Of a DNA stretch of 64,000 bases, positions 1 through 64,000 are shown in pieces (position 1 is the stretch's first letter; each line of letters opens with the position of its first letter). The position numbers and the translations under genes were made by a program. The DNA is from Tenacibaculum sp. SG-28 (lineage in GTDB: Bacteria > Bacteroidota > Bacteroidia > Flavobacteriales > Flavobacteriaceae): positions 291,690 to 355,689 of the forward strand of contig NZ_MQVY01000002.1 of assembly GCF_002954385.1 (NCBI RefSeq). The letters are read 5' to 3'. The notes under the pieces are model-generated. The model saw only the letters and a list, made by a program, of their open reading frames with translations, did no database searches and had not been told where the DNA came from.

Positions 1-1916
1 ACGTGTTTATACGTTGCTCTTGAGATATAACTAATAGATTGGGCAACGTCTTGCAAATAACCCAAAATTAATATGTAAAACCTACTTGCCTGAACAGAGG
101 TATCGTCTAAAGATTTTATAAAGTAAAAAACGCCATCTTTCAAACTATCAATCTCTTCATTCAATTTGGTTACGTATTTATCGGTCTTTCTTAATTTAAC
201 TAAATCATGATTAGCCAAATCATTTACTACACTAGAATACAATTTATTGATTCGCTTCGCGACACTGGCAATGTGGTCTGAACTTTCATTAATTACACCA
301 TTTATAGAGATTAACTCCGCTCTTTCCATAAACACCTGGTTCTTTTCTTCTTTTGCCTTTTTACGATGTCTAATCGTATTTCTACCAATCAATAAACCAA
401 CTACAAGAAGTAATATTGGAATCATTACTTTATCAAAACTGATGAGATATGCAACGATTGCAGCCACAATAAATGCCGTAATTGCCGTTAAGAACCAACC
501 TCCTACTACATTGATTACCCCTGCTACTCTATACACCGCACTTTCTCTACCCCAAGCTCTGTCCGCAAGTGAGGTACCCATTGCTACCATAAAAGTAACA
601 TAGGTTGTTGAAAGAGGGAGCTTCATAGACGTCGCAATAGAAATTAAAATTCCGGCTACCACCAGATTGACCGAAGCCCTTACCAAATCAAAGGCTGGCA
701 TTTCATAGGTTTTATCTTTTGGTAAAGAAATTACTGGTTTTTGAAATTTTGAATCTATGTATTGCAATGTTTCTTTGGGTAATATATATGCGAATCCGGC
801 GTTAATTCCCATGGCCGCTCTTACTACGACTCTGGAAACTGGGTTTGGTTGAAATTTTTCATGCCCTTCTCCTTGCCTTGACAAATCAATACCTGTTTTA
901 ATTACATTCCTCGCTTTACTAGAAGTCCACAAGGTAGCAACCATAATTCCTCCTGCTAATAAAAGAAGCCAAACATTCGAAGGAACTTTGTTCGCTAAAA
1001 TACCCATAGAAAATTCTGTTGCTGCAACCCCTGATACTTCCCAAGCTTGATAAGAATTCCATGCCGCAATTGGTACACCGATAAAATTAACGAGATCATT
1101 TCCTGAAAATGCCATTGCTAAAGAAAAAGTTCCTACACCTATGATAAGCTTCAAAATATTAACCTTAAAGACACCAATAAGGAATTGCGACAAGCCACTC
1201 CACAACACAAAACTTCCAAGTATAATCCAGGTGGTATTCCCTTCTACTAAATGTTTGATATCTGCATAAAAAGGGGTTCCCTTCATCCCTTTAATTATAA
1301 TAAAATAGGTAATTGCTGTGATGGCAAACCCTCCAAATAAAGCATGTATATAGGTAGGTCGAGTTTCAAAATTAAAGGAATAAATTAATCGCGAAACAAA
1401 TTGAACCAAGGCACCAATTGAAAACGCAACCACTACCGAAAGTAAAATTCCATTAATAATTTCTACTGCCTTCTTGTGGTTGATGTAATTCCAAATATCC
1501 GAAATGGTTTGTGCCTCGTTTTGAGAAATTTTTATTAAGGAGATACAAACTGCAGCACCGAGTAATTCAAACACAATGGATACCGTCGTAGAGGTTGGCA
1601 TTCCGAGAGAATTAAAAACATCTAACAATAGAATATCGGTAATCATAACCGCCATAAAAATGAACATAATGTCTTGAAAAACAAACATCCCTGGGTTAAA
1701 TATTCCTTTTCGTGCCACTTCCATCATACCACTTGAAGTAACCGCACCAAAGAAAACACCAACACTAGCAATTAGCATTATATTTCGAATTTTTATGGCT
1801 TTAGAACCGATAGCTGAATTTAAAAAATTCACAGCATCATTACTCACACCAACCACCAAGTCAACGATAGCAAGAATTGCTAGCGCTATCAACATTAAAA
1901 TGTACGGATCTCCCAT
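1..1916 (-). CDS. PiT-family inorganic phosphate transporter with C-terminal PhoU-like region (3' end cut by window edge)
   Basis: This is a membrane carrier predicted to import inorganic phosphate with a cation. Reading the minus strand from the ATG at 1916 gives at least 638 uninterrupted codons running off the left edge. The two inverted halves of PiT proteins show their signatures: GVSNDAVNF near residue 23 and SGNDLVNF near residue 270. About ten hydrophobic segments surround them. After the last segment (near residue 510) comes a soluble, lysine-rich helical stretch resembling the PhoU-like tail found in Bacteroidota PiT proteins. A -7 box lies just upstream. Its neighbours are a metallophosphoesterase and a probable extracellular nuclease locus, which fits phosphate acquisition. 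Family assignment is secure; the substrate is inferred from the family. Confidence 0.93.
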   Translation of the reverse strand, partial: MGDPYILMLIALAILAIVDLVVGVSNDAVNFLNSAIGSKAIKIRNIMLIASVGVFFGAVTSSGMMEVARKGIFNPGMFVFQDIMFIFMAVMITDILLLDVFNSLGMPTSTTVSIVFELLGAAVCISLIKISQNEAQTISDIWNYINHKKAVEIINGILLSVVVAFSIGALVQFVSRLIYSFNFETRPTYIHALFGGFAITAITYFIIIKGMKGTPFYADIKHLVEGNTTWIILGSFVLWSGLSQFLIGVFKVNILKLIIGVGTFSLAMAFSGNDLVNFIGVPIAAWNSYQAWEVSGVAATEFSMGILANKVPSNVWLLLLAGGIMVATLWTSSKARNVIKTGIDLSRQGEGHEKFQPNPVSRVVVRAAMGINAGFAYILPKETLQYIDSKFQKPVISLPKDKTYEMPAFDLVRASVNLVVAGILISIATSMKLPLSTTYVTFMVAMGTSLADRAWGRESAVYRVAGVINVVGGWFLTAITAFIVAAIVAYLISFDKVMIPILLLVVGLLIGRNTIRHRKKAKEEKNQVFMERAELISINGVINESSDHIASVAKRINKLYSSVVNDLANHDLVKLRKTDKYVTKLNEEIDSLKDGVFYFIKSLDDTSVQASRFYILILGYLQDVAQSISYISRATYKH

Positions 1917-1939
1917 TTCTTCTCTCTAATTAAGTTTTG

Positions 1940-1947
1940 CAAAAGTA
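1940..1947 (-). promoter_or_regulatory. -7 promoter box of the phosphate transporter gene
   Basis: The minus strand reads TACTTTTG, matching the Bacteroidota -7 consensus TAnnTTTG. It ends 23 bases before the ATG at 1916, giving a leader of roughly 18 bases. No convincing -33 element is visible. Confidence 0.5.
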
Positions 1948-2043
1948 ACAACATAACCAAAAGGTAATGTTACGTGTATGTTATATTTAACGTAGCGAAT
2001 ATCCTAAATTATCTTGAATTTACAGGTATAAGATAGGTATTTT

Positions 2044-2928
2044 TTACATGTATTCGTGTAACTTGCTTGGCCCCTCTAAAGCAGTTCTTTTTATTTCCAT
2101 TAACCCATCTGCATTGGCCTCAAAAAACCATTTCACGAGTGTAATACAATCTTTTTCTATCTCTATGCCTGTAATACATCTCGGATGCACACAACTCCCA
2201 TCGTTAAAATAAGGTGCCTCGGTTTTTGTAGGAAATCTAGGACGATGCGTATGCCCCGCAATTAGCATTTGGTTATTATTTTGTCTAACCCATGATTGTA
2301 ATCTTTTCTCTACCTTTATTAGCTCTCTATGGTTTTGGGCAGGGCTTGTAGGATCCTTTATTCCAATTATTTGTAAAGGTCGCCAAAGATAACGGACTAA
2401 AAATTTACTTAACTTCCAAAAAATATAGTTAAAAGGATCTGCCTGATGCCCGTGTAAAAGAAAAATAGATTTACCGTCTTCTCTCGTTAAAGTAATTGCT
2501 TCCGAAAAGTCGAGATTGGGCATGAGCTCTTTTTTCTGATCCTCGGCACTATCAAAATAAAAATCAAAATTCTTTTCTATGGCCTTCTTTTTTCGGTATT
2601 TCATATCATGGTTACCCCATATGAAATGTAATCTACCCTTGTCATGGAATTGTTTCAACAGAAGATATATATCCTTATTTGCATTAAAAATATCTGCAAA
2701 GTTATTTTCCCATAACTCGTCACCATCTCCAAGCTCTACATAGGTAAATTCTTTCTCCAAATAACTAGATAATGCAAAATGATAAATGGCACGGTTTCGA
2801 GAAAAATCGTCCGCAAAGCTATTATCTCCTCGATGACAATCGGAAAACAAGATAAATTTAGAATCTTCTTTAAGTTCTATTTTTTTTGCCTGTAAAAAAG
2901 CGCGAGTTATTCGCTTTGCTGAAGTCAT
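2044..2928 (-). CDS. Calcineurin-like metallophosphoesterase
   Basis: This 294-residue soluble protein is a metal-dependent phosphoesterase. The metal-binding motifs come in the family order: SDCHRGD with D30 and H32, GDGDE near residue 68, GNHD near 106, HGHQAD near 159 and AGHTHRP near 224. These resemble UDP-2,3-diacylglucosamine hydrolase-like and other class III phosphoesterases, but the sequence does not fix the substrate. There is no signal peptide, so it probably acts in the cytoplasm. It lies 127 bases upstream of the phosphate transporter on the same strand and downstream of a receptor/lipoprotein pair, which is compatible with a role in phosphorus metabolism. Confidence 0.85.
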   Translation of the reverse strand: MTSAKRITRAFLQAKKIELKEDSKFILFSDCHRGDNSFADDFSRNRAIYHFALSSYLEKEFTYVELGDGDELWENNFADIFNANKDIYLLLKQFHDKGRLHFIWGNHDMKYRKKKAIEKNFDFYFDSAEDQKKELMPNLDFSEAITLTREDGKSIFLLHGHQADPFNYIFWKLSKFLVRYLWRPLQIIGIKDPTSPAQNHRELIKVEKRLQSWVRQNNNQMLIAGHTHRPRFPTKTEAPYFNDGSCVHPRCITGIEIEKDCITLVKWFFEANADGLMEIKRTALEGPSKLHEYM

Positions 2929-2993
2929 TTCCTAAAATTTAATACCTTTCAAATATCTAGAAAATTATACGAATAACAATCTAAATATTAGTA

Positions 2994-3026
2994 AATAAAA
3001 AAGCCGAGTTGGTAGTAACTCGGCTT
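2994..3026 (-). terminator. Rho-independent terminator after the receptor/lipoprotein operon
   Basis: A 10-base stem (AAGCCGAGTT with AACTCGGCTT) has a 6-base loop. On the minus strand it is followed by a run of six T. It lies 20 bases beyond the stop codon of the lipoprotein gene. Confidence 0.85.
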
Positions 3027-3046
3027 CTTTTCTATGAAAAATAAAT

Positions 3047-4360
3047 TTACTTTGCTATTACGCGAATATTATCAATCTCAAATGTTGCTGCACCTACTCC
3101 AGAAGAAACATACTTAAATGCGATAAATAAGTTACCTCCTGCTGCTGCTGACACGTCTTGTTCACCAGAATCAGTCCAAGAAGACCAACTACCTGTATTC
3201 GTATCTAAAGTTGGGTTTAGCTTAGTCCAGGTATTGGTTGCATCATTAGGATTTCCACCATTGTAATTGGTAGAATAATACACTTCAATATCTAGTCCTG
3301 AATATCGCTTTACGCTATCAAAAGTAAATACAACATCTCCCAATACATTAGATAAATCAATAGCCTTAGTAATTAACCAATCTTCATTGTCTTGTGGTCC
3401 TCTATTAAACCCGGAGATCTTTGCACTAGGTGCCGGATTTCCAAAACTAACAATTTCCCAAGCTTCGTCTCCTTCCACATCCTGAATAGTCCATTGGTCA
3501 AAGTTATTGGCGGAGAAATTTTCTTCGAATAATGGATCACATCTATTTCCCGTAAAATCTAAATCTCGTGTATCTCTAATGAAAAGCTGTAAGTCGTTTC
3601 TATAGGTGCCAACTACAGCAGTTAAGGTCCCTTTCGCCTCTGGCATAGACTCCGCTTTAAAATCAGAGAAGCCACTATTACGCATAATTATAGTAGTATT
3701 GTCTGCACAACTCTTTAGAATTCTATTTACAGAAAACGTATTATCTATATTTGCATAAGTCTGCCCTTTTTCCTGCGTTTGAATATCCTGCAACTGAATA
3801 AGCATGCATATGTGATTTTCATTGATGTCATTAATACTTGCTAGCTCTCGAGGAACTAAAGTAGCGACTTCCGAAGAACGTAAAATATGCTCTTTGAAGG
3901 CAGTTACTGAAATTCGCTCTACATCCGATCCATTAATTTGCCCAATTTCTAAAACTCCATTGTTCTCGTGCATCGCTAAACCTAAAAGCTTCACATACAC
4001 TTTTCTCCCTACTTCATAAAAAGTGTATAAATCTGTAGCGTCAACGGCTATTTGAATAGCAGCAGTTGGATCTTCTGGTTTGTCTTGAATATTTAAAACT
4101 TTGTACATATTACCTGCTTCATCACTAGAAACAACGTACCCCTCAAAAACCATCTCTCCACCATTATTTACTTCACTAAAATCAACAACACCAAACCCCG
4201 GATAAGCATCTTTGATCGACTGAAGGGTATTGGTAACAGTAACATCTGGCTCTTCAACGTTTACATCCGGAAGGCTATAATCGTTGTTATCTACGCACGC
4301 ATTAGCAATTACCATTATAAATGCTAAAAATGCAATTCTAAAAATATTTTTTGTTTTCAT
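3047..4360 (-). CDS. DUF5689 surface lipoprotein with C-terminal jelly-roll (choice-of-anchor type) domain
   Basis: This 437-residue lipoprotein has a hydrophobic signal segment ending in IANAC, so cysteine 22 is the likely lipidation site. Residues about 45-275 match the DUF5689 pattern: repeated beta strands such as EGYVVSSDEAGNMYKVLNIQD and, near 250, YRNDLQLFIRDTRDLDF. This resembles the OB-fold-like modules found in secreted bacterial nucleases. Residues about 280-437 form a beta-rich module with FEENFS, EDWLIT and a closing FEIDNIRV, typical of choice-of-anchor/MAM-like domains. It starts 30 bases after the TonB-dependent receptor gene and is surely co-transcribed, so it is probably the surface substrate-binding partner of that receptor. 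The ligand is not shown by the sequence; nucleic acid is my inference. Confidence 0.8.
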   Translation of the reverse strand: MKTKNIFRIAFLAFIMVIANACVDNNDYSLPDVNVEEPDVTVTNTLQSIKDAYPGFGVVDFSEVNNGGEMVFEGYVVSSDEAGNMYKVLNIQDKPEDPTAAIQIAVDATDLYTFYEVGRKVYVKLLGLAMHENNGVLEIGQINGSDVERISVTAFKEHILRSSEVATLVPRELASINDINENHICMLIQLQDIQTQEKGQTYANIDNTFSVNRILKSCADNTTIIMRNSGFSDFKAESMPEAKGTLTAVVGTYRNDLQLFIRDTRDLDFTGNRCDPLFEENFSANNFDQWTIQDVEGDEAWEIVSFGNPAPSAKISGFNRGPQDNEDWLITKAIDLSNVLGDVVFTFDSVKRYSGLDIEVYYSTNYNGGNPNDATNTWTKLNPTLDTNTGSWSSWTDSGEQDVSAAAGGNLFIAFKYVSSGVGAATFEIDNIRVIAK

Positions 4361-4390
4361 TTTTATTAATACTTAGTATTATACTTTTAC

Positions 4391-7144
4391 TTAAAATCTT
4401 ATATATACATTCATGAAATATGTGGTACCTCTGCCATACCAATATTTATTTCCAAAAACAGGTGTATCCAAATCAGCATCTGCTTTATCCGTTCTGTAAT
4501 TTGCATTTCTACCTTGTTCAAAACCTCCTGACTTGTACTTATGGTTTAAAATATTATTGATACTCGCGAAAAATCCAACATAATAATCCCCAATTTTCCA
4601 CGATTTCCCCCCTACGGCATTTACAACGACATAATTATCAAATTGTTCTTGTGCAAGTAATTCTCTTGCAATTTCTGGATCGTAGTCTGCAAATTGTTGT
4701 CCGTCTGAATCTAGCGCATAATTTTCTGTTCTCTTTAAAGGAGCAATATCTACATAGGTCTCGTCTAAATAATTGGCAGTTGCACCAATCCACCAATAAT
4801 CCGGATCGCGATATTCAAAACCAAAAGAATAGGATTTCTGTGGTCCTGAAGCTACTTTATAGTCTTTTAAATAACTTGTCGTTGGCATCAATGCAAAACC
4901 TGCATCAGAAGTTAAGTAAATATTAGGATTGTTATTATAGGTATACTGTCCAATATTTGCCGCACCGCGTAACTTTATCGTTGGTGTTACTTGTGCCTCT
5001 AAACCAATCTCTACACCAAAATGTTGCTTATCAACACCCGTTAATACTTCCTGAACAAAAGCACTACTATCTCCTCCTACACCATCCGCAAAGAAAAAGG
5101 AAATTTCAGTCGCATCTGAAATTCCTGTGTAGTATCCGGTAAGTTTTGCCTGAATAATCGGTGATCGTAAAATATAACTAGCATCAAATGCCATTACTTT
5201 CTCGCTTGTAATGTCTAAAACAACATCGTTGTTTTCACGTGGATTTGAGAATGAATTTCTTAGAGTAGGTGCTTTGGTTAAGTACCCTCCATTGAAATCT
5301 AATAAATGACGTCCTGAAATTTTATAGGTAAAACCGGCTTTTGCGCCAAAATTCGTAAAGTCTAACTTCTCTGATTTACCAAAAGAGGTATCAGCGAAAG
5401 AGCCGTTTTGGTATAAGCCCTCTCTTTGGTGTGTTGTTCTTGAAACATCTCCTGCAAGATAAAAATCAAATTTGTTGTATTTAAATTGTACCTGTAAAAA
5501 AGCGTTATAAATATCTGAATTAAAATCATAATTGTAAGCAAATCGATCGCCCTCAGTAACAATTCTATTGGGGTTTCTTAAGTCACTTTGCTTTTGCTCT
5601 TGTGTTGCTCCAAAAGTGTCTACATCCAGAAAACCAGAACCTCCTAATAAATCCAATACATTCGCAAAATTTTCCGACTTTACTTGCATGTATTGTACTT
5701 TACCATTTAAAGTTATATTATCATTTAGTTCAGAAGATACAATAACGTTTGCGGTAAGCTGCTTGCTATCGGTTCTATCTTCGTAAAGGATATATTTTGA
5801 ATTTGTGCTTTCTGTTCCAGAGAGGTTTTGACGAATCATTTCGTCCCAATCTAACTGTCCATCATTTAAAAACTGCTGTAATAATTCGTATTCGTTTCCA
5901 GTACCATTACCCAAAGCATAACTAGGTAGTTTTTGATAATAGGTTGGATCTGGATTAGAACCACCACCAATAGGAATACCATCCACCAATCGTGCCCCAT
6001 TATTGTTAATTCTACTGTTACCCATCTTTCCAAACTGGTACGAAAAATTGGAAGAAATCTCGGTGTTTTCCGAAACGTTCCAGTAGTGGTTTAACATAAT
6101 TATTGGTTCGTAAATGCTACGCACACGAGAATTTCTCATTTTTCCATTCTGATAGCCCCAGTACGGATTGTACTTGATATCCTTTAAATCGTAAACTTCT
6201 TGGGTGTTTGGAGAATTTTTACCCCTTTCATTTTCGGCCGCAATTAGCGTTAAATTCAAACTATGCTTGTCATTAAAAACCTTCTCCAATGAAGCAAATA
6301 TAGAATTCGCATCGTAAAAAGTTCCATCAACATAACCTTCATTACCAGATCTTCTACTTCCGGAAACTGCAACTGCCCATCCCTTCTCCATAAGTCCTGA
6401 AGTGTAGGTCCCCGTAATACGGTTAACATAACTTCTATTCGAAGCAGCATAAGATATTCTGGTTCCTTCACTATACTCCGATGCTCGTGTACTAATATTC
6501 GTAGATCCTAAAACACCGCCAAAAGTATAATTAGATGGGGTAAGCCCATTACTAAACTCTTGATTTCGTAAAACATCATTTAAACCACCCCAATTACTCC
6601 ATTGCGGGCGACCATTGTAGAGCTTATTCATCTCTACACCATTAATTAAAACTTTTCCATTCTCAGAATCTACTCCACGGATACGATAAAACGAACCGCC
6701 CCACTCAAAAGCAGCAGTTCTTAAATAAACGTCTCTTGATGCTTGCAACAAGCCAGATATATTGTCTGCTGCACTGGTATCATCATTTAATTCATCATCT
6801 GTAAGCGTAATCGTGCTTAAATCCTGATCTTCGGAGAGATCTTCGTACATCATAATAATGCCTAAATCAATAATTTCTCCTGACATTTGTACCGGAAAAT
6901 TTTGCATTTCATAACCTTCCAACGAAACCACTACAAATTGCCTTCCATTAGGTATATTATTTAATGTAAAAGCACCATTAAGATCTGTTAATACTGCAAT
7001 TTCATTGTCTTTAATACTAACAGAAACATTTTGTAAAGGATTTTCGGAATCGCCATTAATAACGATACCTTTTACAATTTTTTGGGCTCTCATACTCAAA
7101 CTAAGTACCAAAAACACAAACAATGTTTCTTTAAAATTTCTCAT
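4391..7144 (-). CDS. TonB-dependent outer membrane receptor with N-terminal carboxypeptidase-regulatory-like domain
   Basis: This 917-residue outer membrane protein should import a substrate using TonB energy. A signal peptide (residues about 1-20, ending in RAQ) precedes a carboxypeptidase-regulatory-like beta-sandwich (about 22-100; GIVINGDSENPLQNVSV and DLNGAFTLNNIPNG). Next come a plug domain (about 120-225; RIRGVDSENGKVLINGVEM, NWGGLNDVLRN, FGGVLGSTNIS) and a beta barrel ending in the aromatic residue of VYIRF. The downstream gene encodes its likely surface lipoprotein partner. A secreted EEP-type enzyme is divergently oriented. The pairing resembles SusC/SusD-like import systems, although the lipoprotein is DUF5689 rather than SusD. 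The substrate is unknown. Confidence 0.9.
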   Translation of the reverse strand: MRNFKETLFVFLVLSLSMRAQKIVKGIVINGDSENPLQNVSVSIKDNEIAVLTDLNGAFTLNNIPNGRQFVVVSLEGYEMQNFPVQMSGEIIDLGIIMMYEDLSEDQDLSTITLTDDELNDDTSAADNISGLLQASRDVYLRTAAFEWGGSFYRIRGVDSENGKVLINGVEMNKLYNGRPQWSNWGGLNDVLRNQEFSNGLTPSNYTFGGVLGSTNISTRASEYSEGTRISYAASNRSYVNRITGTYTSGLMEKGWAVAVSGSRRSGNEGYVDGTFYDANSIFASLEKVFNDKHSLNLTLIAAENERGKNSPNTQEVYDLKDIKYNPYWGYQNGKMRNSRVRSIYEPIIMLNHYWNVSENTEISSNFSYQFGKMGNSRINNNGARLVDGIPIGGGSNPDPTYYQKLPSYALGNGTGNEYELLQQFLNDGQLDWDEMIRQNLSGTESTNSKYILYEDRTDSKQLTANVIVSSELNDNITLNGKVQYMQVKSENFANVLDLLGGSGFLDVDTFGATQEQKQSDLRNPNRIVTEGDRFAYNYDFNSDIYNAFLQVQFKYNKFDFYLAGDVSRTTHQREGLYQNGSFADTSFGKSEKLDFTNFGAKAGFTYKISGRHLLDFNGGYLTKAPTLRNSFSNPRENNDVVLDITSEKVMAFDASYILRSPIIQAKLTGYYTGISDATEISFFFADGVGGDSSAFVQEVLTGVDKQHFGVEIGLEAQVTPTIKLRGAANIGQYTYNNNPNIYLTSDAGFALMPTTSYLKDYKVASGPQKSYSFGFEYRDPDYWWIGATANYLDETYVDIAPLKRTENYALDSDGQQFADYDPEIARELLAQEQFDNYVVVNAVGGKSWKIGDYYVGFFASINNILNHKYKSGGFEQGRNANYRTDKADADLDTPVFGNKYWYGRGTTYFMNVYIRF

Positions 7145-7174
7145 AACATATTGGTTCTAACTATTATTCTTACT

Positions 7175-7199
7175 CCCTTTCAAATTAATTTGAAAAGGG
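7175..7199. promoter_or_regulatory. Palindromic candidate operator between receptor and nuclease genes
   Basis: TTTCAAATTAATTTGAAA (7178-7195) is a perfect 18-base palindrome. It is flanked by CCC on the left and AGGG on the right, extending the symmetry with one bulged base. It sits about 30 bases upstream of the receptor start in the divergent intergenic region and has no adjacent T run, so a regulator-binding site is more likely than a terminator. The cognate regulator is unknown. Confidence 0.45.
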
Positions 7200-7286
7200 C
7201 GTAAAAACTACGAAAAAAGAAGGGTTTCAATATTAAATTATTGTTATACATAACACAAAACAAGATTTTAAGTTTAATTTTTCTAT

Positions 7287-7294
7287 TATTTTTG
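7287..7294 (+). promoter_or_regulatory. -7 promoter box for the secreted EEP enzyme
   Basis: TATTTTTG matches TAnnTTTG exactly and ends 19 bases before the ATG at 7314. Confidence 0.55.
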
Positions 7295-7313
7295 CATAAT
7301 TAAATTTTAATAG

Positions 7314-8363
7314 ATGAAGAAAATTATTTCACTTTTTGTGCTAAGCATATTACTGACAAATGGTTATGCACAAGAGCAACAAGGCAACTATAAAATTAGG
7401 ACTGCTGCTTTTTACAATTTAGAGAACTTGTTTGATACCGTTAACGATACGGAAAAAAACGACGAGGCCAGTCCTATTATGGAAATGGAAGGAGATAAAG
7501 AAAAAGTTTACTGGGATAAAATAGAAAAACTCAGTTCCGTTATAAGTCAAATAGGAAAAGAGAAAGCAAATACGAGCCCTGCGATTTTAGGTGTTGCTGA
7601 AATTGAAAACAAAAAAGTTTTAGAAGATCTTGCCACATCAGAGAATTTAAAGAGCAAACGCTATGAAATCATTCATTTCGACTCCCCAGATAAGCGAGGA
7701 ATTGACGTGGCTTTATTGTACCAACCACGCTATTTTAAACCAATTCACTTTGAGGCTTTTAATCCTAATATTTATTCACAAAATCGCAAAGTTTACACCA
7801 GAGATATCCTACTAGTTTCTGGTTATTTAGACGATGAATTAATTCACGTAATTGTAAATCATTGGCCTTCCAGAAGAGGTGGGGAGGCAAAAAGTAGACC
7901 TTCTAGAGAAAAGGCAGCCTATAAAGTCACGCAAATTATTGAAAAGATAAAAGAAAGCGACCCTAACCCTAAGGTTTTAATTATGGGAGATTTCAATGAC
8001 GACCCTAATAACTCAAGCTTTAAGACAGTATTAAAGACAAAAGCTAAAAAGAGTGATGTGGAAGATGGTGACATTTATAACCCTTATGAAAACATGTTTC
8101 GAAGAGGTATGAATACCTTAGTATACCGGGATAACATAAACTTATTTGATCAAATTCTTATAACCTCTCCCTTACTAAATAAAAATAAAAAAGAGTTTTC
8201 AAGTTATAAAATGTTTAAAGCTATGATTTTTAACAAACGTTTTATAACGCAGAAAAAAGGACGATTCAAAGGATATCCATTTCGGAGCTTCTCCTACGGG
8301 AAATACACTGGTGGATATAGCGATCACTACCCTGTTTATACCTATTTGATTAAAGAAAAATAA
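7314..8363 (+). CDS. Secreted endonuclease/exonuclease/phosphatase (EEP) family protein
   Basis: This 349-residue enzyme has an N-terminal signal peptide (about 1-19, ending in GYA), so it is exported. The EEP catalytic motifs are complete: FYNLENLFDT (metal-site Asn), GVAEIEN (metal-ligand Glu), DVALLY, NHWPSRRGG (catalytic His), GDFNDDP (Asp/Asn pair), FDQIL and the terminal SDHYPV (Asp-His). The family cleaves phosphodiester bonds in DNA, RNA or phospholipid head groups. It is transcribed divergently from the receptor/DUF5689 operon and lies near a phosphate transporter, favouring an extracellular phosphate- or nucleic-acid-scavenging role. A cytosolic paralogue lies at 25470. The exact substrate is not determined. 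Confidence 0.88.
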   Translation: MKKIISLFVLSILLTNGYAQEQQGNYKIRTAAFYNLENLFDTVNDTEKNDEASPIMEMEGDKEKVYWDKIEKLSSVISQIGKEKANTSPAILGVAEIENKKVLEDLATSENLKSKRYEIIHFDSPDKRGIDVALLYQPRYFKPIHFEAFNPNIYSQNRKVYTRDILLVSGYLDDELIHVIVNHWPSRRGGEAKSRPSREKAAYKVTQIIEKIKESDPNPKVLIMGDFNDDPNNSSFKTVLKTKAKKSDVEDGDIYNPYENMFRRGMNTLVYRDNINLFDQILITSPLLNKNKKEFSSYKMFKAMIFNKRFITQKKGRFKGYPFRSFSYGKYTGGYSDHYPVYTYLIKEK

Positions 8364-8367
8364 AATT

Positions 8368-8390
8368 AAGAGCTTGCTGGGCAAGCTCTT
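8368..8390. terminator. Bidirectional terminator between convergent genes
   Basis: AAGAGCTTGC and GCAAGCTCTT form a perfect 10-base stem around a 3-base loop. A/T-rich flanks allow termination in both directions between the EEP gene and the convergent hypothetical gene. Confidence 0.85.
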
Positions 8391-8741
8391 TTAATTTTTA
8401 CATAAATCATTTAAGTAATTATTCATTCGAATTTGAAATAAAGTTCCTCGCATTAAATCTTCAATTTGACTGAGCTCCTCATAGGAAACGGCCATGCTAA
8501 CTTTATTTGACGGAGTTTGCAGTAATACAGACCTACATTCTTTTGACGTATTGCAGCCTTTACATTGTTTTTGTACTTTGGCATCCGCTATTTTATCTAT
8601 AAAAACTTCCATTTCTTCTTCGCTTAGATGAAATCCAGTATCTCTAAAGATTATCTGTGTTAAGTTGGTTTTAATATCTTTCCATCGAAAGGAAATTCCA
8701 ATAGTGTTATCGTAAATTTTATGTATGCTCTCCATAATCAA
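8391..8741 (-). CDS. Conserved hypothetical protein with a cysteine cluster
   Basis: I do not recognise this 116-residue soluble protein. A central segment near residue 60 reads QCKGCNTSKECRS, with three cysteines in CxxCxxxxxC spacing that could bind metal or take part in redox chemistry. The rest is a mix of helix-forming residues, with no signal peptide or membrane segment. An in-frame second ATG at 8735 is an alternative start. It has its own -7 box at 8755-8762, downstream of recJ. Function unknown. Confidence 0.65.
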   Translation of the reverse strand: MIMESIHKIYDNTIGISFRWKDIKTNLTQIIFRDTGFHLSEEEMEVFIDKIADAKVQKQCKGCNTSKECRSVLLQTPSNKVSMAVSYEELSQIEDLMRGTLFQIRMNNYLNDLCKN

Positions 8742-8754
8742 TTGAATTGTCGAG

Positions 8755-8762
8755 CAAATATA
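8755..8762 (-). promoter_or_regulatory. -7 promoter box for the cysteine-cluster hypothetical gene
   Basis: The minus strand reads TATATTTG, a perfect TAnnTTTG. It ends 14 bases before the first ATG, giving a leader of about ten bases. Confidence 0.55.
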
Positions 8763-8787
8763 ATCAATTTAGAATAATTCTAAATAG

Positions 8788-10472
8788 TTATCTGATATCT
8801 TTCAATTCTAATTGCATTGAAGTATTCCCATTCCATGTATTTTCACTCAGTGAGTATACAATATCAAAATCATTTGCAACAATGGCTAACTTAGTACCTA
8901 GTCCGAATCCAATGGCACCAAAGGTACGCTTCTCGGCACCGTAAAATAGATTTAATTTCAAATGACTTTTATCACTGCCAACTTGCTTTCCAAAACCATT
9001 ATCTCTAACATTTTCGGTCATAAAAACAGGCTTTCTATTTTCAGGTCCGAAAGGCTCCATTTGTTTCAAAATTCTATAAAACTTTGGAGTGATATCCGAT
9101 AACTCGATAATAGCATCAACACATATCTCTGGGGTTTGTAACTCCTTTGGTATAGATTTAGACACCACGGCTTCAAATTTACTCTTAAAAGAAGCATAGT
9201 TCTCTGGGGCTATAGTAAGACCAGCTGCATATTTGTGTCCTCCGAACTGCTCGATAAACTCCGAACATTCTTCCAGAGCATTGTAGACGTCAAAACCTTT
9301 TACTGACCGAGCAGATGCCGCAAGTTTATCTCCACTTTTTGTAAAAACTAAAGTAGGCCTATAGTAAGTTTCTATTAGTCTTGAAGCAACAATACCTATT
9401 ACACCTTTGTGCCAAGTTTCATCGCAAACTACCGTAGTAAATCGATATTCCTCGTTATTTTTTTTATTTGTTGCAGGGCGGCAGCCGTCATTTTACGATC
9501 CAAATCTTTCCTACTAGTATTGTACTCTTCAATTTTTTTCGCCTCTAATTTAGCAGTTTCCAAATCTAACTCGGTTAATAGACTTACCGCAAAATTACCG
9601 TGCATAATTCTTCCGGCTGCATTAATCCTTGGAGCAATCATAAACACAACATCCGTAATGGTAAATTCTTGTTTTTGCACCTGATGCAACAACGCTTTTA
9701 TACCATTTCGAGGATTGGTATTAATCACTTGTAATCCATAGAAAGCAAGAATTCTATTTTCCCCTGTAATTGGAACAATATCTGCTGCAATAGCCGTTGC
9801 GACAAGATCTAGATAAGGGATTAGGTCTTCTTGGGTTCTACCTTTATCTCGATGCAATCCTTGAATTAATTTAAAACCAACTCCACAACCACACAATTCA
9901 GTATACGGATAGGTACAATCCTCCTGCTTAGGATTTAATACAGCAACAGCATCTGGTACTTTTGAGCCAGGCTTGTGATGATCACAGATAATAAAATCAA
10001 TATTGTACTTTTTGGCGTAAGCAACCTTATCTATTGCCTTAATTCCACAATCTAAAGCAATTATAAGCTGTATATCGTTGTCTCGCGCAAAGTCAATACT
10101 TTCATACGACACTCCATACCCCTCTTTATACCGGTCCGGAATATAGGTAGCAATATTGGTATATTCTTCCTTCAAATAAGATGCAAGTAACGAAACCGCC
10201 GTAGTCCCATCGACGTCATAGTCGCCGAAGATTAATATATTTTGATTCTTGCGAATCGCAAAATTAATTCTTTCTACAGCTAAGCGCATCCCTTTCATTA
10301 AAAATGGATCGTGTAAATCTGACAAAGAAGGTCTAAAAAAAGATTTTGCTTTTTCGTAAGAGTCGATACCTCTTTGCACCAATAGTGTAGCCAAAGTAGT
10401 ATCCACTCCTAAAACACGCTTCAACGCATCGATATTTTCCGCTGCTGGTTTATCTTTAAATACCCAACGCAT
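8788..10472 (-). CDS. recJ: Single-stranded-DNA-specific exonuclease RecJ (interrupted by one frameshift)
   Basis: RecJ degrades single-stranded DNA 5' to 3' during recombination and mismatch repair. The first part (10472 to about 9460) carries the DHH phosphoesterase motifs, FGDYDVDGTT near residue 80 and CDHHKPG near residue 163. The frame then breaks at a run of eight A on the minus strand (9458-9465). Adding one A restores VVCDETWHKGVIGIVASRL and the DHHA1 motif GGHKYAAG, then the C-terminal OB-type part to the stop at 8788. The repaired length, about 562 residues, is normal for RecJ. It starts 15 bases after osmC. A homopolymer sequencing error is the likely cause. Confidence 0.88.
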
Positions 10473-10487
10473 AGCTACTCTTCAATC

Positions 10488-10913
10488 TTAATTATTATGA
10501 AAATGAACCGCTATTTCAACTGCTGCAAACTGTCTAAACATCTCCATAACTCCACAATACTTTTCCACGGATAACGCGACTATTTTATGTAATTTATCTT
10601 CAGGCAAGTTTGTTCCATAAAAATGATAGTCAACAAAAACTTTATCGTAAAATTTGGGATGTTCTTCCGTGAGATTTCCTGTTACCTCTATCATAAAGTC
10701 ATCTAACGAAACTCTCATTTTTGGTAGTAAAGAGACTACATCCAAACCAGAACATCCTGCTAAAGAAGAGAGCATCATCGCTTTTGGGCTTAGCCCTTCC
10801 CCATCTCCCCCGTTGGCTACAGAGGTGTCCATCAGCACTTTATGTCCACTTGGGTTATCCGACTCAAACTGCATATTTTTTTTCCAAATGGTTTTAACTT
10901 TATTATTTGTCAT
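10488..10913 (-). CDS. OsmC family protein
   Basis: This 141-residue protein belongs to the OsmC/Ohr superfamily, which reduces organic hydroperoxides through two cysteines. Both are present: one in SLAGCSGLDVV near residue 54 and one in VEKYCGVMEMF near residue 124. No signal peptide is seen, so it is cytoplasmic. It is divergent from an AhpD-like carboxymuconolactone decarboxylase family gene, suggesting a shared oxidative-stress theme, and is followed closely by recJ. A possible -7 box (TAAGTTTG on the minus strand, 10988-10995) lies in the divergent region. The exact substrate is not predictable. Confidence 0.88.
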   Translation of the reverse strand: MTNNKVKTIWKKNMQFESDNPSGHKVLMDTSVANGGDGEGLSPKAMMLSSLAGCSGLDVVSLLPKMRVSLDDFMIEVTGNLTEEHPKFYDKVFVDYHFYGTNLPEDKLHKIVALSVEKYCGVMEMFRQFAAVEIAVHFHNN

Positions 10914-11034
10914 ATTTTACTTAATTTTATAGGTTTTATTAAGCCGAAACTAACATATTGGCTTCATAATTCAATAGTTTGTATCTACAAACTTACAGTA
11001 AATAAACATTAATAAAAACTAAAAACAAACAACA

Positions 11035-11625
11035 ATGGCATTAGTAACACCATTAGCTGCAGATCACGATCAAGAAACTAAAGAATTAGCAGCATTCTTT
11101 AATGAAACACTTGGGTTTTGCCCTAACTCTGTATTAACTATGCAATATCGTCCTGCAATCTCAAAAGCTTTTATTAACCTAAATAAAGCGGTTATGGCAA
11201 ACGAAGGGAGGGTTACCTCTGCACTTAAAAGAATGATTGCATGGGTTTCGAGTAATGCAACAGGATGCAGGTATTGCCAAGCACATGCAATTCGAGCTGC
11301 AGAACGATATGGTGCCGAACAAGAACAATTGGACAATATATGGGAATACAAAACACATCCTGCTTTTAGTGACGCAGAACGAATTGCACTAGATTTTTCC
11401 CTTGCTGCAAGTCAGGTTCCAAACATGGTAGATGATACTATGAAAGAAGAATTATACAAGCACTGGAACGAGGGAGAAATTGTAGAAATGCTGGGGGTAA
11501 TCTCGTTATTTGGCTACTTGAACAGGTGGAATGATTCCATGGGCACAAGCCTTGAAGAGGGCGCTGTTGAGAGTGGAGAATTATACCTTTCTAAAAACGG
11601 CTGGAACAAAGGTAAGCATGTTTAA
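11035..11625 (+). CDS. Carboxymuconolactone decarboxylase (AhpD-like) family protein
   Basis: This 196-residue helical protein carries the CMD/AhpD signature ATGCRYCQAHAIRAA near residue 80. This is the CxxC plus downstream His arrangement used by alkylhydroperoxidase-type enzymes in thiol-based peroxide reduction. There is no signal peptide. The true partner could be a peroxiredoxin system or an unrelated small-molecule reaction, because family members vary. It faces an OsmC gene across a 121-base divergent region, which supports but does not prove a role in peroxide defence. Confidence 0.85.
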   Translation: MALVTPLAADHDQETKELAAFFNETLGFCPNSVLTMQYRPAISKAFINLNKAVMANEGRVTSALKRMIAWVSSNATGCRYCQAHAIRAAERYGAEQEQLDNIWEYKTHPAFSDAERIALDFSLAASQVPNMVDDTMKEELYKHWNEGEIVEMLGVISLFGYLNRWNDSMGTSLEEGAVESGELYLSKNGWNKGKHV

Positions 11626-11649
11626 AAAAATGTAATTGTGTATTTGTAA

Positions 11650-11681
11650 AAGAAGTTCTCTCTAAAAAGAGAGGGCTTCTT
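11650..11681. terminator. Bidirectional terminator between AhpD-like gene and alr
   Basis: AAGAAG..CTCTCT pairs with AGAGAG..CTTCTT around an AAAA loop, with a 2-base internal mismatch on each side. It lies between two convergent genes. Confidence 0.75.
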
Positions 11682-11693
11682 AATTGGAAAAAA

Positions 11694-12794
11694 CTAAACA
11701 ACAACACGCCTGATGCGTTGCGACAAAGCTGTTAATATTTCATAGGAAATCGTCTCGCACTGTTGCGCCATATACTCGACTTGTTCTTGTGTATGGAATA
11801 TAATTACCTCATCTCCCTCACGACATGGAACTTTAGAAACATCTACCATAATCATATCCATACAAACATTTCCAAGTATTGCTGCGGGTTGACCATTTAC
11901 AAATACAACCCCCTTTTTATTCCCTAATTTCCTTGAAATCCCATCTGCATGTCCTATTGGAATGGTTGCACTTTTAGTCGGCCTGCTAGCTACAAAAGCT
12001 CTGTTGTAGCCAATTGTTTCCCCTGGTCCAATAGTGTTAATTTGAGAAATTACAGACTTTAATGTAAGTATGCTCTTAAGCTGTGCTGTTTCTTTTGGAT
12101 CGTTCCCAAAACCGTATAAACCAATACCTAAACGAACCATGTCAAACTGGGCTTTAGCGTAATTGACTATTCCGGAGGTATTGAGAATATGCAACATCGG
12201 TTGGTATCCTAAATGTTTATACATCTGCTGCACGATATAGGCAAAATTATTTATTTGACCTATTGTAAATTCGTGCTCGTTAGCATCTTCACTTGCTGCT
12301 AAATGAGAAAATAAGGACTGCACCTTAATATTATTAGATTTTTTAATAGCAGCCAAAATAGCGGGTATGTCTTCATGCGAAAATCCAAGCCTATTTAAAC
12401 CGGTATTAAATTTAAGGTGGATTGGATAATGCAATAAAGGTTTCTTGTCTGCTAGCTCTAAAAAAGCATCCAAAATTCGGAAAGTGTACAAATTAGGCTC
12501 TAACTTATACCTAATAATACTTTCCAAATTATCTATCTGTGGATGCAGAACCAATATAGGTGTGCTTATACCGGCCTCTCGTAGAGCGATTCCTTCACTC
12601 GCATAAGCAACTGCAAAATACGATACGTGATCTTGCACTATTTTAGCAATCGCAACAGATGTAGTTCCGTAACCAAAAGCCTTAACTACAACAAGTATTT
12701 TGGTATTAGCCGCTAATTTTTGCTTAAAGTAGTTTAAGTTGTGTAATACTGCCTTTTGGTCAATCTCTAAGACTGTTACATGTTCATTCTTCAT
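11694..12794 (-). CDS. alr: Alanine racemase
   Basis: Alanine racemase is a PLP enzyme that interconverts L- and D-alanine for peptidoglycan. The 366-residue protein has the usual two-domain length. The PLP lysine lies in VVVKAFGYG (near residue 38). The second catalytic region is [12 protein letters not shown] (Tyr near residue 265). The C-terminal beta domain contains [12 protein letters not shown] and [13 protein letters not shown]. The gene overlaps the 3' end of tdk by 11 bases, so the two are translated from one transcript, the order usual in Flavobacteriia. No MurF domain is fused, unlike in some Bacteroidota. Confidence 0.95.
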
Positions 12795-13398
12795 TATCCC
12801 TTTTTACTTTTTCTTCTGCAGAACCTTGTCTCGCTTTAAAATAAGCCGCTCTACTTAAAGGCTCATATTCTTGGGTTTCTCCCAAAAGAACTAGGTCTTC
12901 ACCACTGGCCTTTCGAAAACTATAGTTAGCCAAATTACCGGTACGCGTACAAACAGCATGCACTTTTGTTACGTACTCTGCAGTAGCCATCAAAGCAGGC
13001 ATCGGGCCAAAAGGATTTCCTTTAAAATCCATATCTAATCCGGCCACAATTACCCGTATCCCTCTGTTTGCCAAATCATTGCAAACTGCTACGATTTCAT
13101 CGTCAAAGAATTGCGCTTCATCAATACCAACTACATCTACATCAGTGGCTAACAATCGTATATTAGAAGAGGCAGGAACTGGAGTAGATCTAATTCTAGT
13201 TTCGTTATGAGAAACTACCTCCTCGTCATCGTATCTGATATCAACAGTTGGCTTAAATATTTCCACCCTCTGTTTCGCAAATTTTGCACGTCTTAAGCGT
13301 CTGATTAATTCTTCTGTTTTACCAGAAAACATAGAACCACAAATTACCTCAATCCATCCAAATTGTTCTGTATGATTTACTGTATTTTCAAGAAACAT
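12784..13398 (-). CDS. tdk: Thymidine kinase
   Basis: Thymidine kinase phosphorylates thymidine to dTMP in the salvage pathway. The 204-residue protein has the P-loop [15 protein letters not shown] (near residue 20), the DEAQFFD Walker B motif with the catalytic Glu, and the lasso/zinc-region sequence [16 protein letters not shown] near residue 147. Here one usual zinc cysteine is part of a degenerate set, as in other Bacteroidota. It is the first gene of a tdk-alr operon with a -7 box at 13452-13459. Confidence 0.95.
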
Positions 13399-13451
13399 TT
13401 CGTAATTTTAAACGCTTTTACTGATATTTGTCTTACTTTCGGTTGAAAGAG

Positions 13452-13459
13452 CAAATTTA
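13452..13459 (-). promoter_or_regulatory. -7 promoter box of the tdk-alr operon
   Basis: The minus strand reads TAAATTTG, a perfect TAnnTTTG, ending 54 bases before the tdk start codon. Confidence 0.5.
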
Positions 13460-13499
13460 TTAAAATTAAATAGCATTATTTAAAAAGAGAGAACAACTT

Positions 13500-14357
13500 A
13501 TGCACAAAAAATTAGCAGCAGACCTAACTAGTTTAGCACATAGCATACTACAGATGAAAAACAAGGAAGATGTGTTAGGCCTAAAAGAGAAAGCATATGA
13601 GGTATACGAAAAATTAACTGTTTTAGCTTATGTGGATGAATATCTTTCAACTACACCTAATACTTCGGTTACCAAAGAGGAGCTAATTGAAAAAATTATA
13701 GATGCTGAAAACAAAAAAAAATTAGCACAGAATAATGCAATAAAAGAAGAAAGTACTACTTCCTCCCAATCAATCCAAAAGGAAACGGAAATGCCTAAGG
13801 ATACGAAGGAGGTCGAAAATTCTGTGCAGAAACCATTGGAGTTAGACAATGAAGACGATATGCCATCGAATATCTCGAAAGAAAAAATTAGCAAAGAGAA
13901 ACAAGGCATAGAGGCAAACTCGAGCACCGAAGAGATTGAAGAACAACCTTTCGATGCCTTAGAGGAATTAATGTTCGGCGATTCAAAAAACCTCAAAAAT
14001 GATGTTAGCGATGTAGGAGAACGAAAGTCACCCACATTAGACGATGAGTTAAAAGATACCCTACCTGTTGATGTAATGGCGAATCTTTTTGAAAAAGCAT
14101 CACCAGTAAAATCTTTAAATGACCAATTACAAAAAACTATCCAAATAGGGCTAAATGATAGAATTGCCTTTGTAAAACATCTATTCGAGGGTAATCAAAA
14201 TGATTTCAACAGGGTTATTTCTCAGTTAAATACCTTTAAAACGGAAAAGGAAGCAAAAAAGTTTATTAGTAAAATGGTAAAACCAGATTACGAATGGTCT
14301 ACCAAAGAAGCATATGAAGAAAGACTGATAGAAATAATCGAAAGACGTTTTTCCTAA
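13500..14357 (+). CDS. Conserved hypothetical protein with acidic linker
   Basis: I do not recognise a functional family for this 285-residue soluble protein. Residues 1-80 are helical (KKLAADLTSLAHSIL, AYEVYEKLTVLAYVDEYL). Residues about 80-190 are a low-complexity, Glu/Ser/Lys-rich linker. Residues about 195-285 form a compact helical end (DQLQKTIQIGLNDRIAFVKHLFEG, NRVISQLNTFKTEKEAKKFI). The two ordered ends joined by a disordered linker suggest an adaptor or scaffold, but that is speculation. It is divergent from tdk and ends immediately before the glycosyltransferase ATG (TAA then ATG), so the two are co-transcribed. Confidence 0.75.
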   Translation: MHKKLAADLTSLAHSILQMKNKEDVLGLKEKAYEVYEKLTVLAYVDEYLSTTPNTSVTKEELIEKIIDAENKKKLAQNNAIKEESTTSSQSIQKETEMPKDTKEVENSVQKPLELDNEDDMPSNISKEKISKEKQGIEANSSTEEIEEQPFDALEELMFGDSKNLKNDVSDVGERKSPTLDDELKDTLPVDVMANLFEKASPVKSLNDQLQKTIQIGLNDRIAFVKHLFEGNQNDFNRVISQLNTFKTEKEAKKFISKMVKPDYEWSTKEAYEERLIEIIERRFS

Positions 14358-15349
14358 ATGAATTCTAAAATCGAAGTCATACATACACATTTTCATAACC
14401 GAAGAACAGGGGTTACACGAAGTATTGAAAACATAATTCCGTTTTTACAAAAATATTGTAACGTGCATTTATACGGCTATAGCATAGCGGGAAAAATACT
14501 TGGTAAAAAGAATTTTAAAAAAATTATTTTTTCAAAAAACACCTCTATAGTGCATTGTCACAGAAATAATGAAATTGTAAAAATGCTGTTTTTTAGACTA
14601 CTTGGAGCAAAATTTAAACTGGTTACAACCAGACATGCTGCAACAAAACCGTCTGCATTAACCTTATTTCTATTGCGAAAATCAGACGCCGTAGTCACGC
14701 TTACAAACGCCATGAGTGAGCAACTGCAAATGCCCAACAAAAAAATTCCGCACGGCGTAAATACAGACGTTTTTCAAAAAAAGACGTTACTATTTCTACT
14801 ATAACGGAGGAAAACTTTATTTTGTGTGCCGGAAGAATTCGAGAGGATAAAGGGCAAGAAATATTGGTAAAAGCAAGTATTGATCTTTTAAAAAATAATA
14901 AAAATTGGGCTCTAGCCATCGTAGGTAAAGTTGATGACTTCGAATTTTTAAAGGTACTGCAAGACCTAATAGTAAGGAACAGCATTTCCACTCAAGTATA
15001 TTTTATCGATGAAACTTTAGATATAGTCTCGTATTATCAAGCCTCTAAAATTGTAGTTGTTCCTTCCTTTACAGAAGGCTTTTCATTAGTATGCGCAGAA
15101 GCTATGGCCTGTGGAAAAACTGTAATAGCCACAAAAAATGTCGGAATTCATTCGCAAATTATACAAAACAGACACTCGGGGTATTTATTTGATGTGGGAA
15201 ATAGTCAAGAATTAGCGTCTATTTTAAAAGACTTAATCACTACTAAACTACCTTATGTCGGTATTAATGCTGAAAGTGAAATTAATAACAATTGGAGTTC
15301 CAAGATCGAAGCAAAGGCATTGTATAATTTGTACCGAGAACTCCTTTAA
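14358..15349 (+). CDS. GT-B family (GT4-like) glycosyltransferase (interrupted by one frameshift)
   Basis: This sugar transferase probably builds a surface glycan or glycolipid. The N-terminal half has VIHTHFHNRRTGVTRSIENI and VHCHRNNEIVK. The C-terminal half has the GT4 nucleotide-sugar region LCAGRIREDKGQEILV and the EX7E motif FTEGFSLVCAEAMACG. The frame breaks at a run of seven A (14776-14782); an eighth A joins QKK to DVTISTITEEN and then FILCAGRI without further stops. The repaired protein is about 330 residues, a little short but complete for a GT4 enzyme. It follows the acidic-linker gene without a gap. Acceptor and donor sugars are unknown. Confidence 0.82.
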
Positions 15350-15490
15350 AACAGCTTTAAGGAAAACGCATAATTAAGAGCTTTTTCTCCTTTCCAATAA
15401 ATACCTTAGCACCACTAGGGCTATTGTAAAAGACTTTCAATTTTAAATAAATAATATTAAGTTACCACGGTATAGTGGATATTTCCTTAA

Positions 15491-15841
15491 AATTCTAAAA
15501 ATAAGTACGGTGAAAATGAAATTGCATTAAATGCGATTGCTAAAAAATACTCTAATGTCTTTTGCGTATTAGATGAAGGATCTTTTATCCAAGAATTACA
15601 AGAATTGTAAGATAATGGTTATGACCGCTGTGAAGAGGACGAGGATGAACATTTAGCTATCCTGTATGCAACACCTATGGGCTGGATATGGAGAGTTGTA
15701 GATCAAAATTCAGAAGATGTTCTTTCTCCACAACGCTTAACCAAACAATACCACCAAGATTACGAAGTTTTCTCGTATTCCTTCATTGACTATCTAGTTA
15801 CAAATATTTCAAGGAGTAGGTTGCTAGCTTTGAAACTATGA
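15491..15841 (+). pseudogene. Decayed gene fragment, no start codon and one in-frame stop
   Basis: The frame beginning after a stop at 15488 reads 39 codons (KYGENEIALNAIAKKYSNV, FCVLDEGSFIQELQEL), meets TAA at 15608-15610, and continues for 76 more sense codons to TGA at 15839. The second part includes EEDEDEHLAILYATPMGWIW and RVVDQNSEDVLSPQ. Composition is protein-like throughout, but there is no in-frame ATG or other plausible start. I do not recognise the family; the ending DYEVFSYSFIDYLV is vaguely like SMI1/KNR4-type immunity proteins. It is best read as a 5'-truncated remnant. A single-base sequencing error could explain the stop but not the missing start. Confidence 0.55.
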
Positions 15842-15893
15842 TTAACAAAATAGTAATCGTTTATATTTTCGATTCCTACAGTTGTATACACTA

Positions 15894-15922
15894 CAAAAAA
15901 AGGCGCTTAATAGCGCCTTTTT
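15894..15922. terminator. Terminator after infB (bidirectional)
   Basis: AGGCGCT and AGCGCCT form a GC-rich 7-base stem with a TAAT loop. T runs follow on both strands. It lies 14 bases beyond the infB stop codon. Confidence 0.88.
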
Positions 15923-15935
15923 GGGTTTGGTATTT

Positions 15936-18869
15936 CTATTTTAATTTTTTCTTTACAGCTACTTCCGTGTAGGCTTCGATAGTATCTCCTTCTTTGATAT
16001 CATTATATCCCTTAACTTGAAGACCACAATCGTATCCTTTTTTCACTTCTTTAACGTCATCTTTGAATCGTTTTAAAGAAGCTAATAAACCATCATGAAC
16101 CACGATACCATCTCTAATAATTCGAATTTTAGAATCTCTAGTTATTTTTCCGGTCATTACCATACAACCTGCAATGTTTCCAATTTTAGAAATCTTGTAA
16201 ACCTCTCTAATTTCTACATTACCGAGTACTTCTTCTTTCATTTCCGGAGAAAGCATTCCCTCCATTGCATCTTTAAGATCGTTTATAGCATCGTAAATGA
16301 TAGAATATGTTCTTATATCTACTTCCTCTCTATCTGCAACGGTTCTAGCGTTTCCTTGTGGTCTAACATTAAAACCTACAATAATCGCATCGGAAGCGGA
16401 AGCTAACAATACATCCGACTCGGTAATTGCACCTACGCCTTTGTGTAATATATTAACTTGAATTTCCTCTGTCGAAAGCTTTTGGAAAGAGTCTGTCAAT
16501 GCCTCTACAGAACCATCAACGTCTCCTTTTAATATGATATTTAACTCTTTAAAATCTCCAAGTGCAATACGACGACCTATCTCGTCTAGGGTAAGTGTTT
16601 TCTGTGTTCTTACCGATTGTTCTCGTTGTAATTGTGATCGTTTTGCAGCTATTTGCTTTGCTTCACGTTCGTCATCGAATACACTAAATTTATCTCCTGC
16701 TTGTGGAGCACCATCAAGCCCTAGAATAGAAACTGGGGTAGACGGTCCGGCAACTTTAACTTTGTTTCCTTTATCATCAAACATCGCTCTTACCTTTCCA
16801 CTGTGTTTACCAGCGAGTAAATAATCTCCTATTTTAAGTGTACCTGCTTGTACAAGGATGGTAGAAACATATCCTCTACCTTTATCTAATAGGGCTTCAA
16901 CTACAGCACCATTGGCATTTTTATTAGGATTTGCTTTTAACTCTAATACTTCTGCCTCTAGCAATACTTTTTCTAACAACTCGTCAACACCTTGCCCTGT
17001 TTTAGCGGAGATTTCTTGCGATTGAATGTTTCCTCCCCAATCCTCTACTAGTAAATTCATAGCAGATAATTGCGTTTTGATATTATCCGGATTCGCATTC
17101 GGTTTATCAATTTTATTTATTGCAAAAATAATAGGAACCCCAGCTGCTTGTGCATGAGAAATTGCCTCTTTAGTTTGTGGCATAACATCGTCATCTGCAG
17201 CTACTACAATAATTACCAAATCTGTCACCTGGGCACCACGAGCACGCATGGCGGTAAAGGCCTCGTGTCCGGGAGTGTCCAAAAATGCAATCTTTTGATC
17301 TCCCACACTAACAGAGTATGCACCAATATGCTGTGTGATACCTCCTGATTCTCCATCAATTACATTCGCTTTACGAATGTAATCAAGCAAGGAAGTTTTA
17401 CCGTGATCTACATGTCCCATTACAGTAATGATCGGAGCACGAGTGATTAAATCTTCCGGATTGTCTTGCACTTCTTCAATAGACTCCTCTACTTCTGCAC
17501 CAACAAATTCTACCGTATAGTTGAATTCTTCCGCAACAATTGCAAGCGTTTCCGCGTCCAAACGTTGGTTCATTGTTACCATCATTCCCAACATCATACA
17601 AGAAGATATAATATTGGTAACCGGTACGTCCATCATGGTAGCAACTTCACTTACAGTAACAAACTCCGTTACTTTTAGTACTTTACTTTCTGCTTGCGCT
17701 GCCTGTAAATCTTTTTCAACTTGTTGACGGTGTTGGTCTCTTTTATCTCTTCGATACTTTGCACCTTTACCTTTGCTAGATTTACCCTGTAATTTTTCAA
17801 GAGTTTCTCTAACTTGTTTCTGAATTTGTGCTTCTGTTAATTCTTCTTTTTGAACAACAGGTCTACGTCCTCGTTGTCCGCCTCGGTTTTGACCACCTCT
17901 GTTAGGGCCACCTGTTCTGTTTTGTCCTGGACCACGATTATTGCCTTGTCCGGAAGGTCTTGAAGTATTTCCTGTCCCTGCCGTATTCGGTTTTACAATT
18001 CGTTTACGCTTTTTCTTATCTCCATCTTTGCCTACTCCACCAGATTTTGCTTCAGGTTTCTTCTTTTTAGGTCTTTCAAATTGCTTTAAATCAATTTTCT
18101 GACCAGTAATCTTAGGGCCGTCTAGTTTTTTATACTGTGTTTTGAGTTTTTCTGCAGTTTCTGCGGTTACCTCAGTGGCTTTTTCAACTGGTTTTGACTT
18201 TTCAGCTTTCTTAACTCTTTCAGAATTACTTTGCGCTACCGCTTTATCAATTTCTTTTTTAGAGACAGAACTTTTATTCATGTCGTCTGCACTTTGTGAA
18301 GTTTGCGAATTTGGAACTTCTGTTTCCTTTTTGACTTCGGCTACTTTATCTTGACTTTCAGTCGAAGAAACAAGGGGCTTTTCTTTTTTATCCTGTACAG
18401 TTTCGTTGGTAACTGACTGTTCTTTTTCGTCCTTAGCCTCTTGTTTAACCTCTTTATCTGCTATCTCAGAAGTAGTCTCTTCAACAGGCTTTTCAACAAC
18501 ATCCTCTCCAGTATTGATGTCAATTTTACCTACTGTTTTAAGTTCTAATTTTGCTGATTTGGCTTTTAAAACCTCTTGCTTTTTAGCTTCATCTTCTATG
18601 CGTTTCCTCTCTTGCTTAGCCTCAAGCTCAAGTCGAATTGCTTCTTTTTCCTTTCGCTTCTCCTCACTTACCTCTTTCGACGCAACCTTCTTAGATTTAT
18701 CTGTTTGGAAACCATCAAGAAGAATCTGATACTCTGCATCAGAAATCTTTGTTGTAGGACGTGCCTCCACTTCGTAACCCTTTTTAGCTAAGTGTTCTAC
18801 AGCTCTATCTAAAGAGATGTTTAATTCTCTTAAAACCTTGTTTAGTCTTAATTTGTTGCCTTCAGCCAT
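15936..18869 (-). CDS. infB: Translation initiation factor IF-2
   Basis: IF-2 is the GTPase that places initiator tRNA on the ribosome. The 977-residue protein starts with the IF2 N-terminal helical domain ([21 protein letters not shown]). A long charged Lys/Glu region and a Gly/Arg/Asn-rich stretch (residues about 290-335) follow. The G domain contains [12 protein letters not shown] near residue 485, DTPGHEAF and NKIDKP. Domains II to IV end the protein ([29 protein letters not shown]). It is the last gene of rimP-nusA-infB, with 116 bases between nusA and infB. The long N-terminal linker is normal for Bacteroidota. Confidence 0.97.
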
Positions 18870-18985
18870 AAATTATTTTATTCTATTTTTTTAAAAAACA
18901 CACTTTATAAAAAACTTATAGTTATGTTCTTTTTCTATATTTTTATAAAGTATTTTGTACGTTTAAAGGTACAAGATAATTCAGC

Positions 18986-20242
18986 TTATGCTTCGAATTC
19001 TTCTCTTAAAATTCGCTGCACGTCTAATATTGTTTCTTCTTCTAAGTCGGTTCTTTGCACTAACATTGAAACATCTTTTTCAATAACACTCTTTGCGGTG
19101 TCTAAACCGATCTTTTTAAACTCGTCGATTACCCAAGCTTCGATTTCATCAGAAAATTCTGTCAATTCAACATCCTCTTCTTCTAAACCTTCTCTCTGTA
19201 CGTCTATCTCATAACCTGTTAGTTCACTTGCTAAACGAATGTTAACTCCTGAGCGTCCGATAGCTTTAGATACTTCTTCTGGTTTTAACAAAACGTTCAC
19301 TCTCCCTTTTTTACCGCCTTTTTCTTCCTCGTACTTCTTGATATCAACAGAAACTACCTTTGCAGGACTCAAGGCTCTTGAAATGTAAAGTTGTTCGTTT
19401 TTAGTATAGTTGATTACATCGATATTTTCGTTCCCTAACTCTCTTACAATACTGTGAATACGAGACCCTTTAACTCCAACACAAGCACCTACAGGATCAA
19501 TACGATCATCGTATGAATCTACGGCTATTTTCGCTTTATCTCCAGGAATCCTAGCTACGCCCTCTATAGTAATTAGACCGTCAAAAACTTCTGGAATTTC
19601 CTGCTCAAACAATTTTACTAAAAACTTTGGAGCTGTCCTAGACAATATAATCGTCGGCTTATTACCGCGTAATTCTACAGATTTAATAACGCCTCTAACA
19701 GTATCTCCTTTTCTAAAAAAGTCCGATCTAATTTGCTCACTTTTTGGCAATACTATTTCATTCCCTTCATCATCTAATAAAATCACTGCATTATGACGGA
19801 TGTGATGCACTTCTGCACTGTAAATATCGCCTTCTAAATCTTTAAATTGCTTGAAGATATTCGTACTGTCGTGTTCGTGTATTTTAGAAATAAGATTTTG
19901 ACGTAAGGCAAGAATTGCTCTTCTTCCAAGATCTACTAATTTTACCTCTTCAGAAACGTCTTCTCCTATTTCAAAATCCGGTTCAATTTTTCTTGCTTCC
20001 GCTAATTCGATTTCTTCGTTGTCATCTTCAGACATCCCATCGGCAACAACCACTCTATTTCTCCAAATTTCCAAATCCCCTTTATCCGGATTTATAATAA
20101 TGTCAAAATTTTCATCCGATCCGAATCTACGTTTTAAAGCAGCTCTAAAAACTTCTTCTAGAATAGACATAAGTGTTACCCTGTCAATACTTTTATTATC
20201 TTTAAATTCTGAAAACGATTCGATTAACGCAATATTTTCCAT
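18986..20242 (-). CDS. nusA: Transcription termination/antitermination factor NusA
   Basis: NusA binds RNA polymerase and RNA and modulates pausing and termination. The 418-residue protein has the N-terminal RNAP-binding domain (IALIESFSEFKDNKSIDR), an S1 domain (about 135-200; GDTVRGVIKSVELRGNKPTI), and two KH domains (VGACVGVKGSRIHSIVREL and KAIGRSGVNIRLASELTGY). It lacks the acidic repeats of E. coli NusA, as usual in Bacteroidota. It follows rimP by 14 bases in the rimP-nusA-infB operon. Because NusA influences intrinsic termination, the hairpin in the operon leader may provide feedback. Confidence 0.97.
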   Translation of the reverse strand: MENIALIESFSEFKDNKSIDRVTLMSILEEVFRAALKRRFGSDENFDIIINPDKGDLEIWRNRVVVADGMSEDDNEEIELAEARKIEPDFEIGEDVSEEVKLVDLGRRAILALRQNLISKIHEHDSTNIFKQFKDLEGDIYSAEVHHIRHNAVILLDDEGNEIVLPKSEQIRSDFFRKGDTVRGVIKSVELRGNKPTIILSRTAPKFLVKLFEQEIPEVFDGLITIEGVARIPGDKAKIAVDSYDDRIDPVGACVGVKGSRIHSIVRELGNENIDVINYTKNEQLYISRALSPAKVVSVDIKKYEEEKGGKKGRVNVLLKPEEVSKAIGRSGVNIRLASELTGYEIDVQREGLEEEDVELTEFSDEIEAWVIDEFKKIGLDTAKSVIEKDVSMLVQRTDLEEETILDVQRILREEFEA

Positions 20243-20256
20243 CTCACTATCTTAAA

Positions 20257-20718
20257 TTAAAATATAATCTTCACTTTAGCTTCTTTAATATCTTCATACC
20301 GCAATGTTTTTGACTTCTCTACAGTATGTTTTCCCTTACCTATTGGTTTAGGTTCTCTAACCTTCCATTGTAAAGTTATGGTATCTTCTGTCACCTCAGA
20401 CAAGGTACCTTCAAAATCTTCTACTTCAGTTTTAACCTTTAGTATTCTATTAATGTTCTTTTTATACTGACGTTTGTTTTGGAGTGGATGTGCGATATCA
20501 GGAGTTGTAACCTCAAGAGAAAAATCTTCTTCTTCACGATCGAGATTGTGTTCTATATTCCTACTAATGCGCACACATTCGCTCAAGGGCACCCCTTGGT
20601 CTCCGTCTACAATTACTTTAATTTTACTGTTTGCTAAAAATTGCAAATCAATCAAAAAAAGTGATTGGTTTAAGTCTAAGGCCTCGTGTAATAAATCTTT
20701 AACTTTTTCCTGATTCAT
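20257..20718 (-). CDS. rimP: Ribosome maturation factor RimP
   Basis: RimP helps assemble the 30S subunit. The protein has the RimP N-terminal domain (LFLIDLQFLANSKIKVIVDGD, GVPLSECVRISRNIE) and the family segment DFSLEVTTPDIAHPLQNKRQYKKN followed by an SH3-like C-terminal domain. I chose the ATG at 20718, giving about 153 residues. The longer reading from a TTG at 20742 would put coding sequence across a terminator-like hairpin and adds eight residues of no family similarity. The operon promoter box is at 20779-20786. Confidence 0.93.
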   Translation of the reverse strand: MNQEKVKDLLHEALDLNQSLFLIDLQFLANSKIKVIVDGDQGVPLSECVRISRNIEHNLDREEEDFSLEVTTPDIAHPLQNKRQYKKNINRILKVKTEVEDFEGTLSEVTEDTITLQWKVREPKPIGKGKHTVEKSKTLRYEDIKEAKVKIIF

Positions 20719-20727
20719 TTTAGGTAT

Positions 20728-20753
20728 AAAAAGAGGGGACAAATGTCCCCCTC
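20728..20753 (-). promoter_or_regulatory. Terminator-like hairpin in the rimP-nusA-infB leader (candidate attenuator)
   Basis: On the minus strand GAGGGGGAC, ATTT and GTCCCCTC form a GC-rich stem-loop followed immediately by TTTTT, about ten bases before the rimP ATG. It lies downstream of the only good -7 box and upstream of rimP. The flanking genes are divergent, so no ordinary terminator is needed here. This placement fits transcription attenuation of the operon. Confidence 0.55.
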
Positions 20754-20778
20754 ATCAATAACTCTTTTAAATTCTGTG

Positions 20779-20786
20779 CAAATATA
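20779..20786 (-). promoter_or_regulatory. -7 promoter box of the rimP-nusA-infB operon
   Basis: The minus strand reads TATATTTG, a perfect TAnnTTTG, about 60 bases upstream of the rimP ATG. This leaves a leader of about 55 bases containing the hairpin. Confidence 0.55.
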
Positions 20787-20874
20787 GCAACTATTAACCA
20801 AACACACAAATTGGTTTTCTTTATTTTTTTCGTATATTTAAGTGTAAATCCCTCTTAATTTTTAATGATTCCTT

Positions 20875-21702
20875 ATGAAAAATATCTTGATTCCAATTGA
20901 TTTCTCCAAACATTCAAAATACGCCTGTTCCCTAGCCTCAAAAATAGCAAAAAAAACACATGCTAACGTGCACTTGCTACACATGGTTGAACTACCAACA
21001 GGAATTATAGACATGGGCTCTGGAAATAATTTTAGCATTCCAGAAAGCATGCTGTACATTCGAAAAGTTAAAGACAATTTATTGGATCTGAAAAAGAAAT
21101 ACTTTACAGAGATTTCTGAGGTAAAACACGCTATTCGGTTTCAAAACCCTTTTCAAGGAATTAAAGACTATTGCACAAAATTCAACATTGACCTGATCGT
21201 TATGGGCTCAAGAGGTCATACAGCATTGGAAGAAATAATCATTGGTTCCAATACCGAAAAAACAGTGCGAAGTATGGATATCCCAGTCTTAGTAACCAAA
21301 AAAGAAAATACAGATTTTAAATTTAAAAGAATCGTTTTTGCTTCTTCTTTTGATAGCCACGAAAACAAAGCCTTTTCAAAATTTGTTACGTTTGCCAAGT
21401 ATTTTAAATCAAAAGTCTATTTGCTTAAAATAAATACGCCTCAAGTCTTTGAAAGCACGGCTATATCGAAGAAAAAAATAGAGACCTTTACAGAAAAATA
21501 TGATCTGGAAAACTATTCGATTTGTATCTACAGTGACACTTCCGTAGAAAAAGGAATTCTAAATTTCTCGGAAGAAAAAAAAGTGGATTTAATCTCCTTA
21601 GCAACCCACGGAAGAAGCGGCCTTTCTCGATTTTTTAACGAAAGTATTTCTCTAAGTCTTTCGAAAAATGAACTAAAACCAGTATTGACCTATAAAATCT
21701 GA
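20875..21702 (+). CDS. Universal stress protein, tandem UspA domains
   Basis: This 275-residue cytoplasmic protein consists of two UspA domains, residues about 1-143 and 148-275. The first ends in a good nucleotide-binding motif, GSRGHTALEEIIIGS, with the G-x2-G-x9-G(S/T) spacing, so ATP binding is plausible. The second has a related ATHGRSGLSRFFNESIS, less complete. The divergent position next to the rimP operon does not give a specific function. The family is linked to survival under starvation or oxidative stress. Confidence 0.9.
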   Translation: MKNILIPIDFSKHSKYACSLASKIAKKTHANVHLLHMVELPTGIIDMGSGNNFSIPESMLYIRKVKDNLLDLKKKYFTEISEVKHAIRFQNPFQGIKDYCTKFNIDLIVMGSRGHTALEEIIIGSNTEKTVRSMDIPVLVTKKENTDFKFKRIVFASSFDSHENKAFSKFVTFAKYFKSKVYLLKINTPQVFESTAISKKKIETFTEKYDLENYSICIYSDTSVEKGILNFSEEKKVDLISLATHGRSGLSRFFNESISLSLSKNELKPVLTYKI

Positions 21703-21768
21703 TTTCAACTTTCAACAATTGCAATAACCACCTTATGTCGGCTAAGTATAATCACCGAATAATTGGCC

Positions 21769-22188
21769 TTATTTTGCAAAGAGTTGATTTTGATCCTTGA
21801 ACGCTTTAAATTCTAGGGCGTTGTTTTCCGGGTCGAGAAAGAACATCGTCGCTTGCTCCCCTACTTGTCCCTTAAAACGGATGTAGGGCTCCACAATAAA
21901 TGCGATATTTCTTGCCTTCAAATTTTCCGAAAGTTTTATCCATTCCTCCCATGATAAAACGACACCAAAATGAGGAACTGGAATATCTTTCCCATCTACA
22001 AAATTAGTACTTGTATTTTCCCTGGTCTCTGGTGCAGATTTTTCATGAATAACTAATTGATGTCCAAAGAAATTAAAATCGACCCAATGTGCGGCACTCC
22101 TACCCTCATCACATCCAAGAACATCCTTATAAAAAGCTCTACATATCTCTAAATTGTTTACGGGTATGGCTAAATGAAATGGATGCAT
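21769..22188 (-). CDS. VOC (glyoxalase/bleomycin resistance) family protein
   Basis: This protein of about 139 residues has a single VOC fold with two beta-alpha-beta-beta-beta modules: [25 protein letters not shown] at the start, [15 protein letters not shown] in the middle, and [17 protein letters not shown] at the end. The His and Glu positions expected for a metal-binding dioxygenase or glyoxalase-like enzyme are present. I start at the ATG at 22188. Longer readings begin at 22209 or 22227, and the latter would fall inside the -7 box at 22225-22232. The substrate is unknown. Confidence 0.85.
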
Positions 22189-22224
22189 ATATTCTACTTT
22201 TTTAAGCATAATTACAAAGAAAGA

Positions 22225-22232
22225 CAAATATA
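22225..22232 (-). promoter_or_regulatory. -7 promoter box of the VOC protein gene
   Basis: The minus strand reads TATATTTG, a perfect TAnnTTTG. It overlaps the longest possible start codon and therefore argues for a downstream start. Confidence 0.5.
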
Positions 22233-22333
22233 AAAAATAACCTCTACAACCAAAATATGATCGCGGCTACAAATTGAGCGCTTACGATTTTTCAGAACCA
22301 AAATATACTTCTTATACGGTAGGTTTTTCAAAG

Positions 22334-22366
22334 CAAAAAAAGACAGTAATTTTACTAACTGTCTTT
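22334..22366 (-). terminator. Terminator after the TonB-like gene
   Basis: AAAGACAGT and ACTGTCTTT form a 9-base stem. On the minus strand the stem is followed by a run of seven T. It lies about 40 bases past the stop of the gene ending at 22405. Confidence 0.85.
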
Positions 22367-22404
22367 CGTATAATTTACTTCAATTCATTAATCGATTCTC
22401 ATTT

Positions 22405-23148
22405 TTAATCCTCGGTAAAATCTTGTAAATTAAAATTGATTGGAAAACTGAAACTCACATTGGCTGTCACATTATTATGTGATCCAGGAACAAATTCAGG
22501 TAATAATTTGATTACCCTAACTGCTTCTTCTTGCAATAGTTCACTTAAATCTGGCCCTTTGGTTTTAATATCTTCGATAGTCCCTTGTTTTGTTATGATA
22601 AAACTTACCCAAACATCACCTTCTACTTTCTGATGTAAAGCCTTTTTAGGGTATACTATATTCGAAATCAAATGACTTTCCATTTGAGAATTAAAGCAGT
22701 TTACTACATCATTAGTGCTAGAAACACATTCCTTAAATTGGGGTATTTGTTCAACATCATTAAAGGGAATGGTTATATTTGACTTTTTATTTAAAATAAC
22801 AGCATTCACTGCTAATACCGATTTTTTAACATCAAACAACTCCAGCGCATGCAGTTTATTTAAAGTGTCAAACGAGACTATATCAGCCTTTTCTAATTCC
22901 GACAGAGAGATTGCTCTCTGTGAGATTAAACTTCGTCTCTTTTGTCTATTTCTATTCGAAACCACAATAACTTTAGACGAATTTTTCAATGTTCCATTTT
23001 TAGGAACAGCATTTCCTACCACCGAACACTTGGATATATTAGAAACCTCATTAAGCTCGGAATCCTCCTCTTCGGAAGTACATATCTCTTGCGCAAAAAT
23101 CATATTTACGAAAAAGAAACCACATAAAATTAGCATTAATTTTTTCAT
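22405..23148 (-). CDS. Secreted or periplasmic protein with TonB C-terminal domain
   Basis: This 247-residue protein has an N-terminal hydrophobic signal (about 1-19, ending in IFAQ) rather than a long membrane anchor. The C-terminal 85 residues match the TonB C-terminal fold: IVYPKKALHQKVEGDVWVSF, ITKQGTIEDIKTKG and EEAVRVIKLLPEFVPG. The middle, about 30-150, is Ser/Asn/Lys-rich and unrecognised. TonB_C proteins pass proton-motive energy to outer membrane receptors, but without ExbB/ExbD nearby and with a cleavable-looking signal this could be an atypical or non-energising member. Confidence 0.8.
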   Translation of the reverse strand: MKKLMLILCGFFFVNMIFAQEICTSEEEDSELNEVSNISKCSVVGNAVPKNGTLKNSSKVIVVSNRNRQKRRSLISQRAISLSELEKADIVSFDTLNKLHALELFDVKKSVLAVNAVILNKKSNITIPFNDVEQIPQFKECVSSTNDVVNCFNSQMESHLISNIVYPKKALHQKVEGDVWVSFIITKQGTIEDIKTKGPDLSELLQEEAVRVIKLLPEFVPGSHNNVTANVSFSFPINFNLQDFTED

Positions 23149-23497
23149 AACATTAGTAGAATTTCTGTAACTACAAAAGACGACAAAACAACAACAGCTA
23201 TTGTAAAATGTTGTTATAGGCGTATTGTACGCATGTGAAATTTTAATAAAATTACAGTAATTAGTTCTCAGTGCTGAGAACTACGAAATGTAAACTAAGC
23301 TAATCTTTAGGTTTGGTTTGTAAATAGGAATACTTTTTACAAATTCATAGGGTATGTTTGTCATTATTTTGGGGGATTAAAATGTTAATAACTAGGCCTT
23401 CTTGCCTTTTGGATTTTTACCAAATATAATAAAAATTATTCACAAGGATAAACCACGGCAATGATTTCACCATCATAAACCGTTAAAATCCCCTAAT
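23149..23497. other. Gene-free stretch upstream of the TonB-like gene
   Basis: These 349 bases show no coding frame on either strand. The only clear structure is the 22-base palindrome at 23262-23283. No exact TAnnTTTG box is visible immediately upstream of 23148. Confidence 0.6.
23262..23283. promoter_or_regulatory. 22-base palindrome, candidate operator
   Basis: TAGTTCTCAG and CTGAGAACTA form a perfect 10-base inverted repeat separated by TG. No T run follows, so it is not a typical terminator. It lies about 115 bases upstream of the TonB-like gene start and 215 bases downstream of the hflX stop. Confidence 0.4.
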
Positions 23498-24694
23498 CTA
23501 TTCGTGATATAAGAAATCATTATACGGAAATCTCTGTATGTGAATACTTTTTACGGCATCGTATACGACGTCTTTAAATTCCTCCAAATTACGCTTATCC
23601 AAAGCAGAAATAAACACACTATTTTGCCGCAAATCATTCATCCAAGTCTTCTTCCAATCCTCTAAAGTATAATGAGCTTTGGTCTTTTCCGTTAACAAAT
23701 CATCTTCCTCTATAATTTGATGGGTGTAACCGTCTATTTTATTAAAAACCATAATAGTTGGTTTGTTAGCACTATCAATTTCACTCAAGATTTTATGAAC
23801 CGATGCAATATGATCTTCAAAATTTGGGTGGGTGATATCCACAACATGTAAAAGTAAGTCTGCTTCTCTAACCTCGTCTAGAGTCGACTTAAAAGATTCA
23901 ACCAATTGCGTAGGTAGCTTTCTGATAAAACCTACCGTATCGGTCATCAAAAAAGGAATATTTTTGATAACAACCTTTCTAACCGTGGTATCTAATGTTG
24001 CAAATAATTTATTTTCAGCAAAAACATCACTTTTACTGATGACATTCATCAAAGTAGATTTACCAACATTGGTATAACCAACCAAGGCCACCCGAACCAT
24101 CTTTCCCCTATTTTTTCTTTGCACAGCCATTTGTTTGTCAATGGTTGTTAATTTTTTCTTTAACAGGGTGATTTTATCTCTAATAATTCGCCTATCGGTC
24201 TCAATTTCTGTTTCTCCAGGACCACGCATACCGATACCTCCTTTTTGCTTGTCTAAGTGTGTCCATAGACGAGTTAATCTTGGAAGTAAATATTGGTATT
24301 GGGCCAATTCTACTTGTGTTTTTGCAGAACTAGTTTGTGCTCGTTTGGCAAAAATATCGAGGATAAGATTGGTCCTATCCAGAATTTTACAGTCCAAAAC
24401 CTTCTCAATATTTCGCAATTGTGCAGGCGACAATTCATCGTCGAAAATTGCGGTACCAATATCGTGTACATTTATATACGCTTTTACATCGTCTAATTTT
24501 CCGGAACCTAAAAATGTTTTGGGGTTTGGTTTTTCTAACTTTTGCACAAAACGCTTTACCGCAGTACCTCCTGCGGTGGCAGTTAAAAACTCTAACTCAT
24601 CGAGGTATTCTTCAGACTTTTCCTCATCTTGCGTTTGGGTAATAATACCTATTAAAACCGCTTTTTCTGATATCGCTTTTCTTGTTTCTATCAT
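23498..24694 (-). CDS. hflX: GTPase HflX
   Basis: HflX is a ribosome-associated GTPase that rescues or splits stalled ribosomes. The protein (about 398 residues) has the HflX N-terminal domain (FLGSGKLDDVKAYI, FDDELSPAQLRNIE, ILDRTNLILDIFAKRA), a glycine-rich linker (GGIGMRGPGETEIETDRR), and a G domain with GYTNVGKSTLMN near residue 208, DTVGFIRKLP and NKID. I start at the ATG at 24694; the earlier start at 24703 lies inside the promoter box. It appears monocistronic. Confidence 0.95.
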   Translation of the reverse strand: MIETRKAISEKAVLIGIITQTQDEEKSEEYLDELEFLTATAGGTAVKRFVQKLEKPNPKTFLGSGKLDDVKAYINVHDIGTAIFDDELSPAQLRNIEKVLDCKILDRTNLILDIFAKRAQTSSAKTQVELAQYQYLLPRLTRLWTHLDKQKGGIGMRGPGETEIETDRRIIRDKITLLKKKLTTIDKQMAVQRKNRGKMVRVALVGYTNVGKSTLMNVISKSDVFAENKLFATLDTTVRKVVIKNIPFLMTDTVGFIRKLPTQLVESFKSTLDEVREADLLLHVVDITHPNFEDHIASVHKILSEIDSANKPTIMVFNKIDGYTHQIIEEDDLLTEKTKAHYTLEDWKKTWMNDLRQNSVFISALDKRNLEEFKDVVYDAVKSIHIQRFPYNDFLYHE

Positions 24695-24700
24695 ATGCAG

Positions 24701-24708
24701 CAAAAGTA
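24701..24708 (-). promoter_or_regulatory. -7 promoter box of hflX
   Basis: The minus strand reads TACTTTTG, matching TAnnTTTG. It ends only seven bases before the ATG at 24694, implying a leaderless or nearly leaderless message. Confidence 0.5.
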
Positions 24709-24771
24709 CAAAATATTAAGACGTACCTCTCTACTAAGATTTACATTTTATATCAAGAAAACAGTTCAAAA

Positions 24772-24806
24772 AATATAAAAAACACCCCAAATTAGTGGGG
24801 TTGTTT
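24772..24806 (-). terminator. Terminator after the small secreted hypothetical gene
   Basis: A CCCC/GGGG-centred stem with an 8-base loop is followed on the minus strand by TGTTTTTTATATTTTTT. It lies just past the stop at 24809. Confidence 0.8.
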
Positions 24807-24808
24807 AA

Positions 24809-25141
24809 TTAATTTTTGTGATTTCTAGAAAACCGAAGAGGAACTTTATAGACCTCTATTTCTTTTAATTGTTTAACATTTACTTTTTTGTAATTTAGTT
24901 TTTGCTTGATAAAACTGCAAATTTCAGTATTTGAACATTGAATGTCTACAATAACGATCTCACTTTTTTTATTTATAACGAATACAACTGTTGTGCTAAG
25001 TTCTTCCTCAATGGTAAAATTTGTTTTTCCTAAAAGTTTTACAATAGTAGATCTCATTTCCCTCTTTTCAGGGTTTTCATTAGTTCCAAATGCAGTTACA
25101 CTAAGGAGTAATGGCAGAATAAATAAAAATAATTTTCTCAT
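24809..25141 (-). CDS. Small secreted hypothetical protein
   Basis: This 110-residue protein has an N-terminal signal peptide (MRKLFLFILPLLLSVTAFG). The mature part contains beta-rich segments (VVFVINKKSEIVIVDIQC, VYKVPLRFSRN) and two cysteines in CSNTEIC that could form a disulfide. The pattern of a conserved core after a signal recalls small TonB_C-like or carrier-like periplasmic proteins of Flavobacteriia, but I cannot name a family. It has its own terminator. Confidence 0.65.
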   Translation of the reverse strand: MRKLFLFILPLLLSVTAFGTNENPEKREMRSTIVKLLGKTNFTIEEELSTTVVFVINKKSEIVIVDIQCSNTEICSFIKQKLNYKKVNVKQLKEIEVYKVPLRFSRNHKN

Positions 25142-25469
25142 TTTTTTAAATTTTATAGGATTTATTTTAGTGAATTTGTATGATTAAATTCTATACAAAT
25201 ATGATAAAACACTGTTCTTCAACAAACAAAAAAATATTACTAAAATATTGCAAAGAGGTTATGTTTTTGTAATTCGATACTCTATTTATATTCGCTTCAT
25301 ATTGCATACTGTATATCGCAGCTGTAAAAAGTATGGAATTTAATCGCCTTGTTCGGCCATATTTTTCGAATTCTTTTACAAAAAATAGAATTTAATGATA
25401 AAAACATAGAATTGCACGTTATGAATATGTTGCTATAGTTTGTAACTTGTGCAAAATTTAGCTGTACTA
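25142..25469. other. Gene-free stretch between divergent genes
   Basis: These 328 AT-rich bases lie between the small secreted protein gene (minus) and the second EEP gene (plus). I see no coding frame, strong hairpin or repeat. TATAGTTTG near 25434 is a -7-like sequence with one-base-off spacing. Confidence 0.5.
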
Positions 25470-26426
25470 ATGTGTGAAAATAAAAACAACAACCTCCTTA
25501 CTGTAGCATTTTATAATGTAGAAAATTTGTTTGACACAAAAAATGACCCGTATACCAATGATAATGAATTTACTGCTACAGGGAAATTACACTGGACGAA
25601 AAGAAAATATCTTAGAAAATTAAAAAATATTTCCTCTATCGTATCGCTAATAGGAACCAATAGCACAGCTACACCTCCTGCAATTATAGGATTGGCTGAG
25701 GTTGAAAACGCAGAAGTTTTACAAGATTTAACAGCACATCCGAATTTAATAGAGCATCGGTATAAATTTATACATTTTGAGTCTTTGGACGAACGAGGTA
25801 TGGACGTGGCTTTGTTATATAAATATGACTCGTTTACCGTACTGTCCTCTAAAACACATGCCTTTCATTTTTACGACGAAGACGGCACACGAGACTATAC
25901 CAGAGATCTATTAGAAGTTAAAGGTGTTTTGCATGGTGATTTAGTTTATATACTCGTAAATCATTGGCAATCGAGGCTAGAGGGCAAGGCAAAAACAAAC
26001 GCAAGACGTGTCGAAGCCGCTACTTTTGTGCGACAAAAAATACAAGAAATAAAAGCAAATGAAAAAGCAGATCCAAAATTCATTATAATGGGCGATTTTA
26101 ACGATGACCCCTCTAGTGAAAGTATAAAAGATTATTTGGTAAAAGAAGACTTTTTTAATCCGATGGAAGACTTACACCAGAGAAATTCTGGATCTCTAAA
26201 CTACTATGGTAGATGGCATTTATTTGATCAAATCATTTTATCTAGAAATTTTTTTAATGAAAAAAGTAGTCTTGCATTTCAAAAAGCTAGTATTTTTAAA
26301 AAGCCTTGGATGAAAATTCAAAAAGGAAAATATAAAGGAAGCCCTCTGCGAACTTACATAGGTCCATGGTATAAAGGTGGTTATTCCGACCATTTTCCAG
26401 TGTACGTAACATTTGAGAAAAAATAA
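25470..26426 (+). CDS. Endonuclease/exonuclease/phosphatase family protein, probably cytoplasmic
   Basis: This EEP-fold enzyme of about 318 residues is a paralogue of the secreted one at 7314. It shares FYNVENLFDT, GLAEVENAEVL, DVALLY, NHWQSRLEGK, GDFNDDPS, FDQIIL and the closing GGYSDHFPVY, so all catalytic positions are kept. Unlike its paralogue it has no signal peptide. I start at the ATG at 25470, because the earlier GTG at 25449 adds only seven poorly conserved residues. Family members hydrolyse phosphodiesters; the substrate is unknown. It is monocistronic with its own terminator. Confidence 0.85.
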   Translation: MCENKNNNLLTVAFYNVENLFDTKNDPYTNDNEFTATGKLHWTKRKYLRKLKNISSIVSLIGTNSTATPPAIIGLAEVENAEVLQDLTAHPNLIEHRYKFIHFESLDERGMDVALLYKYDSFTVLSSKTHAFHFYDEDGTRDYTRDLLEVKGVLHGDLVYILVNHWQSRLEGKAKTNARRVEAATFVRQKIQEIKANEKADPKFIIMGDFNDDPSSESIKDYLVKEDFFNPMEDLHQRNSGSLNYYGRWHLFDQIILSRNFFNEKSSLAFQKASIFKKPWMKIQKGKYKGSPLRTYIGPWYKGGYSDHFPVYVTFEKK

Positions 26427-26452
26427 AGCTTTTAGAAATATCTAAAAGCTTT
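26425..26452. terminator. Bidirectional terminator between EEP gene and glmS
   Basis: AAAGCTTTTAGA and TCTAAAAGCTTT form a perfect 12-base stem with an AATA loop between two convergent genes. The left arm overlaps the stop codon region. Confidence 0.85.
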
Positions 26453-26480
26453 ATTGCGTTATTTATTATCTATTTTTTAC

Positions 26481-28337
26481 TTATTCAACAGTTACAGATT
26501 TAGCTAAATTTCTTGGTTGGTCTACATTTTTACCAAGCATCACTGCAATGTGATACGATAAAAGTTGTAATGGAATTGTTGTTAATAAAGGTGTAAAAGC
26601 TTCGTCAGTATCTGGTATTTCTATAACGTGATCGGCAATTTCTCTAACCGTTACATCTCCTTCTGTTACGATAGCAACAATCTTACCACTTCTCGATTTT
26701 ATTTCTTGAATATTACTAACTACTTTTTCATAGTGCCCTTTACTTGTTGCAATAACAAAAACAGGCATATTTTCGTCAATTAAAGCAATAGGGCCATGCT
26801 TCATCTCTGCAGCAGGATAACCCTCTGCGTGGATGTAAGAAATCTCTTTTAATTTCAGTGCTCCTTCCAAAGCAACCGGGAAATTAAATCCCCTACCCAA
26901 ATACAAACAATTTGTAGCTTCTTTATATACATCAGCGATATCACGTACCAGAGGGTCTATAGCCAATAACTTCTCCACCTGATTCGGAATCTGTTGTAAG
27001 GCTTGTAAGTACCCGTTGATTGTGGAAGTAGATAAGGTTCCTTTTGCTTGTGCTAATTTTAATGTAATTAAAGAAAGAACTGTTATTTGCGTTGTAAATG
27101 CTTTTGTTGAAGCAACTCCAATTTCTGGTCCTGCGTGGGTATATGCTCCCGCGTGGGTCTCTCTCGAGATCGAAGAACCAACGACATTACAAACACCAAA
27201 AACAAATGCTCCTTTAGACTTTGCTAATTTAATAGCAGCAAGCGTATCTGCAGTTTCGCCCGATTGTGAAATCGCAATAACAACATCTTTCGAGGTGATT
27301 ATAGGGTTTCGATACCTAAATTCAGAGGCGTATTCTACCTCGACAGGGATTCTTGCCATGTCTTCGAAAAGATACTCTCCAACCAATCCTGCATGCCATG
27401 ATGTCCCGCAGGCTACAATAATTATTCGGTCTGCATTTAAAAACTTAGATAAATTATCATCAACCCCTGCCATACGAATTACTCCTTCGTTAGCTAGCAT
27501 TCTACCTCTATACGTATCGACAATCGCTTTAGGCTGCTCGTGTATTTCCTTCAGCATAAAGTGGTCGTAACCTCCTTTTTCTATTTGCTCTAAATTTAAT
27601 TGAAGTTCTTGAATAGTGGCATCAATTTCCTTATCATTATCAATTTTTCGAACTTTTATACCCTTATCTTTTTTTATAATAGCAAGTTCTCCATCTTCTA
27701 AATAAATTGCATTTTTAGTATACTCTATAAATGGAGACGCATCAGACGCTACAAAAAACTCCTCGTTCTTATCGCCAACTCCAATCGCTATTGGACTTCC
27801 TAATTTAGCAACGACCAATTCGTTTGGTTTTGTCTTGTCAAAAACGGCAATTGCGTAAGCTCCAATAACATTAGTAAGCGCTAATTGTACAGCCTTACCT
27901 AACTTACAGCCCTCTGTTTTCTTAACTTCCTCTATTAAATTAATTAATACCTCAGTATCGGTATCACTGTGAAAAGTATATCCTCGAGCAACTAATTCTT
28001 TCTTGAGAGTATCGTAATTTTCGATTATACCATTATGAACGATAACTAAATCTCCAGACTGCGAAAAATGTGGATGGGAATTTACATCGTTTGGCACACC
28101 ATGGGTAGCCCATCTGGTGTGACCTATTCCTATTTTCCCTTCCTTTTTTGCTCCATCACTAGAAACAATAGCCTCAAGATCAAATACTTTACCTTTGGTT
28201 TTAGACAATTGTATTTGCTCTCCGTCATAAACCATGATACCAGCACTATCATATCCTCGATATTCTAGTCGTTTTAAACCATTAATAACAATAGGATAAG
28301 CATCTCTGTACCCTATATACCCCGTTATTCCACACAT
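26481..28337 (-). CDS. glmS: Glutamine-fructose-6-phosphate aminotransferase (isomerizing)
   Basis: GlmS makes glucosamine-6-phosphate from fructose-6-phosphate and glutamine, the first step to UDP-GlcNAc. The 618-residue protein starts with the nucleophilic Cys2 (MCGITGYIGYRDA). It has the glutaminase domain (RLEYRGYDSAG, HTRWATHG, HNGIIENY) and two SIS isomerase domains (ACGTSWHAG, SQSGETADTLAA, ASTKAFTTQ, HGPIALI). It ends in the classical AKSVTVE. It is the last gene of an operon with the DUF4270 lipoprotein and starch-synthase-like genes, 18 bases after the former. Confidence 0.97.
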   Translation of the reverse strand: MCGITGYIGYRDAYPIVINGLKRLEYRGYDSAGIMVYDGEQIQLSKTKGKVFDLEAIVSSDGAKKEGKIGIGHTRWATHGVPNDVNSHPHFSQSGDLVIVHNGIIENYDTLKKELVARGYTFHSDTDTEVLINLIEEVKKTEGCKLGKAVQLALTNVIGAYAIAVFDKTKPNELVVAKLGSPIAIGVGDKNEEFFVASDASPFIEYTKNAIYLEDGELAIIKKDKGIKVRKIDNDKEIDATIQELQLNLEQIEKGGYDHFMLKEIHEQPKAIVDTYRGRMLANEGVIRMAGVDDNLSKFLNADRIIIVACGTSWHAGLVGEYLFEDMARIPVEVEYASEFRYRNPIITSKDVVIAISQSGETADTLAAIKLAKSKGAFVFGVCNVVGSSISRETHAGAYTHAGPEIGVASTKAFTTQITVLSLITLKLAQAKGTLSTSTINGYLQALQQIPNQVEKLLAIDPLVRDIADVYKEATNCLYLGRGFNFPVALEGALKLKEISYIHAEGYPAAEMKHGPIALIDENMPVFVIATSKGHYEKVVSNIQEIKSRSGKIVAIVTEGDVTVREIADHVIEIPDTDEAFTPLLTTIPLQLLSYHIAVMLGKNVDQPRNLAKSVTVE

Positions 28338-28355
28338 AATAATTTTTTGTTTTTT

Positions 28356-30014
28356 CTATTTTCTCTCTGAATATGTTAAGCGTAACACCGCTCTTTTGGT
28401 TCCATGAGACTGTTCGTCGTTATTTAACAAAGTAACCCCTCTAGGATTCCAATTATAGGTTGATACATTAATATTTAAAACCCCATTCGTTGTTGGATCA
28501 TCTGTGGGATTGTAAACTTTTAAAATTAAGGGATTATTATCTGATGAATTACCGTTTATCACATTCGCTATATGGTCCGTAATTCTAAACGAATAATTCT
28601 CAGGATTATCTTGTTCATCCAACAACAAATTACCTCCGTAATAATCTGGTTCTCTGTAAGTATCTGAAAGTTGGATTGGGCTATCTTCTGCATCAGTTGT
28701 GTAAAGCAATAAATTTTGTGGCAAAATATACGAATTTGGGTTAACTGTTTGATTAACATAAAAGTTCAACATTGCATCATTAACCAACAAACCGAGGTTA
28801 TTATTTGTTTCATCCTTAATAGAAGCTAACTCTTGTAGATCCAAATAACCGTCTTGGTTAGAATCTTTGTCTTGATGAATTAAAATAGGGTTTTCTGAAT
28901 CTTCTTGTTTAATCTTTTCTAGACTAACGCCTTTAATTTTTATAGAAGCCATAGTACCTGCAGTTCCTTGTATTAGAAAATTATTATCTGGAGGAGGAGT
29001 AGTAGCAGGGGACATCGCATAAATACTATTTTTCACACCTGCTAAGGGAAAAGAATATTTTGAAGGTACCGTGTCTTTGTGCGTTAAAACGTCTTCTCCC
29101 TCTTTTATTTCTTGTCTTGTTATGGTGTAATAAAAATCAACACTTGCTTGACCTAATAGGGTTAAAGGGACCATGGAACCATCTTCCCCTTGCGCCTTTA
29201 CTATAATACCTCTAAAATAATCCTTAAAAAGTTCCTCTGATGAAAATTCAGTGTCATAGAATTTATCCCAAAACAATTCTTTCATTGTTTCTATTTGCAA
29301 AGGAATAGCTAAAAACGGACCCGTAACAGGTTCTAATTTTTCTTCTGTTTTAAAAGTTGAACCGTTTGCATGATGCCTCGTTACAACAAGCATTGTATCT
29401 ACTGCCCTTGGTTCTAAAAAAACTTCTTCACTTAAAATGTTTCCTTGCAAATAATTGTAGTTGGAGGGAAAAGAATTACTTTGTGATGGATCGTTTGGAT
29501 CTAGACTATTTAAAAATGTTTCACTTTGATATACCGTTAAATTAACAGGTTTTAAAGTATCACCCAAAATAGAATCCAATTTAAATTTTGGTTGCCTATC
29601 ATCATAAAAACCAATATTGGTTGCAGTATATGGTAGTTTTAAAATAACTTGATCTAGAATAAATGTTGAATCAATTTTTAGGCTTTGAACTGTTTCATTT
29701 TCAGCAGGAGAAACATCTTTCGTTTTTAGGTTACTTGCAAGACCTAATTGGGAAATGAATGATCCTTCAATTTTTTTGTAATCGCCACTATTATACACAC
29801 CAAGCCAGTATTCTGAAATCGTAGTACCTATATTATCTGCTCGTACGCTTTCTAAATCAACCTCTTCAATCTCAATTTCTAAATCTATTTGATTAGTTAA
29901 AAATTTATTATTGTCAACAATATTAGTTGCTATATCACTAAAATCTTCTTCACACGAAATTAAGGTAGTCAAACATAAAATGCTTAGACTAAGAACACCT
30001 ATCTTCTTCATCAT
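28356..30014 (-). CDS. DUF4270 lipoprotein
   Basis: This 552-residue lipoprotein has a signal ending in the lipobox LISC, so it should be anchored in a membrane after export. The mature part matches the DUF4270 family common in Flavobacteriia between the starch-synthase-like gene and glmS: GSFISQLGLASNLKTKDV, LKLPYTA, ILVYTTD-like strands and the ending HGTKRAVLRLTYSERK. It is beta-rich. The family function is unknown; the conserved neighbourhood with glmS suggests a link to envelope or amino-sugar metabolism, which is inference. Confidence 0.85.
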   Translation of the reverse strand: MMKKIGVLSLSILCLTTLISCEEDFSDIATNIVDNNKFLTNQIDLEIEIEEVDLESVRADNIGTTISEYWLGVYNSGDYKKIEGSFISQLGLASNLKTKDVSPAENETVQSLKIDSTFILDQVILKLPYTATNIGFYDDRQPKFKLDSILGDTLKPVNLTVYQSETFLNSLDPNDPSQSNSFPSNYNYLQGNILSEEVFLEPRAVDTMLVVTRHHANGSTFKTEEKLEPVTGPFLAIPLQIETMKELFWDKFYDTEFSSEELFKDYFRGIIVKAQGEDGSMVPLTLLGQASVDFYYTITRQEIKEGEDVLTHKDTVPSKYSFPLAGVKNSIYAMSPATTPPPDNNFLIQGTAGTMASIKIKGVSLEKIKQEDSENPILIHQDKDSNQDGYLDLQELASIKDETNNNLGLLVNDAMLNFYVNQTVNPNSYILPQNLLLYTTDAEDSPIQLSDTYREPDYYGGNLLLDEQDNPENYSFRITDHIANVINGNSSDNNPLILKVYNPTDDPTTNGVLNINVSTYNWNPRGVTLLNNDEQSHGTKRAVLRLTYSERK

Positions 30015-30019
30015 TGTTT

Positions 30020-30838
30020 TTATTCGCTTAATTCTAAAACATTTTCTTTATAAAATTCCAAATAGGCTTCTGTCAAGTTTTCTTCCGACTGAAACTCTAA
30101 TACTTTAGTGTCTCCATTAGAAATATAAGATTCTATTTCTTTGGGTAAAACAGCGCTTCCCTTTACAATAGCATCAGAGTTATCAATGGCACTTTTAAGA
30201 ATGTTAATATAGTTTGGTGTTTCAAATGTAGCAGCTTCTTTTTCACTGATTTTATCAAAACGAACTTTTGTAGCAAGTTCTTGGTTGAGTTCTCCATCAA
30301 ATCCATTATTGTATAGTGAAGTAACAATTTTACTTTCTGTAAACAATGGTTCTTCTTTGTAGAATTCTCTCAGGTAAAGAGGCAATAAAGACGCTAACCA
30401 TCCGTGAACGTGAATAATATCTGGAGCCCAATTTAATTTTTTAACTGTTTCGACAACTCCTTTCGCAAAGAAAATCATGCGCTCGTCGTTATCGTTAAAA
30501 AGGGTATCGTCTTCATCGGAATACACTGCTTTACGTTTAAAATACTCATCATTATCAATAAAGTAAACTTGCATTCTCTCTTTTGGAATGGATGCCACTT
30601 TAATAATTAAAGGCATATCCATATCATTGATAATAAGATTCATACCAGACAAGCGAATAACCTCATGTAATTGATGTCTACGCTCATTAATCACACCAAA
30701 ACGAGGCATAAAAATACGGGTTTGAACTCCTTTTGAATGCGCTTGTTTTGCAACATTAAATGCTGTTGACGATAATTCTGTTTCTGGTAAATAAGGGGTT
30801 ACCTCTGAGGAAACATATAATATTCTCTTATCCTTCAT
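30020..30838 (-). CDS. Short glycogen/starch-synthase-like protein (N-terminal GT5 domain only)
   Basis: This protein of about 272 residues matches the N-terminal catalytic Rossmann domain of GT5 glycogen synthases: KRILYVSSEVTPYLPETELS, FNVAKQAHSKGVQTRIFMPRFG, DNDERMIFFAKGVVE and PDIIHVHGWLASLLPLYLR. The second Rossmann domain that binds the nucleotide sugar is missing, so ordinary glycogen synthase activity is doubtful. In Flavobacteriia this short form is commonly found in this position before DUF4270 and glmS. I start at the ATG at 30838; the alternative TTG at 30868 lies in the promoter box. It is the first gene of the operon. Confidence 0.85.
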   Translation of the reverse strand: MKDKRILYVSSEVTPYLPETELSSTAFNVAKQAHSKGVQTRIFMPRFGVINERRHQLHEVIRLSGMNLIINDMDMPLIIKVASIPKERMQVYFIDNDEYFKRKAVYSDEDDTLFNDNDERMIFFAKGVVETVKKLNWAPDIIHVHGWLASLLPLYLREFYKEEPLFTESKIVTSLYNNGFDGELNQELATKVRFDKISEKEAATFETPNYINILKSAIDNSDAIVKGSAVLPKEIESYISNGDTKVLEFQSEENLTEAYLEFYKENVLELSE

Positions 30839-30865
30839 TGAATCGAACTCTTTTATATAAAGTTG

Positions 30866-30873
30866 CAAAAGTA
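30866..30873 (-). promoter_or_regulatory. -7 promoter box of the starch-synthase-like/DUF4270/glmS operon
   Basis: The minus strand reads TACTTTTG, matching TAnnTTTG. It overlaps the long alternative start of the first gene and so supports the start at 30838. Confidence 0.55.
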
Positions 30874-30905
30874 CGAATTTTTATGCTAAAATGATGTTAA
30901 ATTGC

Positions 30906-30913
30906 TAATTTTG
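30906..30913 (+). promoter_or_regulatory. -7 promoter box of panC
   Basis: TAATTTTG matches TAnnTTTG and ends 21 bases before the panC ATG at 30935, in the divergent region shared with the operon on the other strand. Confidence 0.55.
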
Positions 30914-30934
30914 CTCGTTTTCAATTCGAATGTG

Positions 30935-31780
30935 ATGGATATTTTTAAAACAAAAACTGCTTTACGAGCTACTTTAACAAAATATAAAAAAGAGCATAAA
31001 ACTATTGGTTTTGTGCCTACGATGGGGGCCCTTCATGATGGCCACCTATCCCTTGTTAGAAAATCAAAAGAAGAAAATGACATAACTGTGGTTAGTATAT
31101 TTGTAAATCCTACGCAATTTGACAATAAAAAAGATTTAGAAAAATATCCAAAAACCTTTAATAAAGATTGCAATCTTCTCGAAAGTGTAGGTTGTGACAT
31201 TCTGTATTACCCAACTACTCAAGACATTTATGAAGGTGAATTGGCGGCGGAAAAATTCAGTTTTAATGGTTTAGAATTTCAAATGGAGGGTAAGCATAGA
31301 GAAGGACATTTTGATGGTGTTGGAACCATCGTGAAAAAATTGTTTAAAATAACCGAACCAAACAAGGCGTATTTCGGAAGAAAAAGATTTCAGCAATTGC
31401 AAATAGTAAAACAACTCGTAAACCAAGAAAAAATCCCTGTGACCATTAAAGGACAGCCTATTTTAAGGGAGAAAGATGGTTTGGCTATGAGCTCAAGAAA
31501 TGCTCGTTTAACTAGAGAACACCGAGAAATTGCGCCTTTGATATACAAAACTTTACAAGAGGTACAACAACGATTCCCTTACGAAACCATTCAAAATCTA
31601 AACCAATGGGTGCAGGAAGTTTTCGAAAAAGAACCATTATTGCAGTTGGAGTATTTTTGTATTGCGGATACAAGTAATTTACAGACAGTGCAAAAAAAAG
31701 AGCTCCATCAGAAGTACCGTGCTTTCATAGCAGTATTTGCGGGAGATATTCGACTGATAGACAATATTTCGCTTCAATAA
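30935..31780 (+). CDS. panC: Pantothenate synthetase
   Basis: PanC joins pantoate and beta-alanine using ATP to make pantothenate, the coenzyme A precursor. The 281-residue protein has the family motifs PTMGALHDGHLSLV (HIGH-type nucleotide-binding site), IFVNPTQF, FGRKRFQQLQIVKQL (equivalent to FGxKDxQQ), and AMSSRNARL. I choose the ATG at 30935, giving MDIFKTKTAL; a longer reading from 30902 would run through the -7 box. panD, which supplies beta-alanine, follows 48 bases later. Confidence 0.96.
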   Translation: MDIFKTKTALRATLTKYKKEHKTIGFVPTMGALHDGHLSLVRKSKEENDITVVSIFVNPTQFDNKKDLEKYPKTFNKDCNLLESVGCDILYYPTTQDIYEGELAAEKFSFNGLEFQMEGKHREGHFDGVGTIVKKLFKITEPNKAYFGRKRFQQLQIVKQLVNQEKIPVTIKGQPILREKDGLAMSSRNARLTREHREIAPLIYKTLQEVQQRFPYETIQNLNQWVQEVFEKEPLLQLEYFCIADTSNLQTVQKKELHQKYRAFIAVFAGDIRLIDNISLQ

Positions 31781-31816
31781 AATTTATAAAATAAAAGATT
31801 AATAGGTAAAAACATT

Positions 31817-31824
31817 TATTTTTG
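31817..31824 (+). promoter_or_regulatory. -7 promoter box just upstream of panD
   Basis: TATTTTTG matches TAnnTTTG and ends four bases before the panD ATG. If used, it would give a leaderless mRNA. Confidence 0.4.
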
Positions 31825-31828
31825 TAAT

Positions 31829-32179
31829 ATGTTAGTTCAAGTAGTAAAATCTAAAATCCACCGGGTAAAAGTTACTGGTGCGGATTTAAATTATATTGGA
31901 AGTATCACCATAGATGAAGATTTAATGGATGCAGCTGGTATTATTGAAGGAGAAAGAGTTCAAATAGTTAACAACAATAACGGGGAACGACTAGAAACAT
32001 ACGCCATACCTGGGCCAAGAGGGAGTGGAGAAATCACGCTTAACGGAGCTGCAGCTAGAAGAGTGCAGCGCGGTGATGTATTGATACTTATTGTTTACGC
32101 GTTTATGGAACTAGAGGAAGCAAAAAATTTTAAGCCAAAACTCGTTTTTCCTAACGAGTCCGATAATACATTAGGTTAA
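31829..32179 (+). CDS. panD: Aspartate 1-decarboxylase
   Basis: PanD decarboxylates aspartate to beta-alanine using a pyruvoyl group formed by self-cleavage. The 116-residue pro-enzyme has the cleavage site at Gly24-Ser25 in NYIGSITID. It also has the Lys9-containing start ([16 protein letters not shown]), [22 protein letters not shown] with the conserved Tyr and Arg, and GDVLILIVY. It sits between panC and a flippase-like gene. Confidence 0.97.
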
Positions 32180-32181
32180 CA

Positions 32182-33126
32182 TTGGATGTGAAAAAGATTT
32201 TAAAAATTGCGATTCCCCTAGGATTAGGTGGTTTTTTGGTTTGGTACTCCTTTACTATCGTTCCTCCTAAGGAGCTATTGGAGTATTTTAAAGGTGCTAA
32301 CTATTCTTGGGTATTTTTGGGGTTATTCTTCGGATTATTAAGCCATCTATCCAGAGCTTATCGATGGAAATACCTCCTCGAACCAATGGGCTACAAACCC
32401 GATTTTTTAAACAGTGTTATGGCTGTTTTAGTTGCCTACCTAGTTAATATTTTTATCCCGAGAGGAGGGGAAGTATCCAGAGCTGCGGTAATGGCCAACT
32501 ATGAAAAAATACCATTTGAAAAAGGTTTTGGCACTATCGTAGCAGAACGAATTGCAGATTTAGTAATGATGCTAATCGTTATTTTAATTACTCTTTTTTT
32601 TCAATTTGACTTTATTTACAATCTAGTAGTAGAAAATTTCGATCCTGTTAAAATATTCTTAGCGATTACCGCTTTAACAATAGGGATATTCTTGTTTAAA
32701 AGGTATCTAAAAAATGCAACTACAGGCATAGGTTTTAAATTAAAAAATTTCTTGCTCAGTCTATCGGAGGGAGTAACGAGTATTTTCAAGATGAAAAACA
32801 AATGGCCCTTTATTTTACACACTATTTTTATTTGGGTAATGTACGTAGCAATGTTTTGGGCAACGGTTCCAGCTATTGAGGGCTTAACAGTTCCATTTGG
32901 AGGAGTTTTAGTTGGCTTTCTTGCCGGTGGTTTTGCCATTGCAGCTACCAATGGAGGATTAGGAGCATACCCAGCTGCCGTAGGAGCAGCTTTAACACTT
33001 TTTGGAATCGCCAGCAAAACCGCTGTTGCCTTTGGAAGCGTTATGTGGGCTGCACAAACGGCAATGATTATTATTTTTGGAGGATTGGCGTTTTTACTCT
33101 TGCCTGTCTACAATAAAAATAAATAG
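32182..33126 (+). CDS. Lysylphosphatidylglycerol-synthase/UPF0104-type membrane protein (flippase-like domain)
   Basis: This 314-residue integral membrane protein has about seven to eight hydrophobic helices. The family motifs are present: LSRAYRWKYLLEPMGY near residue 60, VAYLVNIFIPRGGEVSRAAVMANYE near 95 and, near 235-270, FLAGGFAIAATNGGLGAYPAAVG. The family includes the flippase domain of MprF and other putative lipid transporters, but lipid and direction are not predictable. The start is a non-ATG codon (TTG at 32182 or GTG at 32188), three or nine bases after panD, so it is co-transcribed with panD and followed by radA. Confidence 0.85.
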   Translation: MDVKKILKIAIPLGLGGFLVWYSFTIVPPKELLEYFKGANYSWVFLGLFFGLLSHLSRAYRWKYLLEPMGYKPDFLNSVMAVLVAYLVNIFIPRGGEVSRAAVMANYEKIPFEKGFGTIVAERIADLVMMLIVILITLFFQFDFIYNLVVENFDPVKIFLAITALTIGIFLFKRYLKNATTGIGFKLKNFLLSLSEGVTSIFKMKNKWPFILHTIFIWVMYVAMFWATVPAIEGLTVPFGGVLVGFLAGGFAIAATNGGLGAYPAAVGAALTLFGIASKTAVAFGSVMWAAQTAMIIIFGGLAFLLLPVYNKNK

Positions 33127-33161
33127 TTTTCTTTTCTTTGTAAGTAAATCCGATGCTTTCT

Positions 33162-34525
33162 ATGGCTAAAATAAAAACTACTTTTTTTGTCAAAATTGCG
33201 GTACACAACATGCAAAATGGACAGGGCAATGTTCTGTTTGTAAGGAATGGAATACCATTGTAGAGGAAGTAATTCAAAAAGAAGAAAAAAGGAATTGGAA
33301 AACCAAACCGCAAAAGCAAACACTTAGCTCCACTCCGTTGCGAATTGCAGACATAACTTTAAATGCTGAAGAACGAATCCCAACTACCAATAAAGAACTG
33401 GATACTGTTTTGGGAGGTGGAATTGTAAAAGGAGCAGTTGTTTTACTCGGGGGAGAACCCGGAATAGGTAAATCTACGTTGCTTTTGCAAGTAGCGTTAA
33501 AAATAAGGCAAAAAGTACTTTATGTTTCTGGAGAGGAAAGTCAATCACAAATAAAAATGCGTGCAGAACGACTGGAGGAACTACATTCAAATTGTTTGAT
33601 TTTAACGGAGACAAATACGCAAAAAATATTTAAAACTATTGAAGAAATTCAACCAGAAATTTTAGTAATAGACTCTATTCAAACTTTGCATACTAATGCC
33701 ATTGAAGCATCTCCTGGTAGCATATCACAAATTCGAGAAACCTCAGCAGAATTAATCAAATTTGCCAAAGAAACAGCCACTCCAGTATTATTGATAGGAC
33801 ACATAAATAAGGAAGGACATATTGCAGGACCAAAGATTTTAGAACATATGGTAGATGTTGTTTTACAATTTGAAGGTGACAGAAACCATACCTACCGTAT
33901 ATTACGATCGCAAAAAAATAGATTTGGGTCTACTGCAGAATTAGGAATCTACGAAATGTTGTCGAATGGATTACGGGAAGTCGCAAACCCTTCAGAACTA
34001 TTAATTTCAAAGAAAGATGCAGATTTGAGTGGAACTGCAATTGCATCTACTTTGGAAGGAATACGACCTCTGATGATTGAAATCCAAGCTTTAGTAAGCA
34101 CAGCAGTATACGGAACCCCACAAAGAACAACTACCGGCTATAACTTAAAAAGGCTTCATATGATTCTGGCAGTGCTTGAGAAAAGAGCTGGTTTCAAATT
34201 AGGCGCAAAAGATGTTTTTTTAAATGTCACTGGTGGAATCCATGTAGACGATCCTGCAATAGATTTAGCTGTCGTTGCTGCTATCTTATCCTCTAACCAA
34301 GATTTACCAATTAACCCAAATGTTTGTTTTGCAGCAGAAGTAGGTTTGGCAGGGGAAATAAGACCTGTTTCAAAAATCGACCAGCGTATCATAGAGGCAG
34401 AAAAACTCGGCTACAAAACTATGGTGACCTCTAAGTACAATAAAATATCCTCTCGAGAAACCAACATTAAAATTTTACTTGTAACTAAAATTGAAGAGGC
34501 TTTTGCCACACTTTTTGCCGAATAA
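33162..34525 (+). CDS. radA: DNA repair protein RadA/Sms (interrupted by one frameshift)
   Basis: RadA is a RecA-like, DnaB-like helicase that promotes branch migration in recombinational repair. The ATG at 33162 opens MAKIKTTFF, then the frame breaks at a run of seven T (33182-33188). An eighth T gives the expected zinc finger FCQNCGTQHAKWTGQCSVC and the frame that continues to 34525. The core contains Walker A GGEPGIGKSTLLLQ, VSGEES, the KNRFGS motif, and the Lon-like C-terminal domain (GGIHVDDPAIDLAVVAA, GEIRPV). The repaired length is about 455 residues, as expected. A reading starting at 33338 would lose the conserved zinc finger. Confidence 0.92.
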
Positions 34526-34546
34526 TTAGCTGGAAAAATACGAATT

Positions 34547-36322
34547 TTATTGGGTCAGTTCTATCAATGTAGCTCTGTAGGCCGATAACAACTTTGATTT
34601 GGATATAAATCCAACATACTTTTTATCTTCCACAACAGGTAAATTCCAAGCATCACTTTTCTTGAATTTTTTCATTACTGTTTCTGTAGTATCCTCACTA
34701 AAAATTACAGCTGGAGCCTGCTTCATCAAAACCTGAATGGTTAACGTGTCGTATAATTCTTGATCAAACATTAAAGGTCGGATATCATCTAGTAATACAA
34801 TACCTAAAAAATGCTCTTGATCGTCGATAACTGGAAAAATATTTCGAGAAGATTTAGCTACTGCAGATTTTAGCATTTCACCCAAGGTCATGTTTGGATG
34901 TATGGGCACAAAATTATTTTCAATTAATGTATCCATATGCAATAGTAGCATCACGTTTTTGTCTTTATCGTGTGTAATCAATTCTCCACGTTTTGCCAAT
35001 TCGTAAGTATAAATAGAATTGGACACGAAATACTTAGTTATGGCAAAAGAAATCGCAACAACTAACATTAAAGGAACAAATAATTCATATCCTCCAGTAA
35101 TTTCAGCTATTAAAAAAATTGCTGTTAATGGTGCGTGTAGCACCCCTGCCATAAGACCACTCATACCAATTAATGTAAAGTTGCTTTCAGAAACATTACC
35201 GCCAAAGGCATTGATAATTTTTGCAAAAACATTTCCAAGAGAACTGCCCATAACCAAAGTAGGAATAAAAATTCCACCGACACCACCTGCTGCAAAAGTA
35301 GTAGTCATGGCTATTGCTTTAAATATTGTGATGAGCAACAAAAACACAATCACCATCCAAATGTTATCTAAATTTATAGTATATGGTATCGCTTCAAGAA
35401 CCTTTACCGCATCGTCCTCTAACAAGTTATTAATAATGTCATAACCTTCACCGTATAGCGGTGGTAAAAAATACAACATCGTGCCAATTGCAATCGAACC
35501 TACTATCAACCTATAAAACTTGCTTTTAAACCGAGTAAAGAATCGTATAATTTTAAAATATATCTTAGAAAAATAAACGGAAGCTACCCCTGTACCGATT
35601 CCTAACAAAACATAATAGAATGTCTCGGTTATTACAAATTGATCTTTCAATTCAAATCCCAATAAGACATCTTGTCCTAAAAAAAAATACGAAGTAATTA
35701 CCGCAGATACAGAGGCCAAAAGTAAAGGAACTAAAGAAGCGAAAGCAAGGTCTAAACTAAAAATTTCAACGGCAAAAATAATGGCTGCAACCGGAGCCTT
35801 AAACATCGACGACATAGCTCCTGCAGTGGCACAGCCTATAAGAAGCATTCTTGTTTTAGTTGGCATTTTAAACAATTGAGAGATTGTAGACCCTAATGCA
35901 GTACCTGTACTCACAGCAGGTCCTTGTAACCCTGCTGAACCACCAAATCCTACTGTTATCGGAGCAGTAAGCAATGATGCATATATCTTATACTTTTCAA
36001 TGATTCCACTTCGCATAGCAATAGCATGTAATGTGGAAGGTATGCCATGGCCAATTTCTTTCTTGATTACTTTATTTCGGAGATAATACACTAAGAAAAG
36101 GCCTATGACAGGGAAAATAAAATACAAAGAATGGTGTATGTCTTTGATAAATTTACCCTCTAGTACAGACTGGAAGAAATAGGTTAGATTTTTTAGTAAA
36201 AGTGTTCCGATTCCGGCTAAGAAACCAACCAAAATACTTAAAAAGTACACAAATTGTCTTTCAGAAATTGCTTTGTATCTCCAAACAAGTAGATTTTTAA
36301 CTATTTTTTTTGTCTTTATCAT
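34547..36322 (-). CDS. ClC-family chloride channel/transporter with CBS domains, gating Glu replaced by Gln
   Basis: This 591-residue membrane protein has the ClC core (residues about 20-440) followed by two CBS domains (about 465-590). Selectivity-region motifs are GHGIPSTLHA (GSGIP-like) near residue 92 and GIFIPTLVMG near 355. In the GREGP-equivalent loop the sequence is GSAGLQGPAVSTG, so the external gating glutamate of canonical ClC proteins is a glutamine (codon CAA). In studied exchangers that change uncouples proton transport, suggesting passive chloride conductance, which is inference. The gene is convergent with radA and monocistronic. Confidence 0.9.
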   Translation of the reverse strand: MIKTKKIVKNLLVWRYKAISERQFVYFLSILVGFLAGIGTLLLKNLTYFFQSVLEGKFIKDIHHSLYFIFPVIGLFLVYYLRNKVIKKEIGHGIPSTLHAIAMRSGIIEKYKIYASLLTAPITVGFGGSAGLQGPAVSTGTALGSTISQLFKMPTKTRMLLIGCATAGAMSSMFKAPVAAIIFAVEIFSLDLAFASLVPLLLASVSAVITSYFFLGQDVLLGFELKDQFVITETFYYVLLGIGTGVASVYFSKIYFKIIRFFTRFKSKFYRLIVGSIAIGTMLYFLPPLYGEGYDIINNLLEDDAVKVLEAIPYTINLDNIWMVIVFLLLITIFKAIAMTTTFAAGGVGGIFIPTLVMGSSLGNVFAKIINAFGGNVSESNFTLIGMSGLMAGVLHAPLTAIFLIAEITGGYELFVPLMLVVAISFAITKYFVSNSIYTYELAKRGELITHDKDKNVMLLLHMDTLIENNFVPIHPNMTLGEMLKSAVAKSSRNIFPVIDDQEHFLGIVLLDDIRPLMFDQELYDTLTIQVLMKQAPAVIFSEDTTETVMKKFKKSDAWNLPVVEDKKYVGFISKSKLLSAYRATLIELTQ

Positions 36323-36457
36323 CGAGTTACAAATACATTACTATTCTTGCCTTAAAAAATATACAAAGAATAAATGTAAGTAATACTATCCAAAATACAG
36401 AGCAAATCGGATTTATTTCAAAAAAATAGAAGGTGTTTTTAGAAAAATTAAAGTGGT

Positions 36458-37426
36458 TTAACAACACCCACCTCCATCGTAATGAAAAGTGGACTCGCTA
36501 ACAAAAATATCTTCTCTTCCCAACTGAAGCAGTGCATTGGCTGTTTTATCACAAATTGCTAATGGTTGATTTTGCAGTAATGTATGCCCTTTATTATCAT
36601 CAAAATACTTCTCTTCGCCGAAGTAAATAGCGGCTTTTCCTGTAAAAACGCACGGACCATCGGATGGCATAGGATCTTTAATTGCAGCCACCTCAATCGA
36701 CTCAATAAAGAGTAGTGATTTTGTAGGGTACGTTTTTGGATCTAGTATTCGATATGGCTTCCTAGCTCTGATCTCAATCGTACCAAAACCAGCATCTGTA
36801 AGCATTTTTACATACTCCGCAATGGGTAAACTACCACTCAAACACAAGGCGCGTAAACGCGCATCATTACGAAGTTCTTCACTCATTGGTTGTTCACAAG
36901 TAGGGTCGCTCATTACCAATCTACCGTGTGGCTTTAAAACGCGATACATTTCAGCAATTGCCTTTTTAAGGTCGTCCTTTTTGAAAATATTAAAAAGACA
37001 ATTTTGCGCAGCAACATCTATAGAATTATCGGCTACAGGAAGGTGTAATGCATCTCCTTTTCGCAAAGTCACAAAATCACGTTTAAACCAAGGATTTTCT
37101 TTTTCAGCTACTTTAAAATTTTGTTTTGATGCTGCTAACATTTCATCCACCACATCGATACCAATCACTCCCGATGTTTGTCTGGAAAAATATGCGAATT
37201 GTAACAGCTCCATACCTCCTCCTACACCAACATAGAGAATTTTTGGGCTATTGGTTAAATCACGAGCATGTACAGTGGAACCACATCCATAATTCATTTC
37301 TTGCATGATTTTAGGTATCTTTAACCCTGGTAATTCCCATATGGGGTTTGTGGTACAGCACAAGCCAACCTCAGGGGTTAATGCAGCTTTTTTATATATG
37401 TCCTTAGTGGTTTCTAAATAACTCAT
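36458..37426 (-). CDS. arsM: ArsM-type arsenite S-adenosylmethionine methyltransferase (arsenosugar type)
   Basis: This 322-residue SAM methyltransferase probably methylates trivalent arsenic. Residues about 60-200 form the class I fold, with the SAM motif ILYVGVGGGMELLQFA and VIGIDVVDEML. Cysteine sites typical of arsenosugar-pathway ArsM are seen: GLCCTTNP near residue 22, MNYGCGST near 45, QNCLFN near 137, and a terminal GGGCC. It is the 3' end of a cluster with a nucleoside phosphorylase and a TIGR04282-type glycosyltransferase, the partners expected for arsenosugar synthesis. The radical SAM enzyme ArsS is not in the window. A -7 box sits eight bases upstream of the ATG. Confidence 0.87.
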   Translation of the reverse strand: MSYLETTKDIYKKAALTPEVGLCCTTNPIWELPGLKIPKIMQEMNYGCGSTVHARDLTNSPKILYVGVGGGMELLQFAYFSRQTSGVIGIDVVDEMLAASKQNFKVAEKENPWFKRDFVTLRKGDALHLPVADNSIDVAAQNCLFNIFKKDDLKKAIAEMYRVLKPHGRLVMSDPTCEQPMSEELRNDARLRALCLSGSLPIAEYVKMLTDAGFGTIEIRARKPYRILDPKTYPTKSLLFIESIEVAAIKDPMPSDGPCVFTGKAAIYFGEEKYFDDNKGHTLLQNQPLAICDKTANALLQLGREDIFVSESTFHYDGGGCC

Positions 37427-37433
37427 ATCATCA

Positions 37434-37441
37434 CAAAATTA
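37434..37441 (-). promoter_or_regulatory. -7 promoter box just upstream of arsM
   Basis: The minus strand reads TAATTTTG, matching TAnnTTTG. It ends seven bases before the ATG, implying a nearly leaderless arsM transcript in addition to read-through from the upstream genes. Confidence 0.45.
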
Positions 37442-37454
37442 GTGCAATTAAAAT

Positions 37455-38273
37455 TTAAAGTGAAGCTATTAAATCTCTGAATAACGCAATCATTTTTGGT
37501 TCCGCTTGTCCTGCCACAGCAATTATTTCTTGAATGTTTACTGGTTTTAAATTTTTGGGATCACATTCATCGGTTAATACAGAAATAGCTGCGCAAGGTA
37601 GCTGAAGGTGTTTTGCTACAATAACCTCAGGTACAGTGCTCATACCGACAGCGTCTACTTCTAAAATTTGCAGCATTCTATACTCTGCCCTTGTTTCCAA
37701 CTGCGGTCCTACAACACTAGCATAGACCCCTTCTTTTAAATCTATAGCATTCGCTATCGCAATAGCCTTCAATTTATCGTTCAAGCATTTGGAATAAGGT
37801 TCTAACATATCCGCAAATAAGTCTCCAAAGTTACTGGCTCCCTTAAATGCTAACGGAGAACCTCCTTGCAGATTAAGATGATCTTCTAGCAACATTAAAT
37901 CTCCCTTTTTATAGGCTGTATTAATAGCACCTGCCGCATTAGAAATCAACAAATTTTTTACCCCTAATTGATGCATAGTTCGTATTCCATAAGTAACTTC
38001 CCACAAGTCATACCCTTCATACAAATGAAATCTACCAGACATCACAAGAACTTTTTTACCTGCTATTGAACCGTATATAAGTCGACCAGAGTGAAACGCC
38101 ACAGTTGCCTGGGGAAAGTTTGGAATATCGGCATAAGCGACCTCTATTTCTATAGAAATTTCATGCAGAAACTTCCCTAAACCCGTTCCTAATACGATGC
38201 CTATCTCGGGGCTATTAATTCCTTTGTTTTGCAGATACTTTTTCGTAGCTTCTAGTTGTTCTATTCTGTTCAT
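37455..38273 (-). CDS. Purine nucleoside phosphorylase (trimeric type)
   Basis: This enzyme of about 272 residues cleaves purine nucleosides with phosphate. Family motifs are GIVLGTGLGKFLHEI, FHSGRLIYG, MSGRFHLYEGYDLWEVTYGIR (phosphate site), NAAGAINTAYKKGDLMLLEDHLNL, GPQLETRAEYRML (purine-site Glu) and VLTDECDP. The Asp in the last motif stands where mammalian enzymes have the Asn that selects 6-oxopurines, so adenosine-like substrates are possible (inference). I start at the ATG at 38273; the longer reading overlaps the upstream gene. It lies seven bases after the glycosyltransferase and 29 before arsM, suggesting adenine removal from an arseno-adenosine. Confidence 0.88.
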   Translation of the reverse strand: MNRIEQLEATKKYLQNKGINSPEIGIVLGTGLGKFLHEISIEIEVAYADIPNFPQATVAFHSGRLIYGSIAGKKVLVMSGRFHLYEGYDLWEVTYGIRTMHQLGVKNLLISNAAGAINTAYKKGDLMLLEDHLNLQGGSPLAFKGASNFGDLFADMLEPYSKCLNDKLKAIAIANAIDLKEGVYASVVGPQLETRAEYRMLQILEVDAVGMSTVPEVIVAKHLQLPCAAISVLTDECDPKNLKPVNIQEIIAVAGQAEPKMIALFRDLIASL

Positions 38274-38280
38274 TACAGTT

Positions 38281-38883
38281 TTATTTATAAAATTTATCAA
38301 ACAATTTAATGTCTTTAATATCTTCAAAAACATCAATATCGTTTAAAGGCTCGAGCAAATGTACAGAAAGCCCTTCTAAATCTTTTAATGTTTCTTCATA
38401 TACGGAAGTGGAACCCCAATTTTTATTTCTAAAAATATTTGGTATATGATTTTTGCAACCCAATAAGTAATATCCCCCATCTTTTGCAGGCCCTATTACT
38501 GTATCATGGCTGTTCAGTTGCTCAAAAGCTTCTGTAAGATGTATTTCTTGAAGATCTAGTAAGTCGCTACCAATCACAACAACCTTAGAATATCCTTTTG
38601 CAAAAGCATTTTTAAACGCAATATCCATTCGTGCTCCAAGATGCGTTCCAATTTGCACATATTTCTGATATGAAGTAGGCTCCCAAATATCATTTTCCTC
38701 AATTTCCTCAGAATAATAAACGGCCTTATCAAATGTAGACGCTTGGGTTATCGATTTTGTATGTTCTAGTAGGAACTGATAGATATGTAGAGCAGGAACG
38801 GTACCTATAGATTTTGCCAAACGTGTTTTTACTCTTCCTAGCTTTGGATTTCGAGTAAAAATTAACAGTAAATTTTTAGCCAT
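38281..38883 (-). CDS. TIGR04282/DUF2064-type glycosyltransferase of arsenosugar clusters
   Basis: This 200-residue protein has a GT-A-like nucleotidyl/glycosyl-transferase fold. Motifs are LLLIFTRNPKLGRVKTRLAKSIG at the N-terminus, GTHLGARMDIAFKNAF near residue 82, VVIGSDLLDL near 98, IGPAKDGGYYLLGC near 135 and the closing PLNDIDVFEDI. These define DUF2064, often labelled TIGR04282 arsenosugar biosynthesis glycosyltransferase. It sits directly upstream of the phosphorylase and arsM, matching the known gene grouping. The actual reaction of this family is not established. Confidence 0.85.
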   Translation of the reverse strand: MAKNLLLIFTRNPKLGRVKTRLAKSIGTVPALHIYQFLLEHTKSITQASTFDKAVYYSEEIEENDIWEPTSYQKYVQIGTHLGARMDIAFKNAFAKGYSKVVVIGSDLLDLQEIHLTEAFEQLNSHDTVIGPAKDGGYYLLGCKNHIPNIFRNKNWGSTSVYEETLKDLEGLSVHLLEPLNDIDVFEDIKDIKLFDKFYK

Positions 38884-38906
38884 TACAGAGATTAAAATAA
38901 AGATTG

Positions 38907-39789
38907 TTACTTATTTTTAAAAGGATACAATTCTTGGTTTACAAAGTCTTTGGGAAAATTTTCATCTCCCGGAAAACCAAGTTCAATATCTCTTCCACTG
39001 AAGGGAATATAGTTTGTTTTAAAAATATAATCCCATAGACTTAAGGTAATACCAAAATTAACTCCTCTCTTTTTTGCATTAGGCAGGTGTTTTGCATGAT
39101 GCCATATATGCATTTTAGGATTGTTAAAAACGTACTTTAAAACTCCGTAATCCCAATTGATATTGGCGTGATTTAAGTGACCTATAACAATGGTGAAAAA
39201 GTGAACGATTGCGACATCTTGCGGTGTATAACCACCTAATATAGCTAAGGCAATATACTTTATAGAATTATACACCACAGGTTCCATCCAGTGGTATCGA
39301 AGATGGGCTGCAAACCCCATTTCCTTTACCGAGTGATGTATTTTATGGAAGTTCCATAAAAAGGAAGTTTATGCAACATAATATGGGTGCACCATTGCAC
39401 AAAATCTAGTACGATAAAAAAGACCAACAACTGAAAAAAATAAGACATCGCGCTTACATCAAATACTTTAAAACTTTGTACGGATAAACCAAATACCCCT
39501 AAAATATCATTGAAAAATTGGGCTGCGGTGTTTGATAGCGCAATTAAAACAAGTAAGTTTAAAAGAAAAAAATTGAAAAACATATAGAAAAAATCAAGCC
39601 AAAAATCTTTTCTAAAGATGGATTGGTTTTTCGCCAAGGAAAAACTAGTTCGAGAACCCAAACTACCAAAGAAATAAGCAACAAGCCATAGAAATAATTA
39701 TCCCATTGAATTTGAAACAAAACCGATTCTTTGAGATAGTTCCAATACCCACTGTAGGAATTTTGTATTATTTCTATGTATTTACGCAT
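38907..39789 (-). CDS. Sterol desaturase/fatty acid hydroxylase family membrane protein (interrupted by two frameshifts)
   Basis: This is a di-iron integral membrane oxygenase or hydroxylase. Three pieces in different frames join when one A is added at 39627-39631 (restoring FPWRKNQSIFRKDFW) and one T at 39358-39362 on the coding strand (restoring KLPFLWNFHKIHHS). The complete protein, about 294 residues, has several membrane helices and the histidine boxes HIMLH, HKIHH, GHLNH and HIWHH expected for iron binding. It is 23 bases upstream of the arsenosugar-type glycosyltransferase, so it may act on a lipid in the same pathway. The substrate is unknown. Confidence 0.82.
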
Positions 39790-39862
39790 ATTAAAAAATA
39801 CTAAATATAGCTTATTTCGAAGATAAAAACTACTACTTAGGTCGTCAAAATCGCCTCTAAAT

Positions 39863-39900
39863 TACAAAAGCCGTTGAGTGAAAACTTAGCGGCTTTTGTA
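39863..39900 (-). terminator. Hairpin after hemD
   Basis: TACAAAAGCCG and CGGCTTTTGTA form an 11-base stem around a 16-base loop, 15 bases past the hemD stop. The T run on the minus strand is weak (TTTTGTAATTT). Confidence 0.7.
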
Positions 39901-39915
39901 TGAGATTATAGATTT

Positions 39916-40662
39916 TTATTTTTTGTTATTTTCTTTAATATATTTTTCAAGCGCCATTGTCATCGATGGAGTTTCCGGAGTCGGAGCGGCGATGTCTACA
40001 CGTAAATCACGATCTTTAACCGCTTTTATAGTAGAATTTCCAAATACGGCAATACGCGTATCGTTTTGTTTAAAATCTGGAAAATTCTTGAATAAACTAT
40101 CAATACCCGATGGGCTAAAGAAAACTAATATATCGTAAAATACGTTTTCTAAATCCGATAAATCACTAACTACCGTACGATATAAATCCGCACGCTTCCA
40201 GTCTACTCCCAATTTATCTAGTTCATTGGGAATTAAAGCCTTCAACTTATCTGAGGATGGTAGTAAAAATTTTTCGGTTTTGTGTTTTTTAATTAATTTT
40301 GATAATTCAGGAAATGTTCTATTCCCTACGTAAATTTTACGTTTCCTGTACACTACGTACTTCTGTAAATAATATGCCACTGCCTCTGATTGGCAAAAAT
40401 ATTTCATATCATCTGGCACCGTGAATCGCATCTCTTCCGCAATTCTAAAAAAATGATCAACAGCATTTCTACTTGTAAGAATGATGGCGGAAAAGTTATT
40501 AAGATCAATTTTCTGGGTTCTAACTTCCTTTACAGGAATACCTTCTACATGAATAAATGAGCGAAAATCAATTTTTACTTTTTGTTTTTCAGCCAAATCG
40601 AAGTAAGGAGAAGTTTCGGTTTTAGGGGCAGGTTGAGACACTAAAATAGTTTTCACTTTCAT
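39916..40662 (-). CDS. hemD: Uroporphyrinogen-III synthase
   Basis: HemD closes and inverts hydroxymethylbilane to uroporphyrinogen III in heme and siroheme synthesis. The 248-residue protein shows the two-lobed, poorly conserved pattern of the Bacteroidota form: ILVSQPAPKTETSPYFDLAEK, IILTSRNAVDHFFRIAEEM, FCQSEAVAYYLQKY, ILVFFSPSGIDSLFKNFPDF and IAVFGNSTIKAVKDRDLRVDI. The TSRNA and FFSPSG segments are the hallmark positions of the family. It follows the DUF4271 gene by 11 bases, an order typical of Flavobacteriia. Confidence 0.88.
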   Translation of the reverse strand: MKVKTILVSQPAPKTETSPYFDLAEKQKVKIDFRSFIHVEGIPVKEVRTQKIDLNNFSAIILTSRNAVDHFFRIAEEMRFTVPDDMKYFCQSEAVAYYLQKYVVYRKRKIYVGNRTFPELSKLIKKHKTEKFLLPSSDKLKALIPNELDKLGVDWKRADLYRTVVSDLSDLENVFYDILVFFSPSGIDSLFKNFPDFKQNDTRIAVFGNSTIKAVKDRDLRVDIAAPTPETPSMTMALEKYIKENNKK

Positions 40663-40673
40663 AAAATTTATCT

Positions 40674-41315
40674 TTACGTTGTTGTTGTTTTATAAAGAAG
40701 CAATAGCGGTGCTATTTCAAGAGTGCAAAAGTACAAAATAAAATAAAACAACTTACTTATAAGCAACCTTTTATTGTTAATGAAAATTAAAAAGGTTCTA
40801 CAACCGAGTAGAAGTCCAAAATACACGAGTAGAAAAGTAATGTTTGAATAGGTGTATTGGTATACAATTAACGCTGGTAACATCCATAATGCCAACGTTA
40901 CTAAATAGCCATATTTTAATCTAGAAAAGTAATCTAAATACTCTTGTATTCCAAGAATTTTCATCAAGCAGATATCTACAAAATACTTTAGCACATAAAT
41001 AATTAAAATAGCTAAGGAAATTTTAAAAAAAGAAATAAATCCTTGGAGCGGACCGTTAAAGTGTTCTAAAATTTCATAACAAAACAAAGATAGTGTAGTA
41101 ACACCTAAAACAAAAAAAACCATATTGGAGTAGGTAAGTATTGGGCTGTTTTCTGTATTTTTTTTCTTAAAAAAGCCTACGGTAAAAAAAGCAGTAGTGT
41201 AATTGTGTAACTCGTTAGCGTTTATTAGTTTGAGAATCGCTAACATTGCAATAACGAATAAGATTACCAAGGTACACCAGGTATCATCACTTTTTATTAG
41301 TTCAATAGCTTGCAA
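40674..41315 (-). CDS. DUF4271 membrane protein
   Basis: This 213-residue protein has about five or six hydrophobic helices and matches the DUF4271 pattern of Bacteroidota (WCTLVILFVIAMLAILKLIN, PLQGFISFFKISLAILIIYVL, IAPLLLLYK at the C-terminus). Function unknown. It is co-transcribed with hemD and divergent from the polyprenol-phosphate mannosyltransferase gene, an arrangement often seen in this family. Confidence 0.82.
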   Translation of the reverse strand: MQAIELIKSDDTWCTLVILFVIAMLAILKLINANELHNYTTAFFTVGFFKKKNTENSPILTYSNMVFFVLGVTTLSLFCYEILEHFNGPLQGFISFFKISLAILIIYVLKYFVDICLMKILGIQEYLDYFSRLKYGYLVTLALWMLPALIVYQYTYSNITFLLVYFGLLLGCRTFLIFINNKRLLISKLFYFILYFCTLEIAPLLLLYKTTTT

Positions 41316-41367
41316 ATTGTTCTTTCTTGCTTCGGTTAATTAACACAAAATTAGTGATAAATTAGTG

Positions 41368-41375
41368 TATATTTG
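41368..41375 (+). promoter_or_regulatory. -7 promoter box of the ppm/pyrC/DUF4296 operon
   Basis: TATATTTG is a perfect TAnnTTTG, ending 18 bases before the ATG at 41394. Confidence 0.6.
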
Positions 41376-41393
41376 CCCTAATTTAGTATAAAT

Positions 41394-42116
41394 ATGATGT
41401 CAGACAGCTTAGTTATAATACCAACTTACAACGAAAGAGAAAATATTGAAAGTATTGTAAGGACCGTGTTCCAACTCAAAAAGCAATTTCACATATTGGT
41501 TGTTGATGATAGTTCACCCGATGGCACTACTGACATTGTTAGAGCCCTTCAAAAAGAATATAAAGAACAATTGTTTTTGGAGGTTCGCGCAGGAAAAAAA
41601 GGTTTAGGAACAGCCTATATCCATGGTTTTCAATGGGCGTTAAGCAGGAATTATGCGTATGTAATAGAAATGGATGCTGATTTTTCGCACAATCCAGAAG
41701 ATCTACCGAGGTTATACCATGCGTGTAAAGTAGAAGGTGCTGATGTTTCGGTGGGGTCGAGGTATTCTGTCGGTGTAAATGTTGTTAACTGGCCAATGCA
41801 CCGAGTACTTTTATCCTATTTTGCCTCCAAATATGTTCGAATGATCACCGGTATACCAATACACGACACTACTGCTGGCTTTGTTTGTTGGAAGAGAGAG
41901 GTACTAGAAAAAATAAAACTAGATCATGTAAAATTTGTTGGTTATGCTTTTCAAATTGAAATGAAATACAAAGCTTGGAAACATGGCTTTAATATCAAAG
42001 AGGTATCTGTAATTTTTACAGATAGAACAAAAGGCGAATCTAAAATGAGCGGAAGTATTGTATCAGAAGCTTTCTTTGGAGTTATTAAAATGAGAATAAA
42101 CGGTTTACCTAGATAA
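41394..42116 (+). CDS. Polyprenol monophosphomannose synthase (GT2)
   Basis: This 240-residue GT2 enzyme transfers a sugar, most likely mannose from GDP-mannose, to a polyprenyl phosphate carrier on the cytoplasmic membrane face. Motifs: LVIIPTYNERENIESIV, LVVDDSSPDGTTDIV, GKKGLGTAYIHGF, EMDADFSHNPEDLP (DxD), and the lid-region TAGFVCWKREVL. There is no C-terminal membrane anchor, as in short DPM1-type enzymes. Two adjacent ATGs (41394 and 41397) are possible starts. It is followed one base after its stop by pyrC. Confidence 0.9.
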   Translation: MMSDSLVIIPTYNERENIESIVRTVFQLKKQFHILVVDDSSPDGTTDIVRALQKEYKEQLFLEVRAGKKGLGTAYIHGFQWALSRNYAYVIEMDADFSHNPEDLPRLYHACKVEGADVSVGSRYSVGVNVVNWPMHRVLLSYFASKYVRMITGIPIHDTTAGFVCWKREVLEKIKLDHVKFVGYAFQIEMKYKAWKHGFNIKEVSVIFTDRTKGESKMSGSIVSEAFFGVIKMRINGLPR

Positions 42117-42117
42117 T

Positions 42118-43452
42118 ATGCAATCGTACTTGATAAAAAACGCAAACATCGTTAACGAAAATACTATTTTTTATGGGGATGTTTTAATAGAAAACAAAAT
42201 CATTAAAAAAGTAGCTTCGAGCATTACGGCTGAAGAGGCTATTGTAATTGATGCAAAAGGAAAACACCTACTACCTGGCATGATCGATGACCAAGTTCAC
42301 TTTAGAGAGCCAGGGCTAACACATAAAGCCAATATAGCTTCAGAGAGTAAGGCTGCCATAGCGGGAGGAATCACTTCGTTCATTGAGATGCCCAATACAG
42401 TTCCGCAAGCAACAACACAAGAATTGCTAGAAGATAAATTCGAAATAGCGAAGAAAACATCGTACGCAAATTATTCTTTCATGTTCGGTGGTACGAATGA
42501 TAATCTTGACGAATTACTAAAAACAGACCCTAAAAAGGTCGCCGGGATTAAATTATTTCTAGGTTCCTCTACAGGAAACATGTTGGTAGACAACCAAGAG
42601 GTATTAGAAAAAATCTTTTCCTCTACAAAAATGCTAATTTCTGTACACTGTGAGGATGAAGAAACCATTCGCAGCAACACCGCCCAATTCAAGGAAAAAT
42701 ATGGAGATGCAATTCCAATAAAATACCATCCAGAAATACGAAGCGAAGAAGCTTGTTATTTATCTTCTTCAAAAGCTATTGCTCTTGCAAAGAAAACCGG
42801 AGCAAGACTGCACGTGTTTCACTTGTCTACCGAAAAAGAAACCCATTTATTTAGAAATGACATTCCACTTGAGGATAAACAAATAACAGCAGAAGTTTGT
42901 GTACACCACCTTTGGTTTACAGATGCAGACTACGAAAAGAAAGGTACCCATATTAAATGGAATCCAGCGGTAAAAGGTGAAAAAGACAGAGCCGGTCTTT
43001 GGAAGGCTTTATTAGACGATAGAATTGATATAATTGCAACCGACCATGCCCCGCATACTCTTGAAGAGAAGGATAATGTGTATACCAAAGCCCCTAGTGG
43101 AGGACCTTTAGTACAGCATGCAGTAATTGCTATTTTAGAAAAAGTAAAAGAGGGAGTACTCACGATAGAAAAGGCTGTAGAAAAAATGTGTCACAACCCT
43201 GCAAAACTTTTTAAAGTGAATAAAAGAGGGTTCATCAAAGAGGGTTACTTTGCCGACCTTGTTTTGGTAGATCTCCACAAATCTTGGACGGTTAATAAAG
43301 ATAATATTCTATACAAATGTGGTTGGTCTCCTTTTGAGGAGCAAAAATTCTCCTCTACCATCACCCATACCTTTGTGAATGGTAATTTAATGTATAATCT
43401 GGGACATTTTAATGAGGAAATTAAAGGAGAAAGACTAGAATTTAATCGCTAA
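42118..43452 (+). CDS. pyrC: Dihydroorotase
   Basis: Dihydroorotase closes carbamoyl-aspartate to dihydroorotate in pyrimidine synthesis. The 444-residue protein is of the type I (longer) class, with the zinc-site motif DDQVHFREPGLTHKANI near residue 59. The first His of the canonical HxH is Gln here, a form I know in Bacteroidota homologues. Further motifs are EMPNTVPQ, ISVHCEDE, HVFHLST and ATDHAPHTLEEK. It is downstream of the GT2 gene and overlaps the DUF4296 start (TAATG), so the three genes form one operon. Confidence 0.94.
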   Translation: MQSYLIKNANIVNENTIFYGDVLIENKIIKKVASSITAEEAIVIDAKGKHLLPGMIDDQVHFREPGLTHKANIASESKAAIAGGITSFIEMPNTVPQATTQELLEDKFEIAKKTSYANYSFMFGGTNDNLDELLKTDPKKVAGIKLFLGSSTGNMLVDNQEVLEKIFSSTKMLISVHCEDEETIRSNTAQFKEKYGDAIPIKYHPEIRSEEACYLSSSKAIALAKKTGARLHVFHLSTEKETHLFRNDIPLEDKQITAEVCVHHLWFTDADYEKKGTHIKWNPAVKGEKDRAGLWKALLDDRIDIIATDHAPHTLEEKDNVYTKAPSGGPLVQHAVIAILEKVKEGVLTIEKAVEKMCHNPAKLFKVNKRGFIKEGYFADLVLVDLHKSWTVNKDNILYKCGWSPFEEQKFSSTITHTFVNGNLMYNLGHFNEEIKGERLEFNR

Positions 43453-43910
43453 TGAAAAAAGTTATCTATTTTTTTTTGGTTTGGTGTTTAGTAGGCTGCA
43501 CTAGTAACACAATTTTCGAGAAACCCAAAGATCTTATTCCAAGGGATACCATGATCAGTCTTTTAACAGACATGTATTTGGCATCGTCAGCAAAAAACAA
43601 AGAAAATAAATTTTCAAAGAAAAAAATCAATTACATGTACCTTGTCAATGAAAAATATAACATTGACACGCTTCGTTTTGATGCAAGCAACAACTATTAC
43701 GTTTCAAAAGTAGACGAATACGCGAGCATCCTTAAAAAAGTGAAACAAAACATTGATAGTTTAGAACGTGTATACAAGGGAGAAAAATTAAAAAGAGACT
43801 CTTTGAAAAGAATTAAAAATACACGTACTTTTGAACTAATCCCTGACTCCTTAAAAAACAAACTAAAACGTAAAGGTATTGACAAGGAAGCGAAAACTGA
43901 TTATAAATAG
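43452..43910 (+). CDS. DUF4296 lipoprotein
   Basis: This 152-residue lipoprotein has a signal ending in CLVGC, placing the acylated Cys near residue 16. The mature part has the DUF4296 pattern: PRDTMISLLTDMYLASSAKN, IDTLRFDASNNYYVSKVDEYASIL, and a lysine/arginine-rich helical tail. Function unknown. It overlaps the pyrC stop by one base and ends ten bases inside the convergent epimerase gene. Confidence 0.83.
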   Translation: MKKVIYFFLVWCLVGCTSNTIFEKPKDLIPRDTMISLLTDMYLASSAKNKENKFSKKKINYMYLVNEKYNIDTLRFDASNNYYVSKVDEYASILKKVKQNIDSLERVYKGEKLKRDSLKRIKNTRTFELIPDSLKNKLKRKGIDKEAKTDYK

Positions 43911-44905
43911 TAATTTTCACAAACTTCTTGAATTGCTTTTGTAACAGGGGTAAATATAAAATTGATTTCCTCCGTTATTTTTCTAGAAGAATATCGATTG
44001 ACATTGTGTACTGATTTGGCAGAATTTTTTGTAAGTATTGGTTGTCTATTCATTAATTTAGATACCACCCAATCGAATCTCCAAAAAACACTTGTTACAA
44101 AAGACCCTATTTTTATGCTTGGCTTTTGCTTACCAAGAGCCTCTGCAATGATCGAAAACACTTCTCTAAATGATAAGTTTTCTGAAACCAAGATAAACCT
44201 TTGGTTTTTTACGGATGACTCCGCTAATAAAATCATTGCTTTAACTACATCTTTCACAGAGACAAAACCAGTAACACCCTCGGTATAAAACCGAAGTCCT
44301 TTATCTACTTGTCGCACTAGTTTTCCAGAGCCTTCCTCCCAAAATCCACTACCTAAAATCACGCCGGGATTTACAATTACTACGGGAATACCCTCCTGAC
44401 TGGCACGCCATACTTCCATTTCTGCACCGTATTTTGTGATTGCATAACCGTGATTATCGTCAGTATCTGACCACTCGTTTTCTTCGGTAATAATTTTATC
44501 TTCAACCGCATCACCAACTGCTGCTATCGAACTTACAAAACACAACTTTTTAACACTGTTGTGAATACAAAAATTCACAATATTTGCAGTACCGCATATA
44601 TTGACACTTCGCATTTGCTTGTAGTCATCCGGATTAAAAGAAACTAAGGCTGCACAGTGGTATACCTGAATAATGGGAAACGAAAAGACAAGTTCGAGTG
44701 ATGGAATATCTGTAATATCGGCCTGAACCCATTGAATCTTATTAAAAAGAGCGGTAAAATTCTCTGTGTAGTAGGCAAAGACATTTGCTGTTTTTTCTAG
44801 GCGATTTTTAGTCCGATAGATAGCCACAATTGCATCATTTTCCTTTGCTAAATGATACAATAAATGTGCTCCAACCAAACCTGTTCCACCAGTGACTAAA
44901 ATCAT
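43901..44905 (-). CDS. NAD-dependent epimerase/dehydratase (extended SDR) family protein
   Basis: This 334-residue protein acts on a nucleotide sugar or related carbonyl substrate. The Rossmann nucleotide-binding motif is ILVTGGTGLVGAHLLYHLA, starting at the second residue. The active-site Tyr-Lys pair is in HGYAITKYGAE near residue 155, preceded by CFVSSIAAVGD. I start at the ATG at 44905, since the longer reading extends 60 unconserved residues into the divergent tyrS gene. The substrate is not predicted. Its end overlaps the convergent DUF4296 gene. Confidence 0.9.
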   Translation of the reverse strand: MILVTGGTGLVGAHLLYHLAKENDAIVAIYRTKNRLEKTANVFAYYTENFTALFNKIQWVQADITDIPSLELVFSFPIIQVYHCAALVSFNPDDYKQMRSVNICGTANIVNFCIHNSVKKLCFVSSIAAVGDAVEDKIITEENEWSDTDDNHGYAITKYGAEMEVWRASQEGIPVVIVNPGVILGSGFWEEGSGKLVRQVDKGLRFYTEGVTGFVSVKDVVKAMILLAESSVKNQRFILVSENLSFREVFSIIAEALGKQKPSIKIGSFVTSVFWRFDWVVSKLMNRQPILTKNSAKSVHNVNRYSSRKITEEINFIFTPVTKAIQEVCENYYL

Positions 44906-44939
44906 ACTACGAAAATAGAATTTTTTTAGCTTATAAATG

Positions 44940-44947
44940 TATCTTTG
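44940..44947 (+). promoter_or_regulatory. -7 promoter box of tyrS
   Basis: TATCTTTG matches TAnnTTTG, ending 20 bases before the tyrS ATG. Confidence 0.55.
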
Positions 44948-44967
44948 TTTCTTTAAAATGGTGAAAT

Positions 44968-46278
44968 ATGGCTCATAATTTAGTTGAAGAATTACGCTGG
45001 CGCGGAATGATTCATGATATAATGCCCGGAACAGAGGAGCAATTAGAAAAAGAAATGACAACTGCCTATATTGGCTTTGATCCAACCTCAGATTCCTTGC
45101 ACATAGGGAGTTTAGTTCCGATAATTTTATTAGTACATCTTCATAAAGCTGGGCATAGACCTATTGCTTTAGTTGGAGGAGCAACCGGTATGATTGGCGA
45201 CCCCTCTGGGAAATCAGATGAACGAAATCTTTTAAATGAAGAAATGCTTGCTAAAAATGTTGCTGGTATTAAAAAAACGCTAGCTAGATTTTTAAACTTT
45301 GAAGGTTCGGAGGCCAATACTCCTATTTTAGTTAATAATTTCGATTGGATGAAAAACTTTTCCTTCATTGAATTTGCGAGAGATGTAGGCAAAAGAATAA
45401 CAGTAAATTACATGATGGCTAAAGATTCTGTAAAAAAACGAATTTCTGGAGAGTCAGGAGGAGGTATGAGTTTTACAGAGTTTACATACCAACTAATTCA
45501 AGGATACGACTTTTACCATCTGCACAAAACATACGATTGTAAATTACAAATGGGAGGGTCAGATCAATGGGGTAATATCACTACAGGAACAGAGCTGGTT
45601 CGAAGAATGAATGTTGGAGAGGAAGCAAAAGCATTCGCAGCAACCTGTCCTTTAATCACCAAAGCAGATGGGTCTAAATTTGGAAAATCAGAGGGCGGAA
45701 ATGTTTGGCTAGATGCCGAAAAAACTTCCGTGTACAAGTTCTATCAATTTTGGCTTAATACCTCAGACGTAGATGCTGAAAAATACATCAAAATATTTAC
45801 ATTTTTATCTCGAAAAGAGATTAGTACTTTAATTGAAGAACACAAAAAAGCCCCTCATCTTAGAGTATTACAGAAAAGATTAGCAGAAGAAATTACGACT
45901 TTCGTACATTCTAGAGAGTTATTAGATAAAGCCATTACAGCATCAAATATTTTATTCGGAAAATCAACTGCTAGTGATTTAAAAAGCCTAGATGAGCAAA
46001 CGTTTTTGGATGTTTTTGCTGGAGTTCCGCAAGCGGTTTTATCTGTTGAGGAAATTGAAGAGGGTATCGATATGATTGGCGCACTATCGGCTAAAACTAG
46101 TTTTTTAAAATCAAATGGAGATGCACGAAGGGCGCTAAAGGAAAATTCTATCGCTGTAAATAAAGAGAAGGTTAAAGAAGACTTTGTTATAACAAAAGAA
46201 AACCTGATCGCTAACCAATACGTTCTGTTACAAAGAGGAAGAAAAAACTACTTTTTATTAAAAATAGAAAGCAACTAA
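44968..46278 (+). CDS. tyrS: Tyrosyl-tRNA synthetase
   Basis: TyrS attaches tyrosine to tRNA-Tyr. The 436-residue protein has the class I HIGH-like motif [12 protein letters not shown] near residue 39, the tyrosine-pocket segments [30 protein letters not shown] near 174-203, the KMSKS-like [15 protein letters not shown] near 235, and a C-terminal S4-type RNA-binding domain ([16 protein letters not shown]). It is monocistronic, with a strong terminator at 46307-46335. Confidence 0.97.
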
Positions 46279-46300
46279 GAAACTGCTTTTAGTTTATAAA

Positions 46301-46471
46301 CTAAAGGGCATCGCTTGCAGTTGATGCCTTTTTTTGATATTTATTACAACACTTACTCTTAGGTTTAATACAGCTAGAGGAACACGTGGTGGTGCATATA
46401 CTTTCCTTTTTTTCAAGCTCTAAAGAGACCCCATTGGCAACATTATTTTTGTCTTGGTAAAAAACAATCAT
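46301..46471 (-). CDS. Small cysteine-rich hypothetical protein
   Basis: This 56-residue protein contains five cysteines in a row of short spacings (CTTTCSSSC, then KSKCC), flanked by lysine-rich sequence, which suggests metal binding. A longer reading from 46498 would start inside the -7 box at 46496-46503, so the ATG at 46471 (MIVFYQDKNN) is the better start. Small Cys/Lys-rich proteins of this kind occur in Flavobacteriia, but I cannot assign a function. Its 3' end overlaps the tyrS terminator on the opposite strand. Confidence 0.55.
   Translation of the reverse strand: MIVFYQDKNNVANGVSLELEKKESICTTTCSSSCIKPKSKCCNKYQKKASTASDAL
46307..46335 (+). terminator. Rho-independent terminator of tyrS
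   Basis: GGCATC and GATGCC form the stem and are followed by TTTTTTT, 28 bases past the tyrS stop. Confidence 0.88.
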
Positions 46472-46495
46472 TCTATCGTCTAAAAAAATTCTTTG

Positions 46496-46503
46496 CAAAT
46501 ATA
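46496..46503 (-). promoter_or_regulatory. -7 promoter box of the small cysteine-rich gene
   Basis: The minus strand reads TATATTTG, a perfect TAnnTTTG, 24 bases before the ATG at 46471. Confidence 0.5.
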
Positions 46504-46662
46504 GGTTTTTTATTTAGAACAAATTAAAATAATTCGTTATATTTCACATTAATAGGATTTTAATAGCAAATAAGGTTCTTATCTGATGTAATAATACTGA
46601 TTTAACCGTAAGGATTTATATTTTTATGGACTATTATTTTATTAAACTAAATTTTTAAATCA

Positions 46663-47199
46663 ATGAAAAAATTACTCCTAACATTCGTTATTGTATGTTT
46701 ATCGTTAACTTCTTCTTTATCTGCTCAAAATTTTGCAGGTTTAGACAAGAGTCCAATGGATGCGGCGGCATTTCCATCTAGCTATAGGGTATCCGATAAA
46801 ACAGTAAAAATAATATACAGCCGTCCGCAATTAAAGAACAGAAGTATTTCTAAACTTGCACCTTCTGGGAAAATATGGAGAACGGGAGCAAATGAAGCAC
46901 CTGAAATTACATTTTATACCGACGTTAATTTTGGAGGAAAAGCAGTAAAGGCCGGAACTTATACGCTATTTACGATTCCGGGAGATAAAGAATGGACTAT
47001 TATTTTGAGCACTGCTAAAAACGTTTGGGGGTCTTATTTCTACAAAGAAAGTGAAGATGTTGTTCGCGTACAGGGAACTGTTTCAAATCTTGCCAAAAAA
47101 GTAGAGGCATTTTCTATAAGTTTTGATGGAAAAAACGAAGATTTCAATATGTTTATGGGATGGGGTAATACTTTAATAACTGTACCCATTAAAGAGTAG
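46663..47199 (+). CDS. DUF2911 secreted protein
   Basis: This 178-residue protein has a signal peptide (about 1-21, ending in SLSAQ) and then the DUF2911 core: KIIYSRPQLKNRSISKLAPSGKIWRTGANEAPEITFYTDVNFGG, GTYTLFTIPGDKEWTIILS and WGSYFYKESEDVVRV. The family is beta-rich and common in Bacteroidota, with no known function. It is monocistronic, with a terminator at 47246-47288. Confidence 0.9.
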   Translation: MKKLLLTFVIVCLSLTSSLSAQNFAGLDKSPMDAAAFPSSYRVSDKTVKIIYSRPQLKNRSISKLAPSGKIWRTGANEAPEITFYTDVNFGGKAVKAGTYTLFTIPGDKEWTIILSTAKNVWGSYFYKESEDVVRVQGTVSNLAKKVEAFSISFDGKNEDFNMFMGWGNTLITVPIKE

Positions 47200-47245
47200 T
47201 GTATTTAGGGTTACTCCCATAAATCATAGTCAAAAATTAACAATA

Positions 47246-47288
47246 GCCAAAAGCATAGTTACAATATGTAATGCTTTTGGCTTTTTTT
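47246..47288 (+). terminator. Terminator of the DUF2911 gene
   Basis: GCCAAAAGCAT and ATGCTTTTGGC make a perfect 11-base stem with a 14-base loop, followed by TTTTTTT. Confidence 0.88.
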
Positions 47289-47491
47289 AAAGTGCAATTT
47301 TTAATCGACAAAACAATAGGAACCTAAAGAAAAAATACTATATTTAGTACCCTAAAAAGGGTATTCTCTACTACAAAACGCTTATACCCATAATACCAAC
47401 ACTTATACCTTAAAAAGGTACGCATAAGTAATTTATATCCATTAAAGGCTCTTTTGACAGTAGCTTAAGGTTTCAAAAAAAATTACTACTT

Positions 47492-48260
47492 ATGCTAAGC
47501 ACACCCCCCCACAAAAAGAAAAGTTAAGCACTTTACAAAAAGAATTTGAACTAAAAATTAGTCAATTTGAAAACCCAACCCAAAACAACGTTGACAATCT
47601 ACTACTAGAAACCCAGATTGATAAAATGCAACTTGTATATCTTTCCGGACACTACGTAATTAACAACCAAGAATCTAAAGGTTTTGTTCTATAAACACCA
47701 CCAATTACAAGTTTGAAGTACAGGTTAAAAACAAAGTTTTCATGGTTAAAATACCAGTAATAAACATTTCGGTCTCTATAGATGGCAAAAGTTCCAAAGA
47801 ATTTACTTTTGAGGAAGTAACTTTCTACAGAGACAACCTTGTTATAGATGGGTATTTGGATATAAATTTCTCTCGAAAATATAATATTGGTAAAATAGTC
47901 TCATTTTCTGGTACCATTCAAACACAAAATGAAAAGAAATTTATTACCGGGGCTACCTATTTTAACTCGGTTCCTCTGAAGGCATTTTCAGGTACTTACA
48001 GAGAACTTACTGGTTTTACGGTTGGTAACCACATCATGCGCATCACAGATTCCTCTTTGGTGTTTGATTTTGGTAATGGACCTGTTGAAATTACCGAATA
48101 CATCTACAAGCCGTCGGTATGTACACTAGAATTTTACAAACCAAGAAGTTTAGAAAAATTTGAAGTTATTTTAGGTTTGTCTGGAAACTCCGGTTTAGCT
48201 TGTAATATATTGAGTAAACACAGAACGCGATTTGCAGTTACTATTCCTATGAAAATTTAG
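47492..48260 (+). CDS. Unrecognised protein (interrupted by two frameshifts)
   Basis: Adding one C to the run of seven C at 47504-47510 and one T to the run of four T at 47682-47685 joins three open pieces. The result is one protein of about 256 residues with no other stop. It begins MLSTPPPQKEKLSTLQKEFE, a helical start. A beta-rich body follows (VKIPVINISVSIDGKSSKEF, IVSFSGTIQTQNEKKFITG, EITEYIYKPSVCTLEFYKPR). Without repair only the last 172 codons are open. I find no signal peptide, membrane segment or familiar motif. It is flanked by terminators on both sides, so it is a single-gene transcription unit, which suits an accessory gene. Confidence 0.55.
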
Positions 48261-48273
48261 ATTACTACATGTA

Positions 48274-48325
48274 AAAAATCTCCAATTATAAGCAGAAATG
48301 AAGCTGTATTTAATTGGAGATTTTT
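48274..48325 (+). terminator. Terminator of the unrecognised gene
   Basis: AAAAATCTCCAATTA and TAATTGGAGATTTTT form a perfect 15-base stem around a 22-base loop, ending in a T run. Confidence 0.85.
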
Positions 48326-48686
48326 CTTGCAATTTTATTGCCATAAACTTTACGAACGGTTGAGGTTAAAAAAAATACATCGACTAGTAAAATACTACAT
48401 ACTATCACTTTTAACGAAAAGAAATCGACCTCAAACACACGTTAGAGGTTGTTTTTCTATGCTTTAGCGATGCATTATTTTTCAAAGTATAACGAAAATT
48501 TATAAGCGGTATCAAAGCAATTACTACAATTTTTAGGTATGGGTAATAGATAATTTATTTAGTAGGACAAAATAAGCACCTAAAGAACATATTTTTATTA
48601 GAAAAACACAGGAGCAAGATTTAAATTATTGTACTGCTAAAAATTAAATAGCTTCCTTTAAAGTATCTAAAAACTGTACATATCCT
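48326..48686. other. Gene-free AT-rich stretch
   Basis: No coding frame is evident. A weak stem (ACCTC with GAGGT, then TTGTTTTTC, near 48428-48457) may be a degenerate terminator. Nothing else is recognised. Confidence 0.5.
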
Positions 48687-49952
48687 TTATTCTTTCGGAT
48701 ACCTATTTAAGTCTTTATGTTGCCAAAGTAGATTTACAATACTCCATTTTCCATCTAATTTTATCAAGTGTAAATATTCCACCCAGTTGTCGGAAATTAA
48801 TTTAACATTGGCTACTCTGTTGTAGATATCAAGAATCCGTACTTGGTCGTTAGGCTGCGGCGGGAACTTGGTATTTGCCTTGTTCCAAGAAGTTGCAAAT
48901 GCAAGCATTTGAGCTTTCGTCGTCGGTACAGCAACCTCCTTTTTAAGTGTTCTACTCCATCCTATGGTAACCTTTTTAAGACTATCATTCATCACCTCCT
49001 CCATGAGTTTTGGTTGGAGGTTCTGCAATGCTTTCAAATATCCTAAAGCTATTCTTTTAATTTCTAAAGAATCTTTTTTGGAGGCTTTAGTAGCTAGAGT
49101 AATATTAGTATTGGTAGCTATTTCTCTTACGCGAATTCTAGTTTTATGAATATCAAATTGTTCTAAACCAATGTAGTTCCCTATACTGTCGTACTTTTTT
49201 TTACCATAAGCAAATCCCCAAGGATTGGTAACTAGATTATCCTTTGCATCGTGATAACTGTATACAATATGATTTTGATTTTCATCGTAAGTATCTTTAT
49301 ATGCTGCAATCCCTTTCGCATTGGGAACAACATTTAAATTCTGGTCAAGATTATAATGTGCCATTGGAGCCCCATTTTTATCCAAAAGAATACCGGTGGT
49401 TTCAAATTGGAAATAAGGAGACAAGGAAACCGCAACTCCTTTGCGATTAAACCGTTTTTCGACGATCATTTTTTTATCCTTCGTCCAACGGTATTCTGAT
49501 ATGCCCCAATTAGACTCCATTGGTTTATTGGCCATATCGAAAAACGTAAGCCCCGTTTTAAAACCGTTTTTTTGAAAGGTGTATACTTCTTTAAAAACTT
49601 CTCTATCATTACTTATACGTTTTCCATTTTTATCGTAAAATACTCTAGTCTCTTTGGCATCAGTATAGGTTATCACAACTTTATATACACCTAAAGAGGC
49701 CAATGGATGTCTTCTCTCAGTATGGTAATGGTTATTTATAATCTCTACAATTCGATTGGCACTATCGTAGGTAAACCGATAATGCGAGGTATGTTTTGCT
49801 GTTTCTTTGTCTATAGGATAGATTCCTGCTAAATCGATATGTGGCGAAACGTGGTTAAATCGTAAATGTCGGTAGTACGAAATGGTATTTTTGTTAGCAA
49901 ATGAGGTTGTGTTACTTAAAAATAAACATAGTAGTAGTGTTACAATTTTCAT
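48687..49952 (-). CDS. Secreted protein with repeated YD/WG-like beta hairpins and a C-terminal lumazine-binding-like domain
   Basis: This 421-residue protein has a signal peptide (about 1-19). Residues about 25-285 contain repeated beta-hairpin units in which Tyr, Asp and Asn recur (YDSANRIVEIINN, YDKNGKRISND, LDKNGAPMAHYNLDQ, YDENQNHIVYSYHDAKDNL), reminiscent of YD/RHS-like or MORN-type repeats. The C-terminal 120 residues (IALGYLKALQNLQPKLMEEVMNDSL, VRILDIYNRVANVKLISDNWVEYLHLIKLDGKWSIVNLLWQ) match the putative lumazine-binding (NTF2-like) family. It is 19 bases after a LytTR regulator gene, so it may be the output of that system. Function unknown. Confidence 0.75.
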   Translation of the reverse strand: MKIVTLLLCLFLSNTTSFANKNTISYYRHLRFNHVSPHIDLAGIYPIDKETAKHTSHYRFTYDSANRIVEIINNHYHTERRHPLASLGVYKVVITYTDAKETRVFYDKNGKRISNDREVFKEVYTFQKNGFKTGLTFFDMANKPMESNWGISEYRWTKDKKMIVEKRFNRKGVAVSLSPYFQFETTGILLDKNGAPMAHYNLDQNLNVVPNAKGIAAYKDTYDENQNHIVYSYHDAKDNLVTNPWGFAYGKKKYDSIGNYIGLEQFDIHKTRIRVREIATNTNITLATKASKKDSLEIKRIALGYLKALQNLQPKLMEEVMNDSLKKVTIGWSRTLKKEVAVPTTKAQMLAFATSWNKANTKFPPQPNDQVRILDIYNRVANVKLISDNWVEYLHLIKLDGKWSIVNLLWQHKDLNRYPKE

Positions 49953-49971
49953 AGGTGTTTTATTTATATTT

Positions 49972-50673
49972 TTATAATTCTTTTAAAACCTTTAGAGCGT
50001 TTGCTTTGTAAAAATCGCCGAAAGGAATTTCAATAGATCCAATTTCAACATCTTGTCTTGTATAAGCAGAAACTTTGGTAGTATTTACAATATAGGATCG
50101 GTGCACTCTCAAAAAGCGCTCATCTAACTTTTCTTCAAAAGCAGTAATACCGTGTTTTACCATAATGGAAGAGCTCGGTAAGTGTATTCTAATGTAGTCT
50201 TTAATACTTTCGATGTAAGTGACATCGTCGAAGTTTATTTTAATATTCTTCTTGTTGCTTTGAACGAAGATATACGATTCTTGTGTCGGTATATTTTCAT
50301 TGAACTTAGGAGGCGATTTCTGAGAATCGACAAATTTTTCAATAGCCTGAAAAAAACGAACAAAAGTAATTGGTTTTAAAAGATAATCTACCGCATTTAA
50401 TTCAAAGCCTTCAATGGCATATTCTCGGTAGGCAGTTGTAAATATTACTCTCGGTTTTTGCTTCAATGTTTTGAAAAAGTCAGTTCCTTTTAAAACAGGC
50501 ATCTCAATATCTAAAAATAATAAATCTACGTTTTCTGTTTGTAATATTTTGTGGGCCTCTATAGCAGAGGAGCAAGAGGCTATTACCTTAAAATTTTCAA
50601 GTTGTGACAAATGTGTTTCTAGCAGCTCTCTTGCCAAACTTTCATCGTCAACGATTAGACATTTATACACCAT
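49972..50673 (-). CDS. LytTR-type response regulator
   Basis: This 233-residue DNA-binding regulator has a receiver domain (residues about 1-118; CLIVDDESLARELLETHLS, phosphoacceptor Asp in LLFLDIEMPVLKG, TTAYREYAIEGFELNAVDYLLKPI). A LytTR domain follows (about 132-233; SNKKNIKINFDDVTYIESIKDYIRI, LRVHRSYIVNT). Its start overlaps the end of the sensor kinase gene by 11 bases, so the pair is co-translated. LytTR regulators bind short direct or inverted repeats near promoters. Confidence 0.93.
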   Translation of the reverse strand: MVYKCLIVDDESLARELLETHLSQLENFKVIASCSSAIEAHKILQTENVDLLFLDIEMPVLKGTDFFKTLKQKPRVIFTTAYREYAIEGFELNAVDYLLKPITFVRFFQAIEKFVDSQKSPPKFNENIPTQESYIFVQSNKKNIKINFDDVTYIESIKDYIRIHLPSSSIMVKHGITAFEEKLDERFLRVHRSYIVNTTKVSAYTRQDVEIGSIEIPFGDFYKANALKVLKEL

Positions 50674-51710
50674 TTGTTTTAACTTTTAAGTGAACCCTAT
50701 ACAATTCTTTGGTATTCGTAACATCCAACTGATAAGCTCCAGGATATAACAAATTTAGTTGATTAATAGTATTATTGAGCCCTATGGGCTCTCGTTCGGT
50801 GCGGTTGTCATTTTTAGTAAAAGTGGGCTTTGAATTTTCTATTTTAAATTCGATTTCTTTCGAATTTCCTGTGACGAAAATATCTATTTTTGCGATATGT
50901 AATTCTTCTACAACACCGTGCTTGTAGGCATTTTCTAAAAAAGTAAGTAATAGTAACGGAGCTATTTTAGCGTCTTCCGAAATTTTTTTGGTAAATCTAA
51001 CTTTCACTCTATCTCCATAACGAACCTCCTCAAGATCTATGTAATTATGCAACAAAATTACTTCATTTTTGAGAGGCACAAAGGTATCTTTACACTGGTA
51101 TAAGATATAATCTAATATTTCGGAAAGCTTTGCTATTACCTCTGAAGTTTTATCGGATTTTTTTAGAGAAAGTGCGTAGAGGTTATTCAGTGTATTGAAT
51201 AGAAAATGCGGATTTAACTGGTTTTTCAAGGCGTTTAATTCTGTAGTCTTTTTTTGCTCTAGCAAAACAGCAGTTTCTTGCTGTTTTTTATAGTAGTCAA
51301 AAATCACTAAAATAACCGTTGGAAATAAGTAGCCTGGTATACTTCCGATATAAGCAGAAAAATTAGTAAACCTATCTCTTAAAATAAAAGGCGGCCTGTA
51401 GGAAAATTCTTCAGGATAAGAAGGAATCATCACGAAGTATTTATAGGTTGAATACACGATATATAAAACATAAATTAACCCCATAGAACTCGAGAAAAAA
51501 AGCCTCTCTTACCAGTATTAAGAAAACGTGGTATGAAAACTTTTAAAATGGTGTACGCCAAAATAATTTGCAAGACCAGCTTCAAAAAAACACTTTCAAA
51601 TAAAAGTATTTTATTTTTTCATAAGGCCACGGAACACTCATGAAATAAATAAGCATAATTATCCAAAATAAAACATGTCTTAGCTCTTTTGTGCGTAAAA
51701 ATGATGGCAT
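50663..51710 (-). CDS. LytS/YehU-type sensor histidine kinase (interrupted by two frameshifts)
   Basis: This membrane sensor phosphorylates the LytTR regulator encoded next to it. The repaired protein starts at the ATG at 51710. One T added on the coding strand at each of two 7-base runs (51584-51590 and 51495-51501) joins MPSFLRTKELRHVLFWIIML, FLKLVLQIILAYTILKVFIPR, and GFFFSSSMGLIYVLYIVYSTY with the rest. The result, about 349 residues, has several N-terminal membrane helices and a His_kinase domain with NPHFLFNTLNNLYAL (phosphoacceptor His) and an ATPase region (FLENAYKHG, IGLNNTINQLNLLYPG). Reading only the last open piece would cut the membrane sensor part. Confidence 0.88.
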
Positions 51711-51943
51711 AGGATAACTTGCAATTAAATATATTTTGGTTAAAACTACATAATTACTACTAAAATTAGTTTTAAAATAGATAGAAACTGTTTAAAAGCC
51801 ATCAAAAAGACGGTATCTACAAACAAAACGGTTTTTCAATGTTGTATTTCTCTCTGTTTGCTTTTGCCGCGATTTTGTCTCTTGTAAAATTTTGTGGGTA
51901 GAATCTTTATATTTTTCCCCCTACAAAAACAAATGTATTCGCA

Positions 51944-52936
51944 ATGAAGATTATCGTATTTCTTTTAACAATTAAACTTTTACTCATAACAGATGCTAAT
52001 TATGCACAACAACAAAACTATACCGATTTAATAAGAAATGGATGGGGATTTTGTTTGAAAAAAGAATATACCAAGGCAATAAAGTTGTATGAGGCGGCAT
52101 TTAAACTAGAAAAACCTATCCCGATAGCAGACCGTTATAACCTATCTTGTATCTATGCCTTATCGGGAAATTCAGACAAAGCCTTTTACCAATTATTCAA
52201 TATCTCTTCCGACTCGCATTGGGATGACTATACCCATCTCATTAACGATACAGACTTGCATAGTTTGCACGGAGATTCACGCTGGGAAGACTTAAAGTTA
52301 TTAGTTTTAGAAAATAAAAAAAATACAGAAAAACATTTTGACAAAGCGCTGGTAAGCATTTTAGATACCATTTATTACGATGATCAAAGTACGAGAAGTA
52401 AAATTCGGTCTATGGAAAAAAAATTCGGAAGAAATTCTAAAGAAATGGACCAGTTTTGGCAAACGATCCTTCAAAAAGACTCTATAAATCTTACAAAGGT
52501 GCGTGCTATTTTAGAGGAAAGAGGGTGGCCAAGTAAAAAAACAATAGGAAAAAGAGGAACTTCTGCCATATTTCTAGTTTTACAGCATGCCAATCTTGAA
52601 GTACAAGAAAAATATTTAGTTTTTATAAAAGAGGCTGTAGCGAATAATGATCTCCCTAAAAGACAATATGCCATGTTTTATGATAGGCTTCTTTTGAGAA
52701 GAGGGCAACGACAAATTTACGGCACGCAATTAGCAAGGAGTAGTAAAAGTAACAAACCATATGTTTTACCTTTAGAAGACCCACTAAATGTCGACAAACG
52801 AAGACTCGAAATGGGGCTTAATTCCATGCAGGAAAACCTGAACAGATGGAATCTGATATGGGAGGCAAAAACCTACCTAAAAGAGCTACCACAAATAGAG
52901 GCCAGAGAGAGAGAATTACGGAGGCAAAAATCATAA
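51944..52936 (+). CDS. Secreted DUF6624-type protein with a TPR-like N-terminal region
   Basis: This 330-residue protein has a signal peptide (about 1-21). Residues about 30-105 form TPR-like helices (GWGFCLKKEYTKAIKLYEAAFKLEK, RYNLSCIYALSGNSDKAFYQLF) with a TPR end-of-group-type motif (HLINDTDLHSLHGDSRWEDL). Residues about 130-320 match the DUF6624 pattern: RGWPSKKTIGKRGTSAIFLVLQHANLEVQEKYL, YAMFYDRLLLRRGQRQIYGTQ. Its function is unknown. It is divergent from the sensor kinase gene. Confidence 0.8.
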   Translation: MKIIVFLLTIKLLLITDANYAQQQNYTDLIRNGWGFCLKKEYTKAIKLYEAAFKLEKPIPIADRYNLSCIYALSGNSDKAFYQLFNISSDSHWDDYTHLINDTDLHSLHGDSRWEDLKLLVLENKKNTEKHFDKALVSILDTIYYDDQSTRSKIRSMEKKFGRNSKEMDQFWQTILQKDSINLTKVRAILEERGWPSKKTIGKRGTSAIFLVLQHANLEVQEKYLVFIKEAVANNDLPKRQYAMFYDRLLLRRGQRQIYGTQLARSSKSNKPYVLPLEDPLNVDKRRLEMGLNSMQENLNRWNLIWEAKTYLKELPQIEARERELRRQKS

Positions 52937-53056
52937 AGAAATTTTAATCAAACACCTAAAAGTTAAGATTTCAACAAAAAAGGTTCCTTTAAAAAGAAGG
53001 TTTTCAAAAGAGACGTAATTGCTTGGGTTAAAACTTTTATAATCCTGAAATAACCG

Positions 53057-53064
53057 TAAATTTG
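53057..53064 (+). promoter_or_regulatory. -7 promoter box of leuS
   Basis: TAAATTTG is a perfect TAnnTTTG, ending 23 bases before the leuS ATG. Confidence 0.58.
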
Positions 53065-53087
53065 CATCCGTAAACAAGATAGTAAAG

Positions 53088-55899
53088 ATGCAATACAATC
53101 ATCAAGACATAGAGAAAAAATGGCAAGAGTTTTGGGCTAAAAACGAAACTTTTAAAACAGAGAACACCTCTGAAAAACCAAAATATTACGTACTAGATAT
53201 GTTTCCTTATCCTTCGGGTGCAGGATTACACGTTGGTCATCCGTTAGGATATATAGCGAGTGACATATATGCTAGGTACAAGCGTCATAAAGGTTTTAAT
53301 GTATTGCACCCACAAGGATATGACAGCTTTGGTTTACCTGCGGAACAATATGCTATCCAAACAGGGCAGCATCCCGCAGTAACTACAGAAACAAACATCA
53401 AAACTTACCGTAAACAACTAGATAAAATAGGGTTTTCCTTTGACTGGTCTCGAGAAGTTAGAACTTCAAATCCGGAGTACTACAAATGGACCCAATGGAT
53501 ATTTATCCAGTTATTTAATTCTTGGTATAACAAAGACAAAGATAGCGCGGAAGATATTTCTTCCTTAGTGGCCATATTTGAAAGTCGTGGAAATGAGGCT
53601 GTACATGCCGTATGTGACGAAGATTGTACTAGTTTCTCTGCAGAGGAATGGAAAAACTTTTCGGAGGAAAAACAACAAGGAATTCTTTTGCAATACCGTT
53701 TAACCTACCTGTCAGATACGGAAGTGAATTGGTGTCCTGAACTAGGAACAGTATTAGCAAACGATGAGATTGTTAATGGGGTATCGGAACGAGGTGGACA
53801 CCCGGTAGTACGAAAAAAATGAGGCAATGGTCGATGCGAATCACCGCCTATGCGCAGCGTTTACTTGATGGTTTACAAAACATAGACTGGCCACAACCTT
53901 TAAAAGATAGCCAAACCAATTGGATTGGTCGCTCCCAAGGTGCTATGGTAAGTTTTAAGGTAGACGGACACGATGCAACTATTGACGTATTTACGACCCG
54001 ACCTGATACTATTTATGGCGTTAGTTTTATGACACTAGCACCCGAACATGAATTGGTTGCAAAAATAACTTCAGAAGCACAAAAAGACGCAGTAGATGCC
54101 TATGTTACTGCCACTGCCAAGAGATCAGAAAGAGATAGAATGGCGGATGTGAAAACTATCTCTGGAGTAAATACAGGAGCCTTTGCTATCCATCCTTTTT
54201 CTGGGGCAAAAGTTCCTATTTGGATTGGTGATTATGTATTAGCAAGTTACGGAACAGGTGCGGTAATGGCAGTTCCTTGCGGAGACCAAAGGGATTATGA
54301 TTTTGCAAAACATTTTGATATTGGCATCCCGAATATATTTGAGGGCGTGGATATTTCAGAAACAGCATTTGCCGATAAAGAAAAGACCGTTCTGGCCAAT
54401 TCGGACTTTTTAAATGGTTTGTCTTATAAAAAAGCGATGAAAACCGTTATTTATGAAATGGAACAACGCGGTTTTGGTTACGGTAAAATAAATTATCGTT
54501 TACGAGATGCAGTATTTAGTCGCCAACGCTATTGGGGAGAACCATTTCCGGTGTATTATAAAAACGGAATGCCCCAAATGATTGCTTCCGAACATTTACC
54601 AATTGTTTTACCGGAAGTAGAAAAATATTTACCGACAGAAGACGGCAAACCTCCTTTAGGAAATGCCGATATGTGGGCATGGGATACCGCTACTAATACT
54701 GTAGTCGCAAACGAAGGTATAAACAATAATACTGTTTTCCCTCTAGAACTCAACACCATGCCAGGATGGGCAGGAAGTTCTTGGTATTTCAATCGTTATA
54801 TGGATGCCACAAACAATGGAGAATTTGTGAGCAAAGAAGCAGTTGGATATTGGAAAGAAGTAGATTTATATATTGGTGGCTCAGAACATGCAACAGGACA
54901 TTTACTATATGCACGTTTTGGCAAAAATTTTTATTCGATAGAGGATTGCTTCCCGTTGAGGAGTTTGCCAAAAAACTAATCAATCAAGGAATGATTCTTG
55001 GAACTTCAGCAATAGTATATCGCATAGCCGGAACCAACAAATATGTTTCTGCAGGTTTACGAGAGGCATATGAAACCGAAGAACTTCGTGTAGATGTAAA
55101 ATTGATAAATGCTTCCGATGAACTAGATATCGCAGCCCTTAAACAATGGCAACCACAATTTTCTAATGCTACCTTTGTACTAGAAGATGGTAAATACATT
55201 GTGGGAAGAGAGGTAGAAAAAATGTCGAAAAGATGGTTTAATGTGGTTAATCCGGATGATATTTGTGAGACATATGGTGCGGATAGTTTGCGATTATTCG
55301 AAATGTTTTTAGGTCCATTAGAACAATTCAAACCTTGGAAAACCTCAGGTATTTCAGGAGTTTATTCATTTTTAAAGAAACTTTGGAAGTTATATGTTGG
55401 TGAGGATGGTAGTAAAGCATCGGAAGATGCACCAAGTAAAGATAGTTTAAAAACCTTACATAAAACCATCAAAAAAGTAGAAGAAGATATCGAGAATTTC
55501 TCGTTTAATACCTCGGTTTCTACCTTTATGATTGCAGTAAACGAATTAACAGCGCAGCGATGTACCAGCAAGGCTATTTTAGAACCCTTATTAATATTGA
55601 TATCACCGTATGCACCCCATATAGCGGAGGAACTGTGGAGTCAACTAGGACATGGAAATTCTATTGCTACGGAAAAATTTCCGGTCTTTGAGGAAAAATA
55701 CTTAGTAGAGTCTGAGAAAGAGTATCCTGTTTCCTTTAATGGAAAAATGCGATTCAAGCTTAAACTTTCGTTAGATTTGAGTAAAGATGAAATCGAAAAA
55801 ACTGTAATGTCGCATGAAAAGACAGTACAACAGTTACAAGGAAGAACTCCAAAGAAAGTAATTATAGTTCCTGGAAAAATTATCAATATCGTAGGATAA
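53088..55899 (+). CDS. leuS: Leucyl-tRNA synthetase (interrupted by two frameshifts)
   Basis: LeuS attaches leucine to tRNA-Leu. The coding sequence is in three frames. One A added at 53813-53819 joins HPVVRKK to [18 protein letters not shown]. One T added at 54916-54919 joins HLLYARF to [19 protein letters not shown]. The repaired protein, about 937 residues, has the expected length and domains: HIGH-type [16 protein letters not shown] near residue 43, the editing domain ([25 protein letters not shown]), [12 protein letters not shown]-type catalytic core (written IGGSEHA here) and the KMSKS-like [10 protein letters not shown]. As leuS is essential, these breaks are almost certainly sequencing artefacts. 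A terminator follows. Confidence 0.93.
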
Positions 55900-55922
55900 A
55901 AAACTATTGTAAAAAATAGTAC

Positions 55923-55962
55923 AAGAGTCGTCAGAAATCATACTTTTTGACGACTCTTTTAT
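55923..55962 (+). terminator. Terminator of leuS
   Basis: AAGAGTCGTCA and TGACGACTCTT form an 11-base stem, ending in TTTT ATT. Confidence 0.85.
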
Positions 55963-55993
55963 TGTATAATGTTCAATATTAAAAGAGTCGCTA

Positions 55994-56001
55994 TATTTTT
56001 G
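55994..56001 (+). promoter_or_regulatory. -7 promoter box of the FemAB/GNAT-like gene
   Basis: TATTTTTG matches TAnnTTTG, 28 bases before the GTG start at 56029. Confidence 0.5.
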
Positions 56002-56028
56002 CTATTGAATTTCCAAATGTAAACGCTT

Positions 56029-57231
56029 GTGAACTTACTATCTAGAAATAAAAATACCTTTACTGTTCGATTTTTCGATAGTGTAGAAGACATTTCTCCG
56101 TCTATTTTTGAGGATCTACAATGCACTGCGAATCTATATTTTAATCCGTTATACTTAAAGGCGATAGAAAAACACAATACAAAAATCCATTTTGCGTACC
56201 TGGTACTTTTTGATAGTTTGCATAAACCTATTGGTCTTTGCAGTATTCAGGTATTTGATTTCCAAACAAAACATCTTACAAACAGCATACACTCTGTGCG
56301 TTCTTGGCTAGAATATATTGGGCAGAAGTGGAATGTACTAAACAGTAAAAAAGCAGTTACAATAGCTACCTGCGGGAATTCTTTTGTTTCTGGCGAACAC
56401 GGAATTTACCTGCATCCAGAGTACGACAAGAAAACGCTACTAAAACAAGTAGCTGATGGACTAGTTCACTATTCTTTAGAGAAAAAAAAGTTGCACAAGA
56501 CCATAGATGCTTTCGTAGTTAAAGACTTTGTTAAAGAGTCTATCAAAGCATCGAATTCCCTTTTGAATATGGGATATACTTCTTTTCAAGCCGAACCAAA
56601 TATGGTACTTCAATTACCAGATAGTTGGCAAAACTTTGACCAGTACCTCGATGCTATGAAAACGAAATTTAGAGTAAAAGCCAAACGAGCGCTACAGAAA
56701 AGTTCCGCTCTTTCAGTAATCGATTTTTCTATGGAAAAGATCGAACAGTTTTTACCCGAAATGACCACGATGTATCAAAACATATCTAAAAATGCTACTT
56801 TCAACTTGGTAAATTTCAATCTAGAAACCTATGTATCACTTAAAGAGAATTTAGGCGATAGATATTTTTTAAACGGGTATTTCTTGGAAGGGAAACTTGT
56901 TGGTTTTGCTTCTGGTTTAGTTAATGGAAAAACTTTAGATGCCCATTTTGTGGGTATTAATTATTCACTAAACAAAGAATATTCTATCTACCAACGCATG
57001 TTGTACGACTATGTTTCCATTGGTATTTCGAAAAAAGTAAAAAGTATTAATTTTGGGAGAACTGCAAGTGAAATAAAAAGCTCTGTAGGTGCTATCCCGG
57101 AGAAAATGACAATTTATCTGCGACATCGAAAGAGCATTCCGAATAAAATAGTAAGTTTGTTGGTAAAGAACATAAAACCAACTGATTTTAGCCAAAAATC
57201 ACCTTTTAAAACGAATGCACTGAAAAAGTAA
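56029..57231 (+). CDS. GNAT-superfamily FemAB-like protein (peptidoglycan biosynthesis/recognition type)
   Basis: This 400-residue cytoplasmic protein contains a C-terminal GNAT/FemAB-like fold: KTKFRVKAKRALQKS near residue 210, YFLNGYFLEGKLVGFASGLVNGKTLDAHFVG near 280-312, YQRMLYDYVSIGISKKVKSINFGRTASEIKSSVGA near 323-357. These resemble peptidogalycan biosynthesis/recognition proteins that transfer amino acids or acyl groups. The start codon is probably GTG at 56029, since no ATG lies nearby. It is followed by an acyl-CoA thioesterase gene seven bases downstream. The substrate is unknown. Confidence 0.78.
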   Translation: MNLLSRNKNTFTVRFFDSVEDISPSIFEDLQCTANLYFNPLYLKAIEKHNTKIHFAYLVLFDSLHKPIGLCSIQVFDFQTKHLTNSIHSVRSWLEYIGQKWNVLNSKKAVTIATCGNSFVSGEHGIYLHPEYDKKTLLKQVADGLVHYSLEKKKLHKTIDAFVVKDFVKESIKASNSLLNMGYTSFQAEPNMVLQLPDSWQNFDQYLDAMKTKFRVKAKRALQKSSALSVIDFSMEKIEQFLPEMTTMYQNISKNATFNLVNFNLETYVSLKENLGDRYFLNGYFLEGKLVGFASGLVNGKTLDAHFVGINYSLNKEYSIYQRMLYDYVSIGISKKVKSINFGRTASEIKSSVGAIPEKMTIYLRHRKSIPNKIVSLLVKNIKPTDFSQKSPFKTNALKK

Positions 57232-57238
57232 GAACACT

Positions 57239-58105
57239 ATGAAAAACACGAAAGATTTATTAGACATCTTAATTTTAGAAGATACTGGAAGTAATAATTT
57301 TTTAGGTAAAAGCAACGATATCGGGAGTCCTAATGTTTTTGGAGGACAAGTATTGGCCCAATCGTTAAATGCAGCCTATAGAACTGTTGCTAAAGAGCGC
57401 GTACTCCACTCGCTGCACTCCTACTTTTTAGAAGCAGGTAATTTAGATATTCCTATTACCTACAACGTGCAAATCATAAGAGATGGCGGTAGTTTTTCTA
57501 CGCGAAGAGTAACCGCTTATCAAAATGAAAAAACCATATTTATTCTAGCGTGTTCCTTTCATAAAATTGAAAAAGGTCACGAGCATCAAATACCCATAAA
57601 AAAAGACATTAAACAACCTGAAGAACTATTAAGCTGGACCGATATGTTAACACAATTTGGAGAATTTATTCCCAAAAAACTAAAAGCTTTTTTAAGTATC
57701 GATCGCCCAATTGCATTTAAACCAGTACAAGCTGTAAACCCTTTTGAAAACAAAGATTTACCACCAATAATAGATGTTTGGTTTAAACTAAAAGGAAATG
57801 GAGAAAATTTATCGCTTGCCATTAAACAGCAAATCTTAACGTATATCTCAGACTATAATATTCTAACCGCATGTTTGCATCCAAACGCCAGTAAGGCTAA
57901 CTTTTCGAATACACAAATGGCAAGTTTAGACCATTCGATGTGGTTTTACAGAGATTTTGACTTTACAGATTGGATGTTGTTTTCTATCGAAAGCCCAAAC
58001 TCTTTTGGCGCTAGAGGTTTTTCACGAGGAAATATTTTTACAAGAGATGGAAAACTCATTGCCTCTGTTGCCCAAGAAGGACTACTGAGACCGTTACAAA
58101 AGTAA
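57239..58105 (+). CDS. tesB: Acyl-CoA thioesterase II
   Basis: TesB hydrolyses medium- and long-chain acyl-CoA to free acid and CoA. The 288-residue double hot-dog protein has NVFGGQVLAQSLNAAYRTV near residue 28, LHSLHSYFLEAGNLDIPI, DGGSFSTRRVTAYQ, and in the second half ASLDHSMWFYRDFDFTDWMLF with the catalytic Asp-containing segment. It is co-transcribed with the FemAB-like gene. Confidence 0.93.
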   Translation: MKNTKDLLDILILEDTGSNNFLGKSNDIGSPNVFGGQVLAQSLNAAYRTVAKERVLHSLHSYFLEAGNLDIPITYNVQIIRDGGSFSTRRVTAYQNEKTIFILACSFHKIEKGHEHQIPIKKDIKQPEELLSWTDMLTQFGEFIPKKLKAFLSIDRPIAFKPVQAVNPFENKDLPPIIDVWFKLKGNGENLSLAIKQQILTYISDYNILTACLHPNASKANFSNTQMASLDHSMWFYRDFDFTDWMLFSIESPNSFGARGFSRGNIFTRDGKLIASVAQEGLLRPLQK

Positions 58106-58222
58106 AACATCCATAAAGTGATTCAAGGAAAACAATGAAAAGAATCGCCTACAAATGAGAGCCTAAAATACTATTGTTAGGCACTTATTTGGGTAATAAA
58201 TAAATTTAATCACTACCAATGG

Positions 58223-59290
58223 TTATATATAACTTTCCATACTTTTTCGAACTGCTTTCTGTTTCTGCTCCAAAAAGGCTTTATCCTTTACAAGAAAGTC
58301 ATAAAGTTTGGTATCTGTTGTTTTTGTAGCTGTAGCAATATTTTGCGTGCGATGCATGTTCATTTCTGTTTGCATTTGTACTTGGTATAAATTAGCTGCT
58401 ACCTTAAAGTCATATTCACTTTTTGAAGCGATAAGCTTGGTAACTATTGGTGCAGTCTCCACCATGAGAAATAATAGAAAAATAAACAACGATGGAAGAT
58501 ACGGCAATGTACCTAAAGCCTCTATCCTAGCCATCAAACCATCGAAATTCGATACAATTGGGGCAGTTTGTATTTCTTGCTGCTCTTGTTGCTCTTGTAA
58601 TTTTTTTATGGCGCTCTCTTTTTCTAGTATTTTTTGTTCATTACGGCTTTGTAATTGTTCCAGTGCGAGAAGCGCAGCATCGTGTTTCTCCCTTTTTTCT
58701 TTGTATACAGGTCCTTTGCCTAATAATTTGGTTCCTGCCTTTCCCTCTGCCTCAGCAATATAAGTTGCATAAAGAGAATTCACCTCGTTTTCTTTTTGTA
58801 AAATTTCATTTTTCAATTCGGTAATTTCCTTTTGTTTGGCATTTATTTGCGGTGTAAATTGCAGTGCAATCTGTTCTTTATTGGCAAGAAATAAAGTATT
58901 TTTCTTTTCGAGTAAAACTTGATTTATTTCTTTTTCAAAAATTTTTAACTCTAGGGGCTTTGCAATTACAACAGCAATGATAATTGCCATAAATAACCTT
59001 GGTGTTGCTTGCCAAAAAGCTTGCCAAAACGAATCTCTTTTATGCATAGTAGCAACAATAAAGCGATCTAAATTAAATACTAACAAACCCCAAAGTAAGC
59101 CAAAACATATCGCAATATAGACCGTATCAAAAACCGTAAAAAGGGCATAACTTGCCGTAAGGAAAGCCATTACTGCGGTAAAAAAAATGGTAGCTCCTAT
59201 ACCAACAAATTTATTTTGTTCTCCTGCAGAACATTGTTGTAAAACAGGGATATCAGCACCCGAACATAATAGAAAGAAGTTTTTCAGCAT
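58223..59290 (-). CDS. DUF4407 membrane protein
   Basis: This 355-residue protein has an N-terminal membrane domain of four helices (residues about 25-115; GIGATIFFTAVMAFLTASYALF, IYIAICFGLLWGLLVFNLDRFIV). A long, charged coiled-coil region follows (about 140-260), with Glu/Lys-rich repeats and QEQQEQQEIQ, then one more helix (about 268-290). This is the DUF4407 layout; function unknown. I start at the ATG at 59290, giving MLKNFFLLCSGADIPVLQQC, the family start; a longer reading adds seven residues. It is divergent from the PepSY-like gene. Confidence 0.85.
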   Translation of the reverse strand: MLKNFFLLCSGADIPVLQQCSAGEQNKFVGIGATIFFTAVMAFLTASYALFTVFDTVYIAICFGLLWGLLVFNLDRFIVATMHKRDSFWQAFWQATPRLFMAIIIAVVIAKPLELKIFEKEINQVLLEKKNTLFLANKEQIALQFTPQINAKQKEITELKNEILQKENEVNSLYATYIAEAEGKAGTKLLGKGPVYKEKREKHDAALLALEQLQSRNEQKILEKESAIKKLQEQQEQQEIQTAPIVSNFDGLMARIEALGTLPYLPSLFIFLLFLMVETAPIVTKLIASKSEYDFKVAANLYQVQMQTEMNMHRTQNIATATKTTDTKLYDFLVKDKAFLEQKQKAVRKSMESYI

Positions 59291-59410
59291 ATATGTATAA
59301 CGAATTACCAATAAAATTGTTACACGATTAGTACTACTAATGGCTAACGATCTTAAAAATTTCTGAGATAATTATCGCAAATAGCACAAAAAAGCTAAAA
59401 AAATGTTTAG

Positions 59411-59418
59411 TATTTTTG
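59411..59418 (+). promoter_or_regulatory. -7 promoter box of the PepSY-like/DUF2490 operon
   Basis: TATTTTTG matches TAnnTTTG, 15 bases before the ATG at 59434. It overlaps a longer alternative start, which it argues against. Confidence 0.52.
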
Positions 59419-59433
59419 ATTAAACTGTTTGTA

Positions 59434-60000
59434 ATGAAAAATATTTGGATCTCCTTTCTACTTCTTTGTTGTGGTATACAAGCACAAACTAAGTTTGAAA
59501 AGGAAAATCGAATCAAAGAAAATCAAGTACCTCAAAAGGCAGTTCTATTCTTTAAAGATTTAGATCTTGCCTCAAAAGTTAAATGGTACCAAGAAAAAAG
59601 TCAGGACGGAATAAGCTTCGAAGCAAAAGTTATTCATAACCATCGTAAAAACAGTATTGAATTTACCAAAGCAGGAACTATTATAGATCTCGAAATTCAA
59701 GTGGATTTCAAAAAACTACCAAAACCAATTCAAAACACTATAAAAAATACGCTCCGTCAAAGATTTGAAAAATTTCGCATCGAAAAAGTACAAATGCAAT
59801 ATACTGGAGATGCCGAAACTTTAAAAAATATTGCATTTGAAAAAAAATCAAGCCATAAAAAAATTCCTACCTATGAAGTGATATGTAAGGGGAAACACAA
59901 AAAAGAATGGGAATATTACGAGCTTCTTATAGACAAAAACGGTACAATTTTAAAAGACTTGAAGTTTTCTTATTTCCCTCTAGATAACCTAGAATTCTAA
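59434..60000 (+). CDS. Secreted hypothetical protein resembling PepSY-like proteins
   Basis: This protein of about 188 residues has a signal peptide (MKNIWISFLLLCCGIQAQ). The mature part has a basic, beta-rich pattern with YxxxI/VxxxG features (SFEAKVIHNHRKNSIEFTKAGTIIDLEI, YEVICKGKHKKEWEYYELLIDKNGTILKDL), which recalls the putative beta-lactamase-inhibitor-like/PepSY-like proteins of Bacteroidota. The assignment is tentative. It is co-transcribed with the DUF2490 outer membrane protein, its stop overlapping that start (TAATG). Confidence 0.72.
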   Translation: MKNIWISFLLLCCGIQAQTKFEKENRIKENQVPQKAVLFFKDLDLASKVKWYQEKSQDGISFEAKVIHNHRKNSIEFTKAGTIIDLEIQVDFKKLPKPIQNTIKNTLRQRFEKFRIEKVQMQYTGDAETLKNIAFEKKSSHKKIPTYEVICKGKHKKEWEYYELLIDKNGTILKDLKFSYFPLDNLEF

Positions 60001-60662
60001 TGACAAAGAGAACATATTTATACCTCTTATTTAGTTTTTATTTTGCCGTTGGTGTAGGGCAAAACGAATGGGCCGGTGGGTGGTTGCCAAAATTTAATAT
60101 TTCAAAAAAAATTGCGCCTACTTATAAATGGGTTGCTGGTATAGAGACAAGAGAGGAGATAACTACGGAACCTCTTATGGCTTCCCATCAATTGTTGGAT
60201 ATCTCCAATTATTTTTCGGTGCAAATCGGTGCAAACAGTCGTTTAAATATTGGTTATATTATTCGATTTAAAGGAGAAGATGTAATTCATCGCAGCACCC
60301 AACAATTTAACTGTACTTCTATATACGCAAATTACAAACTAGCCCATCGATTTGCTGTGGAACAATTCTTTCAAAAAAATAAAAATCCGCAATATCGAGG
60401 ACGCTATCGATTAACTTTTGAAAAAGCTTTAAATGGTGACAAAATAGACGTTAAAGAATGGTATTTTAAAGGTGCTAACGAATATTTATACCAATTTAAT
60501 GCAAGAGATTTTGAAATACGAATCGTGCCCAGTATGGGCTATTTATGGAATAAAAATAATAAAATAGAATTCGGACTAGACTACCGGCTTGCCAAAGTAG
60601 GTAAAGAAAACACATCCCAAAACATATGGTTTCGCACTACTTGGTATTTCACCATACAATAA
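60000..60662 (+). CDS. DUF2490 outer membrane beta-barrel protein
   Basis: This 220-residue protein has a signal peptide (about 1-20, ending in VGVGQ) and the DUF2490 pattern of alternating strands: AGGWLPKFNISKKIAPTYKWVAGIETREE, LAHRFAVEQFFQKNKNPQYRGRYRLTFEKAL, IEFGLDYRLAKVG and a final aromatic-rich strand NIWFRTTWYFTIQ. It is predicted to sit in the outer membrane; function unknown. Confidence 0.85.
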   Translation: MTKRTYLYLLFSFYFAVGVGQNEWAGGWLPKFNISKKIAPTYKWVAGIETREEITTEPLMASHQLLDISNYFSVQIGANSRLNIGYIIRFKGEDVIHRSTQQFNCTSIYANYKLAHRFAVEQFFQKNKNPQYRGRYRLTFEKALNGDKIDVKEWYFKGANEYLYQFNARDFEIRIVPSMGYLWNKNNKIEFGLDYRLAKVGKENTSQNIWFRTTWYFTIQ

Positions 60663-60673
60663 ACCATAATATC

Positions 60674-60710
60674 CCAATAAAAAGACTACCTAAAAGTTGT
60701 CTTTTATTGG
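60674..60710. terminator. Bidirectional terminator between DUF2490 gene and dipeptidase gene
   Basis: CCAATA-AAAAGAC and GTCTTTT-ATTGG make a long stem with one bulged base, between convergent genes. Confidence 0.78.
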
Positions 60711-60725
60711 AGTTCACCGAAGAAA

Positions 60726-62114
60726 TTATTTCGATAGTTCTGTAAAGTATTGGTAGAAATACGGAATAGTTTCAATTCCTTTTAAATAATTCCAAACGCC
60801 AAAGTGTTCGTTGGGCGAATGAATTGCATCGGAATTAAGACCGAATCCCATTAAAATAGTTTTACTTTCTAACTCTTTCTCAAATAAAGAAACAATAGGA
60901 ATACTTCCTCCACTGCGTTGCGGAATTGGACGCACACCAAAAGTTTCTTGATAGGCTTTACTCGCTGCCATATAGCCAATGTTATCGATTGGAGTTACAT
61001 ATCCTTGGCCACCGTGGTGCGGTGTTACTTTTACGGTAACTCCTGCGGGTGCGATACTTTCAAAATGCTTTTTAAACAAGGTTGTAATCTCCTGCCATTC
61101 TTGATTTGGCACCAATCGCATGGAAATTTTTGCGTATGCCTTGCTCGCAATTACAGTTTTAGCTCCCTCCCCGGTATACCCACCCCATATTCCGTTTACA
61201 TCTAATGTAGGACGTATAGAGTTTCGTTCGTTGGTGGTATATCCTTTTTCACCGTATACCGCATCAATAGCCAACGCGTTTTTATATGCCTCTAGAGAAA
61301 AAGGGGCTTTTGCCATTTCTGCGCGCTCTTCCTTGCTTAACTCTTCTACTTTGTCATAAAATCCAGGGATAGTGATATGATTATTTTCATCGTGTAAAGA
61401 AGCAATCATCTTGGTTAAAATATTGATAGGATTTGCTACTGCTCCTCCGTATAACCCAGAATGTAAATCTCTATTAGGACCCGTAACCTCCACTTCTACA
61501 TAACTCAATCCTCTTAAACCAGTAGTGATAGACGGAATGTCATTTGCAATCATGCCCGTATCCGAAATAAGAATTACATCATTGGCCAATTTCTCTTTAT
61601 TTCTTGGTACAAACCATGCCAAACTCTCCGACCCAACTTCTTCTTCTCCCTCGATCATAAACTTAACATTACAAGGAAGGTTTCCCGTATTTGTCATGTA
61701 CTCTAAAGCTTTCACATGCATGTACATTTGCCCCTTATCATCACAAGAACCTCTTGCAAAAATAGCACCTTCCGGATGAATTTCTGTTTTCTTAATTATT
61801 GGTTCAAAAGGTGGAGAATCCCATAAATCGATGGGATCGGCAGGCTGCACATCGTAATGCCCATACACCAATACCGTTGGTAAATTAGGGTCTATGATTT
61901 TTTCTCCGTATACAATTGGATAGCCTGGTGTTTCACAGATCTCTACCGTATCACAACCTGCTTTTAAAAGACTTTCTCGAATGCTGTCGGCTGTATTGAT
62001 AACATCTTGGTTATAGGCAGGATCTGCACTAACCGAAGGCATTTTTAACAAATTAATAAGTTCCTCTAAAAATCGTTGCTTATTCTGTTGAATATATTCT
62101 TGAATGGTTTGCAT
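60726..62114 (-). CDS. M20-family dipeptidase
   Basis: This 462-residue zinc metallopeptidase cleaves dipeptides or short peptides. Metal and catalytic motifs: VLVYGHYDVQPAD near residue 82, GAIFARGSCDDKGQMYMH near 116, FMIEGEEEVGSESL near 147, LISDTGM near 178, and a C-terminal HSPNEHFG near 440. The dimerisation/lid domain (about 190-350) contains DLHSGLYGGAVANP. There is no signal peptide, so it is cytoplasmic. It is monocistronic. Confidence 0.93.
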   Translation of the reverse strand: MQTIQEYIQQNKQRFLEELINLLKMPSVSADPAYNQDVINTADSIRESLLKAGCDTVEICETPGYPIVYGEKIIDPNLPTVLVYGHYDVQPADPIDLWDSPPFEPIIKKTEIHPEGAIFARGSCDDKGQMYMHVKALEYMTNTGNLPCNVKFMIEGEEEVGSESLAWFVPRNKEKLANDVILISDTGMIANDIPSITTGLRGLSYVEVEVTGPNRDLHSGLYGGAVANPINILTKMIASLHDENNHITIPGFYDKVEELSKEERAEMAKAPFSLEAYKNALAIDAVYGEKGYTTNERNSIRPTLDVNGIWGGYTGEGAKTVIASKAYAKISMRLVPNQEWQEITTLFKKHFESIAPAGVTVKVTPHHGGQGYVTPIDNIGYMAASKAYQETFGVRPIPQRSGGSIPIVSLFEKELESKTILMGFGLNSDAIHSPNEHFGVWNYLKGIETIPYFYQYFTELSK

Positions 62115-62287
62115 TGTATAGTTATTATTTAGGCTAATTTACTCAATTTTTTAAACATAAGAGCATTGTTCCATACCACAGTTCAAAACGAAATAATAGA
62201 AAATTAAAATTCTAATTTTTATCCTACTCTAAAACAAAATTTAAAGCATCCAAGTATATTTTAAATGGTGAATACATAATATTTTCG
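62115..62287. other. Gene-free AT-rich stretch
   Basis: With the next 200 bases this forms a 373-base gap between the dipeptidase gene and tRNA-Leu. I see no coding frame in this half. Confidence 0.5.
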
Positions 62288-62376
62288 TAAATTTGTAACT
62301 TATTAGTTTCTATTTAAAATTTTTAGAAGGGTTTTGAAATAGAGTAAACAAGAAGCTCTCCTCGGAGAGCTTTATT
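62288..62376 (+). ncRNA. Candidate small RNA with -7 box and terminator
   Basis: A perfect -7 box (TAAATTTG at 62288-62295) is followed about 57 bases later by a hairpin (AAGCTCTC and GAGAGCTT around CTCG, 62353-62372) and TTATTGTTTT. No open reading frame of note lies between, so a transcript of about 70-75 bases is possible. Expression is not shown by the sequence. Confidence 0.25.
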
Positions 62377-62438
62377 GTTTTAAATAAATGGCTGGATTAA
62401 TTCTTAGCATTTAAAAGAAATAAATCTTTATTATAGCA

Positions 62439-62467
62439 TTGTATTTTGAATTGTTTGTGTATATTTG
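62439..62467 (+). promoter_or_regulatory. tRNA-Leu promoter (-33 and -7 elements)
   Basis: TTG at 62439-62441 and TATATTTG at 62460-62467 are separated by 18 bases, the usual spacing for Bacteroidota. The -7 box ends 20 bases before the tRNA. Confidence 0.6.
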
Positions 62468-62487
62468 CACGCACAATTTTAAAACAC

Positions 62488-62569
62488 GCGGGTGTGGTGG
62501 AATTGGTAGACACGCTAGACTTAGGATCTAGTGCCGCAAGGCGTGGGGGTTCGACTCCCTTCACCCGTA
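62488..62569 (+). tRNA. tRNA-Leu (anticodon TAG)
   Basis: The sequence folds as a class II tRNA. The acceptor is GCGGGTG with CACCCGT (one G-T pair). The D arm contains GGTGGAATTGGTAGAC. The anticodon stem is CTAGA/TCTAG with loop CTTAGGA, giving anticodon TAG for leucine codon CTA. There is a long variable arm (TGCCGCAAGGCG) and a T arm with GTTCGAC. The discriminator is A and CCA is not fully encoded. Confidence 0.97.
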
Positions 62570-62596
62570 CAAAGGCTTAAAAAGCCAGCATTAACA

Positions 62597-62634
62597 AGGT
62601 CTTAGAGAATGTAAAATCTCTAAGATCTTTTTTT
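62597..62634 (+). terminator. Terminator after tRNA-Leu
   Basis: AAGGTCTTAGAGA pairs with TCTCTAAGATCTT (one G-T pair), followed by TTTTTT. Confidence 0.85.
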
Positions 62635-62654
62635 ATGCACTTACGCCCTCAAAA

Positions 62655-62678
62655 AAAGTACATGTAAAAGTACATGTA
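62655..62678. repeat. Tandem 12-base repeat containing a palindrome, downstream of tRNA-Leu
   Basis: AAAGTACATGTA occurs twice in tandem with no mismatch. Each copy contains the perfect 8-base palindrome TACATGTA. The position next to a tRNA 3' end is typical of integration sites, but no integrase gene is visible in the window. Confidence 0.5.
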
Positions 62679-62848
62679 AATAGCACTACACCGATGCCAG
62701 AAAAAAATTGTAAAACAAGCGGCAAAAGTGTAAAAAAGTCTAAAATCGCAGATTTTATGCCTAACTATTCAAAAGTAAAAATTTTAATACCGAAAAAAAC
62801 TGTAAGTAGGAAGAAGGTAGCCGCGCTAGATATACATAATTAAATTTA

Positions 62849-63460
62849 TTAAAAAATAACTCCCAGACTTAATCCTACACCATTTGACTTAATAATATCA
62901 TCCGATGTACCAATTCCTTCATTAGTAAAGCTAACTGTTTTATGAGAATAAAAGATATCAAAGATAAGATGTAGGCGATTTCCAGCGTTAAATTTATAGC
63001 CAAAACCAAAGTTAAAAAGTACTCCTTTCCTTAATGTAGAATTATCTCCTCCAAGTTTTAACGTTGGCCCAATGTCAAGAAAAGAATAAAGAGAATTCTC
63101 TTCTTCAGAATGATATAAACGAGCATCTAAAAAAACAGGTAGAGTATTATAATTAGGAGTGTGATGTCCATCAAGGCCTACACCTATACCTAACGAAAAG
63201 TGGGGTGAAATAAAATAACCATTAATTGTTTGGATACTCCAAGCGTGAGCACCATTAGTATCTAAATCGGTAAATATGGTACCTTCACCTTTAATGAAGC
63301 GTTCTTGCCTCAAGCTACTCATTGAAATAAAGCTAACCTTTGTAATATTGAAGTATCCAATATTTTTACTGATATCAATTTGTTTGTTTTTTTGATTGTG
63401 GCTTTCTTGCCCCCATGAACTTATAGAAATAAAAACCAATAAGTATAAAATTTTTTTCAT
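62849..63460 (-). CDS. Outer membrane beta-barrel protein
   Basis: This 203-residue protein has a signal peptide (about 1-18, ending in SWGQ) and alternating hydrophobic/polar beta strands typical of a small outer membrane barrel: FSLGIGVGLDGHH, PVFLDARLYHSEEE, LYSFLDIGPTLKLGG, LFNFGFGYKFNAGNRLHLIFDIFYSH and the terminal strand GVGLSLGVIF ending in Phe. No functional family beyond that is recognisable. It lies between tRNA-Leu and an attC-like palindrome, in the same orientation as the next gene, so it may be a cassette-borne or accessory gene. Confidence 0.78.
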   Translation of the reverse strand: MKKILYLLVFISISSWGQESHNQKNKQIDISKNIGYFNITKVSFISMSSLRQERFIKGEGTIFTDLDTNGAHAWSIQTINGYFISPHFSLGIGVGLDGHHTPNYNTLPVFLDARLYHSEEENSLYSFLDIGPTLKLGGDNSTLRKGVLFNFGFGYKFNAGNRLHLIFDIFYSHKTVSFTNEGIGTSDDIIKSNGVGLSLGVIF

Positions 63461-63517
63461 GTTAATTTTTATTAAATTATCTATTCAATTCATTTGCTTT
63501 GTTTTTGTCAAACTAAA

Positions 63518-63651
63518 ACACAACGGTTTGTCTAATGTTAGTTGCGTGGTTAAGCAACTTAATTAGTAAACAAATACGAACCTGAAAAAATTCCCAAGGA
63601 ATTTTCCAAATAAGCACTTACCAAAGCAATAAATTATACACGGTGTTGTGC
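63518..63651 (-). repeat. 134-base imperfect palindrome resembling an integron attC site
   Basis: The ends read GCACAAC and GTTGTGT on the minus strand, matching each other as inverted repeats and resembling the R''/R' boxes of attC (RYYYAAC and GTTRRRY) with one mismatch each. The inner arms are also inversely complementary: TAATGTTAGTTGC with TAATTTATTGC, and GTGGTTAAG with TTTGGTAAG. The element sits between the stop of one gene and the start of the next, both on the minus strand, as expected for cassettes. No integrase is in view, so the assignment is tentative. Confidence 0.4.
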
Positions 63652-63658
63652 AAGGTTT

Positions 63659-64000
63659 TTATAGTTCAATGAGTAACGTAATTCCGACTGAATTTAAGTT
63701 TTTCATTTTCTGTTCGTCATTTATTCCAACATTATTATTTGACTCAAATTTGCTTAAGTCAGATTGTCCGGTATAATTTATTCCAGCATAATAATTATTA
63801 AATATCTCATATAAAAAGCCAAGTCCAATTTGTGCTCCAAAATTCCAACTATCATAAACGTCTTTTTGAGTATTATTTAGAAAACGATATTCGTCTTTAA
63901 TTATGTTCTGTCCGTAAAATCCTAAATTAGCAAATACCCTAAAATTTTCATACAATTTAGAACCCACAGTAAATAATAATGGGACTTTTAACAATGTTCT
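63659..64000 (-). CDS. Outer membrane beta-barrel protein (5' part outside the window)
   Basis: The frame stays open to the right edge, so only the last 113 codons are seen. They read as barrel strands (FTVGSKLYENFRVFANLGFYGQ, FGAQIGLGFLYEIFNNYYAGINYTGQSDL) ending in VGITLLIEL. This is the porin-like/OmpA-type outer membrane beta-barrel pattern common in Bacteroidota. A TTG at 63994 is not the real start. Function unknown. It is followed by the attC-like palindrome. Confidence 0.72.
   Translation of the reverse strand, partial: RTLLKVPLLFTVGSKLYENFRVFANLGFYGQNIIKDEYRFLNNTQKDVYDSWNFGAQIGLGFLYEIFNNYYAGINYTGQSDLSKFESNNNVGINDEQKMKNLNSVGITLLIEL

Follow-up and report, generated by a model that had tools for sequence, protein, structure and literature searches.

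An attC-type site closing a gene-cassette array in Tenacibaculum sp. SG-28, and the integrases without helix I2 that accompany such arrays

Integrons and the palindrome in the window

Each integron cassette brings its own two complementary box halves, and the site seen in an array is a hybrid of two cassettes. According to the available part of one account, helix I2 is the innovation that gave integron integrases single-strand recombination, and it is necessary for cassette capture (PMC7790495). The accessible text of Smyshlyaev et al. (2021) likewise describes the insertion as essential for integron function (PMC8138268), and extrahelical bases (EHBs) are located, in an excerpted source, on the R''-L'' arm of attC, where they mark the folded bottom strand (PMC2727003). 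Integrons are known from Bacteroidota, as far as the partial texts go (PMC8618304, PMC9668308); for the Bacteroidetes proper, the available portion of the IntegronFinder 2.0 paper mentions earlier In0 elements and a single complete integron, that of Salinibacter ruber (PMC9024848). In the literature searched, which did not extend to preprints or most subscription journals, no account was found of integrons in flavobacteria whose integrases lack I2. Such a class has probably been missed so far because both its integrase and its sites depart from the usual models.

The DNA analyzed here, referred to as the window, is a 64,000-nucleotide stretch of Tenacibaculum sp. SG-28 (C2:291690-355689), the genome of which comprises 2.80 Mb in 17 contigs and is 93% complete. 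A sequence-only reading of the window had proposed an attC-like palindrome with inverted terminal boxes at 63518-63651. The boxes lie exactly there on the + strand (ACACAAC, 63518-63524; GTTGTGC, 63645-63651; read directly from the sequence), and a covariance model (R2), trained on 122 sites of other genomes without that of the window, matches the element with 73.2 bits (E 7.6e-15) and has no second match in the 64-kb window at E <= 10. A further model (R1), whose training set included the window site, gives 88.3 bits, and neither model finds any other site in the window. The palindrome is real, and it is an attC-type cassette recombination site. The covariance check that had been suggested came out in its favor with both models. 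The integrases of this genome are not canonical IntI, and the site is therefore not assigned to the canonical attC/IntI class. Read in the + orientation, the site scores only 18.8 bits (+ strand) against 88.3, and that reading was rejected. An Rfam identity was likewise discarded, as the palindrome has no match at gathering scores and the window search returned only a tRNA. Single-sequence folding energies alone are weak and unremarkable (z -1.79 for the + strand, -1.82 for the - strand); the minimum-energy fold is the predicted long hairpin on the + strand, which is the bottom strand in the cassette sense, and not on the minus strand.

The sense orientation of the site is the minus strand, the same as that of both flanking genes. 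Its core, AAC...GTT (126 nt; 63522..63647, delimited with R1, R2, and a 28-site alignment), consists of a 3-bp R stem plus an A.C, a short unpaired spacer, an L helix of ~16 bp, which has several mismatches in this copy, and a variable loop. Comparison of the flanks distinguishes an outer left arm on the minus strand, CTTGCAC, preceding AAC (63648..63654). With one further base, this arm is complementary at 6 of 8 positions to the first bases of the cassette to which it belongs, GTTGTGCAACA, which follow the next upstream site, C2:356004. The outer right flank after GTT, GTGTTTT (63515..63521, minus strand), matches the left flank of the same site at only 3 of 8 bases and by this reading is part of the downstream gene.

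The cassette gene occupies 63659..64000 on the minus strand with its 3' part (full gene C2:355348-355974 from an MKKSN start, ~208 aa), and its stop codon ends 11 bases ahead of AAC. By eye, its product has a signal peptide and an outer-membrane nature; a Pfam search gave no match. The gene after the last site, at 62849..63460 on the minus strand, encodes a 203-aa outer-membrane beta-barrel-like protein (PF13505, E 0.0088, below its cut-off). No attC was found after this gene, and therefore the array ends there. A tRNA-Leu gene lies at 62488-62570 (+), 0.28 kb past the last array gene, and the array end may belong to a tRNA-linked island. Elsewhere in the window, a leucyl-tRNA synthetase (named by eye; 53088-55899, +) is split into three overlapping frames (53088-53822, 53819-54979, and 54766-55899), as from frameshifts or assembly errors; outside the window, a Xer-like gene at C1:611520-612405 is likewise split.

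In genome coordinates the site lies at C2:355,211 and is the last of a short run, which continues with the site at C2:356004 and a third, decayed site near C2:360066 that was found by nhmmer only and missed by R1 and R2. A DNA search with the palindrome gave 12 places in the genome, and iterated nhmmer on stretches of the same genome gave 38 sites on C2, C3, C4, C7, and C8, each run in a single orientation; R1 adds one site, on C1. Arrays of related sites occur on at least five contigs, and the further copies between neighboring genes that were to be sought beyond position 64000 are present. A strict pattern, ACAACG..CGTTGT, was tried as the site definition and found three stretches only; it missed sites found by nhmmer because the outer bases vary from cassette to cassette. 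These data support the reading of the window palindrome as the attC-type site at the end of a cassette array. Short sites of the same type (44-59 nt) share arrays with the ~125-nt sites at L021:12225-12283, L027:16150-16208, and L024:10619-10675.

Cassette ends, strand asymmetry, and traces of movement

In the Tenacibaculum genome, 14 neighboring pairs of sites less than 1.7 kb apart were compared (28 of the 38 sites were used; seven had no clear core and three were badly delimited). The start of a cassette matches the complement of its own end at 5.36 of 8 bases (p<=5e-5), vs. 2.93/8 within a site and 2.78/8 after permutation. For 74 pairs from other genomes, the mean is 6.59/8, with controls of 2.78/8 within sites (116 sites) and 2.62 +- 0.18 when permuted. 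Within a cassette, the seven bases that follow GTT are complementary, although their sequence is little constrained; position 8 matches in 3%, most of the listed pairs opposing A to C there, and pairing resumes at positions 9 and 10. The cassettes stand in tandem and share one orientation, and each has mostly a single gene and a palindromic attC: among 77 cassettes shorter than 1.5 kb, the longest ORF runs along the site orientation in 58 and opposite to it in 2, and 17 contain no ORF of 150 nt (median, 678 nt). AAC...GTT is read by 116 of the 122 sites, and the full R box (RYYYAAC / GTTRRRY) is present in 7 of these 116, so that the departure of the end boxes from GTTRRRY, which had been noted for the window site, is the rule in this site family. 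A related stretch with an ORF resembling, by eye, an IS3-type transposase subunit is found at L028:4637-5057, L086:1466-1889 and 5625-6048, and L101:16339-16745. In all four places it starts ~10 nt past the GTT end of an attC-type site, and it would be either a transposon carried as a cassette or a transposon that targets these sites.

The two strands of the sites differ in pairing. Across 28 sites of the Tenacibaculum genome, 79.6% of the helix cells pair on the top strand and 95.9% on the bottom strand, with 94 cells that are A.C on top (G.T below) vs. 3 of the reverse; on the top strand, the covariation score is 0.306 vs. 0.098 when shuffled, and slid structures are 26-38% paired. The 122 sites from other genomes, which R1 matched at E<=1e-6 in 32 loci selected around integrases, pair at 97.7% on the bottom strand vs. 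80.9% on the top, in an alignment that was fitted to R1, so that the pair counts lean towards the structure. Leaving aside three conserved A.C columns, there are 73 bottom-only vs. 7 top-only wobbles (binomial p 6e-15, among sites that are related). The bottom-strand fold of attC is favored. The arms are 16/16 in 90 of the 122 sites, and 29 have an extra base on the 3' arm, which is the arm opposite to that of the published EHBs. Most sites (90/122) are without extrahelical bases of the kind that I2 docks.

Duplicated blocks between array loci (at least 250 bp and at least 90% identity; n = 21, with 6 further blocks in array-free loci) comprise a gene plus its site. CGTT lies within 10 nt of the block ends in both copies at both ends of 5 blocks, at one end of 9, and at neither end of 7; by scripted count, this amounts to 19 of 42 ends, compared to 5.3% for a random position. 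For instance, L073 contains an 849-bp, 100% match with GTT at either end, one copy of which adjoins attI directly, and the Tenacibaculum genome has CGTT-bounded duplicates of 592 bp (98.8%) and 534 bp (96.4%). Other blocks lack such boundaries, namely those of L083 (1877 bp), L086 (1470 bp), and L089 (1259 bp). One gene cassette is present at ~90% identity in this genome, in G034, and in Algibacter onchidii, with different upstream neighbors. Its similarity starts exactly at GTT, the first 60 columns from GTT being 88-95% alike and the preceding 60 being 46-52% alike. The attC body of this cassette is less well conserved than gene and start, and in another copy in the Tenacibaculum genome it is short and quite different. 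Movement of the attC body together with the upstream gene is favored by 9 of 12 pairs, which is not significant (p 0.15). Own-end complementarity, CGTT-bounded blocks, and bottom-strand pairing all point to cassette mobility.

Integrases, attI, and distribution

The sequence-only reading had suspected an array without a nearby integrase, and this is borne out: the array in the window has no adjacent integrase, and a whole-genome search gave only weak recombinase matches on C2, at C2:107,840 and C2:695,238. The genome search for IntI that it had also called for gave, on C4 and C3, integrases with attI and arrays that lack I2 and are not canonical IntI. These are two paralogous tyrosine recombinases of 293 aa that are 92% identical (C4:219872-220753 and C3:15443-16324). 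Downstream of each gene lies a same-strand array; on C3, the gene and its first sites are separated by an assembly gap (N). Both genes are followed by ~45 nearly identical bp, up to ..CAATA, and the sequences diverge at GTT, where the BLAST match ends. The first C4 cassette starts with GTTGTAAAAC and ends with the exact complement of this sequence. An attI-type junction, in which GTT is accompanied by 5 or more of the 7 expected bases no further than ~130 bp from the integrase stop, is present at 15 of the 24 loci that have sites downstream on the same strand, and 9 of these junctions have 7/7 bases; shuffled controls give a mean of 2.76 and a maximum of 8. By the paralog divergence and by this excess, an attI lies beside the integrase, and cassettes are joined at its GTT. 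The predicted attI of L096, L101, L105, L087, and L076 have, by eye, a near-perfect AT-rich inverted repeat with arms of ~10 bp, 5-6 nt ahead of GTT, the sequence of which varies among genomes while its symmetry is kept.

Twenty integrase loci were taken from family genomes, 12 of them named before any site had been seen and 8 added with sites in view. Of the 12 chosen blind, 7 have downstream same-strand sites, 2 have opposite-strand sites (L078, L081), and L072, L074, and L079 have no R1 site at E<=0.01, L072 ending 0.9 kb past the gene. All 8 later-chosen loci have downstream same-strand sites, which in most cases were already known near the gene. Eighty loci were found via integrase similarity in named genomes; R1 matches (E<=0.01) occur in 12, 11 of them downstream on the same strand, and the remaining 68 have none at that threshold, in a set that includes distant relatives, other phyla, and short contigs. 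In L078 and L081, whose integrases (272-277 aa) belong to another clade, the opposite-strand array precedes the 5' end of the gene, which is the arrangement of classical divergent integrons.

Between the lysine motif and HxLRH, both Tenacibaculum integrases have 58 residues and the 27 array-associated proteins have 58-61, vs. 99-100 in 7 canonical IntI from other phyla; the ~41-residue insertion that bears helix I2 is absent from 27/27 array-associated recombinases measured. The TIGR02249 alignment of the Tenacibaculum integrases covers only residues 3-178 and 239/240-313, and the match to IntI4 splits into two stretches around the lysine-HxLRH region. An AlphaFold model (pLDDT 84) has a recombinase fold with no helix of at least 4 residues between H185-198 and H215-228, and neither integrase has the IntI-specific additional domain with helix I2. 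Structural matches include 5hxy_F (XerA; Z 24.4, rmsd 13.6, 251 aligned) and 2a3v_C (IntI4; Z 22.6, rmsd 3.8, 269 aligned). The best NCBIfam match is NF040815, described as 'site-specific tyrosine recombinase/integron integrase' (204.5 bits, cut-off 220). In a tree built by a quick method from a thinned set of 105 with SH-aLRT support only, one clade (99) unites the seven IntI that bear I2, and the array-associated proteins fall in other clades; backbone support does not suffice to tell gain of I2 from its loss. The integrases of the sampled family are intermingled with those of Winogradskyella, Algibacter, Seonamhaeicola, and Zunongwangia, which points to Flavobacteriaceae as this family. Many array-associated integrases have an additional N-terminal part of 80-100 aa or longer (L082, L084-L091, L101, L105, L108), which in the predicted model of L082 is an alpha/beta domain. 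An N-terminal domain like the HARP domain of annealing helicases was considered for the ~380-aa integrases and set aside: PF07443 matches 1 of 16 (E 6.5e-5; 22.8 bits, cut-off 25), the N-terminal profile has no credible PDB relative, and recombinases lead among the 50 matches listed for the whole long integrase model, leaving HARP as a hint only.

Sites matching R1 (E<=0.01) are present in 134 of 149 sampled genomes of the family, including that of the window, and at E<=1e-4 in 38 of 149 genomes drawn from the class, this genome and one congener included. In 7 canonical-integron genomes R1 has no match, which is a weak negative. The integrase (E<=1e-60) is found in 75 of the 149 family genomes, 74 of which have R1 sites, vs. 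60 of the 74 others (Fisher p 2.6e-4); these 60 have sites and no integrase match at that strict cut-off. Twelve of the 15 site-free genomes are under 2 Mb, and genome size may therefore contribute. Canonical IntI (TIGR02249, E<=1e-60) is found in none of the 149, and the 7 positive controls all score above the cut-off.

Interpretation and relation to known systems

In the reading preferred here, which is given a probability of about 0.8, the arrays belong to a cassette system with an I2-less integrase, and the window element would be the final attC-type site of a sedentary gene-cassette array. Judging from site structure and cassette ends, cassettes would leave and enter the arrays as circles, through recombination at the site's GTT, and the substrate would be the bottom strand, folded into a hairpin as in integrons. 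The most likely enzyme is the tyrosine recombinase encoded upstream of the arrays on C4 and C3. From its location, the attI junction, and the missing insertion, this integrase may insert cassettes at the adjacent attI without I2. Strand choice could be set by the conserved A.C mismatches of the top strand and G.T wobbles of the bottom strand, which would replace extrahelical bases. Activity of an I2-less integrase on attI and attC is suggested here by sequence comparison.

The same sites might instead be ordinary attC sites in arrays without an integrase (CALIN), moved in trans by an I2-bearing IntI from a phage, a plasmid, or other strains, with the I2-less recombinases having another job. 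Such an explanation agrees with the description of I2 as necessary for cassette capture (PMC7790495, in part), and in the available text of PMC9892861, IntI1 recombined the bottom strand of Polaribacter phage P12002L_attC2, and the top strand yielded no recombinants; the two sites that R1 finds in this phage need not include the published attC2. It is nonetheless unlikely, as canonical IntI is found in 0/149 family genomes, an I2-less gene with a predicted attI lies directly upstream of many arrays, and the sequences after the two Tenacibaculum paralogs diverge exactly at GTT. An AT-rich palindrome in many copies, some of them decayed, would also suit an intergenic repeat of a MITE or REP-like kind, spreading between genes without being a recombination site. 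This is already contradicted, and scarcely credible, because complementarity links the two ends of a cassette and not the two ends of one element, the duplicated blocks hold gene plus site, and the ORFs of the 77 cassettes are oriented 58 to 2. A position between stop codon and next start, with both strands foldable, could finally indicate a transcription terminator or a palindromic intergenic RNA between same-strand genes; with no Rfam match at gathering scores, nothing terminator-like in 62800-64000, and wobble pairs that favor the strand complementary to the transcript, this too is already very unlikely.

Beyond the cassette system with an I2-less integrase, the evidence leans, with less assurance, towards a separate and very large integron lineage in Bacteroidota, ancestral or independently invented, with hairpin recombination that is I2-less and mostly EHB-less and a strand choice coded by wobbles. 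If such an I2-less integron family is true, the published I2 account becomes directly testable, and a large cassette reservoir is revealed.

Several described systems lie close to this one. Housekeeping XerC/XerD, the chromosome-dimer resolvase, is single-copy. The short integrase is like XerA/XerC/XerD (NF040815, TIGR02224/02225) in size and fold, but it is not the XerC/XerD of its host, which has two integrase paralogs beside arrays and separate Xer-like genes (C3:30807-31685 and C1:611701-612405); no R2 site at E<=0.001 was found in the 19-20 kb around these genes (L022, L029). The CALIN of Polaribacter phage P12002L is similar in that R1 sites are found in the phage (E 1.1e-10 and 8.9e-5), and it differs in consisting of phage copies for which no integrase is reported in the accessible part of PMC9892861. 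The sites in this lytic phage (L092, NC_028924) lie at 14503-14624 (-) and 31118-31313 (+), the second among DNA methyltransferase genes. For the insertion-less members of the 'Integron-like' subgroup, the available text of Smyshlyaev et al. (2021; PMC8138268) gives no attC arrays or function. Like the integrons of V. cholerae IntI4 (2A3V) and of class 1 IntI1, the present system has one-orientation arrays of mostly single-gene cassettes, and it shares with IntI integrons an attI beside the integrase, GTT junctions, a favored bottom-strand hairpin, and a tyrosine recombinase core. Unlike them, it has an integrase without the ~41-residue I2 insertion (TIGR02249, 0/149) and sites in which GTTRRRY is rare (7/116), extrahelical bases are mostly absent, and bottom-strand G.T wobbles are conserved.
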